DNA of 64,000 nucleotides from Clostridium massiliamazoniense (GTDB taxonomy: Bacteria > Bacillota > Clostridia > Clostridiales > Clostridiaceae). A program made the position numbers and the translations under genes. The notes under the pieces were generated by a model. That model was not told the origin of the DNA, searched no databases, and saw only the letters and a program-made list of their open reading frames with translations. The number at the start of each line of letters is the position of its first letter. Position 1 is the first letter of the stretch. Of this stretch, positions 1-64,000 are shown one piece after another. Location of the stretch: contig NZ_LN879468.1 of assembly GCF_001403635.1 (NCBI RefSeq), positions 124,001-188,000 on the forward strand. The letters run 5' to 3'.

Positions 1-867
1 TTGAATTTCATTATGAAAGATGAGATTAAAAAAGATGATTTAGGGAAAGAGAATATTAAGAATAACGGTAATGGTAATAACTTTTATAAGAAAATATGGT
101 TTTGGGTTCTTGTTGTAGTTGCTATTGTAGGGGTTGCTGGTACAGCAGCTTATGCTCAGCATAAAGAAAACAACGCAAAAAATGAAATAATAAAGCAAAT
201 AGAAGTACAAGCACAAAATAATGCTAATAATAGCAATACAAATAGTGGAAATGCTGTAAGTAGTAGTTCTTTTTCAGAAAGTGTTAATGGACAAAACCAA
301 AGTATAACTATAGAGAGCAATGGGAATATACTACAAGAAAATCCTAATACAGATAATTCTACTGCAAAGGAAGTTGACTTAAAAGTTGGAAACTATGAAG
401 TAGGAAAAGAGATTATGCCTGGGTATTATAGTGTTGCAGTGACAGGAACAGGAAAAATAGATGTATATGATAGTGCTGGTAATGAACTTTTAAATGGTTC
501 TGTAAAAGAAGGTTCAAAAACAGGAGTAGCAACTTTTAAAATGCAATTGAATAAGGGGGAAAAGGTTGACTTACAAGGATTCCAAGGAGTTAAATTTACT
601 CCATATACACATAAATATTTATCAACATTAAATGAAGGTTCTTATGTGGTTGGAGAATCAGTAAAACCAGGAAATTATTCAATGGAAATTCCAGCAGGAA
701 CAGGTTCAGTATCTGTATTAGATGCTATAGGAATTCCAGTATATAATGAAATGATTACAGAGGGGCAAAATAATAATCAAAGTCAAAAGGTTAACTTAGA
801 CTTAAAATCAGGAGATGTTATAAACATAAATGGTATTAACGGAGTAAAGTTAACAGTTAATAGTTAA
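1..867 (+). CDS. membrane-anchored surface protein with two tandem repeats
   Basis: I do not recognise a named family. A single hydrophobic segment at about residues 33-52 follows a lysine/asparagine-rich cytoplasmic start, so the protein is probably anchored with its C-terminus outside. A Ser/Asn-rich linker (about 53-125) leads to two similar repeats of about 75 residues (about 126-205 and 212-288). Each has a VG-x-Y/S-x-VG...PG-Y/N-Y-S pattern followed by a beta-rich stretch. The frame is open from base 1 (TTG), with an ATG at 13. The window edge hides any ribosome binding site, so the start is uncertain and the gene may begin earlier. A strong terminator follows. Confidence 0.6.
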   Translation: MNFIMKDEIKKDDLGKENIKNNGNGNNFYKKIWFWVLVVVAIVGVAGTAAYAQHKENNAKNEIIKQIEVQAQNNANNSNTNSGNAVSSSSFSESVNGQNQSITIESNGNILQENPNTDNSTAKEVDLKVGNYEVGKEIMPGYYSVAVTGTGKIDVYDSAGNELLNGSVKEGSKTGVATFKMQLNKGEKVDLQGFQGVKFTPYTHKYLSTLNEGSYVVGESVKPGNYSMEIPAGTGSVSVLDAIGIPVYNEMITEGQNNNQSQKVNLDLKSGDVININGINGVKLTVNS

Positions 868-907
868 GAAGAATTACTTGTACATGTTTATATATAATTA
901 TGAAAAT

Positions 908-946
908 AATACTGAGATGTTAAAGCTCTCAGTATTATTTTTTTTC
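908..946 (+). terminator. intrinsic terminator after the surface-protein gene
   Basis: The inverted repeat AATACTGAG / CTCAGTATT is followed by a run of T. It separates the first gene from the two-component operon. Confidence 0.8.
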
Positions 947-1074
947 TTATTGGAATACTAGAAATAGTTTTATTTTATAATAGTGACATTAAAATTTTTT
1001 TGTTAAGTTATGATATAATGAAATAAGTTTTTAAGACAAGTGAAAAATTTATATATTTATGGGGAGCTGTACTT

Positions 1075-1746
1075 ATGAAGAGAATTATAATAATTGAAGA
1101 CTCGGAGGTTATTAGAGAAGAGCTTAAGAGTTTTTTAAGTAAATATGGATATGATGTTGTTCTAGCAATGGATTTTGAAAATATACTAGAGGAAGTTAAA
1201 GACCTTAATGGAGATTTGATTCTTCTTGATGTAAATTTACCTGTTTTTGATGGTTATTATATTTGTAGAGAAATTAGAAAAGAATCTGATGTACCTATAA
1301 TTATTGTCACTAGTAGAGATAGTGAACTTGATGAGCTTATGAGTATGAATTTAGGTGCTGATGATTTTGTTACAAAGCCTTATAATACTCAAATATTATT
1401 AGCTAGAATTGAATCAGTTTTAAGAAGAGCATCTAGAGTTGTTGAAAGTTCAGATTTATTAGAGCATAAGGGAATAATTTTAAATCTTTCTAATGGCACT
1501 GTTAACTATGAGGGAAAAAGTTTAGAGATAACTAAAAATGAACTTAAAATATTATCTTACTTAATGAAAAATAAAGGGAATATAGTTTCTAGAGAAGATT
1601 TAATGACTTATCTTTGGAATTCAGATTTCTTTGTTGATGATAATACCTTATCTGTTAATGTAACTAGGTTAAGAAAAAAGCTTGAATCTATAGGAGTTAA
1701 GGATGCTATAGAAACTAGAAGAGGTCTTGGGTATATAATGCAATGA
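1075..1746 (+). CDS. OmpR/PhoB-family response regulator
   Basis: DNA-binding response regulator, 223 residues. The receiver domain (about 1-115) has the acidic pair E8/D9, the phospho-acceptor D52 in LLDVNLP and the conserved lysine in VTKP. The C-terminal winged helix (about 125-223) ends with the family pattern ETRRGLGYI. GGGGAG lies just before the ATG at 1075. The stop overlaps the start of the histidine kinase by 4 bases (ATGA), so the pair is translationally coupled. Together with that kinase it looks like a BceR-type regulator of antimicrobial-peptide-responsive ABC transporters. Two BceB-like permeases lie 3.4 and 8.4 kb downstream and are plausible targets, by inference only. Confidence 0.9.
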   Translation: MKRIIIIEDSEVIREELKSFLSKYGYDVVLAMDFENILEEVKDLNGDLILLDVNLPVFDGYYICREIRKESDVPIIIVTSRDSELDELMSMNLGADDFVTKPYNTQILLARIESVLRRASRVVESSDLLEHKGIILNLSNGTVNYEGKSLEITKNELKILSYLMKNKGNIVSREDLMTYLWNSDFFVDDNTLSVNVTRLRKKLESIGVKDAIETRRGLGYIMQ

Positions 1747-2759
1747 ATTTAAGAGGATATTTTAAAGAAAGATTTTATTATCTCCTTATAAATTTAATAA
1801 TGTTTATGGCAATTGTTTTTATAATGAAATTGGTTAATATCCCTAATGTAATAATATTTTTAGTATTTTTAATTTGGTTTGCACCTTTAGTTTTATATAT
1901 TTTTTTCGAATATTTTAAATCTAAAAGATACTATGGAGATCTTTACAGTGTAAATGAAAATCTTGATAAGAAATATTTATTGCCAGAAATAATTGAAGAG
2001 CCTGACTTTATAGAAGGAAAGATAGTTCATGAAATTTTACGAGAAGCTAGCAAGTCTATGTATGAAAATGTTAGAATTTACAAAAACAAGGAAGAAGAGT
2101 ATAGAGAGTATATAGAAACTTGGGTTCATGAAATTAAAACACCTATAGCATCTATAAGACTTATGTTAGATAACAATAAGGAGTTTATAGATAAAAGATT
2201 CAGTAGTGAAATGGATAAAGTAGAACTCTTTATTGAACAGGCATTATATTATTCAAGAAGTAATGATGTTAGCAAAGATTATATAGTAAGAAGATTTTCT
2301 ATAAAGGATTCAATATACAAAATAATAAAGAGAAACTCTAGAGACTTTATAACAAAGAGGATTTCTTTAGAGGTGTTTGAAGAAGATAAGTTTATTTATA
2401 GTGATCCTAAGTGGGTAGAGTTTATTACTAATCAAATTATAGGAAATTCAGTAAAATATTCTTTAGATAAAGGTGGAAAAATATCATTAAAACTTATAGA
2501 AGAAAAAGAAAATATAAAATTAATTATAAGTGATAATGGAGTTGGAATAGAGGAGAAAGATATAAAAAGAGTTTTTGAAAAAGGCTTTACAGGGGAGAAT
2601 GGAAGAAAATTTGGAAAATCAACAGGTATGGGATTGTACCTTTGTAAAAAGCTATGTGATAAATTAGGAATAGGAATATCATTAAAATCGAGGATAAATG
2701 AGGGAACTACAATTACTTTAATTTTTCCTCAAAGCAGTATGATGCGATTAGAAGAATAA
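1743..2759 (+). CDS. BceS-like intramembrane-sensing histidine kinase
   Basis: Sensor kinase of 338 residues. Two transmembrane helices (about 13-30 and 36-58) are joined by only a few residues, so there is no real extracellular sensor domain. This is typical of intramembrane-sensing kinases that read the state of a partner ABC transporter. The phospho-acceptor is H129 in WVHEIKTP. The ATPase domain has the N-box (IIGNSVKYS), G1 (DNGVGIEE) and G2 (GKSTGMGLYL). It overlaps the response regulator by 4 bases. Unlike textbook bceRS-bceAB loci, no ABC transporter follows directly; related transporter genes occur at 6111-8090 and 10440-13179. Confidence 0.88.
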   Translation: MNLRGYFKERFYYLLINLIMFMAIVFIMKLVNIPNVIIFLVFLIWFAPLVLYIFFEYFKSKRYYGDLYSVNENLDKKYLLPEIIEEPDFIEGKIVHEILREASKSMYENVRIYKNKEEEYREYIETWVHEIKTPIASIRLMLDNNKEFIDKRFSSEMDKVELFIEQALYYSRSNDVSKDYIVRRFSIKDSIYKIIKRNSRDFITKRISLEVFEEDKFIYSDPKWVEFITNQIIGNSVKYSLDKGGKISLKLIEEKENIKLIISDNGVGIEEKDIKRVFEKGFTGENGRKFGKSTGMGLYLCKKLCDKLGIGISLKSRINEGTTITLIFPQSSMMRLEE

Positions 2760-2773
2760 ATTTTGGAACATAA

Positions 2774-2802
2774 TAGCCCAGTCTATAAAATAGACTGGGC
2801 TA
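2774..2802 (+). terminator. hairpin terminator after the two-component genes
   Basis: A 12-bp perfect stem, TAGCCCAGTCTA / TAGACTGGGCTA, with a 5-base loop. The following T-run is poor, so termination strength is uncertain. Confidence 0.6.
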
Positions 2803-3193
2803 TATTGTTACAAAATATACAGAAACAGCATTTTGCTGCATTTAGATGATAGCATAATTTTATATGGAATGGAAACTATAACAATAAATTTATTTGAATA
2901 AATGTGGAAAAAAAACTAAAAATATGAAATTTATATTGGATAATATTAATGAAGTGTTATATAAGTAGTAATTTACATGATAAACACTAAAAAATAGAAT
3001 TAATTAATTTATTAAGAATAATATAATTTTTATTCGATTGATAAAAAAATAGCTTTTATAGAATAAATTTATATGTTAAATAGTAAATTTCTTAAAAATG
3101 GCAACAATTTTTGATTGAAAATATGAATAAGTGTAACTAATTTGTTAAAAAGTATGTTGACAATGAAAAAAAAAGATGATATTATGTAAAAAG

Positions 3194-3208
3194 TGATAAT
3201 GATTATCA
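3194..3208 (+). promoter_or_regulatory. Fur box upstream of the Nramp transporter
   Basis: A perfect 7-1-7 inverted repeat, TGATAAT-G-ATTATCA, equal to the consensus Fur box. PerR boxes (TTATAAT) and Zur boxes (TCGTAAT) differ at the outer positions. It lies 110 bp before the transporter start in an otherwise gene-free 560-bp AT-rich stretch (2760-3318), so it most likely gives iron-dependent repression of the transporter. Confidence 0.8.
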
Positions 3209-3318
3209 ATAACTTTTAGATGAGTTTTGGATTTAATTAAGGACATAACAATATTTATATAAGTATTGTTGTGGCAGCAATTATTAGATAAATTATACAA
3301 AAGATTAGGAGAATTCAA

Positions 3319-4593
3319 ATGAATGTAGGATTAACAGATGAACAACTTCTCAAAAAGAGTAGAAAAAAGAGATTCCTGATGATGTTAGGAACTATGGGAC
3401 CTGGAATCACAGTAATGCTTGCAGATACTGATGCTGGTTCTATAATAACAGCAGCTCAATCAGGAGCACAATGGGGATATAAGCTAATATTATTAAACTT
3501 AATACTTATCCCAATGTTATATTTTGTACAAGAGTTAACAACTCGTATAGGAATAACAACAGGTAAAGGACATGGAGATTTAATTAAGGATACCTTTGGT
3601 AAAGGGTGGGCTTATCTTTCAGTAATAACATTGTTTATATCAACAATAGGAGCACTTATTACAGAGTTCTCAGGAATGATGGGTGTAGGATTGTTATTTG
3701 GTATTTCAAAATGGATAATGGTTCCTCTTGTTGTAGCAGCATTAATACTTCTAAGTGCTACAGGAAAATATAAAACTGTTGAAAGAATTGCAATAGTAGT
3801 AGGATTATTTGAACTTGTATTTATACCAGCAATGATATTTGCACATCCAGATTATCATGCAGTACTTGCTAGTTTAGTAGGACCTCAACCTTTAAATAGT
3901 TCAGCATACTGGTTACTAATAGCAGCAAACGTTGGTGCAGTTATAATGCCTTGGATGGTATTCTATCAACAAGGAGCAGTTGTTGATAAAGGGCTTACAG
4001 AAAAAGATTTAAAATTCGGAAGAGTAGATACAATAGTTGGATCAATAGTTACTCAATTAATAGTTGTAGTTATAGTTATAACAGTTGCAGCAACTATAGG
4101 AAAAACTAATCCTAATGCATCTCTTAACACAATTCAACAAATAAGTGATGCCTTAACACCTTTCCTTGGAAATCTTGGAGGAAGAGTAGTATTTGCTATA
4201 GGAATATCAGGAGCAGCTTTAATAGCAGCAATAGTTGTATCATTAGCAGCTTCATGGGGCTTTGGAGAATTATTTGATAAACCATGTAGTTTAAATAACA
4301 CTTGGAAAGAAGCACCTTTATTTTATTCATTCTATTGTGGTGCATTAATTTTAGGTGGAATAATAGTATTATCAGGAATTCCATTAATTCCATTAACATT
4401 AGGTGTGGAAGTTTTAAATACATTATTACTTCCAATAGTATTAGGATTCTTAATAGCTTTAGGATGGAAGGTACTTCCTGAAAAACATAAACTTAAATTA
4501 TGGGAAAAAATAATATTAATATGTATATATATAATAGTTTGTGGATTAGGGGTTGTTACAGTAGTAATGACATTCTTCCCTAACTTAATATAA
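3319..4593 (+). CDS. divergent Nramp-family divalent metal transporter
   Basis: Integral membrane transporter, 424 residues with about 11 helices, of the Nramp (MntH/SLC11) fold. The first helix, which in classic Nramp proteins carries the metal-binding DPGN motif, here reads LADTDAGS. Helix 6, usually MPHN, reads IMPWMVFYQQ. The protein therefore belongs to a divergent branch whose metal (Mn, Fe or another divalent ion) cannot be fixed from sequence. A perfect Fur box upstream argues for a role in iron or manganese acquisition. The start ATG at 3319 has AGGAGA upstream. It is transcribed alone and followed by a palindromic repeat that can act as terminator. Confidence 0.85.
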   Translation: MNVGLTDEQLLKKSRKKRFLMMLGTMGPGITVMLADTDAGSIITAAQSGAQWGYKLILLNLILIPMLYFVQELTTRIGITTGKGHGDLIKDTFGKGWAYLSVITLFISTIGALITEFSGMMGVGLLFGISKWIMVPLVVAALILLSATGKYKTVERIAIVVGLFELVFIPAMIFAHPDYHAVLASLVGPQPLNSSAYWLLIAANVGAVIMPWMVFYQQGAVVDKGLTEKDLKFGRVDTIVGSIVTQLIVVVIVITVAATIGKTNPNASLNTIQQISDALTPFLGNLGGRVVFAIGISGAALIAAIVVSLAASWGFGELFDKPCSLNNTWKEAPLFYSFYCGALILGGIIVLSGIPLIPLTLGVEVLNTLLLPIVLGFLIALGWKVLPEKHKLKLWEKIILICIYIIVCGLGVVTVVMTFFPNLI

Positions 4594-4604
4594 ATTCTAA
4601 AAAA

Positions 4605-4870
4605 GAGAGGATGTATCAAATTACAGATACATCCTCTCTGCCTTTTATCTAGCTATATAGGTTCATCATTTGTGACCACTCACTTAAGTAAAGAAGCTCT
4701 AATATTTTTTCTACAACAGTTTCTAAAATTTCTAAACTTACTTTGTTTAAACAATGGAAATTTTTCACGAAACTATTGTTCAAAAATAAAGAGCTTCTAG
4801 TACTAGTTCAATGGTTACAGCACTTTATACCTATATAGCTATCTCGGCAGATGAAAAAATACATTTATAA
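4605..4870 (+). repeat. dispersed palindromic repeat, family A, longest copy
   Basis: Begins with a strong hairpin, AGAGAGGATGTATC / GATACATCCTCTCT (4605-4639), that probably terminates the transporter transcript. The rest is a larger inverted repeat: TAGCTATATAGG (about 4651) is mirrored by CCTATATAGCTA (about 4832), and AGAAGCTCT by AGAGCTTCT. Related shorter copies lie near 8096, 16856, 33216 and 46891. No ORF is present, so this looks like a MITE-type or transcribed hairpin repeat. Confidence 0.75.
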
Positions 4871-5115
4871 AAGTAACATAAAATAAGGTGAAGATTTGAT
4901 ATATCTTCATCTTATTTTTTTGTATTATTATTAAGAAATAAAAGTTAACATTAAAAATTTTAATTAAGAATTAAATAATTAATAATTAGGCACTAAAGTT
5001 AAAGGAGCAATTTTTTTGAATTTTTTATTTGGTTAATTTGAACAATAAGATTTTTACTGGTATAAAGGAATAAGGTAACTATCATTAGGAAGAATTAGCT
5101 TTGGAGGGACAGCTT

Positions 5116-5898
5116 ATGAATAAAAAATATATAAAGGTTGTAAGGGATAAGGAATACCATAAGTTTCAAAAACTTTTAGAGAAAGATGGAGACCGTATTT
5201 TTAATGCTGTGTGTGATGAACTAGGTGAATATAGCAAGGATGCCGAAAGACTTTATGATTTAACTATAATGAAAATTTGGGATGATATTTCTGAGACTAG
5301 AAATATGAAAAATGACTTTATAAATTATATAAATGAATCTATAGGGGAACTAGCTATTGAGGATAATTTAGATTATAGACTTAATATAGTAATGGATGAT
5401 ATTTTTAATAAAAGGATTCTAAGAATAAGGGAACGTGTTTATAGAAATCAAAGGGTTGTTGGAAAAATAATTATAAAAGAATTAAAAAAGGAATTAGGAA
5501 TTGAAAATACTATATATGAAAGATTAATAAATACATTTAATAGAACCTCAAGGACTAGAGATATTTACGGGAATTTTGGGAAAAATCACTCATTTTCTTC
5601 AAGTTGCTATTTTTATGCTGTAGTTATAACAGAACAGAGTATACATTTTAAACCCTTAACAATAAAGTACGAAGATATAAACAATGAAGAAAATTATATA
5701 AGTAGTGAATTTAGGGATATAGAATGCGTTGAAATAGTAAATTGTGAAATGGAAAATTTACCTGGACCTCTAATAATTAAGTTAAAAAATGGCAAAAAAG
5801 TTGAATTAAAATATATAAGAAGTATAGATATGATAAGACTTAAAAAGTTTTTAAAGCATTTATTTATAGAAAAAGGTATATATGGAGTGGCAAGCTAG
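5116..5898 (+). CDS. uncharacterised 260-residue protein
   Basis: I do not recognise the family. The protein is soluble, highly charged and Lys/Glu/Asp/Asn-rich, without signal peptide or membrane segment. The N-terminal half (to about residue 150) is predicted helical. The C-terminal half (about 165-250) alternates hydrophobic and polar residues, as in a small beta domain of PH-like type, ending with a basic helix. ATG 5116 is chosen because GGAGGG sits 7 bases upstream; an in-frame TTG at 5101 has no such site. It stands alone between the family A repeat and the permease gene. Confidence 0.55.
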   Translation: MNKKYIKVVRDKEYHKFQKLLEKDGDRIFNAVCDELGEYSKDAERLYDLTIMKIWDDISETRNMKNDFINYINESIGELAIEDNLDYRLNIVMDDIFNKRILRIRERVYRNQRVVGKIIIKELKKELGIENTIYERLINTFNRTSRTRDIYGNFGKNHSFSSSCYFYAVVITEQSIHFKPLTIKYEDINNEENYISSEFRDIECVEIVNCEMENLPGPLIIKLKNGKKVELKYIRSIDMIRLKKFLKHLFIEKGIYGVAS

Positions 5899-6058
5899 GG
5901 GCTTGCTTTTTTTATATTTAATAAAAATATTAAAAAAGATCAAGGGAAAATATAAACAGCTTGGACGTTACTAAAAGGATATTTTATGAACAGACTTTAT
6001 CTGATTTTAAGTTTTGATATAATAATTATTAGAATTTGAACAAATGAGGTGAAAAGAT

Positions 6059-6109
6059 TTGAAAAAACACTGGAAAAGAACTTTTCGGATAAGTAAGGGG
6101 GCACTTTAG
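6059..6109 (+). CDS. possible 16-residue leader peptide before the permease gene
   Basis: A TTG-initiated ORF of 16 codons (LKKHWKRTFRISKGAL) with GAGGTG just upstream. It ends one base before the ATG of the permease and covers that gene's ribosome binding site. The product would be very basic. It could be a coupling leader, a relic of a lost upstream gene, or chance. Confidence 0.25.
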   Translation: MKKHWKRTFRISKGAL

Positions 6110-6110
6110 A

Positions 6111-8090
6111 ATGTATACAAAAATTGCTCTTAATAATGTGAAGAAAAGTTTTAAGGATTATACAATATATTTTCTTACTTTAAGTTTTGCGGTATGCATA
6201 TTCTATGCTTTTAATTCCATTGGAAATCAAAGAGCTATGGAGGATATATCAGAAAATACAGCAGCTTATATAGAAATTATAAAAAGGGTTATATCGGGAG
6301 TTTCTGTATTTGTATCATTTATTTTAGGGATACTCATAATATATGCAAATAACTTTTTAATAAAAAGAAGAAAAAGAGAGCTTGGAATGTACATGATTCT
6401 AGGTATGGGGAAAATAAAAATATCTCAAATTCTAGTAACAGAAACTTTTTCTATAGGGCTTATTTCTTTAATTATTGGATTAGGTTTTGGGGTAATATTA
6501 TCTCAAGGTTTATCAATTTTTACAGCAAGGTTATTTAACTTAAGTTTATCTAAGTATATGTTTTCTATATCTATAGATGCCATAGTAAAAACAATAATAT
6601 ATTTTGGTATCATTTTTATTTTGGTGATGATATTAAATGTATTTGTAATAAGTAAATATAAACTTATAGATTTATTAATGGCAAGGAGAAAAAATGAAAA
6701 AATTACAATGCGAAATCCTATAGTTTCATTTATTGTATTTGTTAGTGGAATTTTCTTTTTAGTGAAGGCTTATTATTTAATATTAAACCAAGGTACTGAT
6801 ATTAAAGCTTTTAGTGAAATAACTACACCACTTTTTTTAGGGGTTATTGGGACCTTTTTGTTTTTCTTTGGAACCTCTGGTTGTTTATTATATGTTATAA
6901 GGAAAAATAAAAATATTTATTTAAAAGGTCTTAATATATTTGTTGTTAAACAAATTAGCAGCAAAATTAATACTAATTTTATTTCAATATCAATAATATC
7001 ACTTATGCTATTTGTAACTATAGTTTCTTTATCATCAGGTCTTGGGTTAAAAAATGTGTTAGATAAAAATTTAGAAGCTACAACTCCATTTGATGCCACT
7101 CTTCGATTAGTATCACAGGATAATGGAGAAAATATAAGTGAGGCTTTGCAAAAAAATAATATTTCTATGTCTAAGGATTTTAAAACAGTTACTTATAATA
7201 CATATGATAGTAAGTTAGATATAAGTGAAATATCAGGAAATAGCTTAATGGATTCTTCAGCAACTGTAATGACCATTAGTGATTATAATAACATAATGAA
7301 GCTAGAAGGGAAGCCTACAGTGGATTTAAAAAGTAATGAAGCCTTAATAACATCAAATTTTAATTTATTAGAACCTTCTTTAAATAAGTTTATAGAATCA
7401 GGAAAAGAATTGACTATAAATAATAAGAATTACATGGTAAAGAATAAAGAAGTTTTAAATAGAGCCTATGAATCAGTAGGAATGACTGTAAATATATGTA
7501 CTATAATAGTACCAGATGATGGAGTGAGTGGGTTAACTAGAGAATTTTCTTATATGGACATAGATTATGGAAAGGATAAAAAAGCAGGAGAAAAATTTAT
7601 TAATAAATTAAATAAAAAATACGGAGTAGATTATGAAAATTCAGAGCATGAGAGATTTCTTCTAATAAATACAAAAACACATATTTATGAAGTAAATAAC
7701 GGAGTAACATCTATAATTTTATTTATTACTATTTATTTAGGGGTAATATTCCTTTTAACAAGTGCAGTGGTTTTAGCCCTTCAACAATTATCAGAGGCTA
7801 GTGACAGTGTAGAAAGATATAAGTCTTTAAAGAGAATATCAGTAACACAGGAGGAAATTAATAAAACAATATTTTTTCAAACTTTAATTTATTTTGTAGC
7901 ACCATTGTCCTTAGCTATAATAGATTCTATTGTAGGATTAATATTTACTAATAAATTTGTTGGGATATTTGGAAAGCAAAGTATAATGAGAGCAGCATTA
8001 ATGACCTTTATGTTGTTAATTATAATATATTTAGGATATTTTATAGCAACATATGTAAGTTATAAAAATACAATAAATTCAAGAAAATAG
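6111..8090 (+). CDS. BceB/FtsX-type ABC transporter permease without its own ATPase
   Basis: Permease of 659 residues with about ten transmembrane helices and a large extracellular domain (about residues 306-525) between helices 7 and 8. This is the layout of BceB-type permeases that sense or detoxify peptide antibiotics. It is a close full-length paralogue of the permease at 11197-13179; for example both start MY-x-KIALNNVKKSFKDY and share LALQQLSEASDS near the C-terminus. No ATP-binding subunit lies next to it, so it may use the ATPase at 10440-11207 or be a leftover duplicate. The reading frame is intact, with AAGGGGG before the ATG. The following family A hairpin may terminate it. Confidence 0.85.
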   Translation: MYTKIALNNVKKSFKDYTIYFLTLSFAVCIFYAFNSIGNQRAMEDISENTAAYIEIIKRVISGVSVFVSFILGILIIYANNFLIKRRKRELGMYMILGMGKIKISQILVTETFSIGLISLIIGLGFGVILSQGLSIFTARLFNLSLSKYMFSISIDAIVKTIIYFGIIFILVMILNVFVISKYKLIDLLMARRKNEKITMRNPIVSFIVFVSGIFFLVKAYYLILNQGTDIKAFSEITTPLFLGVIGTFLFFFGTSGCLLYVIRKNKNIYLKGLNIFVVKQISSKINTNFISISIISLMLFVTIVSLSSGLGLKNVLDKNLEATTPFDATLRLVSQDNGENISEALQKNNISMSKDFKTVTYNTYDSKLDISEISGNSLMDSSATVMTISDYNNIMKLEGKPTVDLKSNEALITSNFNLLEPSLNKFIESGKELTINNKNYMVKNKEVLNRAYESVGMTVNICTIIVPDDGVSGLTREFSYMDIDYGKDKKAGEKFINKLNKKYGVDYENSEHERFLLINTKTHIYEVNNGVTSIILFITIYLGVIFLLTSAVVLALQQLSEASDSVERYKSLKRISVTQEEINKTIFFQTLIYFVAPLSLAIIDSIVGLIFTNKFVGIFGKQSIMRAALMTFMLLIIIYLGYFIATYVSYKNTINSRK

Positions 8091-8095
8091 GAAGA

Positions 8096-8170
8096 TAGAG
8101 GATATATCGAATTACCGATAGATCCTCTCTGCTTTTATATAGCTATCTCGACAGATGAAAAAAATATATT
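8096..8170 (+). repeat. dispersed palindromic repeat, family A, short copy
   Basis: Hairpin AGAGGATATATCG / CGATAGATCCTCT (about 8097-8130), followed by the right end found in the 4605 copy (ATAGCTATCTCG-ACAGATGAAA). The middle is missing relative to the long copy. It lies directly after the permease stop and is a likely terminator. The rest of the 8091-8641 gap is AT-rich and holds only the promoter and cre site of the next gene. Confidence 0.65.
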
Positions 8171-8538
8171 TATAAGAGTAATATAAATTAGGTGTTGATT
8201 TGATACAGATCTTTATTATATTTTTTTATATATTTTTAGAAATTTTTCTTATTTATTAATATTATTTATACTGTAAATGTTTACTTTTTTTACTTTATTA
8301 CCTAAAATACAAACCTAGATAATGGATTAACTAGAAAATTATTAAGGTTTATTCATTCTTAAAAATTGAAATGAAAAACTCATCTCAACACACATTTAAA
8401 ACTTAGTATTACTGGATTTTATTTAGATTTAGTATGACTAAGTTTGCGTTATTTCTCTATATTACATTTAGAAATAGAGTTAATTTCAACTTCCTATTTT
8501 GTTAAATATAACCTTGTTATTTCTATTAAATTAATCAC

Positions 8539-8567
8539 TTGCTTTATGGATGATATGCTTATATAAT
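8539..8567 (+). promoter_or_regulatory. sigma-A type promoter of the sugar-porter gene
   Basis: -35-like TTGCTT (8539-8544) and a perfect -10 TATAAT (8562-8567) with 17-bp spacing, 75 bp before the start codon. Confidence 0.55.
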
Positions 8568-8573
8568 AATATA

Positions 8574-8587
8574 TGAAAGCGTTTACT
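8574..8587 (+). promoter_or_regulatory. cre site for CcpA carbon catabolite repression
   Basis: TGAAAGCGTTTACT matches 13 of 14 positions of the cre consensus TGWAANCGNTNWCA. It sits immediately after the predicted -10 box, where bound CcpA would block transcription start, which fits a sugar-uptake gene. Confidence 0.7.
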
Positions 8588-8641
8588 TTATTTAAATTTT
8601 TATTTAAAATAAAAAACAAAAGATGAAAGGAAAAGATTAAT

Positions 8642-10030
8642 ATGTCAACACAACGAAATCAAATTGGACATTCATTAAGTAGTAATATTATTTTTGTTAT
8701 TGGTGCCCTTGGTGGGTTACTATTCGGTTTTGATACTGGTATTATTTCTGGTGCATCACCACTTATTGAAAAATCATTACATTTAACAGTTTCACAAATT
8801 AGTTTTGTAACTTCCGCAGTTCTTATTGGTTCTTGTATTGGAGCTTTAAGTGTTGGGGGATTATCTGATAAATATGGGCGTAAGGTACTCTTATTTGCTT
8901 CGTCAATACTATTTATTATTGGATCATTAATGTCAGCTTTTGCACCTGATTTTATAATCATGGTAACAGCTAGAATTATTTTAGGTTTAGCAGTTGGTTC
9001 TGCATCTGCTCTAACACCAACTTATCTAGCAGAGCTTTCACCAAAGGAAAGACGTGGATCATTAGAATCACTTTTCCAACTTATGATTACTGCTGGGATT
9101 TTACTTGCATATGTAGCAAATATCGGTTTACTTAATCATAATATTGCAGGTTGGGCAGATTGGAGATGGATGCTTGCAACAGCAATACTTCCTGCTTTAG
9201 CATTATTTATTGGTAGTATAGTTCTTCCTGAATCACCTCGTTTTCTTATGCGTAAAGGTAGAAAGGATGAGTCACACCAAGTACTAATACAATTAAGACC
9301 AACATATACTGCTGAACAAATAAATAGCGAACTTCACGATATAGAAAATGCTGATACTGAAGTTAATAAAGGTGGAGTACGAGAATTATTTAGTATAGCT
9401 CGACCAGCTCTTATAGCTGCTATTGGAATTATGTTCTTTCAACAATTGGTTGGAATTAACTCTGTTATTTACTATCTTCCTCAAGTTTTTATTGAAGGAT
9501 TCCATTTTTCTGCAAGCTCAGCAATTTGGATTTCTGTAGGTATAGGTGTAGTTAACTTCTTATCAACAATAGTTGCTACTATGATTATGGACAAATTCCC
9601 TCGTAAGAAGTTACTAATATGGGGTGCTTTTGTAATGGGAGCTTCACTTGCTATACTAACTGTTATCAACTATACAATAAACATTGAATCAGCTGCGATA
9701 TATACTGTTATTCTTATTGCGATCTATATTTTTGGATTTGCTGTTTCATGGGGACCTATCGCTTGGGTACTAATTGGTGAAATATTCCCATTAAGTGTTC
9801 GTGGAGTAGGATCTTCTTTTGGATCTGCTGCAAACTGGATAGCGAATTTTATTGTAACACAATTTTTCCTAATTATTCTTGCACTTTTCCACAATAATGT
9901 TGGTGGACCTTTTGGAATTTTTGCAATATTCTCTTTCCTTGCTATTCCATTTGTTATGCGTTATGTTCCAGAAACTCATGGCAAATCACTTGAGGAAATT
10001 GAGGATGAGTTATTAAAGCGTAAAAAATAA
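8642..10030 (+). CDS. MFS sugar-porter family transporter (sugar:H+ symporter)
   Basis: Twelve-helix transporter of 462 residues in the sugar-porter branch of the MFS, the family of XylE, AraE, GalP and IolT. Family marks are GGLLFGFDTGIISGA in helix 1, the loop motif DKYGRK, PESPRFLMRKG after helix 6, QQLVGINSVIYY in helix 7 and the C-terminal PETHGKSLEEIE. The substrate could be a pentose, hexose or inositol; sequence alone does not decide. GAAAGGAAAAG precedes ATG 8642. Arginine codons are 11 CGN to 5 AGA, whereas the flanking permeases use AGA almost only, which suggests acquisition from outside. It is monocistronic, with its own cre-controlled promoter and terminator. Confidence 0.9.
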   Translation: MSTQRNQIGHSLSSNIIFVIGALGGLLFGFDTGIISGASPLIEKSLHLTVSQISFVTSAVLIGSCIGALSVGGLSDKYGRKVLLFASSILFIIGSLMSAFAPDFIIMVTARIILGLAVGSASALTPTYLAELSPKERRGSLESLFQLMITAGILLAYVANIGLLNHNIAGWADWRWMLATAILPALALFIGSIVLPESPRFLMRKGRKDESHQVLIQLRPTYTAEQINSELHDIENADTEVNKGGVRELFSIARPALIAAIGIMFFQQLVGINSVIYYLPQVFIEGFHFSASSAIWISVGIGVVNFLSTIVATMIMDKFPRKKLLIWGAFVMGASLAILTVINYTINIESAAIYTVILIAIYIFGFAVSWGPIAWVLIGEIFPLSVRGVGSSFGSAANWIANFIVTQFFLIILALFHNNVGGPFGIFAIFSFLAIPFVMRYVPETHGKSLEEIEDELLKRKK

Positions 10031-10139
10031 TTATTTAAAATTGATGTAAAGGTATACAGTTTCTTGTAGTGTTGGACAAAGTTAAATTTAACCTGCAGGG
10101 AAAAGTATTTTTACTAAAAAGAAAGAAATTTATAAATTG

Positions 10140-10190
10140 GAACCTATATGGTAGACACTTATAAAAAGAGTCTACATATAGGTTCTTTTT
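10140..10190 (+). terminator. intrinsic terminator after the sugar-porter gene
   Basis: GAACCTATATG-GTAGAC pairs with GTCTAC-ATATAGGTTC (one bulged base), followed by six T. The rest of 10031-10439 is AT-rich, with a TATAAT at 10396-10401 that may be the -10 of the ABC operon. Confidence 0.85.
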
Positions 10191-10439
10191 TGTGGAAGAA
10201 ATATAGATTTAATAAATTATAGGACCAGTTAAATGAATATAAAGTTATTTTATATTTTAATAAGCAAATCTTAATTTGTTCAGTTACTTATATTTTACAG
10301 TAGATATGTGAAAATCCTATGTAATGGGACATATACCTTACAAAATTGAAAGAAAAGTGAAAGATAATTAAATATGATAATTTCTTTGAGATGGTTATAA
10401 TAAATTTAGAGATTGGGAAAACAAAAGGAGGAATAAAAA

Positions 10440-11207
10440 GTGGAAACTATTTTAAAAGTTAATAAAGTTGAAAAATATTATGGAAATAAGAGCAATATTA
10501 CAAAGGCCTTAAATAATATAAGCTTTGAAGTTGAAAAGGGTGAATTTGTTGGCATAATGGGACCATCAGGAAGTGGTAAAACAACACTTTTAAACTGTAT
10601 TTCAACTATAGATAAAATAACAGCAGGGAATATAGTTATAAATGGTACAGAAATAACTAATTTAAAGGGAAGAAAGCTTGAAAAATTTAGAAGAGATGAA
10701 CTTGGATTTATATTTCAAGACTTCAACCTATTAGATACCTTAACTACCTATGAAAATATTGCTTTAGCATTAACTATTCAAGGTAGAAAGCCAAGCGAAG
10801 TAGATAGTCTTATAAAAGAAGTAACTAAAAAGCTTGATATAGATAAATTGCTTAATAAGTATCCTTATGAAATGTCTGGAGGACAAAAACAAAGGGTTGC
10901 TTCAGCTAGAGCTATTGTTACAAATCCTAGTTTAATATTAGCGGATGAACCAACAGGGGCTCTTGATTCTAAATCAGCTAGAATGCTTCTTGATTCCTTT
11001 GAAAATTTAAATAAGGAAATGCAAGCTACTATTCTTATGGTAACTCATGATGCTTTTACAGCAAGTTATGCACATAGAATTTTCTTTATTAAGGATGGAG
11101 AAATTTTTAAAGAGCTTGTTAGAGGAAATGATAGTAGAAAAGAATTTTTCAATAAGATAATGGAAGTTGTAACTTTACTTGGAGGTGAGGGTGCAGATGT
11201 ACTTTAA
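10440..11207 (+). CDS. BceA-type ABC transporter ATP-binding protein
   Basis: ATPase subunit of 255 residues of the MacB/LolD/BceA type. It has Walker A GPSGSGKTT, Q-loop FQDFNLLDTLT, signature MSGGQKQRV and Walker B LILADEPTGALDS, followed by the H-loop TH in LMVTHD. It starts with GTG at 10440, 7 bases after AGGAGG. Its stop overlaps the permease start by 11 bases, so the two form one transporter that probably moves or protects against peptide antibiotics or other envelope-active compounds. It is the only ATPase of this type in the window and may also serve the lone permease at 6111-8090. Confidence 0.92.
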   Translation: METILKVNKVEKYYGNKSNITKALNNISFEVEKGEFVGIMGPSGSGKTTLLNCISTIDKITAGNIVINGTEITNLKGRKLEKFRRDELGFIFQDFNLLDTLTTYENIALALTIQGRKPSEVDSLIKEVTKKLDIDKLLNKYPYEMSGGQKQRVASARAIVTNPSLILADEPTGALDSKSARMLLDSFENLNKEMQATILMVTHDAFTASYAHRIFFIKDGEIFKELVRGNDSRKEFFNKIMEVVTLLGGEGADVL

Positions 11208-13179
11208 AATTGCCTTAAATAATGTAAAGAAGAGCTTTAAGGACTATGGAATATACTTTCTTACATTAACTTTTGCAGTATGTATATTTTATGCTTTCAA
11301 TTCCATAGGAAGTCAAGCAATTATGAAGAAAATGGATGCAAATACGGCAGCCTATATGGCTCTTGTTAAAAATGCTATGTCTATGGTTTCAATTTTTGTA
11401 TCATTCATTTTAGGTGGATTAATAATATATGCTAACAACTTCTTAATAAGAAGAAGGAAAAAAGAGCTTGGTATATATACTATGCTTGGAATGGCAAAGA
11501 AAAAGATTTCTCAAATTTTAGTTATGGAAACACTTTTAATAGGGATAATATCTTTATTAGTAGGATTAGGACTTGGAATAATTTTATCACAAGGTTTATC
11601 AATATTAACAGCAAAGTTATTTGAATTAAGTTCAGCTACATATGGTTTTTCTATATCAATGTCAGCAATAATTAAAACAATAATTTATTTTGGGATAATA
11701 TTCTTTTTGGTGATGATATTCAATATATTTGTAATTAATAAATATAAATTAATAGACTTATTAACAGCAAGTAGAAAGAATGAAAATATTAAAATTAGAA
11801 ATCCATTTGTTTCTTTTATAATTTTTATAATAGGTGTAATTCTATTATGTGGTGGATACTATTTAATTCTTAAAAAAGGAATGAACATGAGTAGTATGGG
11901 AGAACTTGCAGTGCCTATTATCTTAGGAACAGTGGGAACATTCTTCTTCTTCTATGGTATAGCTGGATTTATATTATATATTGTTAAGAAAAATAATAGA
12001 GTGTACTTAAAGGGACTTAACATATTTGTTACTAAACAAATTAGCAGTAAAATAAATACTAACTTTGTGTCAATGTCTTTAATATCATTAATGTTGTTTG
12101 TAACAATAGTTGCTCTTTCATCAGGTCTTGGATTAAAAAGTTCTATGGAAAGTAGCATGAAAGCAACTACACCATTTAATGCTACGGCTCAGATTTTTTA
12201 TACTGGTGATTCAAAACCAATAACAATAGAACAAGCATTAAAGAGTGAGAATATAACAATACCTAAGGATTATGAAAAAGCATTTTATGATACTTATGAC
12301 AGTGGAATTAAAATGTCTACTTTAATGGGTGATAATAAATTTTCATATACTGTAGATGCTATACCAGTTAGCCAGTATAATGAAATTATGGAACTAGAAG
12401 GAAAGCCAACAGTTAATCTTGGAAATAGTGAAGTGTTAATAACTTCAGATAGTAATCAAAGTGAAAAAGGATTAAATAACTTTATAAAATCAGGAAAAGC
12501 ATTAAATATAAATGGCAAAGAATATAAAGTTCAAAATAAAGAAGTATTAAATAGAACTTATCAAACAGTAGGTATGACTATAAATATGTGTACATTAGTT
12601 GTGCCAGATAGTGCTGTAAAAGGTTTAGAAATGACAGGTGGATACTTAGATTTAAATTATAATAATGTAAGTGTTGGAGATAAGTTTGTAGATGATCTAG
12701 GTCTTAAGTATGGTTTTAAAAATACAAAGGAACGTGATAATGGCTTTGTTTTATTAACAGTGACAAGAACATCTCTATATGCACAAAATAAAGGAATGAA
12801 TGCACTAATATTATTTGTAACAATATATTTAGGAGTTATATTCCTATTAACAAGTGCAGCAGTACTTGCTCTTCAACAATTATCAGAAGCTAGCGATAGT
12901 ATAGGAAGATATAATTCTTTAAGAAGAATTGGTGTGTCTCAAGGAATGATAAATAAGGCAGTGTTTAAACAAACTTTAATTTACTTTGGAGCACCATTAT
13001 TTTTAGCAATTGTAGATTCAATTGTGGGATTAACATTTACTAATAAATTTGTATCTATGGTTGGTAATCAAAATATATTAGTACCATCAATAATAACATT
13101 TGCTTTACTAATGGTAATATATATTGGATATTTCATAGCAACATTTATAAGTTATAAGAATGTAATAAAGGAAAAATAA
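11197..13179 (+). CDS. BceB/FtsX-type ABC transporter permease
   Basis: Permease of 660 residues, partner of the ATPase it overlaps. It has about ten helices and a large extracellular domain (about residues 305-530) before the last three helices, as in BceB. ATG 11197 is chosen because GGAGGTGAGG lies just upstream and the paralogue at 6111 starts at the same residue (MY-x-KIALNN). Earlier in-frame starts lie inside the ATPase gene without better sites. The two-component system at 1075-2759 is the type that usually controls such transporters. A strong terminator follows. Confidence 0.9.
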   Translation: MYFKIALNNVKKSFKDYGIYFLTLTFAVCIFYAFNSIGSQAIMKKMDANTAAYMALVKNAMSMVSIFVSFILGGLIIYANNFLIRRRKKELGIYTMLGMAKKKISQILVMETLLIGIISLLVGLGLGIILSQGLSILTAKLFELSSATYGFSISMSAIIKTIIYFGIIFFLVMIFNIFVINKYKLIDLLTASRKNENIKIRNPFVSFIIFIIGVILLCGGYYLILKKGMNMSSMGELAVPIILGTVGTFFFFYGIAGFILYIVKKNNRVYLKGLNIFVTKQISSKINTNFVSMSLISLMLFVTIVALSSGLGLKSSMESSMKATTPFNATAQIFYTGDSKPITIEQALKSENITIPKDYEKAFYDTYDSGIKMSTLMGDNKFSYTVDAIPVSQYNEIMELEGKPTVNLGNSEVLITSDSNQSEKGLNNFIKSGKALNINGKEYKVQNKEVLNRTYQTVGMTINMCTLVVPDSAVKGLEMTGGYLDLNYNNVSVGDKFVDDLGLKYGFKNTKERDNGFVLLTVTRTSLYAQNKGMNALILFVTIYLGVIFLLTSAAVLALQQLSEASDSIGRYNSLRRIGVSQGMINKAVFKQTLIYFGAPLFLAIVDSIVGLTFTNKFVSMVGNQNILVPSIITFALLMVIYIGYFIATFISYKNVIKEK

Positions 13180-13194
13180 TTTAATAAAAATACC

Positions 13195-13227
13195 AAAAGG
13201 AACTGTTTAAAGAAACAGTTCCTTTTT
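13195..13227 (+). terminator. intrinsic terminator of the ABC operon
   Basis: AAAAGGAACTGTTT / AAACAGTTCCTTTTT with a 4-base loop. The A-run before it would let it work on both strands, although mntP on the other strand ends 250 bp away. Confidence 0.85.
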
Positions 13228-13477
13228 AGCAAGATAAAAAATCAATCTTTTATTTATTAGATAAATGTGTGTGTAAAATTTTATAATAATTAATAAAAAT
13301 TATTGTTAGAAATATTATACCATATTAATAAAAGGTTGAAAAATAATATTAAATATCCCTTTTAAAGTTACGTAATATTTAATTTGATTTACATGAATAT
13401 TATTCAATAAAACTATTTTTTATTGATATATAGTAAAATTTAATAATAATTTATTAAAAAATTAAAAAAGAATAAAT

Positions 13478-14032
13478 TTAACGGAAAAGGAATACAAATG
13501 CCATTATTATAAGAATTACACCACCAAAAATTTCTGCATATTTATTATTTATTTTACTTCCCATTATAGTTCCTAAGATTCCACCACTTAAAGAAATTAA
13601 AAATGTTACAATAGCAATAATTAATGCACTAGAATAAATTGAAATACCCTTCATCATTCCAAAACTAACACCAACTGCTAAGGCATCTATACTAGTAGCA
13701 AAACCAAGACCTATTAAGTCTTTGAAATTAATTGATTTTTCATCTTCATCTTCATCATCACCTTTAAAAGATTCATAAAGAACCTTAGCACCTAAGATGA
13801 AGAAGATTAAGAAAACTATAATAGGAGAGTATTTAGAAACTATTTTACTAAAAGCACCTCCTACAAAATATCCTATTAATGTCATTACACCTTGGAATAT
13901 ACCAAAGACAAGAGCCATGTTAATGGCATTTTTTAAATTAACTTTTTTAAATCCCATTCCTTTAGCAATACAAACAACAAATGCATCCATAGCTAGTCCT
14001 ATTCCTATAAAGATAATTGATAAGAAATTCAT
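13478..14032 (-). CDS. mntP: manganese efflux pump MntP
   Basis: Small membrane exporter of 184 residues with six helices in two related halves (each a DUF204 repeat). The conserved acidic motifs GLAMDAFVV (helix 1) and ATSIDALAVG (second half) are present, and the cytoplasmic loop contains a DEDED cluster. It protects against excess Mn2+. AGGAGGT precedes the start. The upstream leader contains a yybP-ykoY-like Mn2+ riboswitch with a terminator, so expression should rise with intracellular manganese. Confidence 0.93.
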   Translation of the reverse strand: MNFLSIIFIGIGLAMDAFVVCIAKGMGFKKVNLKNAINMALVFGIFQGVMTLIGYFVGGAFSKIVSKYSPIIVFLIFFILGAKVLYESFKGDDEDEDEKSINFKDLIGLGFATSIDALAVGVSFGMMKGISIYSSALIIAIVTFLISLSGGILGTIMGSKINNKYAEIFGGVILIIMAFVFLFR

Positions 14033-14107
14033 ATTGACCTCCTGAATTTAATAATACTTTTAATAATTAATTTTGAATTAAAGCTTACTTTATTACTGAA
14101 AAAAGCA

Positions 14108-14240
14108 ATAAAAAAAGACTTACAGGTACTCAAAAAAGTACCTATAAGTCTCGTTATTTAATACTAAGCCAGACTCATTAAAGAGTCAATATGTTGACTT
14201 AATAACTTAAAATCAAGCTAACTACTCCCTTACGGTTATA
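14108..14240 (-). ncRNA. yybP-ykoY-type Mn2+ riboswitch with terminator, upstream of mntP
   Basis: On the minus strand the leader begins with AAGGGAGTAG followed by the G-C of the next helix (about 14235-14220), the characteristic 5' segment of yybP-ykoY aptamers. It closes with AACGAGACTTA (about 14155-14145), resembling the second conserved loop. The end of the aptamer runs straight into a 14-bp hairpin (14116-14151; AGACTTATAGGTAC / GTACCTGTAAGTCT) with a T-run. Manganese binding would be expected to prevent that terminator. Placement before mntP, the commonest gene for this class, supports the call. I have not folded it computationally. Confidence 0.8.
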
Positions 14241-14325
14241 ATATCAATTTTAATTACAAGTCATTTTAACATTATTAAAAAAAAATATCAAGAAATTCAG
14301 TTAAGAAAATTAATTTTCTTAGAAT

Positions 14326-15725
14326 TTAAGAAATTTCTTCAGCAGAAAATTCATCAATTTCATCAATTTCATCATTTTTATTATTTTCTGTATATCTATT
14401 ATACTTTTTAAATAGGAATACTAACACTATAACCCCTGCTATTCCATAGAATAAGGCAGATACATAATAAGCTGTAGCATAGCCTTTAATAGTTGAAAAG
14501 AGGAAATATTTAGTGAATATTCCTCCAAAAATATATCCAAAGGCCTGTAGAGCACTAACTACGGCATTAAATTCTGCTCTTTCAGATTTTTTTACAAAGC
14601 TCATTGGAAGAGCTTGAGTTATAGGTTGAGAAGCATTAGCAAGTCCAGATCTAATAAATAGAGTAATACTAACACCTATAACCATAAAGCTGCCAAATAA
14701 TTTCCCATTAGCAAGTATAAAAAAGATTGGTATAGCACAAAGAAATAGTCCGCCAATAGATGCTACAGAACCAAATTTCTTTTCAAACTTAGGTGAAAGC
14801 ATCATGAATATTACTGAAGCAACATAAGTTAAAGCAAGTATTATAGAAACAGTGCCTCTTTCTATGTGAAGATATTGGTTTAAGTATATAGGGAAGTAAG
14901 GGCAGATTAATGCTGCACCAAAACCAATAGAAAAACTAAATATAAGCCATACTATTATATCTTTACTTTTAAAAATACCAAAGTTAAATTTATTTTTAGT
15001 TGAGTTATGATCATTTTGTTTTTCTTCAATATAATCTTTTTTTCTTTCTTTTAAGAAAAGTAAAATAATAAAGACTATTAAGGCAATAGCGCAAACAGCC
15101 CATAATATTACTTTAAATGCTTTAAAATATTCTAATTTTTCACTTAAGGTTAATAGGGTAGGGGCGCTACTAAGCTTATCTGCTTCTGCATAATTTACAT
15201 GTAAAAATTTAGAGAAAAAGTATACTACTAAATTTCCATCAAATAATGTAGCTAGTGCTGTACCAATTAAATTTGCATATAAAGCTCTTGCAAAGATTTT
15301 AGTTCTATTTTCAAGGGTTGTATATGCTATAACATAGGAGCTAAGAAATATAACATTAAATTAGCACCAGTTAGAAATAATATAGTTAAAATACTGATAA
15401 TACATGAATTATTTAAATACATTATTCCAATCATACTTCCTATGATGACAAAGGAGAAGGGTAGCAACATTTTTTTATAACCTAGTTTAGTGACAAAGAC
15501 TAAAACAAAGGCAGAAATTAAAATAGATAACCCCCAAAAGGTAGAATAGGCAGAGGCAACAGAAGGATTTTTTAGCTGTAGGAAACTTACAAAAGCATCT
15601 AAGGATATTCCGTTAATTAATCCTACAAAGGTAAAAGCAGCAATAAAAACATTACAATTTCTATTTAGTCTTTTTTTTTCAATAGAATCTATTTCAGTAG
15701 TAGATGATAAATTTTTAGTAGTCAT
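14326..15725 (-). pseudogene. frameshifted MFS transporter
   Basis: Two pieces of one 12-helix MFS protein. The N-terminal part (15725-15327, 132 residues) starts with ATG behind AGGTGA and runs through four helices to a stop in ...YFLAPML. The rest continues in another frame from about 15357 down to 14326 (reading ...SYVIAYTTLENRTKIFARALYANLIGT and onward). The two frames are both open only between about 15357 and 15327, so a one-base deletion (or two-base insertion) there explains the break. No further stop occurs downstream to the natural end. I cannot exclude programmed frameshifting or a sequencing error. Substrate unknown. Confidence 0.8.
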
Positions 15726-16138
15726 AAGTTCACCTCATATATTTTCAATAAAATGATATTTAATCAGAGAAATTTTAATATGTCCCTGATTTGTTGAATA
15801 GTTGTCTTTAATAAAAGTTATATCTGTAGATAAAGGAAACATTAAAAATTTCATTAAATTCAGATTAAATTATACTACTGATTTAAATTACATAAATTTC
15901 ATCATAATACGAAAATAATAATTTAATATTATGATTATTTGAAAATAAATAGACAGAGGTAGATTTAGGTAATTTATTCTTATTTAATTTTGAAATATGA
16001 ATAATAATTAAAAAAAAATAAAATGAATATATTTTAAATAAAAAGTTAACAAATAATTAATTTAAAATATAAAATTTAATCTTTTAAGCATAGTTTAGAG
16101 GTTATTATGAATACATTTATAACAAAAGGAGGGGTATT
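15726..16138. other. 413-bp gap upstream of prkA
   Basis: Very AT-rich, no ORF. AGGAGG at about 16128 serves prkA. CATAGTTT at 16089-16096, with ATA-rich sequence about 15 bases before it, is weakly like the CATA-type -10 of sporulation sigma factors E/K. This is suggestive only. Confidence 0.3.
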
Positions 16139-16858
16139 ATGGATTTTAGAGAATTTATTCAAAGTGATAGAGAAAAGCGCAACAAGGAGAAATTCGAGGG
16201 GACATTTTTAGATTACTTAGAAATAGTAAAAAATAATCCTGATATTGCTAAATTAGCTCATAAAAGAATATATGATTTAATTATGGATGAAGGAGTTGAG
16301 GTTTTAAAACCAGAAGAAAATCCAAGAATTAAAAAAATTTATGGAAATGAAAAAATAAAGAAATACAATTTTTATAAAGATGACTTCTTTGGAATTGATA
16401 AAGTTATTATGAAGTTAATGAATTATTTTTATTCTGCATCTATGAAGGGGGAAGAAGCTAGACAGGTTTTATATCTTGTTGGACCAGTTGGAGCAGGTAA
16501 GTCTTCATTAGTTGAGGCTATAAAAAAGGTTTTAGAAACATCACCTCCAATTTATATTATTAAAGGTTGTCCAATGCATGAAGATCCATTGCATTTAATA
16601 CCTAAACATTTAAGAAAAGAATTTGAAGAAATATTAGGAGTTCAAATAGAAGGAGATTTATGTCCGGTATGCAAGTATAAACTTTTACATGAATATGAAG
16701 GACAATATGAGAATGTACCAGTTTGTACAACAAATTTCTCAATACGTTCAAGAAAAGGTATAGGGGTAGTTCCACCTGTAGACCCTAATAACCAAGATAC
16801 TTCTATAGTACATAAAAAGGAAGGTAAATTTAGTAGCAATTTATATTACAGCTTCTAG
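16139..16858 (+). CDS. prkA: PrkA sporulation protein kinase/AAA protein, 5' part (interrupted)
   Basis: N-terminal part of the PrkA family (YeaG in enterics), an AAA-type P-loop protein described as a serine kinase and more recently as an ATP-dependent protease needed for normal sporulation. AGGAGG precedes ATG 16139. Walker A GPVGAGKS is at residues 115-122. Conserved sequence runs to residue 222 (...VDPNNQDTS). After that, 17 unrelated residues and a stop come from the inserted element. The missing remainder is at 22604-23866 in the corresponding frame. Codon 221 (ACT, 16799) is where the element begins. In this form the protein lacks Walker B and the C-terminal domain and should be inactive. 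Excision of 16799-22603 would give an uninterrupted 640-residue protein. Confidence 0.92.
   Translation: MDFREFIQSDREKRNKEKFEGTFLDYLEIVKNNPDIAKLAHKRIYDLIMDEGVEVLKPEENPRIKKIYGNEKIKKYNFYKDDFFGIDKVIMKLMNYFYSASMKGEEARQVLYLVGPVGAGKSSLVEAIKKVLETSPPIYIIKGCPMHEDPLHLIPKHLRKEFEEILGVQIEGDLCPVCKYKLLHEYEGQYENVPVCTTNFSIRSRKGIGVVPPVDPNNQDTSIVHKKEGKFSSNLYYSF
16781..16825 (+). other. left attachment site (attL)
   Basis: prkA sequence up to GATACTTC, then element sequence. The core ACTTC is at 16799-16803. The element-side arm contains AAGGT at 16821-16825, exactly 18 nt from the central TT, mirrored by ACCTT in the right site. Confidence 0.75.
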
Positions 16859-16960
16859 TTATCTCAACAGATAAATATATTTTTTTCATCTATTGAGATA
16901 GCTATATAGCTAAATAAAAGGTAAAGAGGATGTATCTGTAATTTGATACATCCTCTTTTA
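16856..16960 (-). repeat. dispersed palindromic repeat, family A, reversed copy inside the element
   Basis: Contains TATCTCAACAGAT / ATCTATTGAGATA and then the hairpin AGAGGATGTATC / GATACATCCTCTTTT. The TAG that ends the truncated prkA lies at its left edge. The hairpin near 16924-16958 is likely the terminator of the SulP gene on the other strand. Confidence 0.7.
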
Positions 16961-16988
16961 AAACCTATATAATTAGAATTTTTAAAGG

Positions 16989-18380
16989 CTACTTTATTAT
17001 AGTTAATTCAATGTTTTTTGAATTAAGAATACTTTTAGCTTGTTCCATAGATTCTTCAAAAGTAGAATCTAAAATTTTGCTCTTACTTATATCTAAGACT
17101 ATTTTATTTGTCTCTTGTGTTTCAACTAGAGTATCTTTTAGTTCATTAGATGTTGCAAAGAATAAGTATCCTGAAGTTATGTAGTGAATTTCTTTTCCTT
17201 GTACTTTTTTTGTTATGTTTATTTTAGACAAATTGTACATTAGGTGAAGTGCTGCTAATATTATTCCTAGAACAACTCCAATAGCTAAGTTTCCTGTGAT
17301 TAAAACAGATATAACTGTTATTATCATTATAATAGTATCTGAAATAGGTATTGTTTTAATTTTTTTTACTGAATCCCAGTTAAAAGTTGTTATTGATATC
17401 ATTATCATAACGGCAACTAAAGCTGCTATGGGAATTTGCACTACATAGTTACTGAATATTGAAACTAGGGCCATTAAACTTACTCCTGCAAATATAGTAG
17501 ATAATCTTGTTTTAGCACCTGATTTACTGTTTATAGTTGACTGCCCAACTAAAGCACAACCTGTCATACCACTAAAAAAGCCAGAAACTATATTACCACA
17601 TCCTTGAGCTATAGTTTCTCTATTTTTATTACTATTTTCATCACCTATAATTTCATCTAAGTTTTGAGCTGTTAGTAAGCTTTCTATAGTTCCTACAATA
17701 GCTAAGGAAAAGGCATAAGGTAAAACAATAAGTAGGTTATGAATAGTTATTGGAACTAGTGGCAGTGTAAATGGTGGAAGTCCAGCCTTTATAGGGCCAA
17801 TAGTACCAAGGTTAGGAACTTTTATTTTAAATATCATAACTATGGCTGTTACTATTATAATTGCAATTAAGTTTGATGGTATTTTTTTTGTTAAGAGAGG
17901 AAATAAGTAAATAATAGCAAGACCTATTCCCACTAATATGTACATCATGTATCCTTGTCCTATGAAAAAGTGTATTTGGTCCTTGAAAAGCATTATTCCA
18001 AGGGCATTAACAAAACCAAACATTACAGCTCGTGGTATAAATTTTAATAATTTTCCTACTTTAAATATTCCAAAAAGTATTTGTAGACATCCTGTCATTA
18101 TTGTTGCTAAACCAACGTAGTCAACACCATAATTTTTTGCTAACACAACTAATATAAGTCCAACTGAACCAGCAGCTGCTGAAATCATTGCTTTTCTAGC
18201 ACCTAAAATAGCTACAACTATAGACATACAAAAGGTAGTATAGAATGCAACCATTGGGCTTAAACCAACCATTAAGGCAAAGCCAGCTGTTTCAGGAATC
18301 ATGGAAAGACCAACAACGAAGGATGAAAGTAAATCAGTTCGTACGTTAGATAGCCAATCTCTTTTGAAAGTTTCTATCAT
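16989..18380 (-). CDS. SulP-family inorganic anion transporter
   Basis: Transporter of 463 residues with about 10-12 helices. The SulP core shows DLLSSFVVGLSMIPETAGFALMVG at the start (transport of sulfate, bicarbonate or similar anions), FFSGMTGCALVGQSTIN in the middle, and a short C-terminal STAS-like domain (from about residue 405; FATSNELKDTLVE...VLDISKSKILDST). The protein is shorter than typical 550-residue family members because of the reduced STAS domain. AAGGAG precedes the start. It lies in the prkA element on the strand opposite to prkA, in its own transcription unit. Its link to excision is not evident; it is probably cargo. Confidence 0.88.
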   Translation of the reverse strand: MIETFKRDWLSNVRTDLLSSFVVGLSMIPETAGFALMVGLSPMVAFYTTFCMSIVVAILGARKAMISAAAGSVGLILVVLAKNYGVDYVGLATIMTGCLQILFGIFKVGKLLKFIPRAVMFGFVNALGIMLFKDQIHFFIGQGYMMYILVGIGLAIIYLFPLLTKKIPSNLIAIIIVTAIVMIFKIKVPNLGTIGPIKAGLPPFTLPLVPITIHNLLIVLPYAFSLAIVGTIESLLTAQNLDEIIGDENSNKNRETIAQGCGNIVSGFFSGMTGCALVGQSTINSKSGAKTRLSTIFAGVSLMALVSIFSNYVVQIPIAALVAVMIMISITTFNWDSVKKIKTIPISDTIIMIITVISVLITGNLAIGVVLGIILAALHLMYNLSKINITKKVQGKEIHYITSGYLFFATSNELKDTLVETQETNKIVLDISKSKILDSTFEESMEQAKSILNSKNIELTIIK

Positions 18381-18598
18381 AAGAATCTCCTTTCATCTTT
18401 TGTTTAATTATTTAATTTTTATAAAGTAAATAAACTACAGAATAAATTTTATATTAAAAAAAGTTAATAGTAAAGATTCATGTGAGTATGGTAGAGGAGG
18501 CATTAATTTATATCAATATTTTGGAGTAGACTACATTTTTAAATAATTTTTTACTTTATTTTGAACTTATAATCTATAGAATAACATTAATTTCTTAG

Positions 18599-18634
18599 AA
18601 AAAAGTTAGATGAACTTACTAAAGTCCATCTAAC
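18599..18634 (-). terminator. terminator of the WG-repeat gene
   Basis: GTTAGATG / CATCTAAC stem followed on the minus strand by six T. It lies 105 bp after the WG gene's stop. The remaining 18381-18739 gap also holds the perfect 14-bp palindrome AGTGACTAGTCACT (18659-18672), function unknown. Confidence 0.75.
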
Positions 18635-18739
18635 CTAATTAATAATTTAGTATTGTTCAGTGACTAGTCACTAATTTGATTAACTATTTTTATTATATTT
18701 CCACTAGTACTGTTTAAGTAATAATCTTTATTATCCTTT

Positions 18740-19996
18740 CTAATTTTTATTGAACTCTACATTATTAACTGGATTCTCAATATTGTTTATATCAAAAGGA
18801 ATATAATCTATAATTTTCTCACAATTATTTCTCAAATTCAAAACATTAATTTGCTTATTATCCCCTATGAATAATAAACTATTTATGATAAATGTGTCTT
18901 TTGTTGTTATGTTTTCCATTACCTTATTACCTTTATTATCAAATATAGTTTTAGTACCATCCTTAGTTGCTAGAATATAATCTATATATTCCTTAGGAGG
19001 ATAATAATTAGTAATTACATCATACTGAATAGGTATGATAAGTTCACCATCTGCATTTAATAACCCTTTTTTCTTACCACTTGAAACAACAAATTTATCT
19101 CCTTTTTCTGTTATATCATCATATTGAGCTTCAACTAAAATTTCACTATTTTTTCCGATTATTCCTTGTAATTTATTCTGGGTATTTTCAAAAATAAGCC
19201 CTGTTCCGTAACTGACTGATTTAATTCTTGCATTTTTAAAAGTATTAATTTTTTTACCAGTAGAATCAATAATAATTATATTTCCATTATCTTCATAAGC
19301 TATTTTATCATAAATCAATGGGCTATCAGATATAGGAAAGACTTTATCAATTATTATTTTTCCTTTACTATTTGCAATGTAAACATTATTTCCTCTTATT
19401 AATCGTAGTACATCAGCGGAATTTTTAGTCTGATATTTAAAGTTGGCATTAATTTCATCATATTCAAATGGGATTACAATATTGTTATTATCATCTATGA
19501 CACCACATCTTCCATACATATTCTTTGCAGCAAAAAGATTATTATATAAAGGAACTATATTTTTATAAAGATCAGTTGGGATTATTAGCTTTCCATCTAA
19601 TGTTTCAATTCCATTTCCATAATCTGAATATCTATATTTATATTTATCATTCAAAACAGTAAATTCTTTATTTTTAAATCCTGTAAGATTAACATTTTCT
19701 CTATTTAAAACTGCAAATTCCCCATCTTTTTCAACATACATAAATGTTTTATTAAAGTCTCCCATGATAATTTTATTGTATATTGGTTCAATAATTTCAT
19801 TTCCTAAGTCATCGATAACACCATATTTACCATTTTCCCCTTTAAATACAGTTATATCACTTTTTTCTGTTTCACTTTTTTCTTGATTTACTGTAATATC
19901 TGCTAAATTAGTTTTTTTATTTACCATAATAAAACCTGTGCCTAAAATGGCTGTTGATAGTATAAGGCAACTTATAATTAATTTTTTTCTCTTCAT
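18740..19996 (-). CDS. WG-repeat protein with N-terminal membrane anchor
   Basis: A 418-residue protein. An N-terminal hydrophobic segment (about 4-25) follows KRKK and gives a signal anchor or secreted form. The rest consists of degenerate WG/KWG-type repeats of about 30-45 residues with G-x-Y/C-G-V-I-D-D/N and I-I-P-x-x-Y-D-x-I patterns, for example YGVIDDLGNEIIEPIY, CGVIDDNNNIVIPFEYDEI and GLLNADGELIIPIQYDVI. Such repeats form beta structures on surface or periplasmic proteins; no enzymatic function is known to me. GGGGGAAA precedes the start. It is carried inside the prkA element as cargo and is separately terminated. Confidence 0.75.
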   Translation of the reverse strand: MKRKKLIISCLILSTAILGTGFIMVNKKTNLADITVNQEKSETEKSDITVFKGENGKYGVIDDLGNEIIEPIYNKIIMGDFNKTFMYVEKDGEFAVLNRENVNLTGFKNKEFTVLNDKYKYRYSDYGNGIETLDGKLIIPTDLYKNIVPLYNNLFAAKNMYGRCGVIDDNNNIVIPFEYDEINANFKYQTKNSADVLRLIRGNNVYIANSKGKIIIDKVFPISDSPLIYDKIAYEDNGNIIIIDSTGKKINTFKNARIKSVSYGTGLIFENTQNKLQGIIGKNSEILVEAQYDDITEKGDKFVVSSGKKKGLLNADGELIIPIQYDVITNYYPPKEYIDYILATKDGTKTIFDNKGNKVMENITTKDTFIINSLLFIGDNKQINVLNLRNNCEKIIDYIPFDINNIENPVNNVEFNKN

Positions 19997-20747
19997 ATGT
20001 TTCCCCCTAAAATTAACTTTATAATAAATTCAATAATATAGTACAATTTTTTAGTAATTTATATATTAATTATAACTTATTTCTAAGTATTTTTAGCATG
20101 TTAATATAACCTTTGCTAGTTATTAATTTTTGATTTATTATGGTCTAAAAGTTTAATAAAAGTTTAAAACTTAATTATATGGTATAGAAGGGAATTTACA
20201 GTTGTCTAGTAATTATATAAATTTTTAATTATGTTTTGGTTGGAATTATGAAAATATAAATATAGGAAAGTGTAGATTGGAAAACAAGAATAGATTTATC
20301 AAAATATGAGATGAAAATTAAATCATTTCTAAAAATTTAGAAATATTAATGGTATAGGCTATTGACTATATTAAGGTTAGTGTAATTTTTAAGATTAGAT
20401 GAATTTTGTTCTAATAAGAATATTAATCAAAAGACTTCAATAAATATACACCTAGCTTAAAAGTTTTTAGCTAGGTATATTTGTAAGTAGAATATACAAT
20501 TATTAGTAGTTATTCTTTATTTTTAGCAATGAATTTAGTATTAAATACTATACTTAGATTATAATTGAAGGAAGTGAGAAAAGATATTGATTTATATGTC
20601 ATTTAGATTTCAATTTTGTAAGATATTTAATATTGTTTTGAAATATAAAATATCTTAGTTAATATCTTTAAGAATTGAGAAAGATGTAATTTTTAATGTT
20701 AAATTGGAATAACTATATATAGTTAGAAATAGCAAGGGGAGATTTCA
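19997..20747. other. 750-bp gene-free stretch inside the element
   Basis: No convincing ORF on either strand. It contains the divergent control regions for the WG gene (-) and the recombinase pair (+). One hairpin, ACCTAGCT (20450-20457) / AGCTAGGT (20469-20476), is present without a good T-run. The length and position before the small gene and recombinase make it the place to look for a sporulation-specific promoter or a small RNA. Confidence 0.4.
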
Positions 20748-20972
20748 TTGACAGTTTTAGTTGATGAAAAAATATTTAAATATATAAGTAGGGAAGAATA
20801 TAGGCGAGAACTTAAACTCTTAAAAACTGGAGATAGTAAAGTTATATATTATGATGGTCATATTAAGATTCGTGTAATTAAGCTAGAAAGAAAGGTATAT
20901 ACCTTAATTTCAGAATATGGTAATGAACCTATAGATGAAATAGTAAGAAATATGATAATAGTACAAGCATAG
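20748..20972 (+). CDS. 74-residue protein before the recombinase; candidate directionality factor
   Basis: I do not recognise the family. TTG start at 20748 with GGGGAG 7 bases before it. The product is 74 residues, mixed alpha/beta in appearance, mildly basic in the middle (YRRELKLLKTGDSK; KIRVIKLERK), with no membrane segment. It ends 70 bp before the recombinase start and reads in the same direction, so the two are probably co-transcribed. In related developmental excision systems (SprB with SprA in SP-beta) a small separate protein switches the recombinase to excision. Position and size make this the best candidate here, by inference only. Confidence 0.6.
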   Translation: MTVLVDEKIFKYISREEYRRELKLLKTGDSKVIYYDGHIKIRVIKLERKVYTLISEYGNEPIDEIVRNMIIVQA

Positions 20973-21042
20973 TAGGAAATGCTTGTACTTTTTTAAAAGT
21001 AAATAATTGTTATTTAGTAATTAAGTAATGGAGTTGATTAAG

Positions 21043-22542
21043 ATGAAAAGAGTAGCTACTTTTAGTAGGGTTAGTACCTTAGATCAACATAGTAGCATAG
21101 AAAATCAAGAAAAGGTCTTTCAGCAGTGGTTTGAAAATAATAAAGGTTTTTATCATTATAAGTCTTATATTGATGAGGGGATTAGTGGAGCTAAAGGGTA
21201 TAAAAGAATTCAATGGAATAGAATGATTAAGGATGGAGGAGAAGGACGTTTCGATGTACTTCTTTGTAAATCATTTAGTAGATTTGGAAGGAATCAAAGA
21301 GAAACTTTAGATGCTATAAATAAACTTAGAGTAAAGAATATTAGAATAATTTTTTTAGAAGATAATCTTGATTCTGCACGAGATTTTGCTAATTTTGGAC
21401 TTATGGCATGGCTAGCTGAAAAGGAAGCCAATGCAACTTCTGAAAGAATAAAAGTAATTTGGCATAGCTTTAATATTGAAGGTAAGGTTCACACTCCTGT
21501 GGCTCCTTATGGGTATTACTATAATAAGGATAAAAAAAATTACTTTGTTAATAAAGAGGAAGCAAAGGTTATAAAATATATTTTTTCATTGTATTTAGAG
21601 GGATATGGATACAATGGTATTTGCAACAAACTCATAGAAAAAGGTATAAAAACAAAAAGGGGAGGAACTTGGCAGGGAAATACTATAGGTAAAATTCTTA
21701 AAAATGAATTTTATTTAGGAACATTGGTGCAAGGGAAAACAAGAACTATAGATGCTACTGTAAAAGAGAATATAAAAATAGATTCAAGTGAGTGGTACCG
21801 TCATAAGAATAATCATGAAGCAATTATAGAAGAAGATATTTTTTATGAGGTTAATAAAAAAATTAAAGAGAGAGGAATAAGAGCAAAAAAAAGCCAACAA
21901 CATAATAAAACTAGTACTAGAAATTCCAATAAAGCTTTATTTAGTAATTTACTAGTTTGTGGGCACTGTGGATCTAAAATGTATATAAAAAGAAGAAAAA
22001 AAGAAAATTATAAGAATTGTTACAATTGTTTAGCTTATGAAAGGCAGGGAACTAAGTGTGGTCATAAAAGTAATAGATATATAGAAGATCATATTAAGAT
22101 GTTAATAAAATTTGAGTTAGAGGATTTAAGTGAAAATAACTTGAGGAGATTACAAAATATAAAGAGTAAGAAAGTAAATAAAGTTCAGATCTATGAAAAA
22201 GAGTTAAAGAAAATAAATAAGGCTATAGATAAGGAGCTTCTTTTAGCAAATAATTTACTTAGTAATTATTCTAAAAATTTAGTAGAAGAAGAGCTTTATA
22301 AGCTTCAAAATAGTGCTTTGAATAATAGAATTAAAGAACTTTTAAAAGAAAAGGAAAGTTTAAAGCTAAATATAGATAATGAATATAAGAAGGAAGATAA
22401 AGAAAATATTTTTAATGCTATAGAAAAAATTTTAAATTTACCTATGGAACAATGGACCAATGCTATGTTAAAAGAAATAATTTCAGAAATTACATTAAGG
22501 ATTGATGGAACTATAAAGTTAAAGGTAAAGTATTTTGACTAA
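21043..22542 (+). CDS. large serine recombinase (SpoIVCA/SprA-like)
   Basis: Site-specific recombinase of 499 residues. The resolvase domain (about 1-150) starts RVATFSRVSTLDQ with the catalytic serine at residue 11 and shows the arginine-bearing CKSFSRFGRNQRETLD. The Recombinase domain is at about 160-270 (YGYYYNKDKKNYFVNKEEAKVIKYIF region). A zinc ribbon follows, CGHCG...CYNC...KCGHK, and then a Leu/Lys/Glu-rich coiled coil to about 460. Length and order match SpoIVCA of the Bacillus skin element. ATG 21043 is preferred, with GGAG upstream; an in-frame ATG at 21028 overlaps that site. It lies at the right end of the element, pointing to the attachment site. Confidence 0.93.
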   Translation: MKRVATFSRVSTLDQHSSIENQEKVFQQWFENNKGFYHYKSYIDEGISGAKGYKRIQWNRMIKDGGEGRFDVLLCKSFSRFGRNQRETLDAINKLRVKNIRIIFLEDNLDSARDFANFGLMAWLAEKEANATSERIKVIWHSFNIEGKVHTPVAPYGYYYNKDKKNYFVNKEEAKVIKYIFSLYLEGYGYNGICNKLIEKGIKTKRGGTWQGNTIGKILKNEFYLGTLVQGKTRTIDATVKENIKIDSSEWYRHKNNHEAIIEEDIFYEVNKKIKERGIRAKKSQQHNKTSTRNSNKALFSNLLVCGHCGSKMYIKRRKKENYKNCYNCLAYERQGTKCGHKSNRYIEDHIKMLIKFELEDLSENNLRRLQNIKSKKVNKVQIYEKELKKINKAIDKELLLANNLLSNYSKNLVEEELYKLQNSALNNRIKELLKEKESLKLNIDNEYKKEDKENIFNAIEKILNLPMEQWTNAMLKEIISEITLRIDGTIKLKVKYFD

Positions 22543-22582
22543 TTAAAAAAGGAAAGCTAAAGGCTTTATTTCAAATTTCTGA

Positions 22583-22625
22583 ACCTTTTAAGGTAGTTAA
22601 GGAACTTCAATATTAACAGGGGCTA
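22583..22625 (+). other. right attachment site (attR)
   Basis: Element-side arm with ACCTT at 22583-22587, exactly 18 nt before the central TT of the core ACTTC (22604-22608), then prkA sequence (A-ATA-TTA-ACA-GGG, encoding S-I-L-T-G). Joined to the left arm in a circle it would give an attP with mirrored ACCTT/AAGGT. Confidence 0.75.
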
Positions 22626-23866
22626 TTGATATATCTAAGATGGATATGTATCCAGAAGATGATCCTAGAATTTTCTCATTAAATGGAGCATTTAACGTCG
22701 GTAATAGAGGCCTTGTTGAATTTATTGAAGTATTTAAAAATGATGTTGAGTATCTTCATACTATAATTACAGCAACTCAAGAAAAATCTATTCCATCACC
22801 TGGTAAAGGTTCAATGATTTATTTTGATGGACTTATTATTGCTCACTCAAATGAAGCTGAATGGAATAAGTTTAAATCAGATCATACCAATGAAGCTATT
22901 TTAGATAGAATAGTTAAAATTGAAGTACCTTACTGTTTAGAGATGAGTGAAGAAAAGAAAATTTATGAAAAAATCCTTAAGAAATCAAACTTCAAAGCTC
23001 ATATAGCACCACATACTATGGAAATTGCAGCACTTTTTGCAGTTCTTTCAAGACTTACACCATCTGTAAAAGTTGACCCTATAACTAAGCTTAGACTTTA
23101 TGATGGAGAAGATGTAGTTGAAAAAGGAACTACTAAGAAAATTGATGTTACAGAATTAAGAGAAGAAGCTGGTCCTATGGAAGGAATGAAGGGAATTTCA
23201 ACTAGATTTATTATTAAGGCCATAGACAATGCTCTTTCAAATTCAGAGCATAATTGTATTAATCCATTAAGCATAATGGAAAGTATAATTAAGTCAGTTA
23301 AGGATATGGATATATCTCAAGAAGATAAGAAGAGATATTTAGGCTTTATTCAAGATACTATTAGAAAAGAATACAATAAAGAGCTAGAGGGTGAAATTAC
23401 AAAAGCATTTATTCATTCTTTTAGAGAACAAGCTGAAAGTTTATTTAATAATTATTTAGATAATGCAGAGGCTTATATTAATAAAAATAAAATTAAGGAT
23501 GATTCAACAGGAGAAGAATTAAATCCAGATGAAGAATTTATGAGAAGTATTGAAGAGCAAATTGGAATTTCTGAAGCTTCAGCTAAAGGATTTAGAGCTG
23601 ATGTAACTTCTTATATGTTCTATGTTGTTAGAAATGGTGGAAAAATAGATTATAAATCTTATGAGCCATTAAAAGAAGCTATAGAGAAAAAACTTACAGC
23701 TTCAGTGAAAGATTTATCTAGAATAATAACAAAATCAAGAGTTAGAGATAAAGAACAGGATGCAAAATATAATGCTATGGTTGCCCAAATGGAGAAGAAT
23801 GGATACTGTCCTCATTGCTGTGACGTTATATTGAAATACGCTGCAAATAATTTATGGAAGGATTAA
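22604..23866 (+). CDS. prkA: PrkA, 3' part (interrupted)
   Basis: C-terminal 420 residues of PrkA, lacking any start codon of its own near the junction. In-frame sequence begins at 22604 ([12 protein letters not shown]) and continues through conserved [47 protein letters not shown] and the C-terminal domain to the stop at 23866. The first internal ATG (22640) has no ribosome binding site. The sequence shows no frameshift or stop, so it is still maintained, as expected if excision rebuilds the gene. YhbH follows after 4 bases. Confidence 0.92.
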
Positions 23867-23870
23867 TAAT

Positions 23871-25106
23871 ATGGCAGTTTTCAGAGATCAATTAGATAAT
23901 CAAGTTGAGCATGAAAGAGCTATAGAGGATAGAAGAAGACATAGGCAATTGGTAGAAAAATCTATAAAAGAAAACTTAGGTGACATTCTTTCAGAGGAAA
24001 GTATTATAGGTGAAACTAAAAATAAAAAGTTTAAAATTCCTATAAGGGGAATTAAAGAATACCAATTTGTTTTTGGGCAAAATAATAAAGGGGTAGCTAC
24101 TGGTAGTGGAAATGAAAAAAAAGGTGATAAATTAGGAAGTAGCGGAAAAGATGGACAAGGTCAACAAGGTAATAAAGGAGCTGGAAATCAAGAAGGAACA
24201 GATATTTATGAGACTGAAGTAACTTTAGAAGAACTTCTTGATTATATTGTTGAAGACTTACATTTACCTAATTTAGATAGGAAAAAATATTCAGAAATAA
24301 TAGTTGATAGTGCAGGTCGAAAAAGAGGGTATCAACGTTATGGAATAAGACCAAGATTAGCAAAGAAAAAAACTGTGATGGCTAAGCTATCAAGAAAACA
24401 AGGGAAAAAGAGAGCTTTAAGAGAACTTGGAAATGAAGAAAATAAGAATATTGAAGAAATAAAGAATATTGAAGAAAAGCTAGAATGCATAGAAAATAAT
24501 GAAAGATTTCCTTTTAGAGAGGACGATTTAAGGTATTATAAGGTTAAGACAAAACCAAGAAAAGAAAGCAATGCAGTTATGCTTTTTATAATGGATGTTT
24601 CTGGGTCCATGGATAATACTAAAAAATATCTAGCAAGGTCATTTTTCTTTGTTCTTTCTAGATTCTTAAGAAAAAAATATAATAATATAGCTTTTGAATT
24701 TATATCTCATACAACTGTAGCTAAAGTAGTTAACGAATATGAATTTTTCCATAAGGGTGAATCAGGTGGAACTTATATATCATCTGGATTAAATGTTGCT
24801 TTAGATTTAATAAAAGAGAAATATAGTCCTGATGTATGGAATATCTACACCTTTTATGGTTCTGATGGAGATAACTGGAGTGAAGATAATGAAAAAGCAA
24901 TGAAGGCTGTTAATGAAGTTTGTGAAAAGTCTAATTTATTTGGATATGCAGAACTTTTGCCTTCCACATATTCAACAACTATGTATTATAGATTCAATAA
25001 GGAAATAAAAGCTAAAAACTTTGTTTCAGTTATAGTGAAAGAGAAAAAAGATTTATGGAATGCTCTTAAGGTTATGCTTTCTAAAGAGTTAGAAGATAGT
25101 AACTAG
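23871..25106 (+). CDS. yhbH: YhbH sporulation protein (DUF444, VWA domain)
   Basis: Protein of 411 residues in the YhbH/YeaH family. The N-terminal part is charged ([15 protein letters not shown]) with a Gly-rich low-complexity linker at about 75-110. The C-terminal half is a von Willebrand A-type domain with MIDAS-like FIMDVSGSM near residue 240 and GGTYISSGL later. Members are encoded with prkA and spoVR throughout spore formers and, as yeaH with yeaG, in enterics. It is required for normal sporulation in Bacillus, with unknown biochemistry. It starts 4 bases after the prkA stop, so its expression depends on reading through, or around, the element. Confidence 0.9.
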
Positions 25107-25120
25107 GGGGTGATGGCTTA

Positions 25121-26473
25121 ATGGATTATATAATAAATGATTTAGAAGGTTGGAATGATAGAATAGAAAAAATAGTTAAGGAAGTAGGCCTTGATTGTTA
25201 TCCACAGGAATTTGAAATTGTAGGTTATAAAGATATGCTTGCCTATGAAGCCTATGTGGGGATGCCATCAAAATATCCCCATTGGAGTTATGGAAAAGCC
25301 TATGAGAAAAACAAGACTTTATATCAGTTGAATATGACTGGACTTCCTTATGAAATGGTAATTAACTCAGATCCAAGTTTAGCTTATTTAATGAGAGAAA
25401 ACACATTATTACTACAGATATTAACTATTGCCCATGTTTATGGTCATAATGATTTCTTTAAAAATAATAGGTTATTTAAAGAAGGAACTAGAGCTAATCA
25501 GACTATAAGTATGTTTAAGTTAGATGCAGATATAATAAGAGGCTATGTAAATGACCCCGGCATAGGTTATGAAAAGGTTGAAAGAATAATTGATGCAGCT
25601 CATGCTATTAGATATCAAGTGCCAAGAGTGTTTGGAGTTAAAAAGTTAAGTAATGAAGAACTTAAAGAACAAATGCTTTCTGAATATAATAAAAAAATAG
25701 AAAGTAGAAGTATTTTAGATGAATACAAAGATATTGAAGCACCTAATATTAATAAAATACCTTTAGAACCTGATGATGATTTAATTAAGTTTATAATAGA
25801 TTATGGTGACTTAGAAGAATGGGAAAAAAATGTTTTAAGCATAGTAAGAAGAGAAAGTATTTATTTTATTCCTCAAATAGAGACAAAAATAATGAATGAG
25901 GGATGGGCAAGTTACTGGCATTATACAATTATGAATTTATTAGATTTGCCAGATAGTTTGCACTTAGAATTTATAAAAAGGCATAATGATGTAATAGCTC
26001 CTATTCCTTATGGCATAAATCCTTATTATATAGGATTTAAAATATTCCAAGATATAGAGAAGAGATATGGTAGAGAAAAAATATTTGAGGTTAGAGCTTT
26101 AGAAAGAGATGAATCATTTATTAGAAAATATCTCACAAGAGAGCTTTGCGAGGAATTAAACTTATTTCAATATGCAAAAAAAGGGTTTGATATAGTGGTA
26201 GATGAAGTAGCTGATGGTGAGGGATGGAAAAAAATAAGAGATACTATAGCAGCTACCTGTGGAGTTGGTTCTATTCCATATATAAGAGTAAATGAATTAA
26301 ATAAGAAGGATTATTCTTTAAATTTAGAGCATGTTTTTGATGGAAGAGAGTTAGACACAATTTATACTAAAAAAACTCTTAAGCATATATATGAACTATG
26401 GAGACGAAAAGTAACTCTTACTACAAAGAGTAAAGAAGGGACAGACATGGTGTTCATTTGTAATGAGAAATAG
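25121..26473 (+). CDS. spoVR: SpoVR-family sporulation protein
   Basis: Protein of 450 residues in the SpoVR family (YcgB in enterics), linked to spore cortex formation in Bacillus. The conserved N-terminal half includes KYPHWSYGKAYE and an acidic/His-rich stretch IAHVYGHNDFFKNNRLF. A second conserved block is IMNEGWASYWHYTIMN. The C-terminal part has FEVRALERDESF. GGGGGTGATG precedes ATG 25121, 14 bases after yhbH. Third gene of the prkA-yhbH-spoVR operon; a terminator follows at 26523. Confidence 0.93.
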   Translation: MDYIINDLEGWNDRIEKIVKEVGLDCYPQEFEIVGYKDMLAYEAYVGMPSKYPHWSYGKAYEKNKTLYQLNMTGLPYEMVINSDPSLAYLMRENTLLLQILTIAHVYGHNDFFKNNRLFKEGTRANQTISMFKLDADIIRGYVNDPGIGYEKVERIIDAAHAIRYQVPRVFGVKKLSNEELKEQMLSEYNKKIESRSILDEYKDIEAPNINKIPLEPDDDLIKFIIDYGDLEEWEKNVLSIVRRESIYFIPQIETKIMNEGWASYWHYTIMNLLDLPDSLHLEFIKRHNDVIAPIPYGINPYYIGFKIFQDIEKRYGREKIFEVRALERDESFIRKYLTRELCEELNLFQYAKKGFDIVVDEVADGEGWKKIRDTIAATCGVGSIPYIRVNELNKKDYSLNLEHVFDGRELDTIYTKKTLKHIYELWRRKVTLTTKSKEGTDMVFICNEK

Positions 26474-26522
26474 CAAGAAAGAGTAATAATTTAAAGGATT
26501 TTTAAATAAAATTAATTTACAA

Positions 26523-26562
26523 GGGGTTTAAGGTTATAATACACTTTAAACCCTATTTTTAA
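26523..26562 (+). terminator. terminator of the prkA-yhbH-spoVR operon
   Basis: GGGTTTAAGG / CTTTAAACCC stem with a 12-base loop, followed by TATTTTT. Confidence 0.75.
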
Positions 26563-26643
26563 GTATAGAAATCCAAAATTGAGATAACTAGGTTTGCTAA
26601 AATGCAGTAACTCTCAATTATGAACAGAGAAGAGGTGTGTTTT

Positions 26644-27078
26644 GTGGGGACTAGAGAGCTTTTTAAGGATTATTTCTTAGAGATAACTAATATGGTTGAC
26701 ATTTTAGCTAAATATGTGAATGCATATAGACTTCTTATAGGAAGTGCAGGAGAGCTCAATAGTATTGCTCTAGCTAGGAAAAGTGATGTTAAAGATGCAT
26801 TAAAGAGAGTTAATGAGTTAGGAAGATTAATTGATTGTTTAATAAAATCTTTAGATTGTGCTCAGTGTACTTACATAGACTACTTAAAGTTAAGAGCAAG
26901 TTTTATTGAAGCTCAAGCAACCAAGGATATAATACTCACTGAAATTGAGCAAGAGCTACTTTTTCAAAATGCTAATAGAATTATTAATAGTGATATTGAT
27001 GTAACAAAGAATGTAACGAAAAATGTAACAGTTAATAAGAATGGTAAAGATGGTAAGGATGGTGGAGAGAAAAAATAA
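26644..27078 (+). CDS. uncharacterised 144-residue protein
   Basis: I do not recognise it. Helical, with a Leu/Ala-rich central part and two cysteines (LDCAQC, around residue 80). It ends in a polar tail with repeated VTKNVTKNVTVNKNGKDGKDG, which looks unstructured. GTG 26644 is chosen because GAGGTG lies 6 bases upstream; an in-frame ATG at 26620 has no such site. It is separated from spoVR by a terminator, so membership in the sporulation locus is unproven. Confidence 0.6.
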   Translation: MGTRELFKDYFLEITNMVDILAKYVNAYRLLIGSAGELNSIALARKSDVKDALKRVNELGRLIDCLIKSLDCAQCTYIDYLKLRASFIEAQATKDIILTEIEQELLFQNANRIINSDIDVTKNVTKNVTVNKNGKDGKDGGEKK

Positions 27079-27141
27079 GGAATTTTTGAAAGAATAAAGA
27101 GACCGCCTTTAGACAGCCTCCTTACCATTTATCTTATTTTG

Positions 27142-27663
27142 TTATATTTTTTTTAGTTTAAAATTACTTACCATAAGGTAAGAAAAAATAATTAAAAATA
27201 ATATAGGCAATATTGGGCTTATGAATTTTTCATAAGTTAATAATGCGTATATTGCTAAAATACAACCACAAACTGTAATAGGAACCCCTGTAAAAACCCC
27301 ATCAAATTGAGCTGTATTATATCTAGCCAATCTAAATGCTCCACAAATTGGATACACTATAAGTAAAGAGTAACCAATAACTCCATATGGACCTATATTT
27401 TGAAGATTATAAATAGTAAACATCAAAACAGCAGGTGCAACCCCAAAAGAAACTAAATCAGCTAGAGAATCTAATTCTTTTCCAAGGTCACTAGAAACAT
27501 TAAGATATCTTGCTATTCTACCATCATATCTGTCAACAAGTGCTGCTATAATTATTAAAGCAGCTGCTAAGAAAAACTTGTCATTATAGCTGGCCATTAA
27601 AGATAAAATTCCGCAGCCTAAGTTTATGAAGGTAAATATATTAGGGATACAACTTTTCTTCAT
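27142..27663 (-). CDS. pssA: CDP-diacylglycerol--serine O-phosphatidyltransferase
   Basis: Membrane enzyme of phospholipid synthesis that makes phosphatidylserine from CDP-diacylglycerol and serine. The CDP-alcohol phosphotransferase signature is complete: D-x2-DG-x2-AR-x8-G-x3-D-x3-D (DRYDGRIAR...G...D...D) near residues 45-70. 174 residues with about six helices. The start is placed at ATG 27663 (MKKSCIPNIFTF), with AGGAGTGA just before it; longer in-frame versions lack a site and would add unrelated sequence. A phosphatidylserine decarboxylase gene is not nearby. A family B repeat lies in its upstream region. Confidence 0.9.
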   Translation of the reverse strand: MKKSCIPNIFTFINLGCGILSLMASYNDKFFLAAALIIIAALVDRYDGRIARYLNVSSDLGKELDSLADLVSFGVAPAVLMFTIYNLQNIGPYGVIGYSLLIVYPICGAFRLARYNTAQFDGVFTGVPITVCGCILAIYALLTYEKFISPILPILFLIIFSYLMVSNFKLKKI

Positions 27664-27706
27664 ATAAATATCACTCCTAATTGTATAACATAGCTTCACT
27701 AATTTT

Positions 27707-27835
27707 AGTTGTTGACTAGTGCTTGTAATATCCAAATTCCCCATAAGTTTGAGATAAACAAACACATGTCACTAGATAACTTCTACTAGAATTCAGCTAG
27801 AGTTAAAACTCTATTTGAATTAAGTTTTAGTTTAT
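27707..27835. repeat. dispersed repeat, family B
   Basis: About 130 bp: GACTAGTGCTTGTAATA, then a degenerate first hairpin, AAACAAACACA, CTAGATAAC, and a second hairpin AATTCAGCTAGAGTT / AACTCTATTTGAATT, ending AAGTTTTAGTTTA. It occupies most of the region between divergent pssA and the lipid kinase; the rest of 27664-28016 is AT-rich without a gene. Confidence 0.7.
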
Positions 27836-28016
27836 TTAGTATTTTTATAAAGAACAAAATATTCCTAAATCATGGGAAATAACTATTTAAATTATAACAG
27901 TAAGCTATAGGGGTGTAAAGTCGACAATAACAAAAATAAATGATATAATTTTAAATATTAAGTTACTGTAAAAATTTTGAGTTAAAGTTAAATAAATGTT
28001 TAAAGTTGGAGGAATA

Positions 28017-28898
28017 ATGAATAAGAAGGTAAAATTTATTTATAACCCCTACTCGGGAGAACATTCCATAGTGAAAAAGTTAGATACAGTTATAACTATG
28101 CATCAAGAAAAAAACTTAACTATAGTACCCTATTCCATTGTTAAAGGTGAAGGAGTAGAAAAGGCCTTAGAAGATATTGATGAGAGTTATGAGTATATAT
28201 TATTAGCTGGTGGAGATGGCACAATTGATTCTGTAGTTAATACAATAAAGGCTAAAAATATAAATTTACCTATAGGGATTCTTCCTGTAGGAACAGCAAA
28301 TGATTTTGCAAAATTTTTAGGACTTCCAAGTGATATTGAAAGTTGTTTGAGTAAAATACTTGAATTAAAACCAAAAAATGTTGATTTGGGTAAGGTAAAT
28401 GATAAATATTTTATTAATGTTTTGTCAACAGGGTTATTTACTGATATATCACAAAAAACAGAAGAACATTTAAAGAACAGTATAGGTAAATTAGCTTATT
28501 ATATTAAAGGTATAGAAGAATTACACAAATTTAGAAAAATATCAGTTAAGGTAACTACATCAGAAAAGGTTTATGATGATCCTATATATTTAATGCTTGT
28601 TTTTAATGGAAGAACAGCGGGGAATTTTAACTTAGCAACTATGGCTGAAGTTGATGATGGATTATTAGATGTTGTAATATTTAAAGCTTTTAATATCCCT
28701 GGTATTGTACCAATATTTATAAATATACTACGTGGAGAACATTTAGAGGATCCTAGAATAGAATTTTTCAAAACAGATAGGCTTTTAATTGAAACTAATG
28801 AAGATATAGTTTCTGATATAGATGGAGAAAAAGGTCCAGATTTTCCTCTAGAGGTTAAATGTATTAAATCAGCAATACAAGTTTTAGGAATAAAATAG
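28017..28898 (+). CDS. YegS/DagK-family lipid kinase
   Basis: Soluble kinase of 294 residues of the diacylglycerol/lipid kinase catalytic family. The nucleotide-binding motif GGDGTIDSVVN is near residue 70, followed by GILPVGTANDFAKFLGLP; the conserved IDGE is near the C-terminus (SDIDGEKGPDFPLEV). It phosphorylates diacylglycerol or a related lipid; the exact substrate is not determined by sequence. ATG 28017 has GGAGG 6 bases upstream and is preferred over ATG 27996. It stands opposite pssA, another lipid gene. Confidence 0.88.
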   Translation: MNKKVKFIYNPYSGEHSIVKKLDTVITMHQEKNLTIVPYSIVKGEGVEKALEDIDESYEYILLAGGDGTIDSVVNTIKAKNINLPIGILPVGTANDFAKFLGLPSDIESCLSKILELKPKNVDLGKVNDKYFINVLSTGLFTDISQKTEEHLKNSIGKLAYYIKGIEELHKFRKISVKVTTSEKVYDDPIYLMLVFNGRTAGNFNLATMAEVDDGLLDVVIFKAFNIPGIVPIFINILRGEHLEDPRIEFFKTDRLLIETNEDIVSDIDGEKGPDFPLEVKCIKSAIQVLGIK

Positions 28899-28950
28899 AG
28901 ACATAATTAATAATTATAATTAACAGTAATTATATATGGAGTGATTTAGA

Positions 28951-29601
28951 ATGATTAATTCGATATTTTACTACATTTTATTGTTTATTATAATTATTTT
29001 TTATTGCATAAATTTAATAAATAATATTAAGAAGTCACCTAAAAGAGTAAAGTTGTTATTTAGCATTTTAATGATTTTAGCTATAATAAAGAACATAACT
29101 ATAGTAATGGTAAGTCTTTTCAAAGATCCATCACATATAAATATTTTTAAAACTTTATGTTTTTCAGATTTATTTTATGTTCCAGCTCTATTAATAGTAG
29201 TTTTTTATATATTTTGGAGAAATAATGATTTTAACTTTAATTTTATAATGGTGGAAGTAGTAATAATGTTTATAGGATATATTTTATTAATGTTTAGCTT
29301 AAGCTTTAGGTTTATAGTGTTTTTAAATTATGGATATGCCATAGAAGCTACCCAACATATATTTAATCTAATTTTTATTTTTATGATGATATATTTATTA
29401 GTTCGAGTTTTGTTTTCTAAAAAGTGTATTAGAACAAATCATAGAGGCATAGGATCTATAGTAATTGTATTAATAGCTTATATAATAGAATATTCGATGG
29501 GGATGTGCAATTTTACATTCTATCCTTATACATTGATTGCAGAAATTTTATTGTTATTCATAGTCAATTTTAGTATAAATAGTTTTGTAGAGTGTTATTG
29601 A
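28951..29601 (+). CDS. uncharacterised six-helix membrane protein
   Basis: I do not recognise the family. 216 residues, about six or seven hydrophobic helices, few charged residues between them (for example NNIKKSPKRVK after helix 1). No catalytic motif visible. Start ATG 28951 with GGAGTGA upstream, 52 bp after the lipid kinase, so possibly co-transcribed. A terminator follows. Confidence 0.6.
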   Translation: MINSIFYYILLFIIIIFYCINLINNIKKSPKRVKLLFSILMILAIIKNITIVMVSLFKDPSHINIFKTLCFSDLFYVPALLIVVFYIFWRNNDFNFNFIMVEVVIMFIGYILLMFSLSFRFIVFLNYGYAIEATQHIFNLIFIFMMIYLLVRVLFSKKCIRTNHRGIGSIVIVLIAYIIEYSMGMCNFTFYPYTLIAEILLLFIVNFSINSFVECY

Positions 29602-29776
29602 TAATAAAAGTAAATTTTATATATTAAATTTTTAGATTATTTATGAATTTTTGATAAATTTTAAAATTTAATTTATTAAATATAAAATTTTAATAAAAAT
29701 TATCATAAAATTAACTAATATTTAAAAGTTTTATCATAAAATATAAATATATAACCATATAACCAGTTTAATGATT

Positions 29777-29820
29777 GGGTTGTATCTAAGTTTATTTTGA
29801 TACAATCCTTTTATTTTTTT
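29777..29820 (+). terminator. intrinsic terminator
   Basis: GGGTTGTATC / GATACAATCC stem followed by TTTTATTTTTTT. Confidence 0.75.
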
Positions 29821-29874
29821 AAATTAAGGAAATCCTATAAAGTAAAAGTTGTAATAGAAGGGAAGTGATTACTT

Positions 29875-31134
29875 ATGAATAGATTAACATTTTTTCTTTA
29901 TAGTTCTATTTTAAATAATAATATATATGATGAATTTGATGAAAATATAGGAGTATTAAAGGATATTTATGTTACTTCCGAAGGAAATTATTTAAAGATA
30001 ATTGGATATAAAGTAAAAAAAGATGGGGTTATGTTAGACTTAGAATTTAAAAAAATAGATTTTTATCAAAAAGATAATGGTAAAATAAAAATAGAAACAG
30101 TTGGAAGTAGTGAAATATTACCAACTAATTATAGTTATTTACTTACTAAACATATACTAGATAAAAAAATAGTTGATATAGATGGGAAAAAAGTTGTAAA
30201 TGTGGAGGATATAAGAATAGCAGAGGTTTCAGCAGAATATAGAGTTATAGCTGTGGAAACTGGGAAATATGTAAAGTTTAGAAAAAAAGGATTAGAAACT
30301 GTTGGGAAATTTTTATCAAATATATTTAAGGATGATTTTGAAGAAAGAGTTATAATGTGGGATAAAGTTGAATCTGTTGAAACAGCTAATGAAAGTTTAC
30401 AGATATCAGTTCCTTATAAAAAATTACAAACTCTTCATCCAGCAGATTTAGCAGATATATTAGAGGAATTAGATGTCGCTAATAGAAATAAGGTTTTTAG
30501 GAGTTTAGATGAAGATTTAGCAGCAGAAACTTTAGAAGAAATAGATTCAAAGGTTCAAGAAAGTATAATAAAGAATTTATCTGAAGTTAGAACAGCAGAA
30601 CTCTTTGAAAATATACCTAATGATGAAATTGCAGATATGTTAGATGAATTATCTGAGGATGAAAGAGATAGAATATTAACTAATTTAGAAAGTGATGATG
30701 CCGAAGAAGTAAGAGAACTTATGTCTTATAAAGAGGAGACAGCTGGAAGTATAATGAATAAGGATTTTGTAGCATTTAATTATTCAGCTATTACTATAGG
30801 AGAAGTTATAAATGTTCTTAAGGAAACTAAACCTGATGAAGAAGCTATTTATTCTATTTATATAACAGATGAAGATGAAAAAATAAAAGGTGTAGTTAAA
30901 TTTTCAGATTTAATTTTACAAGATAACAATTGTAAGTTAGAAGATATAATGAATAAAAATCCAATTTATATAAATATAAATGATCATATGTCAGAGGCAG
31001 CAGAAGTTATAGCTAAGTATGATTTAATGTCCGTTCCTGTAGTTGATGATGAAGAAAAAATTAGAGGAATTGTCATTATATATGATATAATAGATGAAAT
31101 TTTTATGCCAACACACAGAAAAAAAATTAAATAA
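29875..31134 (+). CDS. MgtE-like N domain plus CBS pair, without channel domain
   Basis: Soluble protein of 419 residues. Part 1 (about 1-170) is beta-rich and PRC-barrel-like (LKDIYVTSEGNYLKIIGY; KKVVNVEDIRI). Part 2 (about 185-280) is the helical superhelix of MgtE magnesium channels (LHPADLADILEEL...AAETLEEID...NDEIADMLDELSEDER). Part 3 (about 285-415) is a CBS pair (AGSIMNKDFVAF; MNKNPIYININDHMSEAAEVI). The five-helix MgtE pore is absent; the protein ends right after the second CBS domain. It is likely a Mg2+ or nucleotide sensing protein, not a transporter. Start ATG 29875 behind GGAAGTGAT. Confidence 0.85.
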   Translation: MNRLTFFLYSSILNNNIYDEFDENIGVLKDIYVTSEGNYLKIIGYKVKKDGVMLDLEFKKIDFYQKDNGKIKIETVGSSEILPTNYSYLLTKHILDKKIVDIDGKKVVNVEDIRIAEVSAEYRVIAVETGKYVKFRKKGLETVGKFLSNIFKDDFEERVIMWDKVESVETANESLQISVPYKKLQTLHPADLADILEELDVANRNKVFRSLDEDLAAETLEEIDSKVQESIIKNLSEVRTAELFENIPNDEIADMLDELSEDERDRILTNLESDDAEEVRELMSYKEETAGSIMNKDFVAFNYSAITIGEVINVLKETKPDEEAIYSIYITDEDEKIKGVVKFSDLILQDNNCKLEDIMNKNPIYININDHMSEAAEVIAKYDLMSVPVVDDEEKIRGIVIIYDIIDEIFMPTHRKKIK

Positions 31135-31259
31135 ATAAAATTTATAAAAAAGAGTTGCAATTTTTCTAGAAAAGCATATAATTAAATTAAAGTTACTAAT
31201 CCTTATCGAGTTAGTAGGGATTGAGATTTTTGGTATTAATAATAGGATATATTATATAA

Positions 31260-31511
31260 ATACAATGAAAAAGTAAAGTAACATAAAGGATGGTTACAGA
31301 GAGAAAGGAAGGCTGAGAACCTTTTACCTTTAATTTATGCGAAGTGCGCTTTGGAGTAGAAACCCAAAATTTAAGTAGGGTTATTCGGTATCAACCGTTA
31401 TATTGATAGGGTATTTTTATGTGCCTAAATGAGTGGAACAGTTGTGTTCAAGTAGAGTGGAACCGCGATTTATATCGTCTCTAATTTTTTAAATTAGAGA
31501 CGTTTTTTTTA
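31260..31511 (+). ncRNA. T-box leader (probably cysteine) with terminator, controlling cysK-cysE
   Basis: Typical T-box elements in order. The Stem I region has AGAGAGAAAGGAAGGCTGAGAA... (about 31297-31320) and the specifier area GAAGTGCGCTTTGGAG (about 31340-31355), where TGC would be a cysteine codon. The 14-base T-box AGAGTGGAACCGCG is at 31454-31467. The competing terminator is CGTCTCTAATTT / AAATTAGAGACG (31476-31502) with eight T. Uncharged tRNA binding would stabilise the antiterminator and turn on the cysteine synthesis genes. The exact specifier register was read by eye. Confidence 0.9.
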
Positions 31512-31548
31512 TACTAAAATTTAGATTTTAAACTTAGGAGGGAATATT

Positions 31549-32457
31549 ATGTTATATAATAATGTATTAGATTTAATAGGAAATACACCATTAGTAAAGA
31601 TGAATTCCATAGAAGGAAAAGATTTAGCAGAAGTATATGTAAAATTAGAAAAATTCAATCCAGGTGGGAGTGTTAAGGATAGAGCAGCTCTTGGGATGAT
31701 CGAAAAAGCAGAGCAAGAAGGTAAATTAAAAGAAGGAAGTGTAATAATAGAGCCAACTAGTGGTAATACAGGAATAGGTATTGCTATGATTGGTAAATTA
31801 AAAGGATATAAAGTTATAATTGTAATGCCAGAAACTATGAGCAAGGAAAGAAGAGATGCAATAAAATCCTATGGAGCTGAGCTTATATTAACAGAAGGTT
31901 CTAAAGGAACAAAGGGAGCTATTGAAAAAGCAGAAGCTCTAGCTAATGAAAATGGTTATTTCATGCCACAACAATTTATGAATAAAGCAAATGCAGAAAA
32001 GCACTATAAAACAACAGCAGAAGAAATTTTTAAAGATTTAAAAGATGTTGATGTTTTAGTGGCAGGTGTTGGTACTGGTGGAACTATTACAGGAGTAGGT
32101 AGTAGATTAAAAGAGCTTAATCCAAATATAAAAGTAATTGCTGTAGAGCCAGAAAAATCTGCTGTTTTATCAGGAGAACAACCAGGAGCACATAAAATTC
32201 AAGGAATAGGAGCGGGATTTATTCCAGATTTATATAATAGTAATATAGTAGATTCAATTATGAAAATAAGTGATGAGGAAGCTTATGAAGGTGCAAGATA
32301 TTATGCTAAAGAAGAAGGTGTACTTGTTGGAATATCATCTGGTGCAGCTATTTATGGAGCATTAAAAGTAGCAAAAGAATTAGGAAAAGGGAAAAAAATA
32401 GTTGCTATTGCACCAGATGGGGGAGAAAAATATTTTTCTGTAGGATTATATGAATAA
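31549..32457 (+). CDS. cysK: cysteine synthase A (O-acetylserine thiol-lyase)
   Basis: PLP enzyme that makes cysteine from O-acetylserine and sulfide. 302 residues, normal for the family. The PLP lysine is in FNPGGSVKDRAAL (about residue 44), the substrate loop in PTSGNTGIGIA, and the phosphate-binding glycines in VGTGGTITGVG. It ends with APDGGEKYFSVGLY. AGGAGG before the ATG. It is preceded by the T-box leader and followed after 21 bp by cysE. Confidence 0.96.
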   Translation: MLYNNVLDLIGNTPLVKMNSIEGKDLAEVYVKLEKFNPGGSVKDRAALGMIEKAEQEGKLKEGSVIIEPTSGNTGIGIAMIGKLKGYKVIIVMPETMSKERRDAIKSYGAELILTEGSKGTKGAIEKAEALANENGYFMPQQFMNKANAEKHYKTTAEEIFKDLKDVDVLVAGVGTGGTITGVGSRLKELNPNIKVIAVEPEKSAVLSGEQPGAHKIQGIGAGFIPDLYNSNIVDSIMKISDEEAYEGARYYAKEEGVLVGISSGAAIYGALKVAKELGKGKKIVAIAPDGGEKYFSVGLYE

Positions 32458-32478
32458 TAAAAACTGGGATGTGATAGT

Positions 32479-33057
32479 ATGTTTAAACATTTAAGAGAAA
32501 ATATAAATAGTGTACTAAAGAATGATCCGGCAGCAAAAAGTTCCTTAGAAGTATTATTACTATATCCAGGAATTCATGCATTGATTTTATATAGACCAGC
32601 ACATTATTTATATACTAAAAAGAGATATTTTTTAGCTAGACTTATTTCTCAATTTGCAAGAGCATTAACAGGAATCGAAATACATCCCGGAGCTAAAATT
32701 GGTAAAGGGTTATTTATAGATCATGGAATGGGAGTAGTAATTGGGGAAACAGCTGAAATAGGAGATAATGTTACTATATATCATCAAGTAACTTTAGGTG
32801 GAACTGGAAAAGATAAAGGAAAAAGGCACCCAACTATAGGTAATAATGTTGTAATAGGAACAGGCGCAAAAGTATTAGGTCCTATTACAATAGGAGATAA
32901 TGTTAAGATAGGTGCTAATTCAGTTGTATTAAAAGATATGGATGAAGGAGCTACAGCTGTAGGAATACCAGCAGTAGATAAAAATAAATCGAAGCAAAAA
33001 GTAATTGAAATCGAAAATTATAAAGGTAAAAATATTTATAATAATATGATAATTTAA
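32479..33057 (+). CDS. cysE: serine O-acetyltransferase
   Basis: Makes O-acetylserine, the CysK substrate. 192 residues. The N-terminal helical part is followed by a left-handed beta-helix of hexapeptide repeats with the catalytic sequence [23 protein letters not shown] and the acetyl-CoA loop [27 protein letters not shown]. It lies in one operon with cysK under the T-box. The stop is immediately followed by a family B repeat. Confidence 0.95.
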
Positions 33058-33188
33058 TAAACGTAGACTTAATTCAGGTGGAGTTTTGACTCCAGCTGAA
33101 TGCATAGTCAAACTTATCTAGAAACGTGAGGCTGTTTGTCTCCTACTTATAGAAGATAGGAGTATTACAGCCTCTAGCTATCAGATAA
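33057..33188. repeat. dispersed repeat, family B
   Basis: About 130 bp with two hairpins: TTCAGGTGGAGT / ACTCCAGCTGAA, and GAGGCTGTTTGTCTCCTA... / TAGGAG...ACAGCCTC. Ends AACGTAGACTTAA and AGCTATCAGATAA. Close to the copies at 37008 and 50791. Confidence 0.85.
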
Positions 33189-33215
33189 AATTTTAGGTGA
33201 GAACCCTAAATAAAA

Positions 33216-33275
33216 GGGAGGATGTATCAAATTACAGATATATCCTCTCTAATTTTTAGTTAACTATATAGGTTC
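33216..33275 (+). repeat. dispersed palindromic repeat, family A, short copy
   Basis: GAGGATGTATC / GATATATCCTC hairpin, followed by AACTATATAGGTTCA as in the 4605 copy. It sits 28 bp after the family B copy, so the two families are side by side. The rest of the gap to 33397 holds another degenerate family B fragment (GATTCTAGCTGAATTTTGA, about 33338). Confidence 0.65.
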
Positions 33276-33397
33276 ACAAAAATATAGAACTTTAAAAGAT
33301 ATTTGATATAATAAGATTTAATATGAAATAGAGCTTTGATTCTAGCTGAATTTTGATGGTTCTTATCTTTAGATAAATTAAAAAGTAAGAGGTTTTT

Positions 33398-34399
33398 ATG
33401 TTGAAAAATGAGTTAATTGAATTTTGTAAAACTCTAGGATTAGACGTTGTGGGGTTTACTAAATGTAGAGTTTTTGAAGAACTTAGAGATTTTTATGAAT
33501 TTAGAAAAAACAATAATCTTGAAAATGAGTTTGAAGAAAGTGATATTGAGAAGAGAATTAATCCGATGCATTATATGGAGGAAGGGAAGACTATAATATC
33601 TATAGCATTTCCTTATTTTCATGGAAATGATTTTTTAGGAAATGGATTTTCACTTTACACTATGGGAAGTGATTATCATCACGTTGTTGGTGCTTATTTA
33701 AAAAAAATATGTGATTTTATTGAAGAGCAAGGTGGCAAGGCACTTCATTTTGTAGATAGTAATACTTTACCAGAAAGATATATTGCTTATTTAAGTGGAA
33801 TTGGATTTATTGGGAAAAATAATATGCTTATAACTAAGAAGTATGGCTCTTATGTTTTTTTAGGTGAGATAATAACAGATTTAGTTATGGAGCCTGATTT
33901 TTCTTATGAAGAAAGAAATTTTTCTCTTATTAATAATTTTAAGGAATGTAAAGAGTGTGAAATATGTTATGTAGAATGTCCAACTAAAGCTATAAATAGA
34001 AATAAGAAAAATTGTAATATATGTATGTCTTATATTACTCAAAAGAAAGATATTGAAGATAAATTTATAAAATTAATGAATGGAAGAATATTTGGATGTG
34101 ATAGCTGTCAAACAAGTTGTCCATATAATGAAAATGTAGAATTTTCTTCAATAGAAGAATTTAAGGCAAAAGATTTTATGTCTTCTATAGATACTAATTC
34201 AATCATATCTTTAACTAATGGGAGTTTTAAGGAAACTTTTAAAACAACTTCATGTGGATGGCGTGGAAAGAATACTTTAATAAGGAATGCATTAATAAGA
34301 CATAGCTTATTTGAGGGAAAAGATATCTCTAATATAAAATTTTCTTCTGAATACATAGAAAAATACAAGATTAGACTTTTATCAATGAATAAACTATAA
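33398..34399 (+). CDS. queG: epoxyqueuosine reductase (QueG)-like iron-sulfur protein
   Basis: Reductase of 333 residues resembling QueG, which removes the epoxide from epoxyqueuosine in tRNA using a corrinoid and two 4Fe-4S clusters. The N-terminal substrate/corrinoid region has LDVVGFTKCR and SDYHHVVGAYL. The first cluster cysteines are in CKECEICYVECPTKAI, further ones in CNICMSY, and the second cluster in CDSCQTSCPYN. WRGKNTLIRNALIRHS matches the short HEAT-like tail. Length is a little under 350-380-residue members. AGAGG before the ATG. Confidence 0.82.
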   Translation: MLKNELIEFCKTLGLDVVGFTKCRVFEELRDFYEFRKNNNLENEFEESDIEKRINPMHYMEEGKTIISIAFPYFHGNDFLGNGFSLYTMGSDYHHVVGAYLKKICDFIEEQGGKALHFVDSNTLPERYIAYLSGIGFIGKNNMLITKKYGSYVFLGEIITDLVMEPDFSYEERNFSLINNFKECKECEICYVECPTKAINRNKKNCNICMSYITQKKDIEDKFIKLMNGRIFGCDSCQTSCPYNENVEFSSIEEFKAKDFMSSIDTNSIISLTNGSFKETFKTTSCGWRGKNTLIRNALIRHSLFEGKDISNIKFSSEYIEKYKIRLLSMNKL

Positions 34400-34586
34400 T
34401 AACTTATGGTATTAGTTATAAAGTAAGAATAAAGGTGTTTTAAATATATTTTAAATTTTGGTAAAAGATATAGTTTGTTGATAAATTTATAATACATATG
34501 ATGTAAAATTATATTATAGAATTAAATATAATGGTATTAAATATATATTTTGTGTATTTTAGTAGAAGAAAGGAGATACCAAATTA

Positions 34587-35288
34587 ATGAAACCTTGGGT
34601 AGCGAAGTTTATTGTTGGACTTCCAGATTTTATATTCAAACCTGTATCAAGATCAATTGTTAGAGGTTTAATAAAGAAACATGCAAATTTAACTATAGAA
34701 GGATTAGAAGATATTATGGGAACAGAAGGACCTATAATATTTATAGGAAACCATTTAAGTAATGCTGATGGGTTACTTGCTTATTATATATTAGAAGAGC
34801 ATTTTGATCCTTATTTTATTGCTGGAGAGAAATTAGACGGTGATACTATGACAAGCATAGGAATGAGACTTGTTAAAAATGTAAAGATTAAGCCTAATTC
34901 AGCAGATAAAGAAGCACTTAAAAGTATAATAAGCAAAGCTAAAGATGGTAATAATATAGTTATATTCCCAGAGGGGACAAGAAGTAGAACCGGGCAGATG
35001 ATAGAAGCTAAAAAAGGAATAACTTTAATAGCAAGAATGAGTAAGGCTAAGGTTATACCATTTGCTATAGTAGGAAGTGAAAATCTTATGCCTATTAATA
35101 AAGATGGGAATATGGGTGCAGAGAAATTCTGTGATGCTGATGTTACCATTAAATTTGGGAAGCCTGTAGAAGTACCTAAAAGGGAAAAAGATGAAGATAG
35201 AGGGGCTTATGAGGAAAAAGTATTAACTACTTATATGAAGTCTATAGCAAATATGCTACCAGAAGAATATAGAGGTTACTACAAATAA
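34587..35288 (+). CDS. plsC: 1-acylglycerol-3-phosphate acyltransferase (PlsC family)
   Basis: Acyltransferase of 233 residues in phospholipid synthesis. Catalytic H-x4-D motif NHLSNAD, substrate-binding motif FPEGTRSRTG and motif VIPFAIVGSENLMP, in the normal order. AAGGAG lies before ATG 34587. 23 bp upstream of nth, so likely co-transcribed. Confidence 0.88.
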   Translation: MKPWVAKFIVGLPDFIFKPVSRSIVRGLIKKHANLTIEGLEDIMGTEGPIIFIGNHLSNADGLLAYYILEEHFDPYFIAGEKLDGDTMTSIGMRLVKNVKIKPNSADKEALKSIISKAKDGNNIVIFPEGTRSRTGQMIEAKKGITLIARMSKAKVIPFAIVGSENLMPINKDGNMGAEKFCDADVTIKFGKPVEVPKREKDEDRGAYEEKVLTTYMKSIANMLPEEYRGYYK

Positions 35289-35311
35289 ACTAAAGAAAAG
35301 GAGCCAATGTA

Positions 35312-35953
35312 ATGAGAGCAAAAACTAAGAGAGTTTTAGAAGAATTGAAAAAGGAATATCCTGATGCAAAATGTGAGTTAAATTATGAAACACCATTTCA
35401 ACTTTTAGTAGCTACTATTATGTCAGCTCAAACAACAGATGTTAAGGTTAATGAAATAACAGATACTCTTTTTGTTGATTATCCTGATTTAGAGAGTTTT
35501 TCTCAAATCTCTCAAGAGGAATTAGAAAATAGAATTAGAACTATAGGGCTTTATAGAAATAAAGCTAAAAATCTTTTAATGATGTGTAAGCAATTAAAGG
35601 AAAATTTTGGTGGAGAAGTGCCACAAACTATGGAAGGTATAAGTTCACTTGCTGGAGCAGGAAGAAAAACAGCTAATGTTGTTCTTTCCAATGCTTTTGG
35701 CGTACCATCTATAGCAGTTGATACCCATGTTTTTAGGGTATCAAATAGAATTGGACTTGCAAATGCAGATAATGTTTTGGATACGGAAATGCAACTTCAA
35801 AAGGAGCTTCCTAAAAAGGAATGGTCATTAACTCACCATTTATTAATATTTCATGGAAGAAGATGTTGTGTTGCTAGAAAACCAAAGTGTTCTTTATGTG
35901 TCATAAATAAAGACTGTAATTATTATAAAGAAATTTTAAAAAGTGAAAAATAA
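35312..35953 (+). CDS. nth: endonuclease III
   Basis: DNA glycosylase/AP lyase of base excision repair, acting on oxidised pyrimidines. 213 residues. The helix-hairpin-helix is near residues 108-125 (ISSLAGAGRKTANVVL) with the catalytic lysine in GRKTANV. The catalytic aspartate is in AVDTHVFRVSNRIGL. The 4Fe-4S cluster cysteines are in CCVARKPKCSLCVINKDC. AAGGAG upstream. A terminator follows. Confidence 0.96.
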   Translation: MRAKTKRVLEELKKEYPDAKCELNYETPFQLLVATIMSAQTTDVKVNEITDTLFVDYPDLESFSQISQEELENRIRTIGLYRNKAKNLLMMCKQLKENFGGEVPQTMEGISSLAGAGRKTANVVLSNAFGVPSIAVDTHVFRVSNRIGLANADNVLDTEMQLQKELPKKEWSLTHHLLIFHGRRCCVARKPKCSLCVINKDCNYYKEILKSEK

Positions 35954-35974
35954 TATAGTAAAATAGTAAATTAG

Positions 35975-36026
35975 AAGCTCTTCATTTCTAAGCAATTGCT
36001 GCAGAGGAAATGTTGGAGCTTTTTTT
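35975..36026 (+). terminator. intrinsic terminator after nth
   Basis: AAGCTC-CATTTCT / AGAGGAAATG-GAGCTT stem followed by a run of T. Confidence 0.75.
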
Positions 36027-36172
36027 CTTTAGGTGAGTAGTTTAAAATAAAGGAATTTCACTTCATATAGTTTACAAAAAGTTTATTCACTTTGGTTTTA
36101 CAATAAATAGAACAAAAGGTATAATTAAGTTGAAATACGTGAAAATGATGCTATATGGAGGATGAGGGGGCT

Positions 36173-36928
36173 ATGTTAAGGAGAAAGAGGTTACTATATG
36201 CATTTGTAATGTGCACTTGCATGTTAGGTTTTGTTGGTTGCGAAAATAACGAGAATATTTCAATGGAACAGAAAAAAAATAATACTTTAATAGTTGATAA
36301 TAGTAATTTAGAGGATTTAGAAGAAAAAGTAGAAGAGAATAGAATAAAAGAAGTAATAAAAAGTGAATATAACGATATTGCAAAATTGGTTAATAAAGAG
36401 TTTAGTTTAGAAAAGGGGTACAAGCCACATGATTTGGTAGTTCCTAATGTTAGACTATATTGTTCAGCCAATGAGGAACGAAGTCATCTTAGATACGAAG
36501 CAGCTGAAGCTTTAGAGGAAATGTTTAAGGCGGCAGATAGTGAAGGTATAGAACTTTATTTAGTAAGTGCATTTAGATCTAGTGGTTATCAAGAAGGATT
36601 ATATAACAATTCTTTAGCAAGAAAAGGACAAGAATATACAGATAGATATATAGCTAAGCCTAATCATAGTGAACATCAAACAGGGTTAGTGGCAGATATA
36701 TCAACTAGAGGAATGAATTTTGAATTAGAACCTCATTTTAGGCATACTGAAGAGGGAAAATGGCTAGCTAATAATGCTCATAAATATGGATTTATACTTA
36801 GATATAAAGAAGGGAGGGAGGATGATACAGGCTATTCTTATGAACCATGGCATTTTAGATATGTAGGAAAGGAATTAAGTGAGTACATATATAAAAATGA
36901 TTTAGTATTAGAAGATTTATATAAGTAA
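36173..36928 (+). CDS. VanY-type D-alanyl-D-alanine carboxypeptidase lipoprotein (M15)
   Basis: Secreted lipoprotein of 251 residues. The signal peptide MLRRKRLLYAFVMC... ends at a lipobox FVG-C near residue 22, followed by an acidic linker and a peptidase M15B domain. Zinc ligands and catalytic residues are seen in SEHQTGLVADIS (His, Asp) and EPWHFRYVG (His). It trims the terminal D-Ala of peptidoglycan stem peptides; a link to glycopeptide resistance is not implied. ATG 36173 is preferred because GAGGGGG lies just upstream and the signal peptide then starts properly; ATG 36155 has no site. Confidence 0.9.
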   Translation: MLRRKRLLYAFVMCTCMLGFVGCENNENISMEQKKNNTLIVDNSNLEDLEEKVEENRIKEVIKSEYNDIAKLVNKEFSLEKGYKPHDLVVPNVRLYCSANEERSHLRYEAAEALEEMFKAADSEGIELYLVSAFRSSGYQEGLYNNSLARKGQEYTDRYIAKPNHSEHQTGLVADISTRGMNFELEPHFRHTEEGKWLANNAHKYGFILRYKEGREDDTGYSYEPWHFRYVGKELSEYIYKNDLVLEDLYK

Positions 36929-36966
36929 TAAAATTAAGATAATTTAAAAGAAAAATTACATATAAC

Positions 36967-36992
36967 AGGGGGGCTGTATCAATCAGCCCCCT
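36967..36992 (+). terminator. GC-rich hairpin after the carboxypeptidase gene
   Basis: AGGGGGGCTG / CAGCCCCCT, the most GC-rich stem in the region, with a weak AATTTATA tail. Confidence 0.65.
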
Positions 36993-37007
36993 AATTTATA
37001 TTACTTT

Positions 37008-37140
37008 TATAAACGTAGACTTAATTCAGGTGGAGTTTTGACTCCATCTGAATGCTTAGTCGCAGTTATCTAGAAGCGTGAGGCTGTTTATCTCCTACTT
37101 ATAGAAGATAGGAGTATTACAGCCTCTAGCTGTCAGATAA
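37008..37140. repeat. dispersed repeat, family B, near-identical to the copy at 50791
   Basis: About 130 bp from AAACGTAGACTTAATTCAGG to AGCTGTCAGATAA. Read on the opposite strand it matches 50791-50920 over its whole length with a single difference seen by eye (CTGTC versus CTATC). A further fragment of the family (CATGACTAGTGCTTGGAATA) follows at about 37153-37185. Confidence 0.88.
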
Positions 37141-37188
37141 ATATATTTATTTCATGACTAGTGCTTGGAATAGTCTAATCTATAGAGT

Positions 37189-38064
37189 TTAATTTTTAAT
37201 TTTAGATATAGATTTTTTATTATTATATAAAAATATTATTAAGGAACTGATTATTACTAATAAGTAACCAATTATTGATAGGAAACCAGGTATTTCAGTC
37301 CAAATTAGAAAGCCTATTAGTGTTGTAAAAATAATTTGGCTATAAGAAAATATTGAAATTTCTTTAGCAGGTGCATATTTATAGGCTGTTGTTAATGAAA
37401 ATTGTGCTATTGATGCAAAAACTCCAGCTAGAAGTAGATAAATTATATCTAAGATACTAGGTAATACAAAATCAAATATCATAAATGGTATAGTACTTAA
37501 AACTGATATGAAGGAAAACATAAATACAATAGTATATGATTTTTCCCTTGTACTTAAATATCTTACACAGGTATAAGCACCACCAGCGAAGATAGCAGAA
37601 GAAATCCCAATTAGAGATGCAAGTAGGGTCTTTGTTAATCCTGATGTTGGTCTTACAATAAATATAACTCCTATAAATGCTGTTAATAAAGAGATTATAT
37701 GAATGAGTTTTATTTTTTCTTTTAAGAATAAGTATGAAAATATTATAACGAAAAATGGACTTAATTGGTTAAGTATTGTTGCATTAGGTAAAATAAGATT
37801 ATCTATGGCATAGAAATTTGCCCAAATTCCTAAAGTTCCTAGAATAGACCTTAGTAGCAACATAGATCTATTTTCTTTTTTTCCAAAATAAGATGAATTA
37901 TTTTTCACTATTAAGTAAAAAGCAACTATTAAGCTCACTATATTTCTAAAAAAGGATTTTTCAAAGGGTGGTAAATTGCCAGAGAGCTTAACTAGTGTAG
38001 ACATAATAGCAAAGGATAAAGCTGATGTTATTATTAATAATATTGCTTTTGTTTTATTATTCAT
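37189..38064 (-). CDS. EamA/DMT-superfamily transporter
   Basis: Ten-helix membrane protein of 291 residues with two EamA repeats (about 8-135 and 150-280). Family marks are SALSFAIMSTLVKLSG in helix 1, FFRNIVSLIVAF in helix 2 and ILNQLSPFFVIIFSYLFLKEKI in helix 4. Members export metabolites such as amino acids or nucleosides; the substrate is unknown here. It is transcribed alone on the minus strand. Confidence 0.85.
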   Translation of the reverse strand: MNNKTKAILLIITSALSFAIMSTLVKLSGNLPPFEKSFFRNIVSLIVAFYLIVKNNSSYFGKKENRSMLLLRSILGTLGIWANFYAIDNLILPNATILNQLSPFFVIIFSYLFLKEKIKLIHIISLLTAFIGVIFIVRPTSGLTKTLLASLIGISSAIFAGGAYTCVRYLSTREKSYTIVFMFSFISVLSTIPFMIFDFVLPSILDIIYLLLAGVFASIAQFSLTTAYKYAPAKEISIFSYSQIIFTTLIGFLIWTEIPGFLSIIGYLLVIISSLIIFLYNNKKSISKIKN

Positions 38065-38447
38065 ATTTTTAATTGCCTTTTCAAAAATGATTTTTGTAAT
38101 AATTATATTTTCTTTTTTAGAAAATATTTAATTTAAGAAAAGACAAATTTGCACTTCCTTTCTAAATAAATTTAATTATTGCTTTAAGTACAAGCTATAG
38201 TATAGAAGAAAATTAAAAAAAATACAAATTAGGAAAAGTTAAGATAAAAAAATAAGGCAAAATAATGAAAGATATTGGAAAAGTTGTAAATTTAAATATA
38301 ATTTTATAATAAATAATAAATAAATTGAGAAAAAAATAAAAAAAAGGTAAAAATTTACTTAGAAGGTCTATGAAGATTGAAATATGAATGGTATAATATT
38401 TTAATAAAAGTAATTTTATGGGATTATATCTAGGGTTGGGGGTAATC
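38065..38447. other. 383-bp gap, no feature identified
   Basis: Very AT-rich divergent intergenic region between the EamA transporter and the histidine kinase. It presumably holds both promoters. I see no convincing hairpin, operator or ORF. Confidence 0.4.
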
Positions 38448-40409
38448 ATGGAGAAAAAGGGGAAAAGCTTGTTATCTAATGTAAATAGTATTTATATAGT
38501 ATTAGGAAATATATTATTATTTCTATTTTTAATGGGATTAATAAATGTAGGAAGAGTTTTCATCATAATGGATTTATCCGAATTAAGTTTATCTTTAATT
38601 AGATTTGTCATAATGATTTTTTCTATAATAGCTCTTGTAATATTAATAGCCCAATATTTGGTTGAAAGAATGGAAGCAGTTTATGTGGCTACATTATTTT
38701 ATTTTAGTTTTACAATTGAAATGATATTAAGGTTTGTATTAGCTCTTGATAGTAAAGAATTAGCAATAGATTATCAATTTCATATTACTATGATATTTAG
38801 GCAAATACTTTTTTTAATATTATTAATATGCATATACAAATACAAAAGGGACTTTTCTAAAAAAATATGGGTTATAGGTCCTCTTTATACTTTAATTACT
38901 TTTATTATGATAGGCGTTGATATTGCTTATTCTAAAATAAATGTAGTTCCAATAAGTGCTTTTTATAATCTGTCATTATTTATCGATTCATTAAGTGTTA
39001 TTTTTATTTTAATAATGCTCTATAAGTCTAAGGATATATTATATTTTTTTATCTCCTTAAGTCTAATGTTATCAATAGTATCAAGTGTGTATAATCTTTA
39101 TTTTTTTAAATTAGGTACTAAAGATTTTATTTATAGTAATTCTGTATTACAATTTAGAATATGTCTATTTTCATTTATATTACTTTTAATAGGAGCTATA
39201 TTAAAAGGTTATGAAATATTGAGAAATGATTCTCAAATAGAGAAAAATACAGAAGATAAAATAAATTTTATAGAAGATAATATTAAAGAAATGATTTTAA
39301 TTTTAGATGAGGATTTAAAAATTAATCATGTTAATAATTCTTTAAAAAAGATATTAGGATATGAAAGAGAGGATATATTAGGAAAAGATATATCTAAAAT
39401 ATTAGTAAAGAAAAAAAGAAAAAGATATAGAGAACAAATATTAAATCATGATAAAGAAAATTTTGAGAAAATATTTGATTTTTTAGATAGTAATAATAAT
39501 ATTGTTAAAGGTGAAGTTTGGATAAATAAATTTAAGGATTATAATGGACTAGCTATCTTTGTAAATCCTTTATATAAAGAGAATGAACTGAGTAAACTAA
39601 AGGGAGAACTTGAGGAAATAAGAGAATTAGAGGAAAGTCAAAAAGAATTTTATTCTGATTTATCCCATGAATTAAGAACACCAGTAAATATAATGTATTC
39701 ATCTATACAACTTTTAGAAATGAAGAAAAATGAAAAGAATAATGATGAGTTTTTAAAGTATTATAACAAATACGGGAAGGCAATGATGCAAAATTCTCTT
39801 ATTATGTTGAAACTCATAAATAATCTTATAGATACAAATAAACTAGATTCTGGTTTTATAAGATGTAATTTTAACAATTATGATATAGTATCTATTATTG
39901 AAAATGTAACTATGCTTTCAATACCTTACTTAGAAGAAAAGGGGATAAATCTTATTTTTGATACAGAGGTTGAAGAGCATTTTATTAAGTGTGATCCAGA
40001 TAAAATAGAAAGAATCATGTTAAATTTATTATCAAATGCAGCGAAGTACACAAAAAAAGGTGGAACTATAAATGTAGATTTATTATTTGATGATTTATTT
40101 GTTAGGATAATAGTTAAGGATTCAGGGGTAGGAATACCAGATAATATGAAAAAGGAGATATTTAAAAAATTTGAGCAAGTACAAAATAGAAAAGAGAAAA
40201 AACTAGGTAGCGGAATAGGATTAGCTTTAGTTAAGTCTTTAGTTGAAATCCATGGAGGAACTATAGATGTAGAAAGTCAATTAGGAAAAGGGAGTACATT
40301 TACAGTGACCTTACCAAATAAAGTTGATGCAGAAGGAGAAGAATGTAGGACTCTAAATTATGATAGCCAAAGCAAAAATAATTTATCCATAGAATTTTCA
40401 GATTTATAA
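38448..40409 (+). CDS. orphan membrane histidine kinase with PAS domain
   Basis: Sensor kinase of 653 residues. About eight N-terminal helices (to about 260, resembling MASE3-type sensor regions) are followed by a PAS domain (about 285-385; EMILILDEDLKINHVNNSLKKILGYEREDILGKDI). HisKA has the phospho-acceptor in SDLSHELRTPVN. The ATPase domain has the N-box LLSNAAKYTKKGG, G1 DSGVGIPD and G2 GSGIGLALVKSLVE. No response regulator is adjacent. Orphan kinases of this type in clostridia can phosphorylate Spo0A, so a role in sporulation entry is possible but unproven. ATG 38448 is chosen with GGGGGTAATC before it. Confidence 0.88.
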   Translation: MEKKGKSLLSNVNSIYIVLGNILLFLFLMGLINVGRVFIIMDLSELSLSLIRFVIMIFSIIALVILIAQYLVERMEAVYVATLFYFSFTIEMILRFVLALDSKELAIDYQFHITMIFRQILFLILLICIYKYKRDFSKKIWVIGPLYTLITFIMIGVDIAYSKINVVPISAFYNLSLFIDSLSVIFILIMLYKSKDILYFFISLSLMLSIVSSVYNLYFFKLGTKDFIYSNSVLQFRICLFSFILLLIGAILKGYEILRNDSQIEKNTEDKINFIEDNIKEMILILDEDLKINHVNNSLKKILGYEREDILGKDISKILVKKKRKRYREQILNHDKENFEKIFDFLDSNNNIVKGEVWINKFKDYNGLAIFVNPLYKENELSKLKGELEEIRELEESQKEFYSDLSHELRTPVNIMYSSIQLLEMKKNEKNNDEFLKYYNKYGKAMMQNSLIMLKLINNLIDTNKLDSGFIRCNFNNYDIVSIIENVTMLSIPYLEEKGINLIFDTEVEEHFIKCDPDKIERIMLNLLSNAAKYTKKGGTINVDLLFDDLFVRIIVKDSGVGIPDNMKKEIFKKFEQVQNRKEKKLGSGIGLALVKSLVEIHGGTIDVESQLGKGSTFTVTLPNKVDAEGEECRTLNYDSQSKNNLSIEFSDL

Positions 40410-40558
40410 GTATAATTAGTAACAAAATTAGAATTTATATTATAAATTAACCTAGAGATATGTAATATTTTTTATTTATTTGAGCATAATATATAGATAT
40501 TTAAAAGAACGAATAAATAAGATGTGGCATAAATAATATTGTTCTAGGAGGGATAAAT

Positions 40559-41455
40559 ATGAGAATCGGAGTTATGATGGGAGGAATATCTTCAGAAAGA
40601 GATATATCTTTGGAAAGCGGAAAAAATATAATAAATAACTTGGATAAATCTCAGTATACAATTGTGCCTATAGAAATAAATGAAAAGAAAGATGTTATAG
40701 AAAAAGTTAAGGATGTAGATTTTGTATTTTTAGCTTTACATGGACAATTTGGAGAAGATGGGTCTGTTCAAGCTATATTAGACTCTTTGGAAATTCCCTA
40801 CTCAGGATGTGGTTTTTTAAGTAGCTGTATATGTATGGATAAAGATATAACTAAAAAGATATTAGCAATGGAAAAAATTAATACAGCTAAGTGGAGTATT
40901 GTGAGAGATATTGATAATATTGATTATGACACTATTAAAAATATAGGATATCCAGTTTTCGTGAAACCTAATAGTGGTGGCTCTTCTGTTGCAACAACCT
41001 TAGTAGAAAAGGAAGAAAACCTTAAAAAAGCTGTAGAGTTAGCCTTAAAATATGATAAGGAAGTACTCATTGAGGAATATATTGAAGGGGAAGAAATAAC
41101 TTGCCCTGTTTTCAATAATAAAATATTCCCTATTTTAACTATAAAACCTACAGGAGAATTTTTTGATAAGGAATCAAAATATAAAGAAGGAGGAGCAGTC
41201 GAAACATTAGCAAATTACGATAAGGAGACAACAAGGAAAATTGAAGAAACTGCTCTTAAAACCTATAAAGCATTAAAGTGTACTGTATATGCAAGGGTAG
41301 ATATGATATTAAAAGATGGTGTTCCTTATGTTTTAGAAGTTAACACTTTACCAGGTATGACGAAAAGTAGTTTAGTTCCTAAAAGTGCAGCAGCTATGAA
41401 TATAAGCTATAGTGAACTTTTAGATTTTATTATAGAATTGTCCTTAAAAAAATAA
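40559..41455 (+). CDS. ddl: D-alanine--D-alanine ligase
   Basis: ATP-grasp enzyme joining two D-alanines for peptidoglycan precursors. 298 residues. N-terminal GGISSERDISLESG, ALHGQFGEDGSVQAILD, VKPNSGGSSVATT, and C-terminal VLEVNTLPGMTKSSLVPK are all diagnostic. AGGAGG before ATG. The following genes (lysozyme, VanW protein) also concern the cell wall. Confidence 0.96.
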   Translation: MRIGVMMGGISSERDISLESGKNIINNLDKSQYTIVPIEINEKKDVIEKVKDVDFVFLALHGQFGEDGSVQAILDSLEIPYSGCGFLSSCICMDKDITKKILAMEKINTAKWSIVRDIDNIDYDTIKNIGYPVFVKPNSGGSSVATTLVEKEENLKKAVELALKYDKEVLIEEYIEGEEITCPVFNNKIFPILTIKPTGEFFDKESKYKEGGAVETLANYDKETTRKIEETALKTYKALKCTVYARVDMILKDGVPYVLEVNTLPGMTKSSLVPKSAAAMNISYSELLDFIIELSLKK

Positions 41456-41529
41456 AGAAATAATGTAACATATAAGAAGTTATAAAATAAATTAATAATA
41501 GAATAATTTATTTTTATAGGTGATTATTA

Positions 41530-42477
41530 ATGCAAGCATCAAATCCTTTAAGTACATTTGGTCCTGATATAAACCAATATACTAAATCCGTGGATTTTGA
41601 AAGACTTAAAAAAAATTCAGATTTTATATATTTAAGAGCATCAGGTTCTGGGAGTGGTAACTTCATTGTTGATGAACATTTTTTAGACTATGCTAAAAGT
41701 TGTAGAAGTTACAATATATTAAGTGGTGCATATCATTATGCTAAACCATCAACAGATATATCTACAGCAGCAAGTCAGTGTGATGATTTTATAGAAACCT
41801 TATATAAAGGCTATGGAGAAGGTGATTGTGGAGATTTATATCCGGCCTTGGATGTAGAAGAACCACTTGATAAATCACTGACAACAACACAACTTATAAA
41901 TTGGATTGAGGCTTTTAGTAATAGGTTTTTTAAGAAGACTAAAAGAAAATTAATGTTATATACAGGATACTTTTTTATTCAAATGTATGATAACTTTAAT
42001 GTTCCCGGAAGAGGATATCCCTTAAAAAATATGCCTCTTTGGATAGCTTTATATCCAGATATACCTGGTAATCCCAAAATACCACCTAATATAGGGGGAT
42101 GGACAAGTTGGATGCTTTGGCAATTTACTCAAAACGGTACATTGCAGGGCATAGGAAATCCAGTAGATTTAAATTGGGGACCTATTGATATAATAGATTT
42201 AAAACCACCTGGAAATGTTAATTGTTTTAATGCACGTCTAAAGCAAAATCAAATATATACTTCATGGTGTTCAGTGCCAGGAAACAACATATGGGGGTAT
42301 AATCTCTTTGTTAATTCTAATTATGCAGGAACAGTTCCGGAAAAAGCCAGAAATTATGTTATAAATAAATCTAACTTTTATTTACCACCTGGAAAGCCAA
42401 TAGTAGTTACTATTGAAGCTTTTGATAAATTTGGAGGAGTTTCTCTAAAAAGATCTGCTGTTACAATAGATAATTAA
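41530..42477 (+). CDS. GH25-family lysozyme-like hydrolase
   Basis: Protein of 315 residues with an N-terminal GH25 muramidase domain (about 10-215). It has FGPDINQYTKSVDFERLK with the first acidic residue, YLRASGSGSG, SGAYHYAKPS, LYPALDVEEP with the catalytic acidic pair, and WMLWQFTQNG. The C-terminal about 90 residues form a beta domain of fibronectin-III or similar type. There is no signal peptide, so the enzyme either acts on the spore or mother-cell side, leaves by a non-classical route, or is released on lysis. GGTGAT upstream of ATG. Confidence 0.85.
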   Translation: MQASNPLSTFGPDINQYTKSVDFERLKKNSDFIYLRASGSGSGNFIVDEHFLDYAKSCRSYNILSGAYHYAKPSTDISTAASQCDDFIETLYKGYGEGDCGDLYPALDVEEPLDKSLTTTQLINWIEAFSNRFFKKTKRKLMLYTGYFFIQMYDNFNVPGRGYPLKNMPLWIALYPDIPGNPKIPPNIGGWTSWMLWQFTQNGTLQGIGNPVDLNWGPIDIIDLKPPGNVNCFNARLKQNQIYTSWCSVPGNNIWGYNLFVNSNYAGTVPEKARNYVINKSNFYLPPGKPIVVTIEAFDKFGGVSLKRSAVTIDN

Positions 42478-42514
42478 TAGATTATGTAAAATTTGAATAA
42501 AGTAATAATTTTGC

Positions 42515-42550
42515 ACGATATTTACATTTAATGTAAATATCGTATTTTAT
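42515..42550 (+). terminator. terminator after the GH25 gene
   Basis: ACGATATTTACAT / ATGTAAATATCGT with a 3-base loop, followed by ATTTTATTT. Confidence 0.75.
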
Positions 42551-42665
42551 TTAAAGGAAAATTTGTTATAATATTGGTAAAGTAATAACTTTATTCATAG
42601 TAATTACTTTGATGGAATAATATAAATATTGTATTGGTTTTATTAATTTTAGAAAGGGGTAGTAT

Positions 42666-43970
42666 ATGGGGGATTCACCTAAACATGGTTCGACTAAAAG
42701 TAAAGAAAAAAATAAAATCCATTTATATCTATCAATTGGAATTATAGGTATTATTTTAGGAGGCGTAGGAGCATATTTTTATTCAGCTAATAATTTAGCT
42801 AAGAAGTGGGAGAATAAAATATATCCTAATATTAATGTAAATGGAGTAGATATAGGTGGAAAAACAAAGGATGAGGCTATAAAACTTTTAAACGAGAGTA
42901 TACCAGGAAAGGTAAAAGAAAAAAAAATAATATTAAAAGCAAATGGTGAGGAAATAACAATAAGCTATGATAAAATTAATCCTAAACTAGATGTGGAAAG
43001 TGCAGTAAATAAAGCTTTTTCCTATGGAAAAGATGAAAATTTATTATCTAAAAATAAGTTAATAAAAAAAGGAGTTAATAGCTCTATAGATTTAAAATTA
43101 ACTTATGATAATAAAGTTGTGGAACAGTATAAAAAAGAATTTAATGACAAGGTTAATAAAGAATATAAAAATGCAACTATTTCCATAAATAATGGAAGTG
43201 TTTCAGTAATACCAGAGGAAAAGGGAACAAAGGTTTCTAAGAAATCTTTAGATAAAATTATAGGAGAAAATATTAATAGTAATTTAAATGAAATGATTGT
43301 TTCTAAAGATGTAGACGTTGAAGTTGCTGAACCAACTATAACAGGTAAGATGCTTTTAAAAATAAATGGAAAAATAGGTACTTCAACTACAAATTTTAAT
43401 GCTGGAGATTGGCAAAGAACTACTAATTTAAGGATTGCCACAAAGCATATTAATGGAACTATATTAATGCCTGGAGAAACTTTCAGTTATAATGATGTCG
43501 TAGGTGAAAGATTAGCATCAAGAGGATTTATGAATGGTGCTGGCTTTATGGGAAATAAAGTTATTCCAACTATTGGTGGTGGTGTGTGTCAAATATCAAC
43601 AACACTTTATCAAGCAGTAAGTAATGCTGGAATACTTCCAGTGGAAAGACATCCACATAGTATGTTAACTACTTATACTAGACCAAGTGAAGATGCTGCT
43701 GTAGCTTGGGAAGTTTTAGATTATAAATTTAAAAATACTTATGATTTTCCTATATATATAGAAGGATATTTAAGTGGAAGCTCAGTAACTTTTAATATTT
43801 ATGGGAATAAAGAAGGTTTAGGTGGGAAAACATATAAATTAGTAGGTGTAACAACAGGCAGTGGTGGTTCTGTTGCAGCTAGGTCTAGTGGATATTTAGT
43901 AACTTACGAAAATGGTGTTGAAGTTGATAGAAAATTAATAGCTAATGATGTATATCGAAATAAAGGATGA
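42666..43970 (+). CDS. VanW-family envelope protein (YoaR-like)
   Basis: Protein of 434 residues anchored by one N-terminal helix (about 18-40). A putative peptidoglycan-binding region (PG_binding_4-like) covers about 55-215, followed by a VanW domain (about 255-390). Diagnostic sequences are FNAGDWQRTTNLRIA, LMPGETFSYNDVVGER and IGGGVCQISTTLYQAVSNAG. The C-terminus is Gly/Ser-rich, then a short G5-like stretch. VanW occurs in some glycopeptide-resistance clusters, but the family is common and its function unknown; nothing else here suggests resistance. GAAAGGGG before ATG 42666. Terminated at about 44052. Confidence 0.85.
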   Translation: MGDSPKHGSTKSKEKNKIHLYLSIGIIGIILGGVGAYFYSANNLAKKWENKIYPNINVNGVDIGGKTKDEAIKLLNESIPGKVKEKKIILKANGEEITISYDKINPKLDVESAVNKAFSYGKDENLLSKNKLIKKGVNSSIDLKLTYDNKVVEQYKKEFNDKVNKEYKNATISINNGSVSVIPEEKGTKVSKKSLDKIIGENINSNLNEMIVSKDVDVEVAEPTITGKMLLKINGKIGTSTTNFNAGDWQRTTNLRIATKHINGTILMPGETFSYNDVVGERLASRGFMNGAGFMGNKVIPTIGGGVCQISTTLYQAVSNAGILPVERHPHSMLTTYTRPSEDAAVAWEVLDYKFKNTYDFPIYIEGYLSGSSVTFNIYGNKEGLGGKTYKLVGVTTGSGGSVAARSSGYLVTYENGVEVDRKLIANDVYRNKG

Positions 43971-44007
43971 TAGGTATAGAAATAAAACAAAAAATTAGTT
44001 AAAATAT

Positions 44008-44052
44008 AAAAGGTTTTAGAAGAATATTAAATTTCTTTTAAAACCTTTTTAT
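44008..44052 (+). terminator. terminator after the VanW gene
   Basis: AAAAGGTTTTA-GAAGAA / TTTCTT-TAAAACCTTTT with a final T-run. Confidence 0.8.
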
Positions 44053-44178
44053 AATAGAGAAAACAAATAGAAATTTAATAGAAAAATGGAATTATTTTAT
44101 GTATAATCGTATATATAGATTTTTATATGATTTAATAAAAATTTAGTTCAATTGTTTTTGAATTTCATGGAAATTTTA

Positions 44179-44305
44179 TTTCATAACTAGTGTCTGGAAT
44201 ACTCTAATTTTTATAAGTTGGAGAGAAATAGATACTTATTACTAGATGATTTCTACTAGAATTCAGCTAAAGTAAAAATTTTATTTGAATTAAGTATTAG
44301 TTTAT
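44179..44305. repeat. dispersed repeat, family B, degenerate copy
   Basis: ATAACTAGTGTCTGGAATA ... AAGTTGGAGAG ... CTAGATGATTTCTACTAG and hairpin AATTCAGCTAAAG / (T)TTTATTTGAATT, ending AAGTATTAGTTTATC. It lies between the VanW and HAD genes; the remainder of 43971-44374 is AT-rich without an ORF. Confidence 0.65.
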
Positions 44306-44374
44306 CTTTCATTAAGATAGCTTACTAATAATCTAGGAGATAAAAATAAATTTAAGTATAGTGGGTGAAAGCTT

Positions 44375-45211
44375 ATGAATTATAAAATGGTCTGTATAGA
44401 TATGGACGGAACACTTTTGAATTCCCAAAAAAAGCTTTCGGAAATTAACAAAATAGCATTAAAGAAAGCTTATGATAAAGGAGTACATATAATAATATGT
44501 ACTGGCAGAAATACTAATAGTGCAAGATATTTTTCACATTTAATAGGTATTAAATCTGCTGCCATAGCTAATAATGGTGCCATAGTGTTAGATGAAGATG
44601 GTGAAGTGTTATTATTTAAAGAAACCTTAAATAAAGAACAATGTATTAAACTTTTAGAAGTAGGAAAGAAATTTAAGGCAACTCCTAATTTTCATGGATT
44701 AGGGAAAATATATTTAGATTCAAAACTTAGAAAAATAGTAAATGATTTATTCTTTAATAGAAAAGTTCCAGAAACTTTTAAAATAAAAAATATTTATTAT
44801 AAATCTGGTTCTAAATTTTGGAATGAACTTTTTAGTAATGAATCTGAATCTTTTGGGAAATGTATATTTACAGAAAGGCGAAGTAAATTAGCTTTAATAG
44901 AAAAAGAAATTATTAATGGTGATTTTGAAATAACCTATTCAGGAAAGCACTGTTTAGAAATAAACAACAAGGGAGTAAATAAAGGTAGGGCAGTAAAGCT
45001 TTTAGCAGAACATTACAATATAAAAAAAGAAGAAATAATATGCATTGGTGATAATGGAAATGATATTTCTATGATAGAATATGCAGGTTTAGGTGTTGCC
45101 ATGGCTAATGGAACAGAGGCTGTAAAAGCTATAGCAGATTATATTACAGAAAGTAATGATAATAATGGAGTAGCAAAAGTTGTTGAAAAGTTCATTCTTA
45201 ATAAGGAATAA
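44375..45211 (+). CDS. Cof-type HAD phosphatase
   Basis: HAD-superfamily hydrolase of 278 residues, subfamily IIB. Motif I MDGTLL near residue 10 (nucleophile Asp in CIDMDGT), motif II CTGRN, motif III lysine near KGRAVKLL, motif IV IGDNGNDISMIEYAG. These enzymes dephosphorylate sugar phosphates, FMN or similar compounds; the substrate here is unknown. GGTGAAAG before the ATG. Confidence 0.88.
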   Translation: MNYKMVCIDMDGTLLNSQKKLSEINKIALKKAYDKGVHIIICTGRNTNSARYFSHLIGIKSAAIANNGAIVLDEDGEVLLFKETLNKEQCIKLLEVGKKFKATPNFHGLGKIYLDSKLRKIVNDLFFNRKVPETFKIKNIYYKSGSKFWNELFSNESESFGKCIFTERRSKLALIEKEIINGDFEITYSGKHCLEINNKGVNKGRAVKLLAEHYNIKKEEIICIGDNGNDISMIEYAGLGVAMANGTEAVKAIADYITESNDNNGVAKVVEKFILNKE

Positions 45212-45456
45212 TTTAATAAGAATGGATAAAGAACCTTTTAATTAGTTATTGTTTACATATAACTTGGTAAATACCTTGCTTTTTTTCCTTATAAATAATA
45301 TTATAGAATAAGTGTAGTTAGATGTAGAGTATACAATATAAGTAGAGACTTTTACTAAAATAAAGGGCTTTTAAATTTTTAACTACAATTTTATTTTAGT
45401 ATTGAATTTAAAGAGTAAATTGAAAATATATTTATTTTTAGACTTAGGAGGAAAAA

Positions 45457-45921
45457 ATGGCTAATCTTAATATAGTTTTATATCAACCAGAAATACCACA
45501 AAATACAGGAAATATAGGAAGAACTTGTGTCTTAACAAATTCTAAATTACATCTAATAAAACCTTTAGGGTTTAGTTTAGATGAAAAACAAGTTAGAAGA
45601 TCAGGTCTTGATTATTGGAAACACTTAGACTTAGAAGTGCATGAAAGTTATGAGGATTTTATGAAGAAATATGGGGATGAAAGAATATTTTTAGCCTCAA
45701 CTCATGCAGATGGGTTTTATAGTGAAGCTGAATTTCAAGAAGGAGATTTTATAATGTTTGGAAAGGAATCAGCAGGGGTTCCAGAGGACGTTCATAATGC
45801 ATTAATGGGAATAAGAATACCAATGATAGATACTTCAGATAGAAGCTTAAATCTATCTAATACTGTATCTATAGTAGCTTATGAAGCCTTAAGGCAAATA
45901 GGATTTCCACATATGAAATAG
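45457..45921 (+). CDS. trmL: tRNA (cytidine/uridine-34-2'-O)-methyltransferase
   Basis: SPOUT-class methyltransferase of 154 residues that methylates the wobble ribose of certain leucine tRNAs. It starts NIVLYQPEIPQNTGNIGRTC and has KPLGFSLDEKQVRRSGLDYW, FGKESAGVPEDV and IPMIDTSDRSLNLSNTVSIVAYE (knot region). AGGAGG before ATG. 18 bp before the DegV gene. Confidence 0.94.
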   Translation: MANLNIVLYQPEIPQNTGNIGRTCVLTNSKLHLIKPLGFSLDEKQVRRSGLDYWKHLDLEVHESYEDFMKKYGDERIFLASTHADGFYSEAEFQEGDFIMFGKESAGVPEDVHNALMGIRIPMIDTSDRSLNLSNTVSIVAYEALRQIGFPHMK

Positions 45922-45939
45922 TTTGGGGGAGAAAAATTA

Positions 45940-46779
45940 ATGGAAAAAATTAAAATAATTACAGATAGTACTTGCGATTTGCCTAGAGAAATTATAGAAA
46001 AGTATGATATAGATGTTATGCCAGTTTTAATAAACTTTGGTGAGGATAGTTACTTAGAAGGAACTGAAATAACAAGAGATGAAATGATGGAAAGAATAAA
46101 TAGGGAAAATGTTCTTCCAACAACAGCTCAAATAACACCAATAAGATTTGAAGAGCATTACAGAAAATATATAGAACAAGGTTATAAAGTAGTTGCTATC
46201 CATATGTCTTCAATGATGAGTGGAACATATAATTCAGCTTTAATAGCTAAAGAAGAATTTAGTGATGAAGATATAGTTGTAATTGACAGCCTAAGAATAA
46301 CTAGTGCCCTTGGTATGGTAGTTTACAAGGCAGCTAGAATGGCTAAAAGTGGAAGTGGGATTAAAGAAATTGAAAAAGAGCTTTTAATTTATAGAAATCA
46401 AATAAAGAGTTCTTTAGTATTTGCTAGTTTAGATAATTTAGTTAGAGGTGGAAGGCTATCAAAGGGAAAAGCGATGATAGTTGGAGCTTTAGGGATAAAA
46501 CTTATGCTAGACATGGATGAGGGTGAGATGAATGTCAGCGGTAAGGTAAGAGGAATAAAAAAGGCAGTTAAAGAAATAATTAAAAAATTAGAATCAACTA
46601 ATTTAAAAAAGGATGAACCAATAGTATTAATTGATTACGAAGGTGAAGGAATATATGAACCTTTAAAAGAATATTTAGATGCAAGAGGTCTAGAATATAT
46701 TGAAACAACTACAGGATGTGCTGTAGCAATCCATTCAGGACCTAATGCTGGAGGTTTATTCTTTGTAGAAGAATATTAA
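45940..46779 (+). CDS. DegV-family fatty-acid-binding protein
   Basis: Protein of 279 residues with the DegV fold. N-terminal IITDSTCDLPREI, TTAQITPIRFEEHY, central ISSMMSGTYNSA-like HMSSMMSGTYNSAL and ASLDNLVRGGRLSKGKA, and C-terminal AIHSGPNAGGLFF. Related proteins (FakB) bind fatty acids for the FakA kinase; no fakA is seen here. GGGGGAG before ATG. Confidence 0.9.
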   Translation: MEKIKIITDSTCDLPREIIEKYDIDVMPVLINFGEDSYLEGTEITRDEMMERINRENVLPTTAQITPIRFEEHYRKYIEQGYKVVAIHMSSMMSGTYNSALIAKEEFSDEDIVVIDSLRITSALGMVVYKAARMAKSGSGIKEIEKELLIYRNQIKSSLVFASLDNLVRGGRLSKGKAMIVGALGIKLMLDMDEGEMNVSGKVRGIKKAVKEIIKKLESTNLKKDEPIVLIDYEGEGIYEPLKEYLDARGLEYIETTTGCAVAIHSGPNAGGLFFVEEY

Positions 46780-46890
46780 TCTAATTGCAGATAAAAGTTA
46801 ATAAATAGGGAGATTTAACTTAAGTGTAATTAATAGTTGGACAAGATTACTCCAATTATATAGTTAATTTAAAATTAGGTTTAATTTAAA

Positions 46891-46990
46891 AAGAGGATGT
46901 ATCTGTAATTTGATACATTCTCTTTGCATTTTATCTAGCTATATAGGTTTAATCATTTGTGACTACTCACTTACGTAAAGAAGATCGAAT
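46891..46990 (+). repeat. dispersed palindromic repeat, family A, partial copy
   Basis: AGAGGATGTATC / GATACATTCTCTT hairpin, then about 70 bp shared with the 4605 copy (ATCTAGCTATATAGGTT...CATTTGTGAC-ACTCACTTA-GTAAAGAAG). The right half is missing or diverged. The rest of 46780-47179 is AT-rich; I looked for a cobalamin riboswitch before cbiP and did not see one. Confidence 0.7.
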
Positions 46991-47179
46991 GTTTTTCTAC
47001 GAGAGTTAAGTTTTAATTTAAAAAATTTTAATGGACAAAATAGATTTGCATATTATATCAAAGTTGGCTAAACTGTTATATTGAGGATAACAATGGTTAT
47101 TTATCAATAACGGTTTATTTTTTTATACAAATTAAAGATTATTTTATATCTATAATAATCTTATTTTTGGGGGAATAGT

Positions 47180-48730
47180 ATGAATTTTAAAAATATAATG
47201 ATTCAAGGAACTGCATCATCAGTGGGAAAGAGTATTATAAATGCAGGTCTTTGTAGAATTTTAAGTGAAGATGGATTTAAGGTAGCACCTTTCAAATCTC
47301 AAAATATGAGTTTAAATTCCTATATAACAGAAGAAGGTTTGGAAATGGGAAGAGCACAAGTTGTACAAGCTGAAGCAGCAGGAATAAAGCCTATTGCTGC
47401 TATGAACCCTATTCTTTTAAAACCTACAGGAGAGAGAAAATGTCAAGTTATTTTCAATGGTGAAGTTTATGGAGATTTTAGTGCTGTTGAATATCAAAAA
47501 GAGAAGAAGAATTTAAAAAATAAGGTAAAGGAAATTTATAAAAGTTTAGATGAGAAATTTGATATTATTGTTCTAGAAGGAGCAGGAAGTCCTGCTGAGA
47601 TAAACTTAAGAGAAGATGATTTAGTTAATATGGGAATGGCTGAACTTGTTGATTCTCCTGTCATTTTAGTGGGTGATATTGATAAAGGAGGAGTATTTGC
47701 ATCTATTTATGGAACTATTAAGCTTTTAAGTGAGTGTGAGCAAAAAAGAATAAAGGGAGTTATTATTAATAAGTTTAGAGGAGATGTTGAAATTTTAAAA
47801 CCAGGTCTTAAAATGCTTGAAGATTTAATAAATATACCAATTTTAGGAGTTGTGCCATATACTAAATTAAAAATAGATGATGAAGATAGTACATCTATAG
47901 AGAACTTTAAAAAGGTAAAAAAATTAGAAAATGATATAGTTATAAAGATTATAAGACTTCCTTTTATGTCTAATTTTACTGATTTTAATGTTTTATTCTC
48001 TTTAGATAATGTAAATATATCTTATGTAAGTAATCCAGAAGAACTAGATGGTGCAGATTTAATTATTATCCCTGGATCTAAAAGCACTATAGAGGATTTA
48101 GTATTTTTAAAGGAAAGTGGATTTAATGAAAAATTATATGATTTAGAAGAAAAGGGATGCACAATATTTGGAATTTGTGGAGGGTTTCAAATATTAGGGC
48201 AAAAGCTTATAAATAATTTAAAGGTTGAAGGAGAAATAGAGGAAATAGAGGGGCTTGGACTTTTAAATATAGTAACTGAATTTAAAGAAGAAAAAGTTAG
48301 AACGCAAGTTAAAGCTAAAATTAAAGGAGACAAAGGATTTCTAAATAAATGTGATGGAATAGTTGTTGAAGGATATGAAATTCATATGGGAGTAACTAAA
48401 GAAGTTATGGAAGGGACAAGTCCTTTTGTAGAAATTTATAATTCCTTAGGAAAAAATGACAAGAGAGTTGAAGGATATAGAAATAAGGATAAAAAGGTTT
48501 ATGGAACTTATATTCATGGAATTTTTGATAGTTTAGAATTTACTAATAAGATATTAAATAATATAAGAAAAGAAAAATCCATAGAAGTCAATGAGAATAA
48601 GGAATACTTAAGTTTTAGTGAATTAAAAGAAAAGGAATATGCAAAGCTCTCTAATATATTAAGAGATAGTTTGGATATGGAGAAAATATATAAAATAATA
48701 AATGGAGAGGATGTAGAGAGAAATTATTAG
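47180..48730 (+). CDS. cbiP: cobyric acid synthase
   Basis: Glutamine-dependent amidotransferase that amidates four side chains of the corrin ring. 516 residues. The N-terminal dethiobiotin-synthetase-like ATPase has MIQGTASSVGKS and FKSQNMSLNSYITEEGLEMGRAQ. The C-terminal glutaminase has FGICGGFQILG (nucleophile Cys) and GTYIHGIFD (His). First gene of a six-gene cobalamin operon. GGGGGAATAG before ATG. Its last codons overlap the upstream extension of cbiB. Confidence 0.94.
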   Translation: MNFKNIMIQGTASSVGKSIINAGLCRILSEDGFKVAPFKSQNMSLNSYITEEGLEMGRAQVVQAEAAGIKPIAAMNPILLKPTGERKCQVIFNGEVYGDFSAVEYQKEKKNLKNKVKEIYKSLDEKFDIIVLEGAGSPAEINLREDDLVNMGMAELVDSPVILVGDIDKGGVFASIYGTIKLLSECEQKRIKGVIINKFRGDVEILKPGLKMLEDLINIPILGVVPYTKLKIDDEDSTSIENFKKVKKLENDIVIKIIRLPFMSNFTDFNVLFSLDNVNISYVSNPEELDGADLIIIPGSKSTIEDLVFLKESGFNEKLYDLEEKGCTIFGICGGFQILGQKLINNLKVEGEIEEIEGLGLLNIVTEFKEEKVRTQVKAKIKGDKGFLNKCDGIVVEGYEIHMGVTKEVMEGTSPFVEIYNSLGKNDKRVEGYRNKDKKVYGTYIHGIFDSLEFTNKILNNIRKEKSIEVNENKEYLSFSELKEKEYAKLSNILRDSLDMEKIYKIINGEDVERNY

Positions 48731-48749
48731 TACAGTCATTGGATTTATA

Positions 48750-49715
48750 TTGGACTTAATATTTGGAGACCCTTATTTTATGCCTCATCCTGTTAGGTTC
48801 ATAGGGAATTTAATTAGAAGAACAGAAAAGTTTTTAAGAAAACAAGAGGAAAATAAATTATTATTTTTTTTAAAGGATAAAGAGAAGAGACAAAGAGTTT
48901 TAGGTTTCATTCTTTGGGGAATAACTGTAGGAACTACGTTTTTAGTAGTTTTAGGTATAAATTATTTAGCATACAAAATAAATAAAATATTATTTGTTCT
49001 AGTTAATATATATTTTTTATATTCAGCTTTAGCTTCTAAGTGCTTAGCCTTTGAGGGAAATAAGATATACAAATCCTTAGAGGAAAATGATTTAGAAAAA
49101 TCAAGATTAAATCTTTCTTATATAGTAGGAAGAGAAACTAAATATCTTAATGAAAAACAAATAATAAAAGCAACAGTTGAAACTATTGCGGAAAATACTG
49201 TTGATGGAATAACATCACCACTATTTTATGCATTTATAGGAAGCTTTTTTGGCATAGCGGCACCTTTAGCTTATGCCTATAAAGCGGTGAATACCTTAGA
49301 TTCAATGGTTGGATACAAAAATGAGAAGTATGAAAATTATGGTTTTGCATCAGCGAAGATAGATGATATAGCTAACTATATTCCAGCTAGAATAACAGGA
49401 ATAATAATGACTATATCTGCATTTTTACTTGGTCTAGACTTTAAAAATTCATTTAAAACTCTAATAAGAGATAGAAGAAATCATAAAAGTCCTAACTGTG
49501 CATATTCAGAAGCACCAGTAGCTGGAGCTTTAGGTTTACAGTTAGGAGGAACCCATGTGTATTTTGGGAAGGAAGTTTATAAGCCAACTATAGGAGAGAA
49601 GATAAAAGAACCAGAAAATAAAGATATAAAATTAACCATAAAAATAATGTACACAACAGCAATTATAGTACTAATTGCATTAGTTATAATTAAAGGAGGA
49701 GCACATTATGTTTAG
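48750..49715 (+). CDS. cbiB: adenosylcobinamide-phosphate synthase CbiB
   Basis: Membrane enzyme that attaches the aminopropanol phosphate arm to adenosylcobyric acid. 321 residues from the TTG at 48750, about five helices. Conserved LIFGDPYFMPHPVRFIGN at the start, AENTVDGITSPLFYAF and KAVNTLDSMVGYKN in the middle, and RNHKSPNCAYSEAPVAGALG near the end. The family normally has about a dozen more N-terminal hydrophobic residues. Here the open frame continues upstream (STVIGFIL) but contains no ATG, GTG or TTG before 48750. An ATT at 48726, with AGAGAG before it, may be the true start. Confidence 0.9.
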   Translation: MDLIFGDPYFMPHPVRFIGNLIRRTEKFLRKQEENKLLFFLKDKEKRQRVLGFILWGITVGTTFLVVLGINYLAYKINKILFVLVNIYFLYSALASKCLAFEGNKIYKSLEENDLEKSRLNLSYIVGRETKYLNEKQIIKATVETIAENTVDGITSPLFYAFIGSFFGIAAPLAYAYKAVNTLDSMVGYKNEKYENYGFASAKIDDIANYIPARITGIIMTISAFLLGLDFKNSFKTLIRDRRNHKSPNCAYSEAPVAGALGLQLGGTHVYFGKEVYKPTIGEKIKEPENKDIKLTIKIMYTTAIIVLIALVIIKGGAHYV

Positions 49716-50796
49716 CAACAAAAGTCTAAGTCATGGAGGTAATTTACTTTTTGCTTCTAAGGAATTTAATAGAGATGAATTTTTAGATTTTTCTTCAAAT
49801 ATAAATCCAATGGGAGTTCCAGAAGAGTTTAAAAAATTAATTATTAATAATATTGAGAAGTTATCATCTTATCCTAATATAGATTATATTGAACTTAAAA
49901 AAGATATAGCTAATTATATAGGTGTTGAAGAAAGATTTATATTGCCAACCAATGGAGCAACAGAAGCTATTTATTTAATTTTACAAAATTTAAAATTTAA
50001 AAAAGTACTTATGCCAGTTCCAAGTTTTTCTGAATATGATAATGCTTGTAGAAATTTTGATATTGATGTGGAATATTATTTTACTAAGGAAGAAGAGGAT
50101 TTTAAGATTAATATTGATGAATTAAAAGAAATCATTTCTGATGGTGAGGTAGATTCTGTATTTCTATGTAATCCAAATAATCCAACATCTCAATTAATTA
50201 ATAGAAATGACTTGCTTAATTTATTAAAGTTTGCTATGGATGAAGATGTTTTTATTTTAATAGATGAATCCTTTATTGATTTAATAAAAGATGAAGAGGA
50301 TTATACAATGAGAGGTTATATTGAAGAATTTAGCAATTTAATAATAATTCAATCATTTACTAAATTTTTTGCTGTTCCTGGAATAAGAATTGGTTTTCTT
50401 ATGGGAGATCCTGCTTTATTGGAAGTGATGTTTAATGAAAAGATGCCTTGGTCTATAAATTATTTTGCAAGTTTAATAGGATGTATATTGGACAAGAATA
50501 GTAACTATGTGAAAAAGACTAAAACATGGATAAATGAAGAAGTTCTATGGTTTTATAATGAACTTAAAAAATTTAAAAGAATAAAAGTGTTTAAGCCAAA
50601 TACTAATTTTATATTAATAAAATTGGAAGATAAGAATTTAACTTCTCATGAACTTAGAAAAAGTTTAGGAAAAGAGGGAATTTTAATTAGAGATTGTTCT
50701 AATTTTAAAGGGTTAAATGAGAAGTTTATTAGAGTTGCTATAAAGGATAGAGAGAAAAATAAAAAATTATTAGAAAAACTTAAAATATTCATCTGA
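49708..50796 (+). CDS. cobD: threonine-phosphate decarboxylase CobD
   Basis: PLP enzyme of aminotransferase fold I, 362 residues, that makes (R)-1-amino-2-propanol phosphate for CbiB. N-terminal SHGGNL...FLDFSSNINPMG is typical of CobD and distinguishes it from HisC. Also FLCNPNNPTSQL, ILIDESFIDL, and the PLP lysine in IIQSFTKFFAVPGIRIGF. AAGGAGGAG before the ATG, overlapping cbiB by 8 bases. The stop TGA (50794-50796) lies in the first bases of a family B repeat, so the natural C-terminus may have been altered slightly. Confidence 0.92.
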   Translation: MFSNKSLSHGGNLLFASKEFNRDEFLDFSSNINPMGVPEEFKKLIINNIEKLSSYPNIDYIELKKDIANYIGVEERFILPTNGATEAIYLILQNLKFKKVLMPVPSFSEYDNACRNFDIDVEYYFTKEEEDFKINIDELKEIISDGEVDSVFLCNPNNPTSQLINRNDLLNLLKFAMDEDVFILIDESFIDLIKDEEDYTMRGYIEEFSNLIIIQSFTKFFAVPGIRIGFLMGDPALLEVMFNEKMPWSINYFASLIGCILDKNSNYVKKTKTWINEEVLWFYNELKKFKRIKVFKPNTNFILIKLEDKNLTSHELRKSLGKEGILIRDCSNFKGLNEKFIRVAIKDREKNKKLLEKLKIFI

Positions 50797-50920
50797 TAGC
50801 TAGAGGCTGTAATACTCCTATCTTCTATAAGTAGGAGATAAACAGCCTCACGCTTCTAGATAACTGCGACTAAGCATTCAGATGGAGTCAAAACTCCACC
50901 TGAATTAAGTCTACGTTTAT
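50791..50920. repeat. dispersed repeat, family B, inside the cobalamin operon
   Basis: About 130 bp from ATCTGATAGCTAGAGGC to TAAGTCTACGTTTAT, nearly identical in reverse orientation to 37008-37140. It separates cobD from cobU, otherwise tightly spaced genes, and supplies the cobD stop codon. Confidence 0.9.
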
Positions 50921-50963
50921 AAGATAATAATATTAATTTTGATTATAAGGGAGAGAAGTTTAA

Positions 50964-51515
50964 ATGATTCTTGTTACAGGTGGAGCTAGAAGTGGAAAAA
51001 GTTCTTTTGCTGAAAATTATGTTAAAAAAATAAGTACTTTAGATGAAGTTTTATATATTGCAACAGCAATAGCTTTTGATGAGGGAATGAAAAATAGAAT
51101 AAAAAAGCATAGGGAAGGTAGACCGAAGGAATGGGAAACCTTAGAAAGATATAAGGATTTTGCTTGCTTTAAAGATAATAATATTTATAAAAATAAAAAA
51201 GTTATATTATTAGATTGTATGACTTTGCTTATAAGCAATTTACTTTTAGAGTATAAAGGAGATTTTGATAAGATATCAGAAGAAGAAATAGATAAACTAG
51301 AGGAATATATTGACCAGGAGGTTTCAAATTTTTTAGAGGTATTTAGTGATAAGAAAATAGTAATAGTAACAAATGAAGTTGGTATGGGACTTGTGCCTGC
51401 TTATAAATTGGGCAGTATTTTTAGGGATATAGCTGGAAGAATGAATCAAAAAATAGCAAAGAGAGCTGATGAGGTTTATTTTTTAGTTTCAGGTATTCCT
51501 ATGAAGGTAAAGTAA
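50964..51515 (+). CDS. cobU: adenosylcobinamide kinase / guanylyltransferase CobU
   Basis: Bifunctional enzyme activating adenosylcobinamide. 183 residues. P-loop GGARSGKSSFAE at the start, GTP-site region KKHREGRPKEWETLE with the histidine, DCMTLLISNLL, and VTNEVGMGLVPAYKLGSIFRDIAGRMNQ. GGGAGAG before ATG. Fourth gene of the operon, after the repeat. Confidence 0.94.
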   Translation: MILVTGGARSGKSSFAENYVKKISTLDEVLYIATAIAFDEGMKNRIKKHREGRPKEWETLERYKDFACFKDNNIYKNKKVILLDCMTLLISNLLLEYKGDFDKISEEEIDKLEEYIDQEVSNFLEVFSDKKIVIVTNEVGMGLVPAYKLGSIFRDIAGRMNQKIAKRADEVYFLVSGIPMKVK

Positions 51516-51537
51516 TATTTAAAGAAAAGGGTGCTTT

Positions 51538-52266
51538 ATGAAAGAATTTAGAATGATACTTAGTTTTTTTACTAGAATACCAGTAGGGAATTTAGAATTC
51601 AAAGAGGGACTTTTTGAAAAATCTTTTAAGTGGACTACTGCAGTTGGTTTAGTTATTGGGCTGATTTTAGGTGGTGTAGACTACCTTCTAAGAGGGAAAA
51701 GTACTTTAATTACAGGTTTTATATTAATGCTAGCTTATATAATAATAACTGGAGCACTTCATTTAGATGGACTTTCTGATAGTTGTGATGGGCTTTTTAG
51801 TGGAAGATCTAAGGAAAGAGTCCTTGAGATAATGAAAGATAGTAGAGTTGGAGCCTTTGGAGTATTATCATTAATAATAATTATTATTGGTTATGTAATA
51901 TTTTTAGGTCAAGCAAATTTATTAATGGTAATAACTTTTCCAATAGTAGGGAAGACTGCTTTACATATAGCTAGTAAAAGCTCTTACTATTGTAAGGAGG
52001 CCGGAATGGGAAAAGCTTTTGTAGAAAATGGAGGAACAAAAGCTTGTATAGTGGTAGCAACAATAGTGAATTGTGCCTTATTTTTATTAGAAGCTTATAA
52101 AGGAGAATATTCAATTATAATTGCTGTAATAATAACTTATATAATAGCATATTGGATTATAAAAAAAATAGAAAAAAAGATAGATGGAATATCAGGAGAT
52201 ATACTTGGTTTTATTGCTGAAATATCACAATTAATATTTTTAATAATAGGAGTAATATTGTTTTAG
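51538..52266 (+). CDS. cobS: adenosylcobinamide-GDP ribazoletransferase CobS
   Basis: Membrane enzyme joining the lower ligand to make cobalamin (5'-phosphate). 242 residues with about seven helices. N-terminal MILSFFTRIPVG and the acidic motif GALHLDGLSDSCDGLFSGRSKERVLEIMKDSRVGAFG are diagnostic. It lies 22 bp after cobU. Confidence 0.94.
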   Translation: MKEFRMILSFFTRIPVGNLEFKEGLFEKSFKWTTAVGLVIGLILGGVDYLLRGKSTLITGFILMLAYIIITGALHLDGLSDSCDGLFSGRSKERVLEIMKDSRVGAFGVLSLIIIIIGYVIFLGQANLLMVITFPIVGKTALHIASKSSYYCKEAGMGKAFVENGGTKACIVVATIVNCALFLLEAYKGEYSIIIAVIITYIIAYWIIKKIEKKIDGISGDILGFIAEISQLIFLIIGVILF

Positions 52267-52295
52267 CTTAGGTTTAAAGAAGTGGAGGGTTTTTT

Positions 52296-52898
52296 ATGAG
52301 AGTTATTCTTTTAAGACATACAGAGAGTGAAGCTAACTTAAAAAGGGTTTATGGAGGGCGTAGAGATTTTAAGTTAACTGAAAAGGGAATTAAACAAATT
52401 GAAGATTTAGTTGAGACTTTAAATAATAGTTATGAGATTTCAACTTTAAATAATGTAAGAATTTATTCTAGTCCTCTTAGTAGATGTAAAGATTTTGGAG
52501 AGGCCATAGCAAAAACTATTAATAAAGAACTTCTCTGTGATAAGCGTTTAGAGGAATTTGATTTTGGTATCTTTGAGGGATATGCCTATGAGGAGTTAAG
52601 TAATAATGAGTTTTATAGATTATGGTGTGAAGATTACTTTAATTATGAAATTCCAAAGGGGGAGAGCCTTAAATTATTTAGAAAGAGAGTTGAAAGTTTT
52701 ATAAAAGAAGTTCTTGAAAAAAATTTTAGGGATGATTTAGTGATTGTGGCTCATGAGGGTGTAATTAAAGTTGTTTTATTATATATTCTTAAATTACCTA
52801 TAGAGAATTTTTGGAGTTTTTATTGTGGGAATGGTTCTGTTGTTGAACTGATTTATGAAAATAATTTTGGTTATATAAAAAGTTTATATAACAACTAA
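52296..52898 (+). CDS. cobC: histidine phosphatase, probable alpha-ribazole phosphatase CobC
   Basis: Phosphoglycerate-mutase-like phosphatase of 200 residues. Phospho-histidine in LLRHTESEAN, second arginine in SSPLSRCKDFGEAI, catalytic glutamate in LEEFDFGIFEG and second histidine in VAHEGVIK. Position as last gene of the cobalamin operon supports CobC, which dephosphorylates alpha-ribazole phosphate or cobalamin phosphate. GGAGGG before ATG. A strong terminator follows. Confidence 0.88.
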   Translation: MRVILLRHTESEANLKRVYGGRRDFKLTEKGIKQIEDLVETLNNSYEISTLNNVRIYSSPLSRCKDFGEAIAKTINKELLCDKRLEEFDFGIFEGYAYEELSNNEFYRLWCEDYFNYEIPKGESLKLFRKRVESFIKEVLEKNFRDDLVIVAHEGVIKVVLLYILKLPIENFWSFYCGNGSVVELIYENNFGYIKSLYNN

Positions 52899-52912
52899 AT
52901 AGAATTTATCTT

Positions 52913-52959
52913 AAAAAACTAGTAAGTAGATTGAATTAAATCTACTTACTAGTTTTTTT
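52913..52959 (+). terminator. terminator of the cobalamin operon
   Basis: AAAAAACTAGTAAGTAGATT / AATCTACTTACTAGTTTTTT, a long perfect stem with T-run; the A-rich 5' side would also allow termination in the opposite direction. Confidence 0.9.
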
Positions 52960-52981
52960 ATTTTTAAGATGGAGAGAAAAT

Positions 52982-53055
52982 TTATTTGATAGCTAGAGAC
53001 TGTAATATTTAAATCATCTATAAATTAGTGGTAATAGGTATAAATCTCTAGTTGA
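52982..53055. repeat. dispersed repeat, family B, fragment
   Basis: TTTGATAGCTAGAGACTGTAATA matches the left end of the family; the rest is diverged (ATCTATAAATTAGTGG ... AATCTCTAG). Confidence 0.5.
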
Positions 53056-53561
53056 AGAATATGCAAGAAGTTATAATACATATTGCAAAACTGAGAAGTT
53101 TTATATAGTGAGAGTATAGAGAAATTTATATTTTAAATCTACAGAAAGTTGTGAAAACGTTATTTTAAAGTCTTTATATAAAAGACTTTTGTATTCCATA
53201 CAAAGACTTTATTAAAAAATTATTCAAAATTTCTTTACTTTTTCATATAAATATTATAAAATATACACATAGACATGAAAAAAAGAAAAAATAATGAATG
53301 AATACATAAAAAGAAAAATCATTTTTAGAAAAAATAGTAAAGAAAGAAAAATAATAAAGTATAGTTATTATATTCTAAAAAATGCAGGAATATTAGTATA
53401 TTAATTCATTATTTAAAAGCAAAAGATTAAGCTTCTAGAGAGAATATAAAAAATATAAGTTTTAAATAAATCTATCTAGAAAAATCGTAGTATTTATATC
53501 TGAATTATATGAATTTAGATATATTGCAGAAAACGTTATAAGATAAACAAAGGAGGACAAT
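53056..53561. other. about 500-bp control region before the first amino-acid permease
   Basis: AT-rich, no ORF. GAAAACGTTAT occurs twice (53153-53163 and 53529-53539); the first, as TGAAAACGTTATTT, matches 12 of 14 positions of the cre consensus. TGAATGAATACATA (53295-53308) is a weak ARG-box-like sequence. Confidence 0.35.
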
Positions 53562-55109
53562 ATGGGAAACTCGAAAAATAAATTTAAAATATCCTTTTTA
53601 AGCTTTGTATCCATGATATTTTTAACAGTATATGGATTAGCTAATGGACAACAAGTATTCTATCAGATGGGATATGCCTCTATAACCTATCTTATATTTG
53701 GAGCGATATTCTTTTTTTTACCTTATGGATTTATGGTTGCTGAAATGAGTTCAGCGTTTAAGGATAAAAATGGTGGTATATTCTCTTGGATGAAAGAAGC
53801 TGTAGGAGAGAGATTTAGTATTGTAGGAACTTTCATTTGGTATGGATCTTACGTTGTTATGTGGTTTGGTGCTTCAGCTATATGTATACAATTATCAGTT
53901 GCTATTTTTGGTAAAGATACAACAGCAAATTGGCATGTACTTGGATTAACATCACCTCAGGTTTTAGCAATAATAGGTGCTATTTATATGATTATAGTAG
54001 GTCTTTTATCTACAAGAGGAATAAAAAGAATGACTGTTTTATCAAACATTTCTATAGTAACAGTTATTATTTCACATATACTTATATTAGGTGCAGGTTT
54101 AGTAGTATTTGCTTTATCAGGATTCCATTTTGCACAAGGATTTGATTTTACTAAATTTAGTTCATATTTTTATGGGCCAAATCCAAGTTATGCTTCTGTA
54201 CTTCCAGCTATAGGATTTATGGTTTTCGCTGTATTTGTTTATGGTGGACTTGAAAATAGTGCTGGTCTTGTTGATAAGGTAGACAACCCTAAAAAGAATG
54301 TACCTAAGGCTATATTAGTTTCAACTATAGCTATAACAGTATTGTATATACTAATAGTTTTAATAACAGGTATGGTATGTAATTGGAAAGCAACTTTTGG
54401 ATCAGGAAATGCTAATCTTCAAAATTTAACTATATTCATAACTCAACAAGAGTTTTATAGATTGGGAACATTAATAGGAATGGATCCATCTCACGCTGTG
54501 CTTTTAGGGCAATGGATAAATAGAATATTAAATATTCTTACTCTTATTGGATTAACTTCAGTACCTTTAAGAATATATAGTCCTATAAAACATATGTTTG
54601 AAGGAATGCCAAAAGGAATGCTTCCAGATAAAATATTAAAGGTAAATAAACATGGTGTTGCAGGAAATGCTGTAGCAATCCAAACAGTAATAGTAGTATT
54701 CTTTGTATTACTTTTAGGATTTGGTGGTGGTTCAGTATCACAAGTGTTTAACAAAATGACACTTATGGTTTCAGTTGCTTCTACAGTTCCAATTTCCTTT
54801 ATAATATATGCTTACATTAAATTTAAAAGAAATGCAGCTATAAAGAAAGAATACCAATTCTTTAGTAAGAAGACAGGTGTAATAGTTGGAATAGTATGTT
54901 TTGCAGTAATAACATTTACTAATATATTCTCAATTATAGAACCGGCCCTTGACGGAAATGTATCAAATAGTTTATGGGTAGCTTTAGGTCCAGTAATGTT
55001 TGGTGCTGCAGGAATCTATTTAGACATTAGATATAGAAAAAGATTAAAAGAAGGTAAAATAATAGTAAATGAACCTTCAGAAGAATTAGAAACAAGTAAT
55101 ATAAATTAA
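53562..55109 (+). CDS. APC-family amino-acid permease (paralogue 1)
   Basis: Membrane transporter of 515 residues with about 12-14 helices, amino acid/polyamine/organocation superfamily, in the GadC/YjeM-like branch. Conserved helix 1 region TVYGLANGQQVFYQMGYASITY, AEMSSAFKDKNGGIFSWM in helix 2-3, VYGGLENSAGLVDKVDNPKKNVPKA in helix 6, and IYSPIKHMFEGMPKGMLPDK. The substrate is not determined by sequence. The whole protein is closely similar to the product of 55769-57304, so the genes arose by duplication. AGGAGG before ATG; terminator after. Confidence 0.88.
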   Translation: MGNSKNKFKISFLSFVSMIFLTVYGLANGQQVFYQMGYASITYLIFGAIFFFLPYGFMVAEMSSAFKDKNGGIFSWMKEAVGERFSIVGTFIWYGSYVVMWFGASAICIQLSVAIFGKDTTANWHVLGLTSPQVLAIIGAIYMIIVGLLSTRGIKRMTVLSNISIVTVIISHILILGAGLVVFALSGFHFAQGFDFTKFSSYFYGPNPSYASVLPAIGFMVFAVFVYGGLENSAGLVDKVDNPKKNVPKAILVSTIAITVLYILIVLITGMVCNWKATFGSGNANLQNLTIFITQQEFYRLGTLIGMDPSHAVLLGQWINRILNILTLIGLTSVPLRIYSPIKHMFEGMPKGMLPDKILKVNKHGVAGNAVAIQTVIVVFFVLLLGFGGGSVSQVFNKMTLMVSVASTVPISFIIYAYIKFKRNAAIKKEYQFFSKKTGVIVGIVCFAVITFTNIFSIIEPALDGNVSNSLWVALGPVMFGAAGIYLDIRYRKRLKEGKIIVNEPSEELETSNIN

Positions 55110-55121
55110 TAAAATATAATT

Positions 55122-55160
55122 AAAGTTAGAAGTAGTTTTTTAATTACTTCTAACTTTTTT
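55122..55160 (+). terminator. terminator after permease 1
   Basis: AAGTTAGAAGTA / TACTTCTAACTT stem followed by six T. Confidence 0.88.
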
Positions 55161-55319
55161 GTATGAGAATTTTCATGTTATAAGAAAAAAAGTATGCATT
55201 TATTTAATTTTATGATTTTAAAAATTCATATTTAAGTCTAAAATGGTTTTTTATAATTAAAAAATGAATAAAAATGAGTTCATATAATTTAATTGTGAAC
55301 AAGTTTAAAAAATAAAATA

Positions 55320-55569
55320 TGTATAAATATTCAAATATAGGCTTAAAAGTTGTTTAAAATGAATAAATATACACAATATATGTGTTTATATGAAGAACAT
55401 GTGTATTTTTATTAAAGTGAATTATTAAAATCATTAAAAAAAACTTTACATTCATTAGTTATTAATATAGAATATAAGGTGTAAGTTTAAAAAAATATAT
55501 ATAAAAAATTAAAAAATAAATAAATAATAAAAGATAAGGTTAAAAAAAGTTAAAATGCATAAACATTCA
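55320..55569 (+). promoter_or_regulatory. cluster of ARG-box-like sites before permease 2
   Basis: TGTATAAATATTCA (55320-55333), TGAATAAATATACA (55360-55373) and TGCATAAACATTCA (55556-55569) each differ by one to three bases from the palindrome TGAATAAATATTCA, the core of ArgR/AhrC boxes in Firmicutes. A weaker fourth, TGAATAAAAATGAG, is at 55265. Binding by an arginine repressor is inferred; AT-rich background raises the chance level. Confidence 0.5.
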
Positions 55570-55618
55570 TAAATTTTAATTTTAATAATGGAGGGAGGTA
55601 CTCTTAAATAAGTATATT

Positions 55619-55748
55619 TTATCTGATGACTAGTGTCTGTAGTACTTCAATCTTTTATAAGTTGGAGATAAACAAACACAGCCCTCTAGATAGGGCCACT
55701 AAATTTAGATAAAGTCAAAGTTTTATCTGAATTAGGTTTTAGTTTATA
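55619..55748. repeat. dispersed repeat, family B, degenerate copy next to permease 2
   Basis: TATCTGATGACTAGTGTCTGTAGTA ... GTTGGAGATAAACAAACACA ... CTCTAGATAGGGCC ... AGATAAAGTC / TTTTATCTGAATTAGGTTTTAGTTTA. It ends about 20 bp before the permease start, within its 5' leader. Confidence 0.7.
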
Positions 55749-55768
55749 TAGCATTTAAGAGGAGTAGT

Positions 55769-57304
55769 TTGGAAAAAACAAAGGAAAAAACAAAGGACGA
55801 CAAGAAATATAAAATATCCTTCTTGAGCTTTATGTCCATGATCTTTATAACAGTATATGGTATTGCTAATGCTCAACAAGTATATTATCAAATGGGATAT
55901 GCATCAATAACATATTTAATAATTGCTGCAATATTTTTCTTTATACCTTATTGTTTTATAGTTGCAGAAATGAGTTCTGCTTTTAAAGACAAGCATGGCG
56001 GTATATTTTCTTGGATGACAGAATCAGTAGGTGAAAAATTTGGTCTTGTAGGAACAATGATTTGGTATGGATCATTTGTTGTTATGTGGTTTTCAGCATC
56101 TACAATTTGTGTACAAATATCAGTTGCTATTTTTGGTAGAGATACAACAGCTAATTGGCATATGTTTGGTTTAACATCACCTGAGATACTAGCTTTAATA
56201 GGAGCTGTATATATGATAATAGCAGCTTATGTTTCAACTAGAGGGATTAAGAGAATGACTTTCTTGTCAAACATAGCAATAGTTACAGTAATTATTGTTC
56301 ATTTATTTGTATTAGGTGGTGGAATAATAGTATTACTTTTACAAGGATTCCATCCACAACAAGGTTTTAACTTTACCCATCTTAGTTCATATTTCTATGG
56401 ACCGAATCCTGAATATTCAACATTCTTACCAGCACTTGGATTCCTAGTATTTACCTTCTTTGCTTATGGAGGAATGGAAAATATAAGTGGAATGGTTGAT
56501 AAGGTAGAAAACTCAAAGAAGAATGTTCCAAGAGCTATAATTCTATCATCTATAGGTATAACTGTTTTATACATAGTAGTTGTTTTAATATCAGGTGTAA
56601 CATGTAACTGGGAAAAAACTTTTGGAAGTCCACAAGTAAACCTAGCTAACTATTCAATATACTTAACTCAACAAGAGTTTTATAGATTGGGTACATTAAT
56701 AGGAATGGATCCTTATCATGCTTTATTATTAGGACAATGGGTAAATAGAATTATATCAATAATGGCATTAATATTTGTTACTTCAATTCCTTTAAGAATA
56801 TATACTCCTATAAAGCATATGTTCGAAGGAATGCCAAAAGGTATGGTTCCAGATAAAATGTTAAAAATAAATAAGCATGGTGTTTCAGGAAATGCTATAA
56901 TATTCCAAACAATAGTAGTAGTATTTTTCGTTCTATTATTAGGTTTTGGTGGAGGATCTGTTTCATCATTATTTAATAAATTAACATTAATGACTTTCGT
57001 TGCAGGAAGTGTTCCATATGTATTTATAGTTTTTGCTTACATTAAGTTTAAAGCAAATGATAATATTAAGAAGGAATATCAATTCTTTAATAAAAAGATA
57101 GGTATCGTTGTTGCAAGTATATGTTTCATTGTCTTAGCATTTACAAATATCTATGCAATAATAGAACCAACTCTAATGGGAAATCCATCTAATAGTTTAT
57201 GGATAGGTGGAGGACCAGTATTATTTGCTGTTTTAGCAATTTTACTTGATATTAGATATAGAAGAAGAATAAAAAAAGGTCTAATAAAACTAGATAAAGA
57301 ATAA
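55769..57304 (+). CDS. APC-family amino-acid permease (paralogue 2)
   Basis: Transporter of 511 residues, very similar along its whole length to the product of 53562-55109 (same GGIFSWM, DTTANWH, TRGIKRMT, QQEFYRLGTLIGMDP and PIKHMFEGMPKGM segments). TTG start at 55769 with GAGGAG upstream; the N-terminus is a little more charged (EKTKEKTKDDKKYK). Substrate unknown; the ARG-box-like cluster upstream makes arginine, ornithine or a related amino acid worth testing. The 5' leader contains a family B repeat. A terminator follows. Confidence 0.88.
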   Translation: MEKTKEKTKDDKKYKISFLSFMSMIFITVYGIANAQQVYYQMGYASITYLIIAAIFFFIPYCFIVAEMSSAFKDKHGGIFSWMTESVGEKFGLVGTMIWYGSFVVMWFSASTICVQISVAIFGRDTTANWHMFGLTSPEILALIGAVYMIIAAYVSTRGIKRMTFLSNIAIVTVIIVHLFVLGGGIIVLLLQGFHPQQGFNFTHLSSYFYGPNPEYSTFLPALGFLVFTFFAYGGMENISGMVDKVENSKKNVPRAIILSSIGITVLYIVVVLISGVTCNWEKTFGSPQVNLANYSIYLTQQEFYRLGTLIGMDPYHALLLGQWVNRIISIMALIFVTSIPLRIYTPIKHMFEGMPKGMVPDKMLKINKHGVSGNAIIFQTIVVVFFVLLLGFGGGSVSSLFNKLTLMTFVAGSVPYVFIVFAYIKFKANDNIKKEYQFFNKKIGIVVASICFIVLAFTNIYAIIEPTLMGNPSNSLWIGGGPVLFAVLAILLDIRYRRRIKKGLIKLDKE

Positions 57305-57313
57305 GTAATTTTT

Positions 57314-57352
57314 AAGTGGTTTGTACAAGGTGATGTACAAGCCGCTTTTTTG
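57314..57352 (+). terminator. terminator after permease 2
   Basis: AAGTGGTTTGTAC / GTACAAGCCGCTT (G-T pairs allowed) followed by six T. The rest of 57353-57664 is AT-rich with only a degenerate repeat trace (GATAAACAAACACAG). Confidence 0.85.
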
Positions 57353-57664
57353 TGCTGATAAACAAACACAGTTTCTTAAACAGCTTCTCTAAAATTTAAT
57401 TAAACAAAATTCTATTTAAATAAGTTTCAGTATATAAACATATATTTAAGAATATAGTGAAAGTAAAGGATTAAATTAGAAGTTAATCTAAGAGAAATAC
57501 AGTATTATAAAGCTTAATTACAAAATAAGAAATATTTAGACAAATAGAAATAAATTTTAACAAAAACTTGTATATTCCTGTAATTTGTTAGATAATTTAT
57601 TTATAGGTATAATTTGTACACTGAACAGATGGAATTTAAAATTAAGTTTAAATGGGGTAGTAGT

Positions 57665-59044
57665 ATGGAGATGAATTTTAATTTGACCATGTCTCAAGAA
57701 CAAAAACTTGTGATGACTCAGCAGATGCAACAATCAATAAAGCTTTTACAAATGTCAAGTTATGATTTAAGAGGATATATAGAAAAAGAGTATGCTGAAA
57801 ATCCAGTTTTAGAGGCTAATTTTAATGATGTGGATAATGAAGAAAAAAAAGAGCAAGATAGAATTGACTATAAGGAACTTATAAAATATTTAGAATTTGA
57901 TAATTATGGTTCCCAAAGTTATGGAGATTATGACGATGAAGTATCTCCATTTACTTTTATAAGTAAAGAAAAATCCTTGAAAGATTTTTTAGAAGAACAA
58001 TTAATAGAACTAAATTTAACTGATAGGGAAAGAATTTTAAGTAAATATATTATTGAAAGCCTAAATGAAAAAGGGTATTTAGATATATCTTTAGAAGAGA
58101 TTCAAAGAGAGTTAAATGAAGATATAGAGGAATTGGAGATAGCGCTGCAAATAGTCCAAGGTCTTGAACCTATAGGTATAGGAGCAAGGGATTTAAGAGA
58201 ATGTTTGTTAATCCAATTAAGAAAAAAAAGATTACTTAATAATATAACAGAAGGAATGGTAATAAATAACCTAGAGGATATAGCTAATAATAAATATCAA
58301 GTTATAGCTAAAAGTTATAAGATTACAACAAAGGAAGCTCAAGAGTATGGTGATCTTATAAAGAAACTTGAACCTAAACCAGCAAGAGGTTTTTATACTG
58401 GTGACGATGTTAGGTTTATAATACCTGACGCTGAAATAAAGAATATAGATGGAGAATTCTTTATAATAATGAATAACAAGGTAATACCTACTATTTCAAT
58501 AAACCCAATTTATAATACTATATTAAATGAAAAAGATAAGGATGCAAAAGAGTATGTAAAGGAAAAAATGGGGAAAGCTATGTTCTTAATAAAGAGTATA
58601 GAATTAAGAAAGAGTACTTTATATAAGGTCTTAGAAGAAGTTTTGAAAGTACAAAGAGGATTTTTTGAATGTGGAAAAAAAGAATTAAGACCTATGACTT
58701 TAAAACAAGTAGCTGATGCAATTGGAATGCATGAATCTACAGTATCGAGAGCAATAAGAGAAAAGTATATATTAACCTCTTTTGGAACTATAAAAATAAA
58801 GGATTTATTTGCAACAGGAGTTCATAAAGGTAACTCTAATACGGAAGATGAGGATGTAACAGTTTCTAAAATGAAAAAAGAAATTGAAGAAATAATAAAA
58901 GAAGAAAATAAATCAAAGCCTTTATCAGATCAAGCTATAGCAGATATTCTTAAAGAAAAGTCTTATAAAATATCTAGAAGAACAGTTGCTAAGTATAGAG
59001 AAGAAATGGGTATTGGTGCATCAAGTAAAAGGAAAAGGTTTTAA
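57665..59044 (+). CDS. rpoN: RNA polymerase sigma-54 factor
   Basis: Alternative sigma factor of 459 residues. The N-terminal glutamine/leucine-rich activator-binding region has QQMQQSIKLLQMSSYDLRGYIEKE. The core-binding region is at about 80-260. HTH MHESTVSRAIREKYI precedes the C-terminal RpoN box ISRRTVAKYREEMGI. ATG 57665 is chosen because GGGG lies upstream and family members start this way; an upstream in-frame TTG adds unrelated residues. No sigma-54 activator (bEBP) is in the window, and I saw no convincing -24/-12 promoter. Confidence 0.95.
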   Translation: MEMNFNLTMSQEQKLVMTQQMQQSIKLLQMSSYDLRGYIEKEYAENPVLEANFNDVDNEEKKEQDRIDYKELIKYLEFDNYGSQSYGDYDDEVSPFTFISKEKSLKDFLEEQLIELNLTDRERILSKYIIESLNEKGYLDISLEEIQRELNEDIEELEIALQIVQGLEPIGIGARDLRECLLIQLRKKRLLNNITEGMVINNLEDIANNKYQVIAKSYKITTKEAQEYGDLIKKLEPKPARGFYTGDDVRFIIPDAEIKNIDGEFFIIMNNKVIPTISINPIYNTILNEKDKDAKEYVKEKMGKAMFLIKSIELRKSTLYKVLEEVLKVQRGFFECGKKELRPMTLKQVADAIGMHESTVSRAIREKYILTSFGTIKIKDLFATGVHKGNSNTEDEDVTVSKMKKEIEEIIKEENKSKPLSDQAIADILKEKSYKISRRTVAKYREEMGIGASSKRKRF

Positions 59045-59049
59045 TAATG

Positions 59050-59091
59050 AAAAAGGAGAAAAATGAAATTTTATTTCATTTTTCTCCTTTT
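59050..59091 (+). terminator. terminator after rpoN
   Basis: AAAAGGAGAAAAATGAAA / TTTCATTTTTCTCCTTTT, 18-bp perfect stem, 5-base loop. Confidence 0.9.
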
Positions 59092-59334
59092 GTAGTTAAT
59101 TACAAATACATAAGATTAAATTTAAATTAGAAGGTATAAGTTGTATAGCAGTAAGTTTCAACTAATTTTTTGTATAAAATAAAGTAGAAAAAGACATATT
59201 ATTTATAGTAACAAAAAAGTTCAAAAAGTCTTTGAAATGCCTTAAAAGTAGACTTCAGAAAAAAAAGCAGTGAATTTCAAATTAAATTAAGGAAAAAATT
59301 AAAAAAATTACTTTAAAAATTTTAAAAAATAGTT

Positions 59335-59373
59335 TATAATAAGTTTGTGGGACATTAAAGTTGCAAGTGGGAC
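59335..59373 (+). promoter_or_regulatory. cggR promoter -10 and CggR-like operator
   Basis: TATAAT at 59335-59340, then two direct repeats GTGGGAC at 59347-59353 and 59367-59373, 20 bp apart. CggR of Bacillus binds direct repeats containing GGGAC with about the same periodicity. A site just after the -10 would let CggR block its own operon, relieved by fructose-1,6-bisphosphate. Confidence 0.75.
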
Positions 59374-59397
59374 CTTAAAAGACCAAAGGAGCTGTTG

Positions 59398-60429
59398 ATG
59401 TTGCAAGATATAATAAAATTACAGAAAAAAATAATACCGGAATTAGTGGAGTTATTAGAGAAGAGATATTTAATTCTAAGAACTATAAGCTATAATCAAC
59501 CTGTAGGAAGAAGAGTTCTTGCTAATAAAGTTGATTTAGGTGAAAGAATAGTTAGGACGGAAATAAACTTCTTAAAGAACCAAGGGCTTATTGAAATTAA
59601 TACCCCAGGTATGACAGTCACTGAGGAAGGTGAAAATATCTTAGATAGCTTAAAAGACTTCATTCATGAAGTGAAGGGATTATCAAAGGTAGAAGTAGAA
59701 ATTAAAAAAATACTTAATATTAAGGAAGTTATAGTTATTCCGGGAAGTGTAGAAGAAGATAAAAATATTTTACAGGATCTTGGAAAAGCAGCATCACAAT
59801 ACACTAAAAAAATAATAAAAAGTGGTGATATTGTAGCTATAACAGGAGGCAGTACAGTAAAAGAAGTTGTTGATTCTTTTCCAAAGCTTCAAAACTTACA
59901 TGATGTTTTAGTAGTTCCAGCAAGAGGTGGTATGGGGAAAAAAGTAGAAACTCAAGCCAATACATTATGCGCAACATTAGCTCAAAAGCTTAATGGAAGT
60001 TACAAAATGCTTCATATACCAGAAAATATAAGTTCAGAACTTATGCAAAGTTTATTTAATCAAAGTGATATAAAAGAAGTATTCGATTTGATTAGAAAAG
60101 CAAACTTATTAATTTATGGTATTGGTAGAGCCGATAAAATGGTTTTAAAAAGAGGTATAAGTGATGAAAAGCAAAAGGAACTTATAGAATTAGGAGCAAT
60201 AGGAGAAGCAGTTGGTTGCTACTTCGATAAAAATTCTAATGTTGTATCTATAAGTTCAGCACCAGGAATAAGTATAAAAGAACTTTCAGAAGCGCGAGAA
60301 CATATTGCTGTTGCTGGTGGAAAAGGTAAAGTGGAAGCAATAATTTCTGCTTTATATAACAACAATAAGGCGGTTTTAGTAACAGATGAAGCTGCTGCTG
60401 AAGAAATAATTAAAAATATGAAACATTAA
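59398..60429 (+). CDS. cggR: central glycolytic genes regulator CggR
   Basis: SorC/DeoR-family repressor of 343 residues. N-terminal winged helix (about 15-75; [32 protein letters not shown]). The sugar-phosphate-binding domain (about 90-343) has [30 protein letters not shown] and [13 protein letters not shown]. It represses the gap-pgk-tpi genes downstream. AAGGAG upstream; the frame could also start at the TTG 3 bases earlier. First gene of the glycolytic operon, with its operator at 59347-59373. Confidence 0.93.
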
Positions 60430-60493
60430 ATTTGCATTAAAATATTTTTTAATATTTTATAAATATAAACTTTATTTTTTGGAGGTATTTACA

Positions 60494-61489
60494 ATGGTTA
60501 AAGTAGCTATTAATGGTTTTGGAAGAATAGGAAGATTAGCATTAAGATTAATGATAGAGAACCCAGAGTTCGAAGTTGTTGCAATAAACGACTTAACAGA
60601 TGCTAAAACTTTAGCACACTTATTCAAATATGATTCAGCACAAGGAAGATTTAACGGAGAAATCGAAGTTAAAGAAGGTGCTTTCGTAGTTAATGGTAAA
60701 GAAATAAAAGTAACTACACAAAGAAATCCTGCTGAATTACCATGGAAAGAATTAGGTGTAGATGTAGTATTAGAATGTACTGGATTCTTCGCTTCAAAAG
60801 AAAAGGCTTCAGCTCACATCGAAGCTGGTGCTAAAAAAGTTGTTATCTCAGCTCCAGCTGGAAATGACTTACCAACAGTTGTTTACAATGTAAACCACGA
60901 AATATTAACTGGAAATGAAACAGTAATATCAGGTGCTTCATGTACAACTAACTGTTTAGCTCCAATGGCTAAAGTATTAAACGATAGCTTTGGAATCAAA
61001 GAAGGATTCATGACTACAATTCATGCTTACACTAATGACCAAAATACATTAGATGCACCTCACGGAAAAGGTGATTTAAGAAGAGCAAGAGCTGCTGCTA
61101 ACAGCATCGTTCCTAACACAACTGGAGCTGCTAAAGCTATCGGTTTAGTTATCCCAGAATTAGCTGGTAAATTAGACGGAAATGCTCAAAGAGTACCTGT
61201 AATAACTGGTTCATTAACTGAGTTAGTTTGTATATTAGATAAAAACGTAACAGTTGAAGAAGTAAACAGCGCTATGAAAGCTGCTAAAAATGAATCATTC
61301 GGATACACTGAAGATCCAATAGTTTCATGTGATGTAATCGGAATAAGCTACGGTTCATTATTTGATGCTACACAAACAAAAATCATGGAAGTTAACGGAC
61401 AACAATTAGTTAAAGTTGCTGCATGGTATGATAACGAAATGTCATACACTAACCAATTAGTTAGAACTTTAAAATACTTAGTTAAGTAA
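60494..61489 (+). CDS. gapA: glyceraldehyde-3-phosphate dehydrogenase
   Basis: Glycolytic enzyme, 331 residues. NAD-binding [15 protein letters not shown], catalytic cysteine in [31 protein letters not shown] at the end. ATG 60494 with GGAGG upstream is the start. Strongly biased codons (for example uniform TTA and GGA) and the strong Shine-Dalgarno sequence indicate high expression. 64 bp after cggR. Confidence 0.98.
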
Positions 61490-61520
61490 TTTAAAATAAG
61501 CTAATAGATTATAATTAAAG

Positions 61521-61565
61521 AGGTCTGGTTTTGTAGTTAAGGCTATAAGGCCAGACCATTTTAAA
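61521..61565 (+). terminator. hairpin between gapA and pgk
   Basis: GGTCTGG / CCAGACC with a second inner helix (TTGTAG / CTATAA), followed by ATTTT. It could be a partial terminator or an RNA-processing/stability element giving unequal gapA and pgk levels. Confidence 0.6.
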
Positions 61566-61619
61566 TAATGGATTAATTAAAGATTTATATAAATAAAATA
61601 TTTTAAGAGGTGTTAAGTT

Positions 61620-62810
61620 ATGAACTTCAATAAGAAAACAATCGAAGACGTACAAGTAAAAGGTAAAAAAGTTTTAGTTAGATGTGATTTTAACGTACCA
61701 TTAAAAGATGGCGTTATAACAGATATAAACAGATTAACAGGTGCTATGCCAACTATAAAATATTTAGTTGATAATGGTGCAAAAGTTATCCTTTGCTCAC
61801 ACATGGGTAAACCAAAAGGAGAACCAAAACCAGAGTTTTCTTTAGCTCCAGTTGCAAAGAAATTAAGCGAAATGCTTGGTAAAGAAGTAGTTTTTGCTGC
61901 TGATGATAATGTAGTAGGAGAAAATGCTAAAAAAGCAGTTGCTGAAATGAAAGATGGAGATGTAGTATTATTAGAAAATACTAGATATAGAAAAGAAGAA
62001 ACTAAAAATGGTGAAGAATTCTCTAAAGAGTTAGCTTCATTAGCAGAAATGTTCGTTAACGATGCTTTCGGAACAGCTCACAGAGCTCATTGTTCAACAG
62101 TTGGAGTAACTGAATACTTAAGCCCAGCAGTTTGTGGATACTTAATCCAAAAAGAACTTAAATTCTTAGGAGATGCTGTAGAAAGCCCAGAAAGACCATT
62201 CGTAGCTATATTAGGTGGAGCTAAGGTTTCAGATAAAATAAATGTTATAAATAATTTATTAGAAAAAGTAGATACTTTAATCATTGGTGGAGGAATGGCT
62301 TATACATTCTTAAAAGCTCAAGGATTTACAGTTGGAAGTTCATTAGTAGAAGAAGATAAAGTTGACTATGCTAAAGAAATGTTAGAAAAAGCTACTGCTA
62401 AAGGTGTTAAATTATTATTACCTGTAGATCACAGAGTAGCAAAAGAATTTAAAGATGTTGAAGCTGTTGTAACTGCTGATGAAAACATTGAAGATGGATT
62501 CATGGGATTAGATATTGGACCAAAAACAGAAGAATTATATGCTGCTGCTGTTAAGGAAGCTAAAACTGTTATTTGGAACGGACCAATGGGTGTATTTGAA
62601 TTTGAAAACTTTAATAAAGGAACAATTGCTGTTGCTAAAGCTATGGCAGATTCAAATGCTACAACTATAATCGGTGGTGGAGATTCAGCTGCTGCTGTAA
62701 ATATATTAGGATTCGGAGATAAAATGACTCACATCTCAACTGGTGGTGGAGCTTCATTAGAATTCTTAGAAGGTAAAGTATTACCAGGAATAGACGCTTT
62801 AAATGACTAA
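61620..62810 (+). CDS. pgk: phosphoglycerate kinase
   Basis: Glycolytic kinase of 396 residues. N-terminal [54 protein letters not shown], and C-terminal nucleotide site VWNGPMG-like [10 protein letters not shown] and [16 protein letters not shown] before the ATG. 131 bp after gapA. Confidence 0.98.
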
Positions 62811-62830
62811 TTAATTAGTTAAAATTTTAT

Positions 62831-62901
62831 GTTTAAAAGTTTTTAGAAACTTTTAAACCCGATTGAAGTATTAGAAAGTAAGGGAGCGTGTCTCCCTTTT
62901 T
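62831..62901 (+). terminator. two hairpins between pgk and tpi, the second a terminator
   Basis: GTTTAAAAGTTT / AAACTTTTAAAC (62831-62858) and then AAGGGAG / CTCCCTT followed by TTTTT (62880-62901), 30 bp before tpi. The second looks like a complete intrinsic terminator inside what is otherwise one operon. Confidence 0.75.
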
Positions 62902-62932
62902 GAATAAAAATAATTTTTACGAGGTGTATATA

Positions 62933-63679
62933 ATGAGAACTCCAATAATCGCTGGAAACTGGAAAATGAATAAAACTCCTGCTGAAGCAGTAGAAATGAT
63001 AAATGAATTAAAAGGATTAGTTAAAGATGCTAAGTGTGACGTAGTTGTATGTCCTACTTTCGTTTGTTTAGACGCAGTTTTAAAAGCTGTTGAAGGATCA
63101 AACATAAAAGTTGCTGCACAAAACATGCACTTTGAAAATAGTGGAGCTTTCACTGGAGAAGTTTCACCAGTAATGCTTGAAGCTATGGGTGTTGACTATG
63201 TTGTTTTAGGACACAGTGAAAGAAGAGAATATTTCAATGAAACAGATGAAGCTTTAAATAAAAAAGTTAAAGCAGCTTTTGCTCATAACATTACTCCAAT
63301 TCTTTGCTGTGGAGAAACTTTAGAGCAAAGAGAAAATGGAACAACTAATGATGTTGTTGGAGCTCAAATAAAAGCTGACTTAGAAGGTTTATCAAAAGAA
63401 TTAGCTGAAAAAGTTGTTATAGCTTATGAACCAATCTGGGCTATTGGAACTGGAAAAACAGCTACAGATGAGCAAGCTAACGAAACTATAATAGCAATTA
63501 GAAATGTTGTAGCTGAAATGTTCGGTAAAGAAGTTGCTGATAAAGTAAGAATACAATACGGTGGATCAGTTAAACCTGGTACAATTAAAGCTCAAATGGC
63601 TATGTCAGATATCGATGGAGCTTTAGTTGGTGGAGCTAGCTTAGTTGCTTCAGATTTCTCACAAATAGTAAATTTCTAA
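62933..63679 (+). CDS. tpiA: triosephosphate isomerase
   Basis: Glycolytic enzyme of 248 residues. [14 protein letters not shown] with the substrate lysine, catalytic histidine in LGHSERR, catalytic glutamate in [16 protein letters not shown], phosphate loop YGGSVKPG and [15 protein letters not shown] sits 6 bases before ATG 62933; longer in-frame versions run through the terminator hairpin and have no site. No pgm or eno is visible before the window ends. Confidence 0.98.
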
Positions 63680-63691
63680 TAACTAATAAAT

Positions 63692-63816
63692 TGAAACTTA
63701 ATTCAGATAGAGTTAAAGCTCTATCTGAATTTTAAGCAAAGTTATCTAGGAATCTGTATCTGTTTATTTTAAGTTTATAGAGACTTTAGTATTACAGATA
63801 TTTAGTTATTAGATAA
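63692..63816. repeat. dispersed repeat, family B, degenerate copy after tpiA
   Basis: AAACTTAATTCAG-ATAGAGTT / AGCTCTATCTGAATT hairpin, GTTATCTAGGAATCTGTATCTG, ATTACAGATA and AGTTATTAGATAAAA. Same order and orientation as the copy at 37008. Confidence 0.65.
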
Positions 63817-63867
63817 AATAAAGTTCGATCTAGTTAGGGGGATTACTTCCTCCTAAATTTAGATATT

Positions 63868-63924
63868 GATAGTGCAATAGTAATAAGCAACCAATTATAC
63901 TTGTTTGTTGCTATTGTTTTTTTT
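63868..63924 (+). terminator. probable terminator of the glycolytic operon
   Basis: CAATAG-AAGCAAC / GTTGCTATTG imperfect stem followed by eight T. The sequence after it to 64000 shows no gene start. Confidence 0.65.
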
Positions 63925-64000
63925 ATATATAAATATTATAATTTAAATATAGAGAAAGACTTGATATAACTAACTTTATCTATGTTTTTCACTAAATGAA

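What the first reader, a model, noticed from the sequence alone, without database searches (positions are those of the whole stretch)
16799..22603. prkA is split by a precise, in-frame-excisable serine-recombinase element (skin-like) in a sporulation operon
Seen: both halves of prkA are undamaged. The interrupting DNA is 5,805 bp, a multiple of three, bounded by ACTTC at both ends, each starting on a prkA codon. Joining them gives DPNNQDTS-ILTGAIDISKMD, the expected PrkA sequence, in a 640-codon frame. The insert carries a 499-residue large serine recombinase of SpoIVCA type at one end. Known: skin in sigK, SP-beta in spsM and a few other elements are excised in the mother cell during sporulation to rebuild a gene. 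prkA, yhbH and spoVR are sporulation genes. Inferred: this element is excised during sporulation, rebuilding prkA and reconnecting the operon. I do not know of a description of such an element in prkA.
Basis: partly seen in the sequence, partly recalled or inferred. Interest (0 to 1): 0.96.

Follow-up and report, generated by a model that had tools for sequence, protein, structure and literature searches.

The report
Removable DNA insert in sporulation gene
A small mobile piece of DNA sits inside a gene that clostridia use when forming spores, and sequence comparison indicates that its own enzyme can cut it out precisely and rebuild the gene; relatives carry similar inserts at the same spot with different passenger genes.

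Summary
prkA is split at window 16798/16799 and 22603/22604 by 5,805 bp carrying an intact large serine recombinase (LSR), a 74-aa ORF just upstream of it (candidate directionality factor), a SulP transporter and a WG-repeat protein. Six other genomes (C. mediterraneense, C. neonatale, four unnamed) have LSR relatives in prkA; in the five whose two junctions were both read, the insert is at the same AC dinucleotide. Identified cargo differs. In six of six elements tested, the joined element ends form a palindrome peaking on that AC. The split halves evolve under the same strong constraint as intact prkA (dN/dS 0.06-0.07). In three draft genomes contigs end at this site with exact 55-bp overlaps, as expected if split and joined forms coexisted; reads were not seen. 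Best reading: a non-phage, skin-type element family at a prkA attachment site, able to excise precisely and rebuild prkA, probably in the mother cell. Timing is inferred; no mother-cell promoter was found on the element. The 'multiple of three' argument is irrelevant: three of six inserts are not. Skin-type elements are known (sigK, spoVR, spsM, gerE, yabG, kamA); my searches found none described in prkA.

The parts
16139..16798 (+). prkA 5' part (220 codons up to the insert); its frame runs on 19 codons into the insert and stops at 16858
16799..16803 (+). left junction (attL) core ACTTC; crossover dinucleotide AC inferred at 16799-16800
16799..22603 (+). the whole 5,805-bp intervening element
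16989..18380 (-). cargo: SulP-family transporter, 463 aa (Sulfate_transp; STAS match just under its cut-off)
18740..19996 (-). cargo: WG-repeat protein, 418 aa
20748..20972 (+). 74-aa ORF (TTG start) directly upstream of the recombinase; tblastn finds a relative at 11 of 12 related recombinase loci; candidate recombination directionality factor (function inferred)
21028..22542 (+). large serine recombinase, 504 aa: Resolvase + Recombinase + Zn_ribbon_recom
22604..22608 (+). right junction (attR) core ACTTC
22604..23866 (+). prkA 3' part (rest of AAA domain and the PrkA C-terminal domain)
23871..25106 (+). yhbH (DUF444), next gene of the prkA-yhbH-spoVR cluster
25121..26473 (+). spoVR

Best explanation
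The insert is a compact, non-phage integrative element that uses a fixed attachment site inside prkA (codons GAT-ACT, crossover inferred at AC). Its LSR integrates it there, splitting prkA. The same LSR, probably with the 74-aa protein as directionality factor, recombines attL with attR, releases a circle and restores prkA exactly. [quoted passage not shown] Shown by sequence: element, junctions, intact LSR, joinability, same dinucleotide in relatives, different cargo, constraint on both prkA halves. Indirect: excision in relatives' cultures. Inferred: role of the 74-aa protein, sporulation timing, mother-cell restriction.
For: Same insertion point in C. mediterraneense, C. neonatale, unnamed G007 and G037 and G313. 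In G070 the 5' half breaks off at that codon and an LSR ORF, pointing towards it, ends within 30 bp; its right junction is not assembled. Joined element ends are most palindromic exactly at AC in 6 of 6 (14, 12, 16, 16, 11, 16 of 20 pairs; at least 14 occurs at 0.06% and at least 11 at 1.9% of window positions). tblastn finds the small ORF at 11 of 12 related LSR loci, ten times directly upstream of the LSR. The LSR's nearest solved relative by sequence is YokA of SP-beta (that YokA is SprA is recalled). dN/dS of the window's prkA halves against split C. mediterraneense is 0.069 and 0.063, against two intact relatives 0.043-0.083, intact against intact 0.045-0.111. Contig forks with exact 55-bp overlaps at the site in G007, G008 and G071. 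PrkA deletion impairs B. subtilis sporulation (abstract of PMC4415436); prkA, yhbH and spoVR are listed among genes (putatively) involved in sporulation in C. perfringens SM101 (passages of PMC4433262).
Against: No reads and no other strain of this species were available, so no direct junction evidence here. No sigma-E/K-like site upstream of LSR or small ORF in the window. The small ORF matches no family, its model (pLDDT 73.7) matches no solved fold significantly, and its dN/dS is 0.5, much weaker constraint than the LSR (0.15). In G008 and G071, which show forks, the second branch of the fork was not found. If the window's insertion is recent, prkA would look intact even without excision.
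Confidence: 0.73

Rival explanations
1. An ordinary integrative element that happens to use prkA as attB. It excises at random or for transfer, with no link to sporulation; prkA is simply off in most cells.
For: Five sister LSRs sit 5' of a truncated manC-like gene, not known to me as a sporulation gene. No mother-cell promoter found. Contig forks say nothing about timing.
Against: Both halves of prkA stay under full constraint in carriers, so the joined gene must be made often enough to matter. prkA is a sporulation gene, and spoVR, in the same cluster here, carries the vrin element in Geobacillus (passage of PMC4191935).
Confidence: 0.2
2. A dead insertion: prkA is a pseudogene here and the element no longer moves.
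For: No direct evidence of excision in this organism.
Against: LSR open over 504 aa with all three domains; LSR dN/dS 0.15 against C. mediterraneense; prkA halves open and constrained; matching palindromic att ends.
Confidence: 0.05
3. Assembly artefact or chimeric contig.
For: The source record of the window is unknown.
Against: The same architecture at the same dinucleotide in other assembled genomes.
Confidence: 0.02

Closest known systems
skin elements in sigK (B. subtilis skin; C. difficile skinCd)
   Same: Sporulation gene split by an element with its own LSR; a small directionality factor works with the LSR in skinCd (abstract of PMC5025042)
   Different: Different gene; no phage genes recognised here besides the recombinase; developmental control not shown here, whereas CD1234 of skinCd is under sigma-E and SpoIIID
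SP-beta in spsM and phi3T in kamA (B. subtilis), SSR unit attL-rdf-int-attR
   Same: YokA of SP-beta is the best sequence match among solved chains; rdf-int order and precise gene restoration (passages of PMC6957869)
   Different: Those are whole prophages; here 3.5 to 43 kb in which I recognised no phage structural genes. The 74-aa ORF matched no known family
vrin in spoVR (Geobacillus thermoglucosidasius)
   Same: Element in spoVR, which lies in the prkA-yhbH-spoVR cluster of the window (passage of PMC4191935; primary paper not seen)
   Different: Other gene; reported there to carry phage-related genes
gin in gerE (B. cereus ATCC 10987)
   Same: Intervening element titled non-prophage(-like), reconstituting a sporulation gene (title, listing abstract and passages of PMC5595907)
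   Different: 28.6 kb, other gene; here 5.8 kb, and relatives hold different cargo at one att site
yin in yabG (C. botulinum V73)
   Same: Clostridial element with recombinase and putative 72-aa RDF; circle detected (passages of PMC10747680)
   Different: Prophage-like and reported as unique to one strain; the prkA elements recur across species
fdxN element XisF and SCC Ccr recombinases
   Same: Sub-threshold similarity of the LSR to XisF and CcrB (E about 1e-28); swappable cargo resembles SCC cassettes (recalled)
   Different: Scores far below the curated cut-offs; other hosts and targets

Membership tests
Sporulation-gene intervening element (skin type) | Splits a gene used in sporulation, with both parts undamaged | tested here: met
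   sporulation role of prkA from papers
Sporulation-gene intervening element (skin type) | Encodes its own intact site-specific recombinase | tested here: met
Sporulation-gene intervening element (skin type) | Recombination sites at both ends whose joining restores the gene | tested here: met
   sequence level only; relatives
Sporulation-gene intervening element (skin type) | Carries a recombination directionality factor | tested here: inconclusive
   Recurrent 74-aa ORF beside the LSR, but no match to a known family or fold and weak constraint
Sporulation-gene intervening element (skin type) | Excision and circle formation occur | tested here: inconclusive
   Contig forks at the site in G007, G008, G071; no reads; nothing for the window itself
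Sporulation-gene intervening element (skin type) | Excision restricted to the mother cell in sporulation (sigma-E/K control) | not testable with these tools
   Promoter pattern scan found nothing upstream of the window's LSR or small ORF; expression cannot be measured here
Prophage or prophage remnant (usual content of skin-type elements) | Phage structural or replication genes inside | tested here: not met
   The four insert proteins were scanned against Pfam: LSR, SulP, WG repeats, one unknown. Only the LSR and the 74-aa ORF were also scanned against PHROGs
SCC cassette (Ccr recombinases) | Recombinase passes the curated CcrA/B/C cut-off | tested here: not met
   101 bits against 900 for CcrB, 77 against 900 for CcrC, 64 against 700 for CcrA

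The most novel reading that the evidence does not exclude
prkA is a developmental docking site. A family of small non-phage cassettes, sharing one AC core in prkA, swaps cargo (K+ uptake operon with its sensor, SulP transporter, glycosyltransferase, Crp-type regulator, sugar-utilisation genes) across clostridia. Because the mother cell excises the cassette and then dies, the host keeps both the cargo in the germ line and a working PrkA in sporulation, so sporulation genes act as safe harbours for ordinary gene cargo and not only for prophages.
Probability: 0.5. Interest if true: 0.8.

Novelty: new member of a known kind. Interest (0 to 1): 0.7.

Why it matters
It adds prkA, which lies in one cluster with the known target spoVR, to the genes that spore formers can keep split and rebuild, and shows one attachment site reused across clostridia by diverged recombinases with unrelated cargo. 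That makes testable why sporulation genes attract integrative elements: whether the disposable mother-cell genome makes them safe harbours. The 3.5-kb element of C. mediterraneense (LSR, 74-aa ORF, two cargo genes) would be a handy model for directionality control.

Tried and rejected
Phage and plasmid collections: no megablast match to 16139-23866. IMG/VR scan with the LSR: one pattern match, no relative. Window genome not held, so strain comparison was impossible. Promoters: a sigma-E-like pattern lies within 160 bp upstream of prkA in 10 of 80 sequences against 3.2 expected from simple shuffles and 1 of 78 in a control stretch, suggestive but weak; none upstream of LSR or small ORF in the window; other elements were not pattern-scanned, and an upstream alignment of four showed no clear promoter by eye; so no claim of sigma-E control. 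Fold of the 74-aa ORF: two-sequence alignment, no significant PDB match, best E 0.53. Element of G008 and G071: the first 180 bp of the 3' half occur at only two places in each genome; contigs with other LSRs were fetched, and on the two G008 contigs no match longer than 10 bases to the prkA junction was found; the G071 contigs were only looked at for ORFs (one of three) and end sequences; left unexplained. LSR tree: prkA users are not one supported clade (two changes; 0% of bootstrap trees with one), but no supported branch forces more than one origin. Rejected: length divisible by three as evidence; dead pseudogene; chimeric assembly.

Full report
1. What is there. prkA starts at 16139 and is open to 16798; the frame resumes at 22604 and ends at 23866. 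Pfam sees one PrkA AAA domain cut in two, and the PrkA C-terminal domain intact in the second part. Between them lie 5,805 bp holding SulP (16989-18380, minus), a WG-repeat protein (18740-19996, minus), a 74-aa ORF (20748-20972, plus) and a 504-aa LSR (21028-22542, plus) with all three LSR domains. yhbH and spoVR follow.

2. The same site in other genomes. Of 234 PrkA relatives in genome contigs, 80 were kept. In these 80, 76 gave one uninterrupted match over the whole protein, L042 is cut by its contig end, L073 gave two abutting pieces, and two are interrupted: C. mediterraneense (L001) and C. neonatale (L044, 5' half further upstream). In 206 genomes of the family of C. neonatale the PrkA 5' half was found in 158; of the rows printed (the table was cut), seven have an open frame of 231-244 residues and the rest at least 600. 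The seven are G001 (C. mediterraneense), G002 (C. neonatale), G007, G037 and G070, which carry an LSR beside or between the prkA parts, and G008 and G071, where contigs end at the site. The 3' half was found in 159 of 206; of the rows printed, six have frames of 420-424 (G001, G002, G007, G008, G037, G071), G042 has 555 and the others at least 640. G070's 3' half starts at residue 116 on another contig end.

3. Related recombinases. LSRs with E up to 1e-70 were found in 12 of 206 family genomes. A draw of 391 genomes of the class, at the stricter E up to 1e-90, gave three, one of them new (G313, not among the 206). Only a few candidates per genome were scored in these two searches, so both are lower bounds. 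With the window that is 14 loci. Seven lie in or at prkA: window, G001, G002, G007, G037, G070, G313. Five lie 5' of a truncated mannose-1-phosphate guanylyltransferase-like gene (G041, G066, G025, G005, G049; within about 0.1 kb, in G066 about 0.7 kb; read from ORFs, Pfam check on G041 only). Two are unassigned: G085, and G035, whose LSR contig also holds ORFs that look prophage-like by eye and ends just past the LSR. G313 has prkA split by 7,868 bp, about 41% LSR identity to the window, and no significant tblastn hit for the small ORF. In the LSR tree window, C. mediterraneense and G007 group at 100/100, G037 and C. neonatale at 100/99, four manC-type rows at 100/100; the backbone is weak and prkA users are not one supported clade.

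4. Attachment site. Left and right junctions share ACTTC in the window, ACTTCTATA in C. mediterraneense, AAGATACTTC in C. neonatale and G037, ACTA in G007 and only TAC in G313; AC is common to these six. Joining the two element ends gives an imperfect palindrome whose best centre within about 10 bases either side is exactly this AC in six of six elements (14, 12, 16, 16, 11, 16 of 20 pairs). The joined flanks peak there too in the window, C. neonatale, G037 and G007 (12, 12, 11, 9), tie in G313 (9), and in C. mediterraneense AC scores 9 against 10 elsewhere. LSR att sites generally show such symmetry around a 2-bp crossover (recalled). Three of these six inserts are not multiples of three.

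5. The 74-aa ORF. tblastn finds relatives at 11 of the 12 LSR loci; the G035 and G049 copies read the same, so they are not independent. In ten it is directly upstream of the LSR; in G070 two other ORFs lie between. G085 and G313 have small frames at that position that look similar by eye only. The window and C. mediterraneense copies are 50% identical. It matches no Pfam, PHROGs or NCBIfam family at a meaningful E-value. The model is two helices and four strands, pLDDT 73.7, without significant PDB match. Its dN/dS of 0.5 shows only weak constraint. Its role as directionality factor rests on position, size and co-occurrence; known units have the order attL-rdf-int-attR (passages of PMC6957869).

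6. Cargo. C. mediterraneense: Crp-type regulator and cupin. C. neonatale: chemoreceptor and kdpABC with KdpD and a response regulator (Pfam). G007: an 807-aa protein that I read as a glycosyltransferase. G037: about 43 kb in which I read sugar transport and glycosidase genes, reverse-transcriptase-like ORFs and transposase or integrase fragments. G007, G037 and G313 cargo was named from ORFs by eye, not scanned. I recognised no phage structural genes in these inserts, but only window, C. mediterraneense and C. neonatale insert proteins were scanned against Pfam.

7. Is prkA still in use? Nei-Gojobori dN/dS between window and C. mediterraneense, both split, is 0.069 (5' half) and 0.063 (3' half); window against two intact relatives 0.043-0.083; C. 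mediterraneense against an intact one 0.113 and 0.058; intact against intact 0.045-0.111. LSR: 0.153 (window and C. mediterraneense) and 0.194 (window and G007). Synonymous sites are near saturation (dS 0.95-1.4 for prkA), so ages cannot be read. The 3' half keeps this constraint although it begins inside the gene and element sequence lies before it.

8. Signs of excision. In G007 the contig with the 5' half ends at the last base shared by its left junction and the predicted empty site, and overlaps the element contig by exactly 55 bp. In G008 and G071 the 5'-half contig reads through the uninterrupted site and overlaps by exactly 55 bp the 3'-half contig, which begins at the core (G008) or 9 bases before it (G071). 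I read this as a fork in a de Bruijn graph where two sequences meet at the att site, hence split and joined forms in one DNA sample. Against: reads were not seen, the second branch was not found in G008 and G071, and mixed strains would look alike.

9. Timing. PrkA deletion impairs B. subtilis sporulation (abstract, PMC4415436), and the cluster is listed among genes (putatively) involved in sporulation in C. perfringens SM101 (passages, PMC4433262). A sigma-E-like pattern lies before the window's prkA (16068) but is only modestly enriched in relatives. None was found before the window's LSR or small ORF. Mother-cell timing is therefore by analogy with skin (abstract, PMC5025042) and SP-beta (passages, PMC4191935).

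10. Prior art. Known split genes named in the passages I read: sigK, spoVFB, spoVR, spsM, gerE, kamA, yabG. For prkA: a search for prkA with five other terms (at least five of six) gave 28 papers, and none of the 15 listed holds prkA; prkA with serine recombinase gave one unrelated genome-editing review; prkA with attachment site and Clostridium gave none; prkA, C. perfringens and skin element (any two) gave 38, of which the 20 listed include none holding both prkA and skin element. The library holds open-licence papers only, so this is not proof of absence. spoVR, two genes downstream here, already has a known element in Geobacillus (vrin), which makes prkA a natural new member.

11. Organism. 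Not named. Nearest held relatives by PrkA are C. mediterraneense, Sarcina ventriculi and C. tarantellae. That C. perfringens belongs near these is recalled, not tested.

Noticed in passing
window 14326-15725 (minus): An MFS transporter gene next to prkA looks broken by a frameshift near 15330: the 132-aa and 159-aa ORFs lie in two frames; only the 159-aa part matched Pfam MFS_1.
   Followed up: partly
L101 (G041), L102 (G066), L103 (G025), L104 (G049), L090 (G005): Sister recombinases with the same kind of small ORF sit 5' of a truncated mannose-1-phosphate guanylyltransferase-like gene in five genomes: a second shared insertion target (Pfam check on one of five).
   Followed up: partly
L096/L097 (G008) and L098/L099 (G071): Contigs end at the prkA attachment site with exact 55-bp overlaps, but no element was found there; the second branch is unexplained.
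   Followed up: partly
L105 (G035): A recombinase that reads the same as G049's in the stretches printed lies beside ORFs that look prophage-like by eye, at a contig end, suggesting that this recombinase lineage also drives prophages.
   Followed up: no
L088 (C. neonatale): A kdpABC potassium-uptake operon with its KdpD sensor and a response regulator lies inside the prkA element, so excision would remove it from that cell.
   Followed up: no
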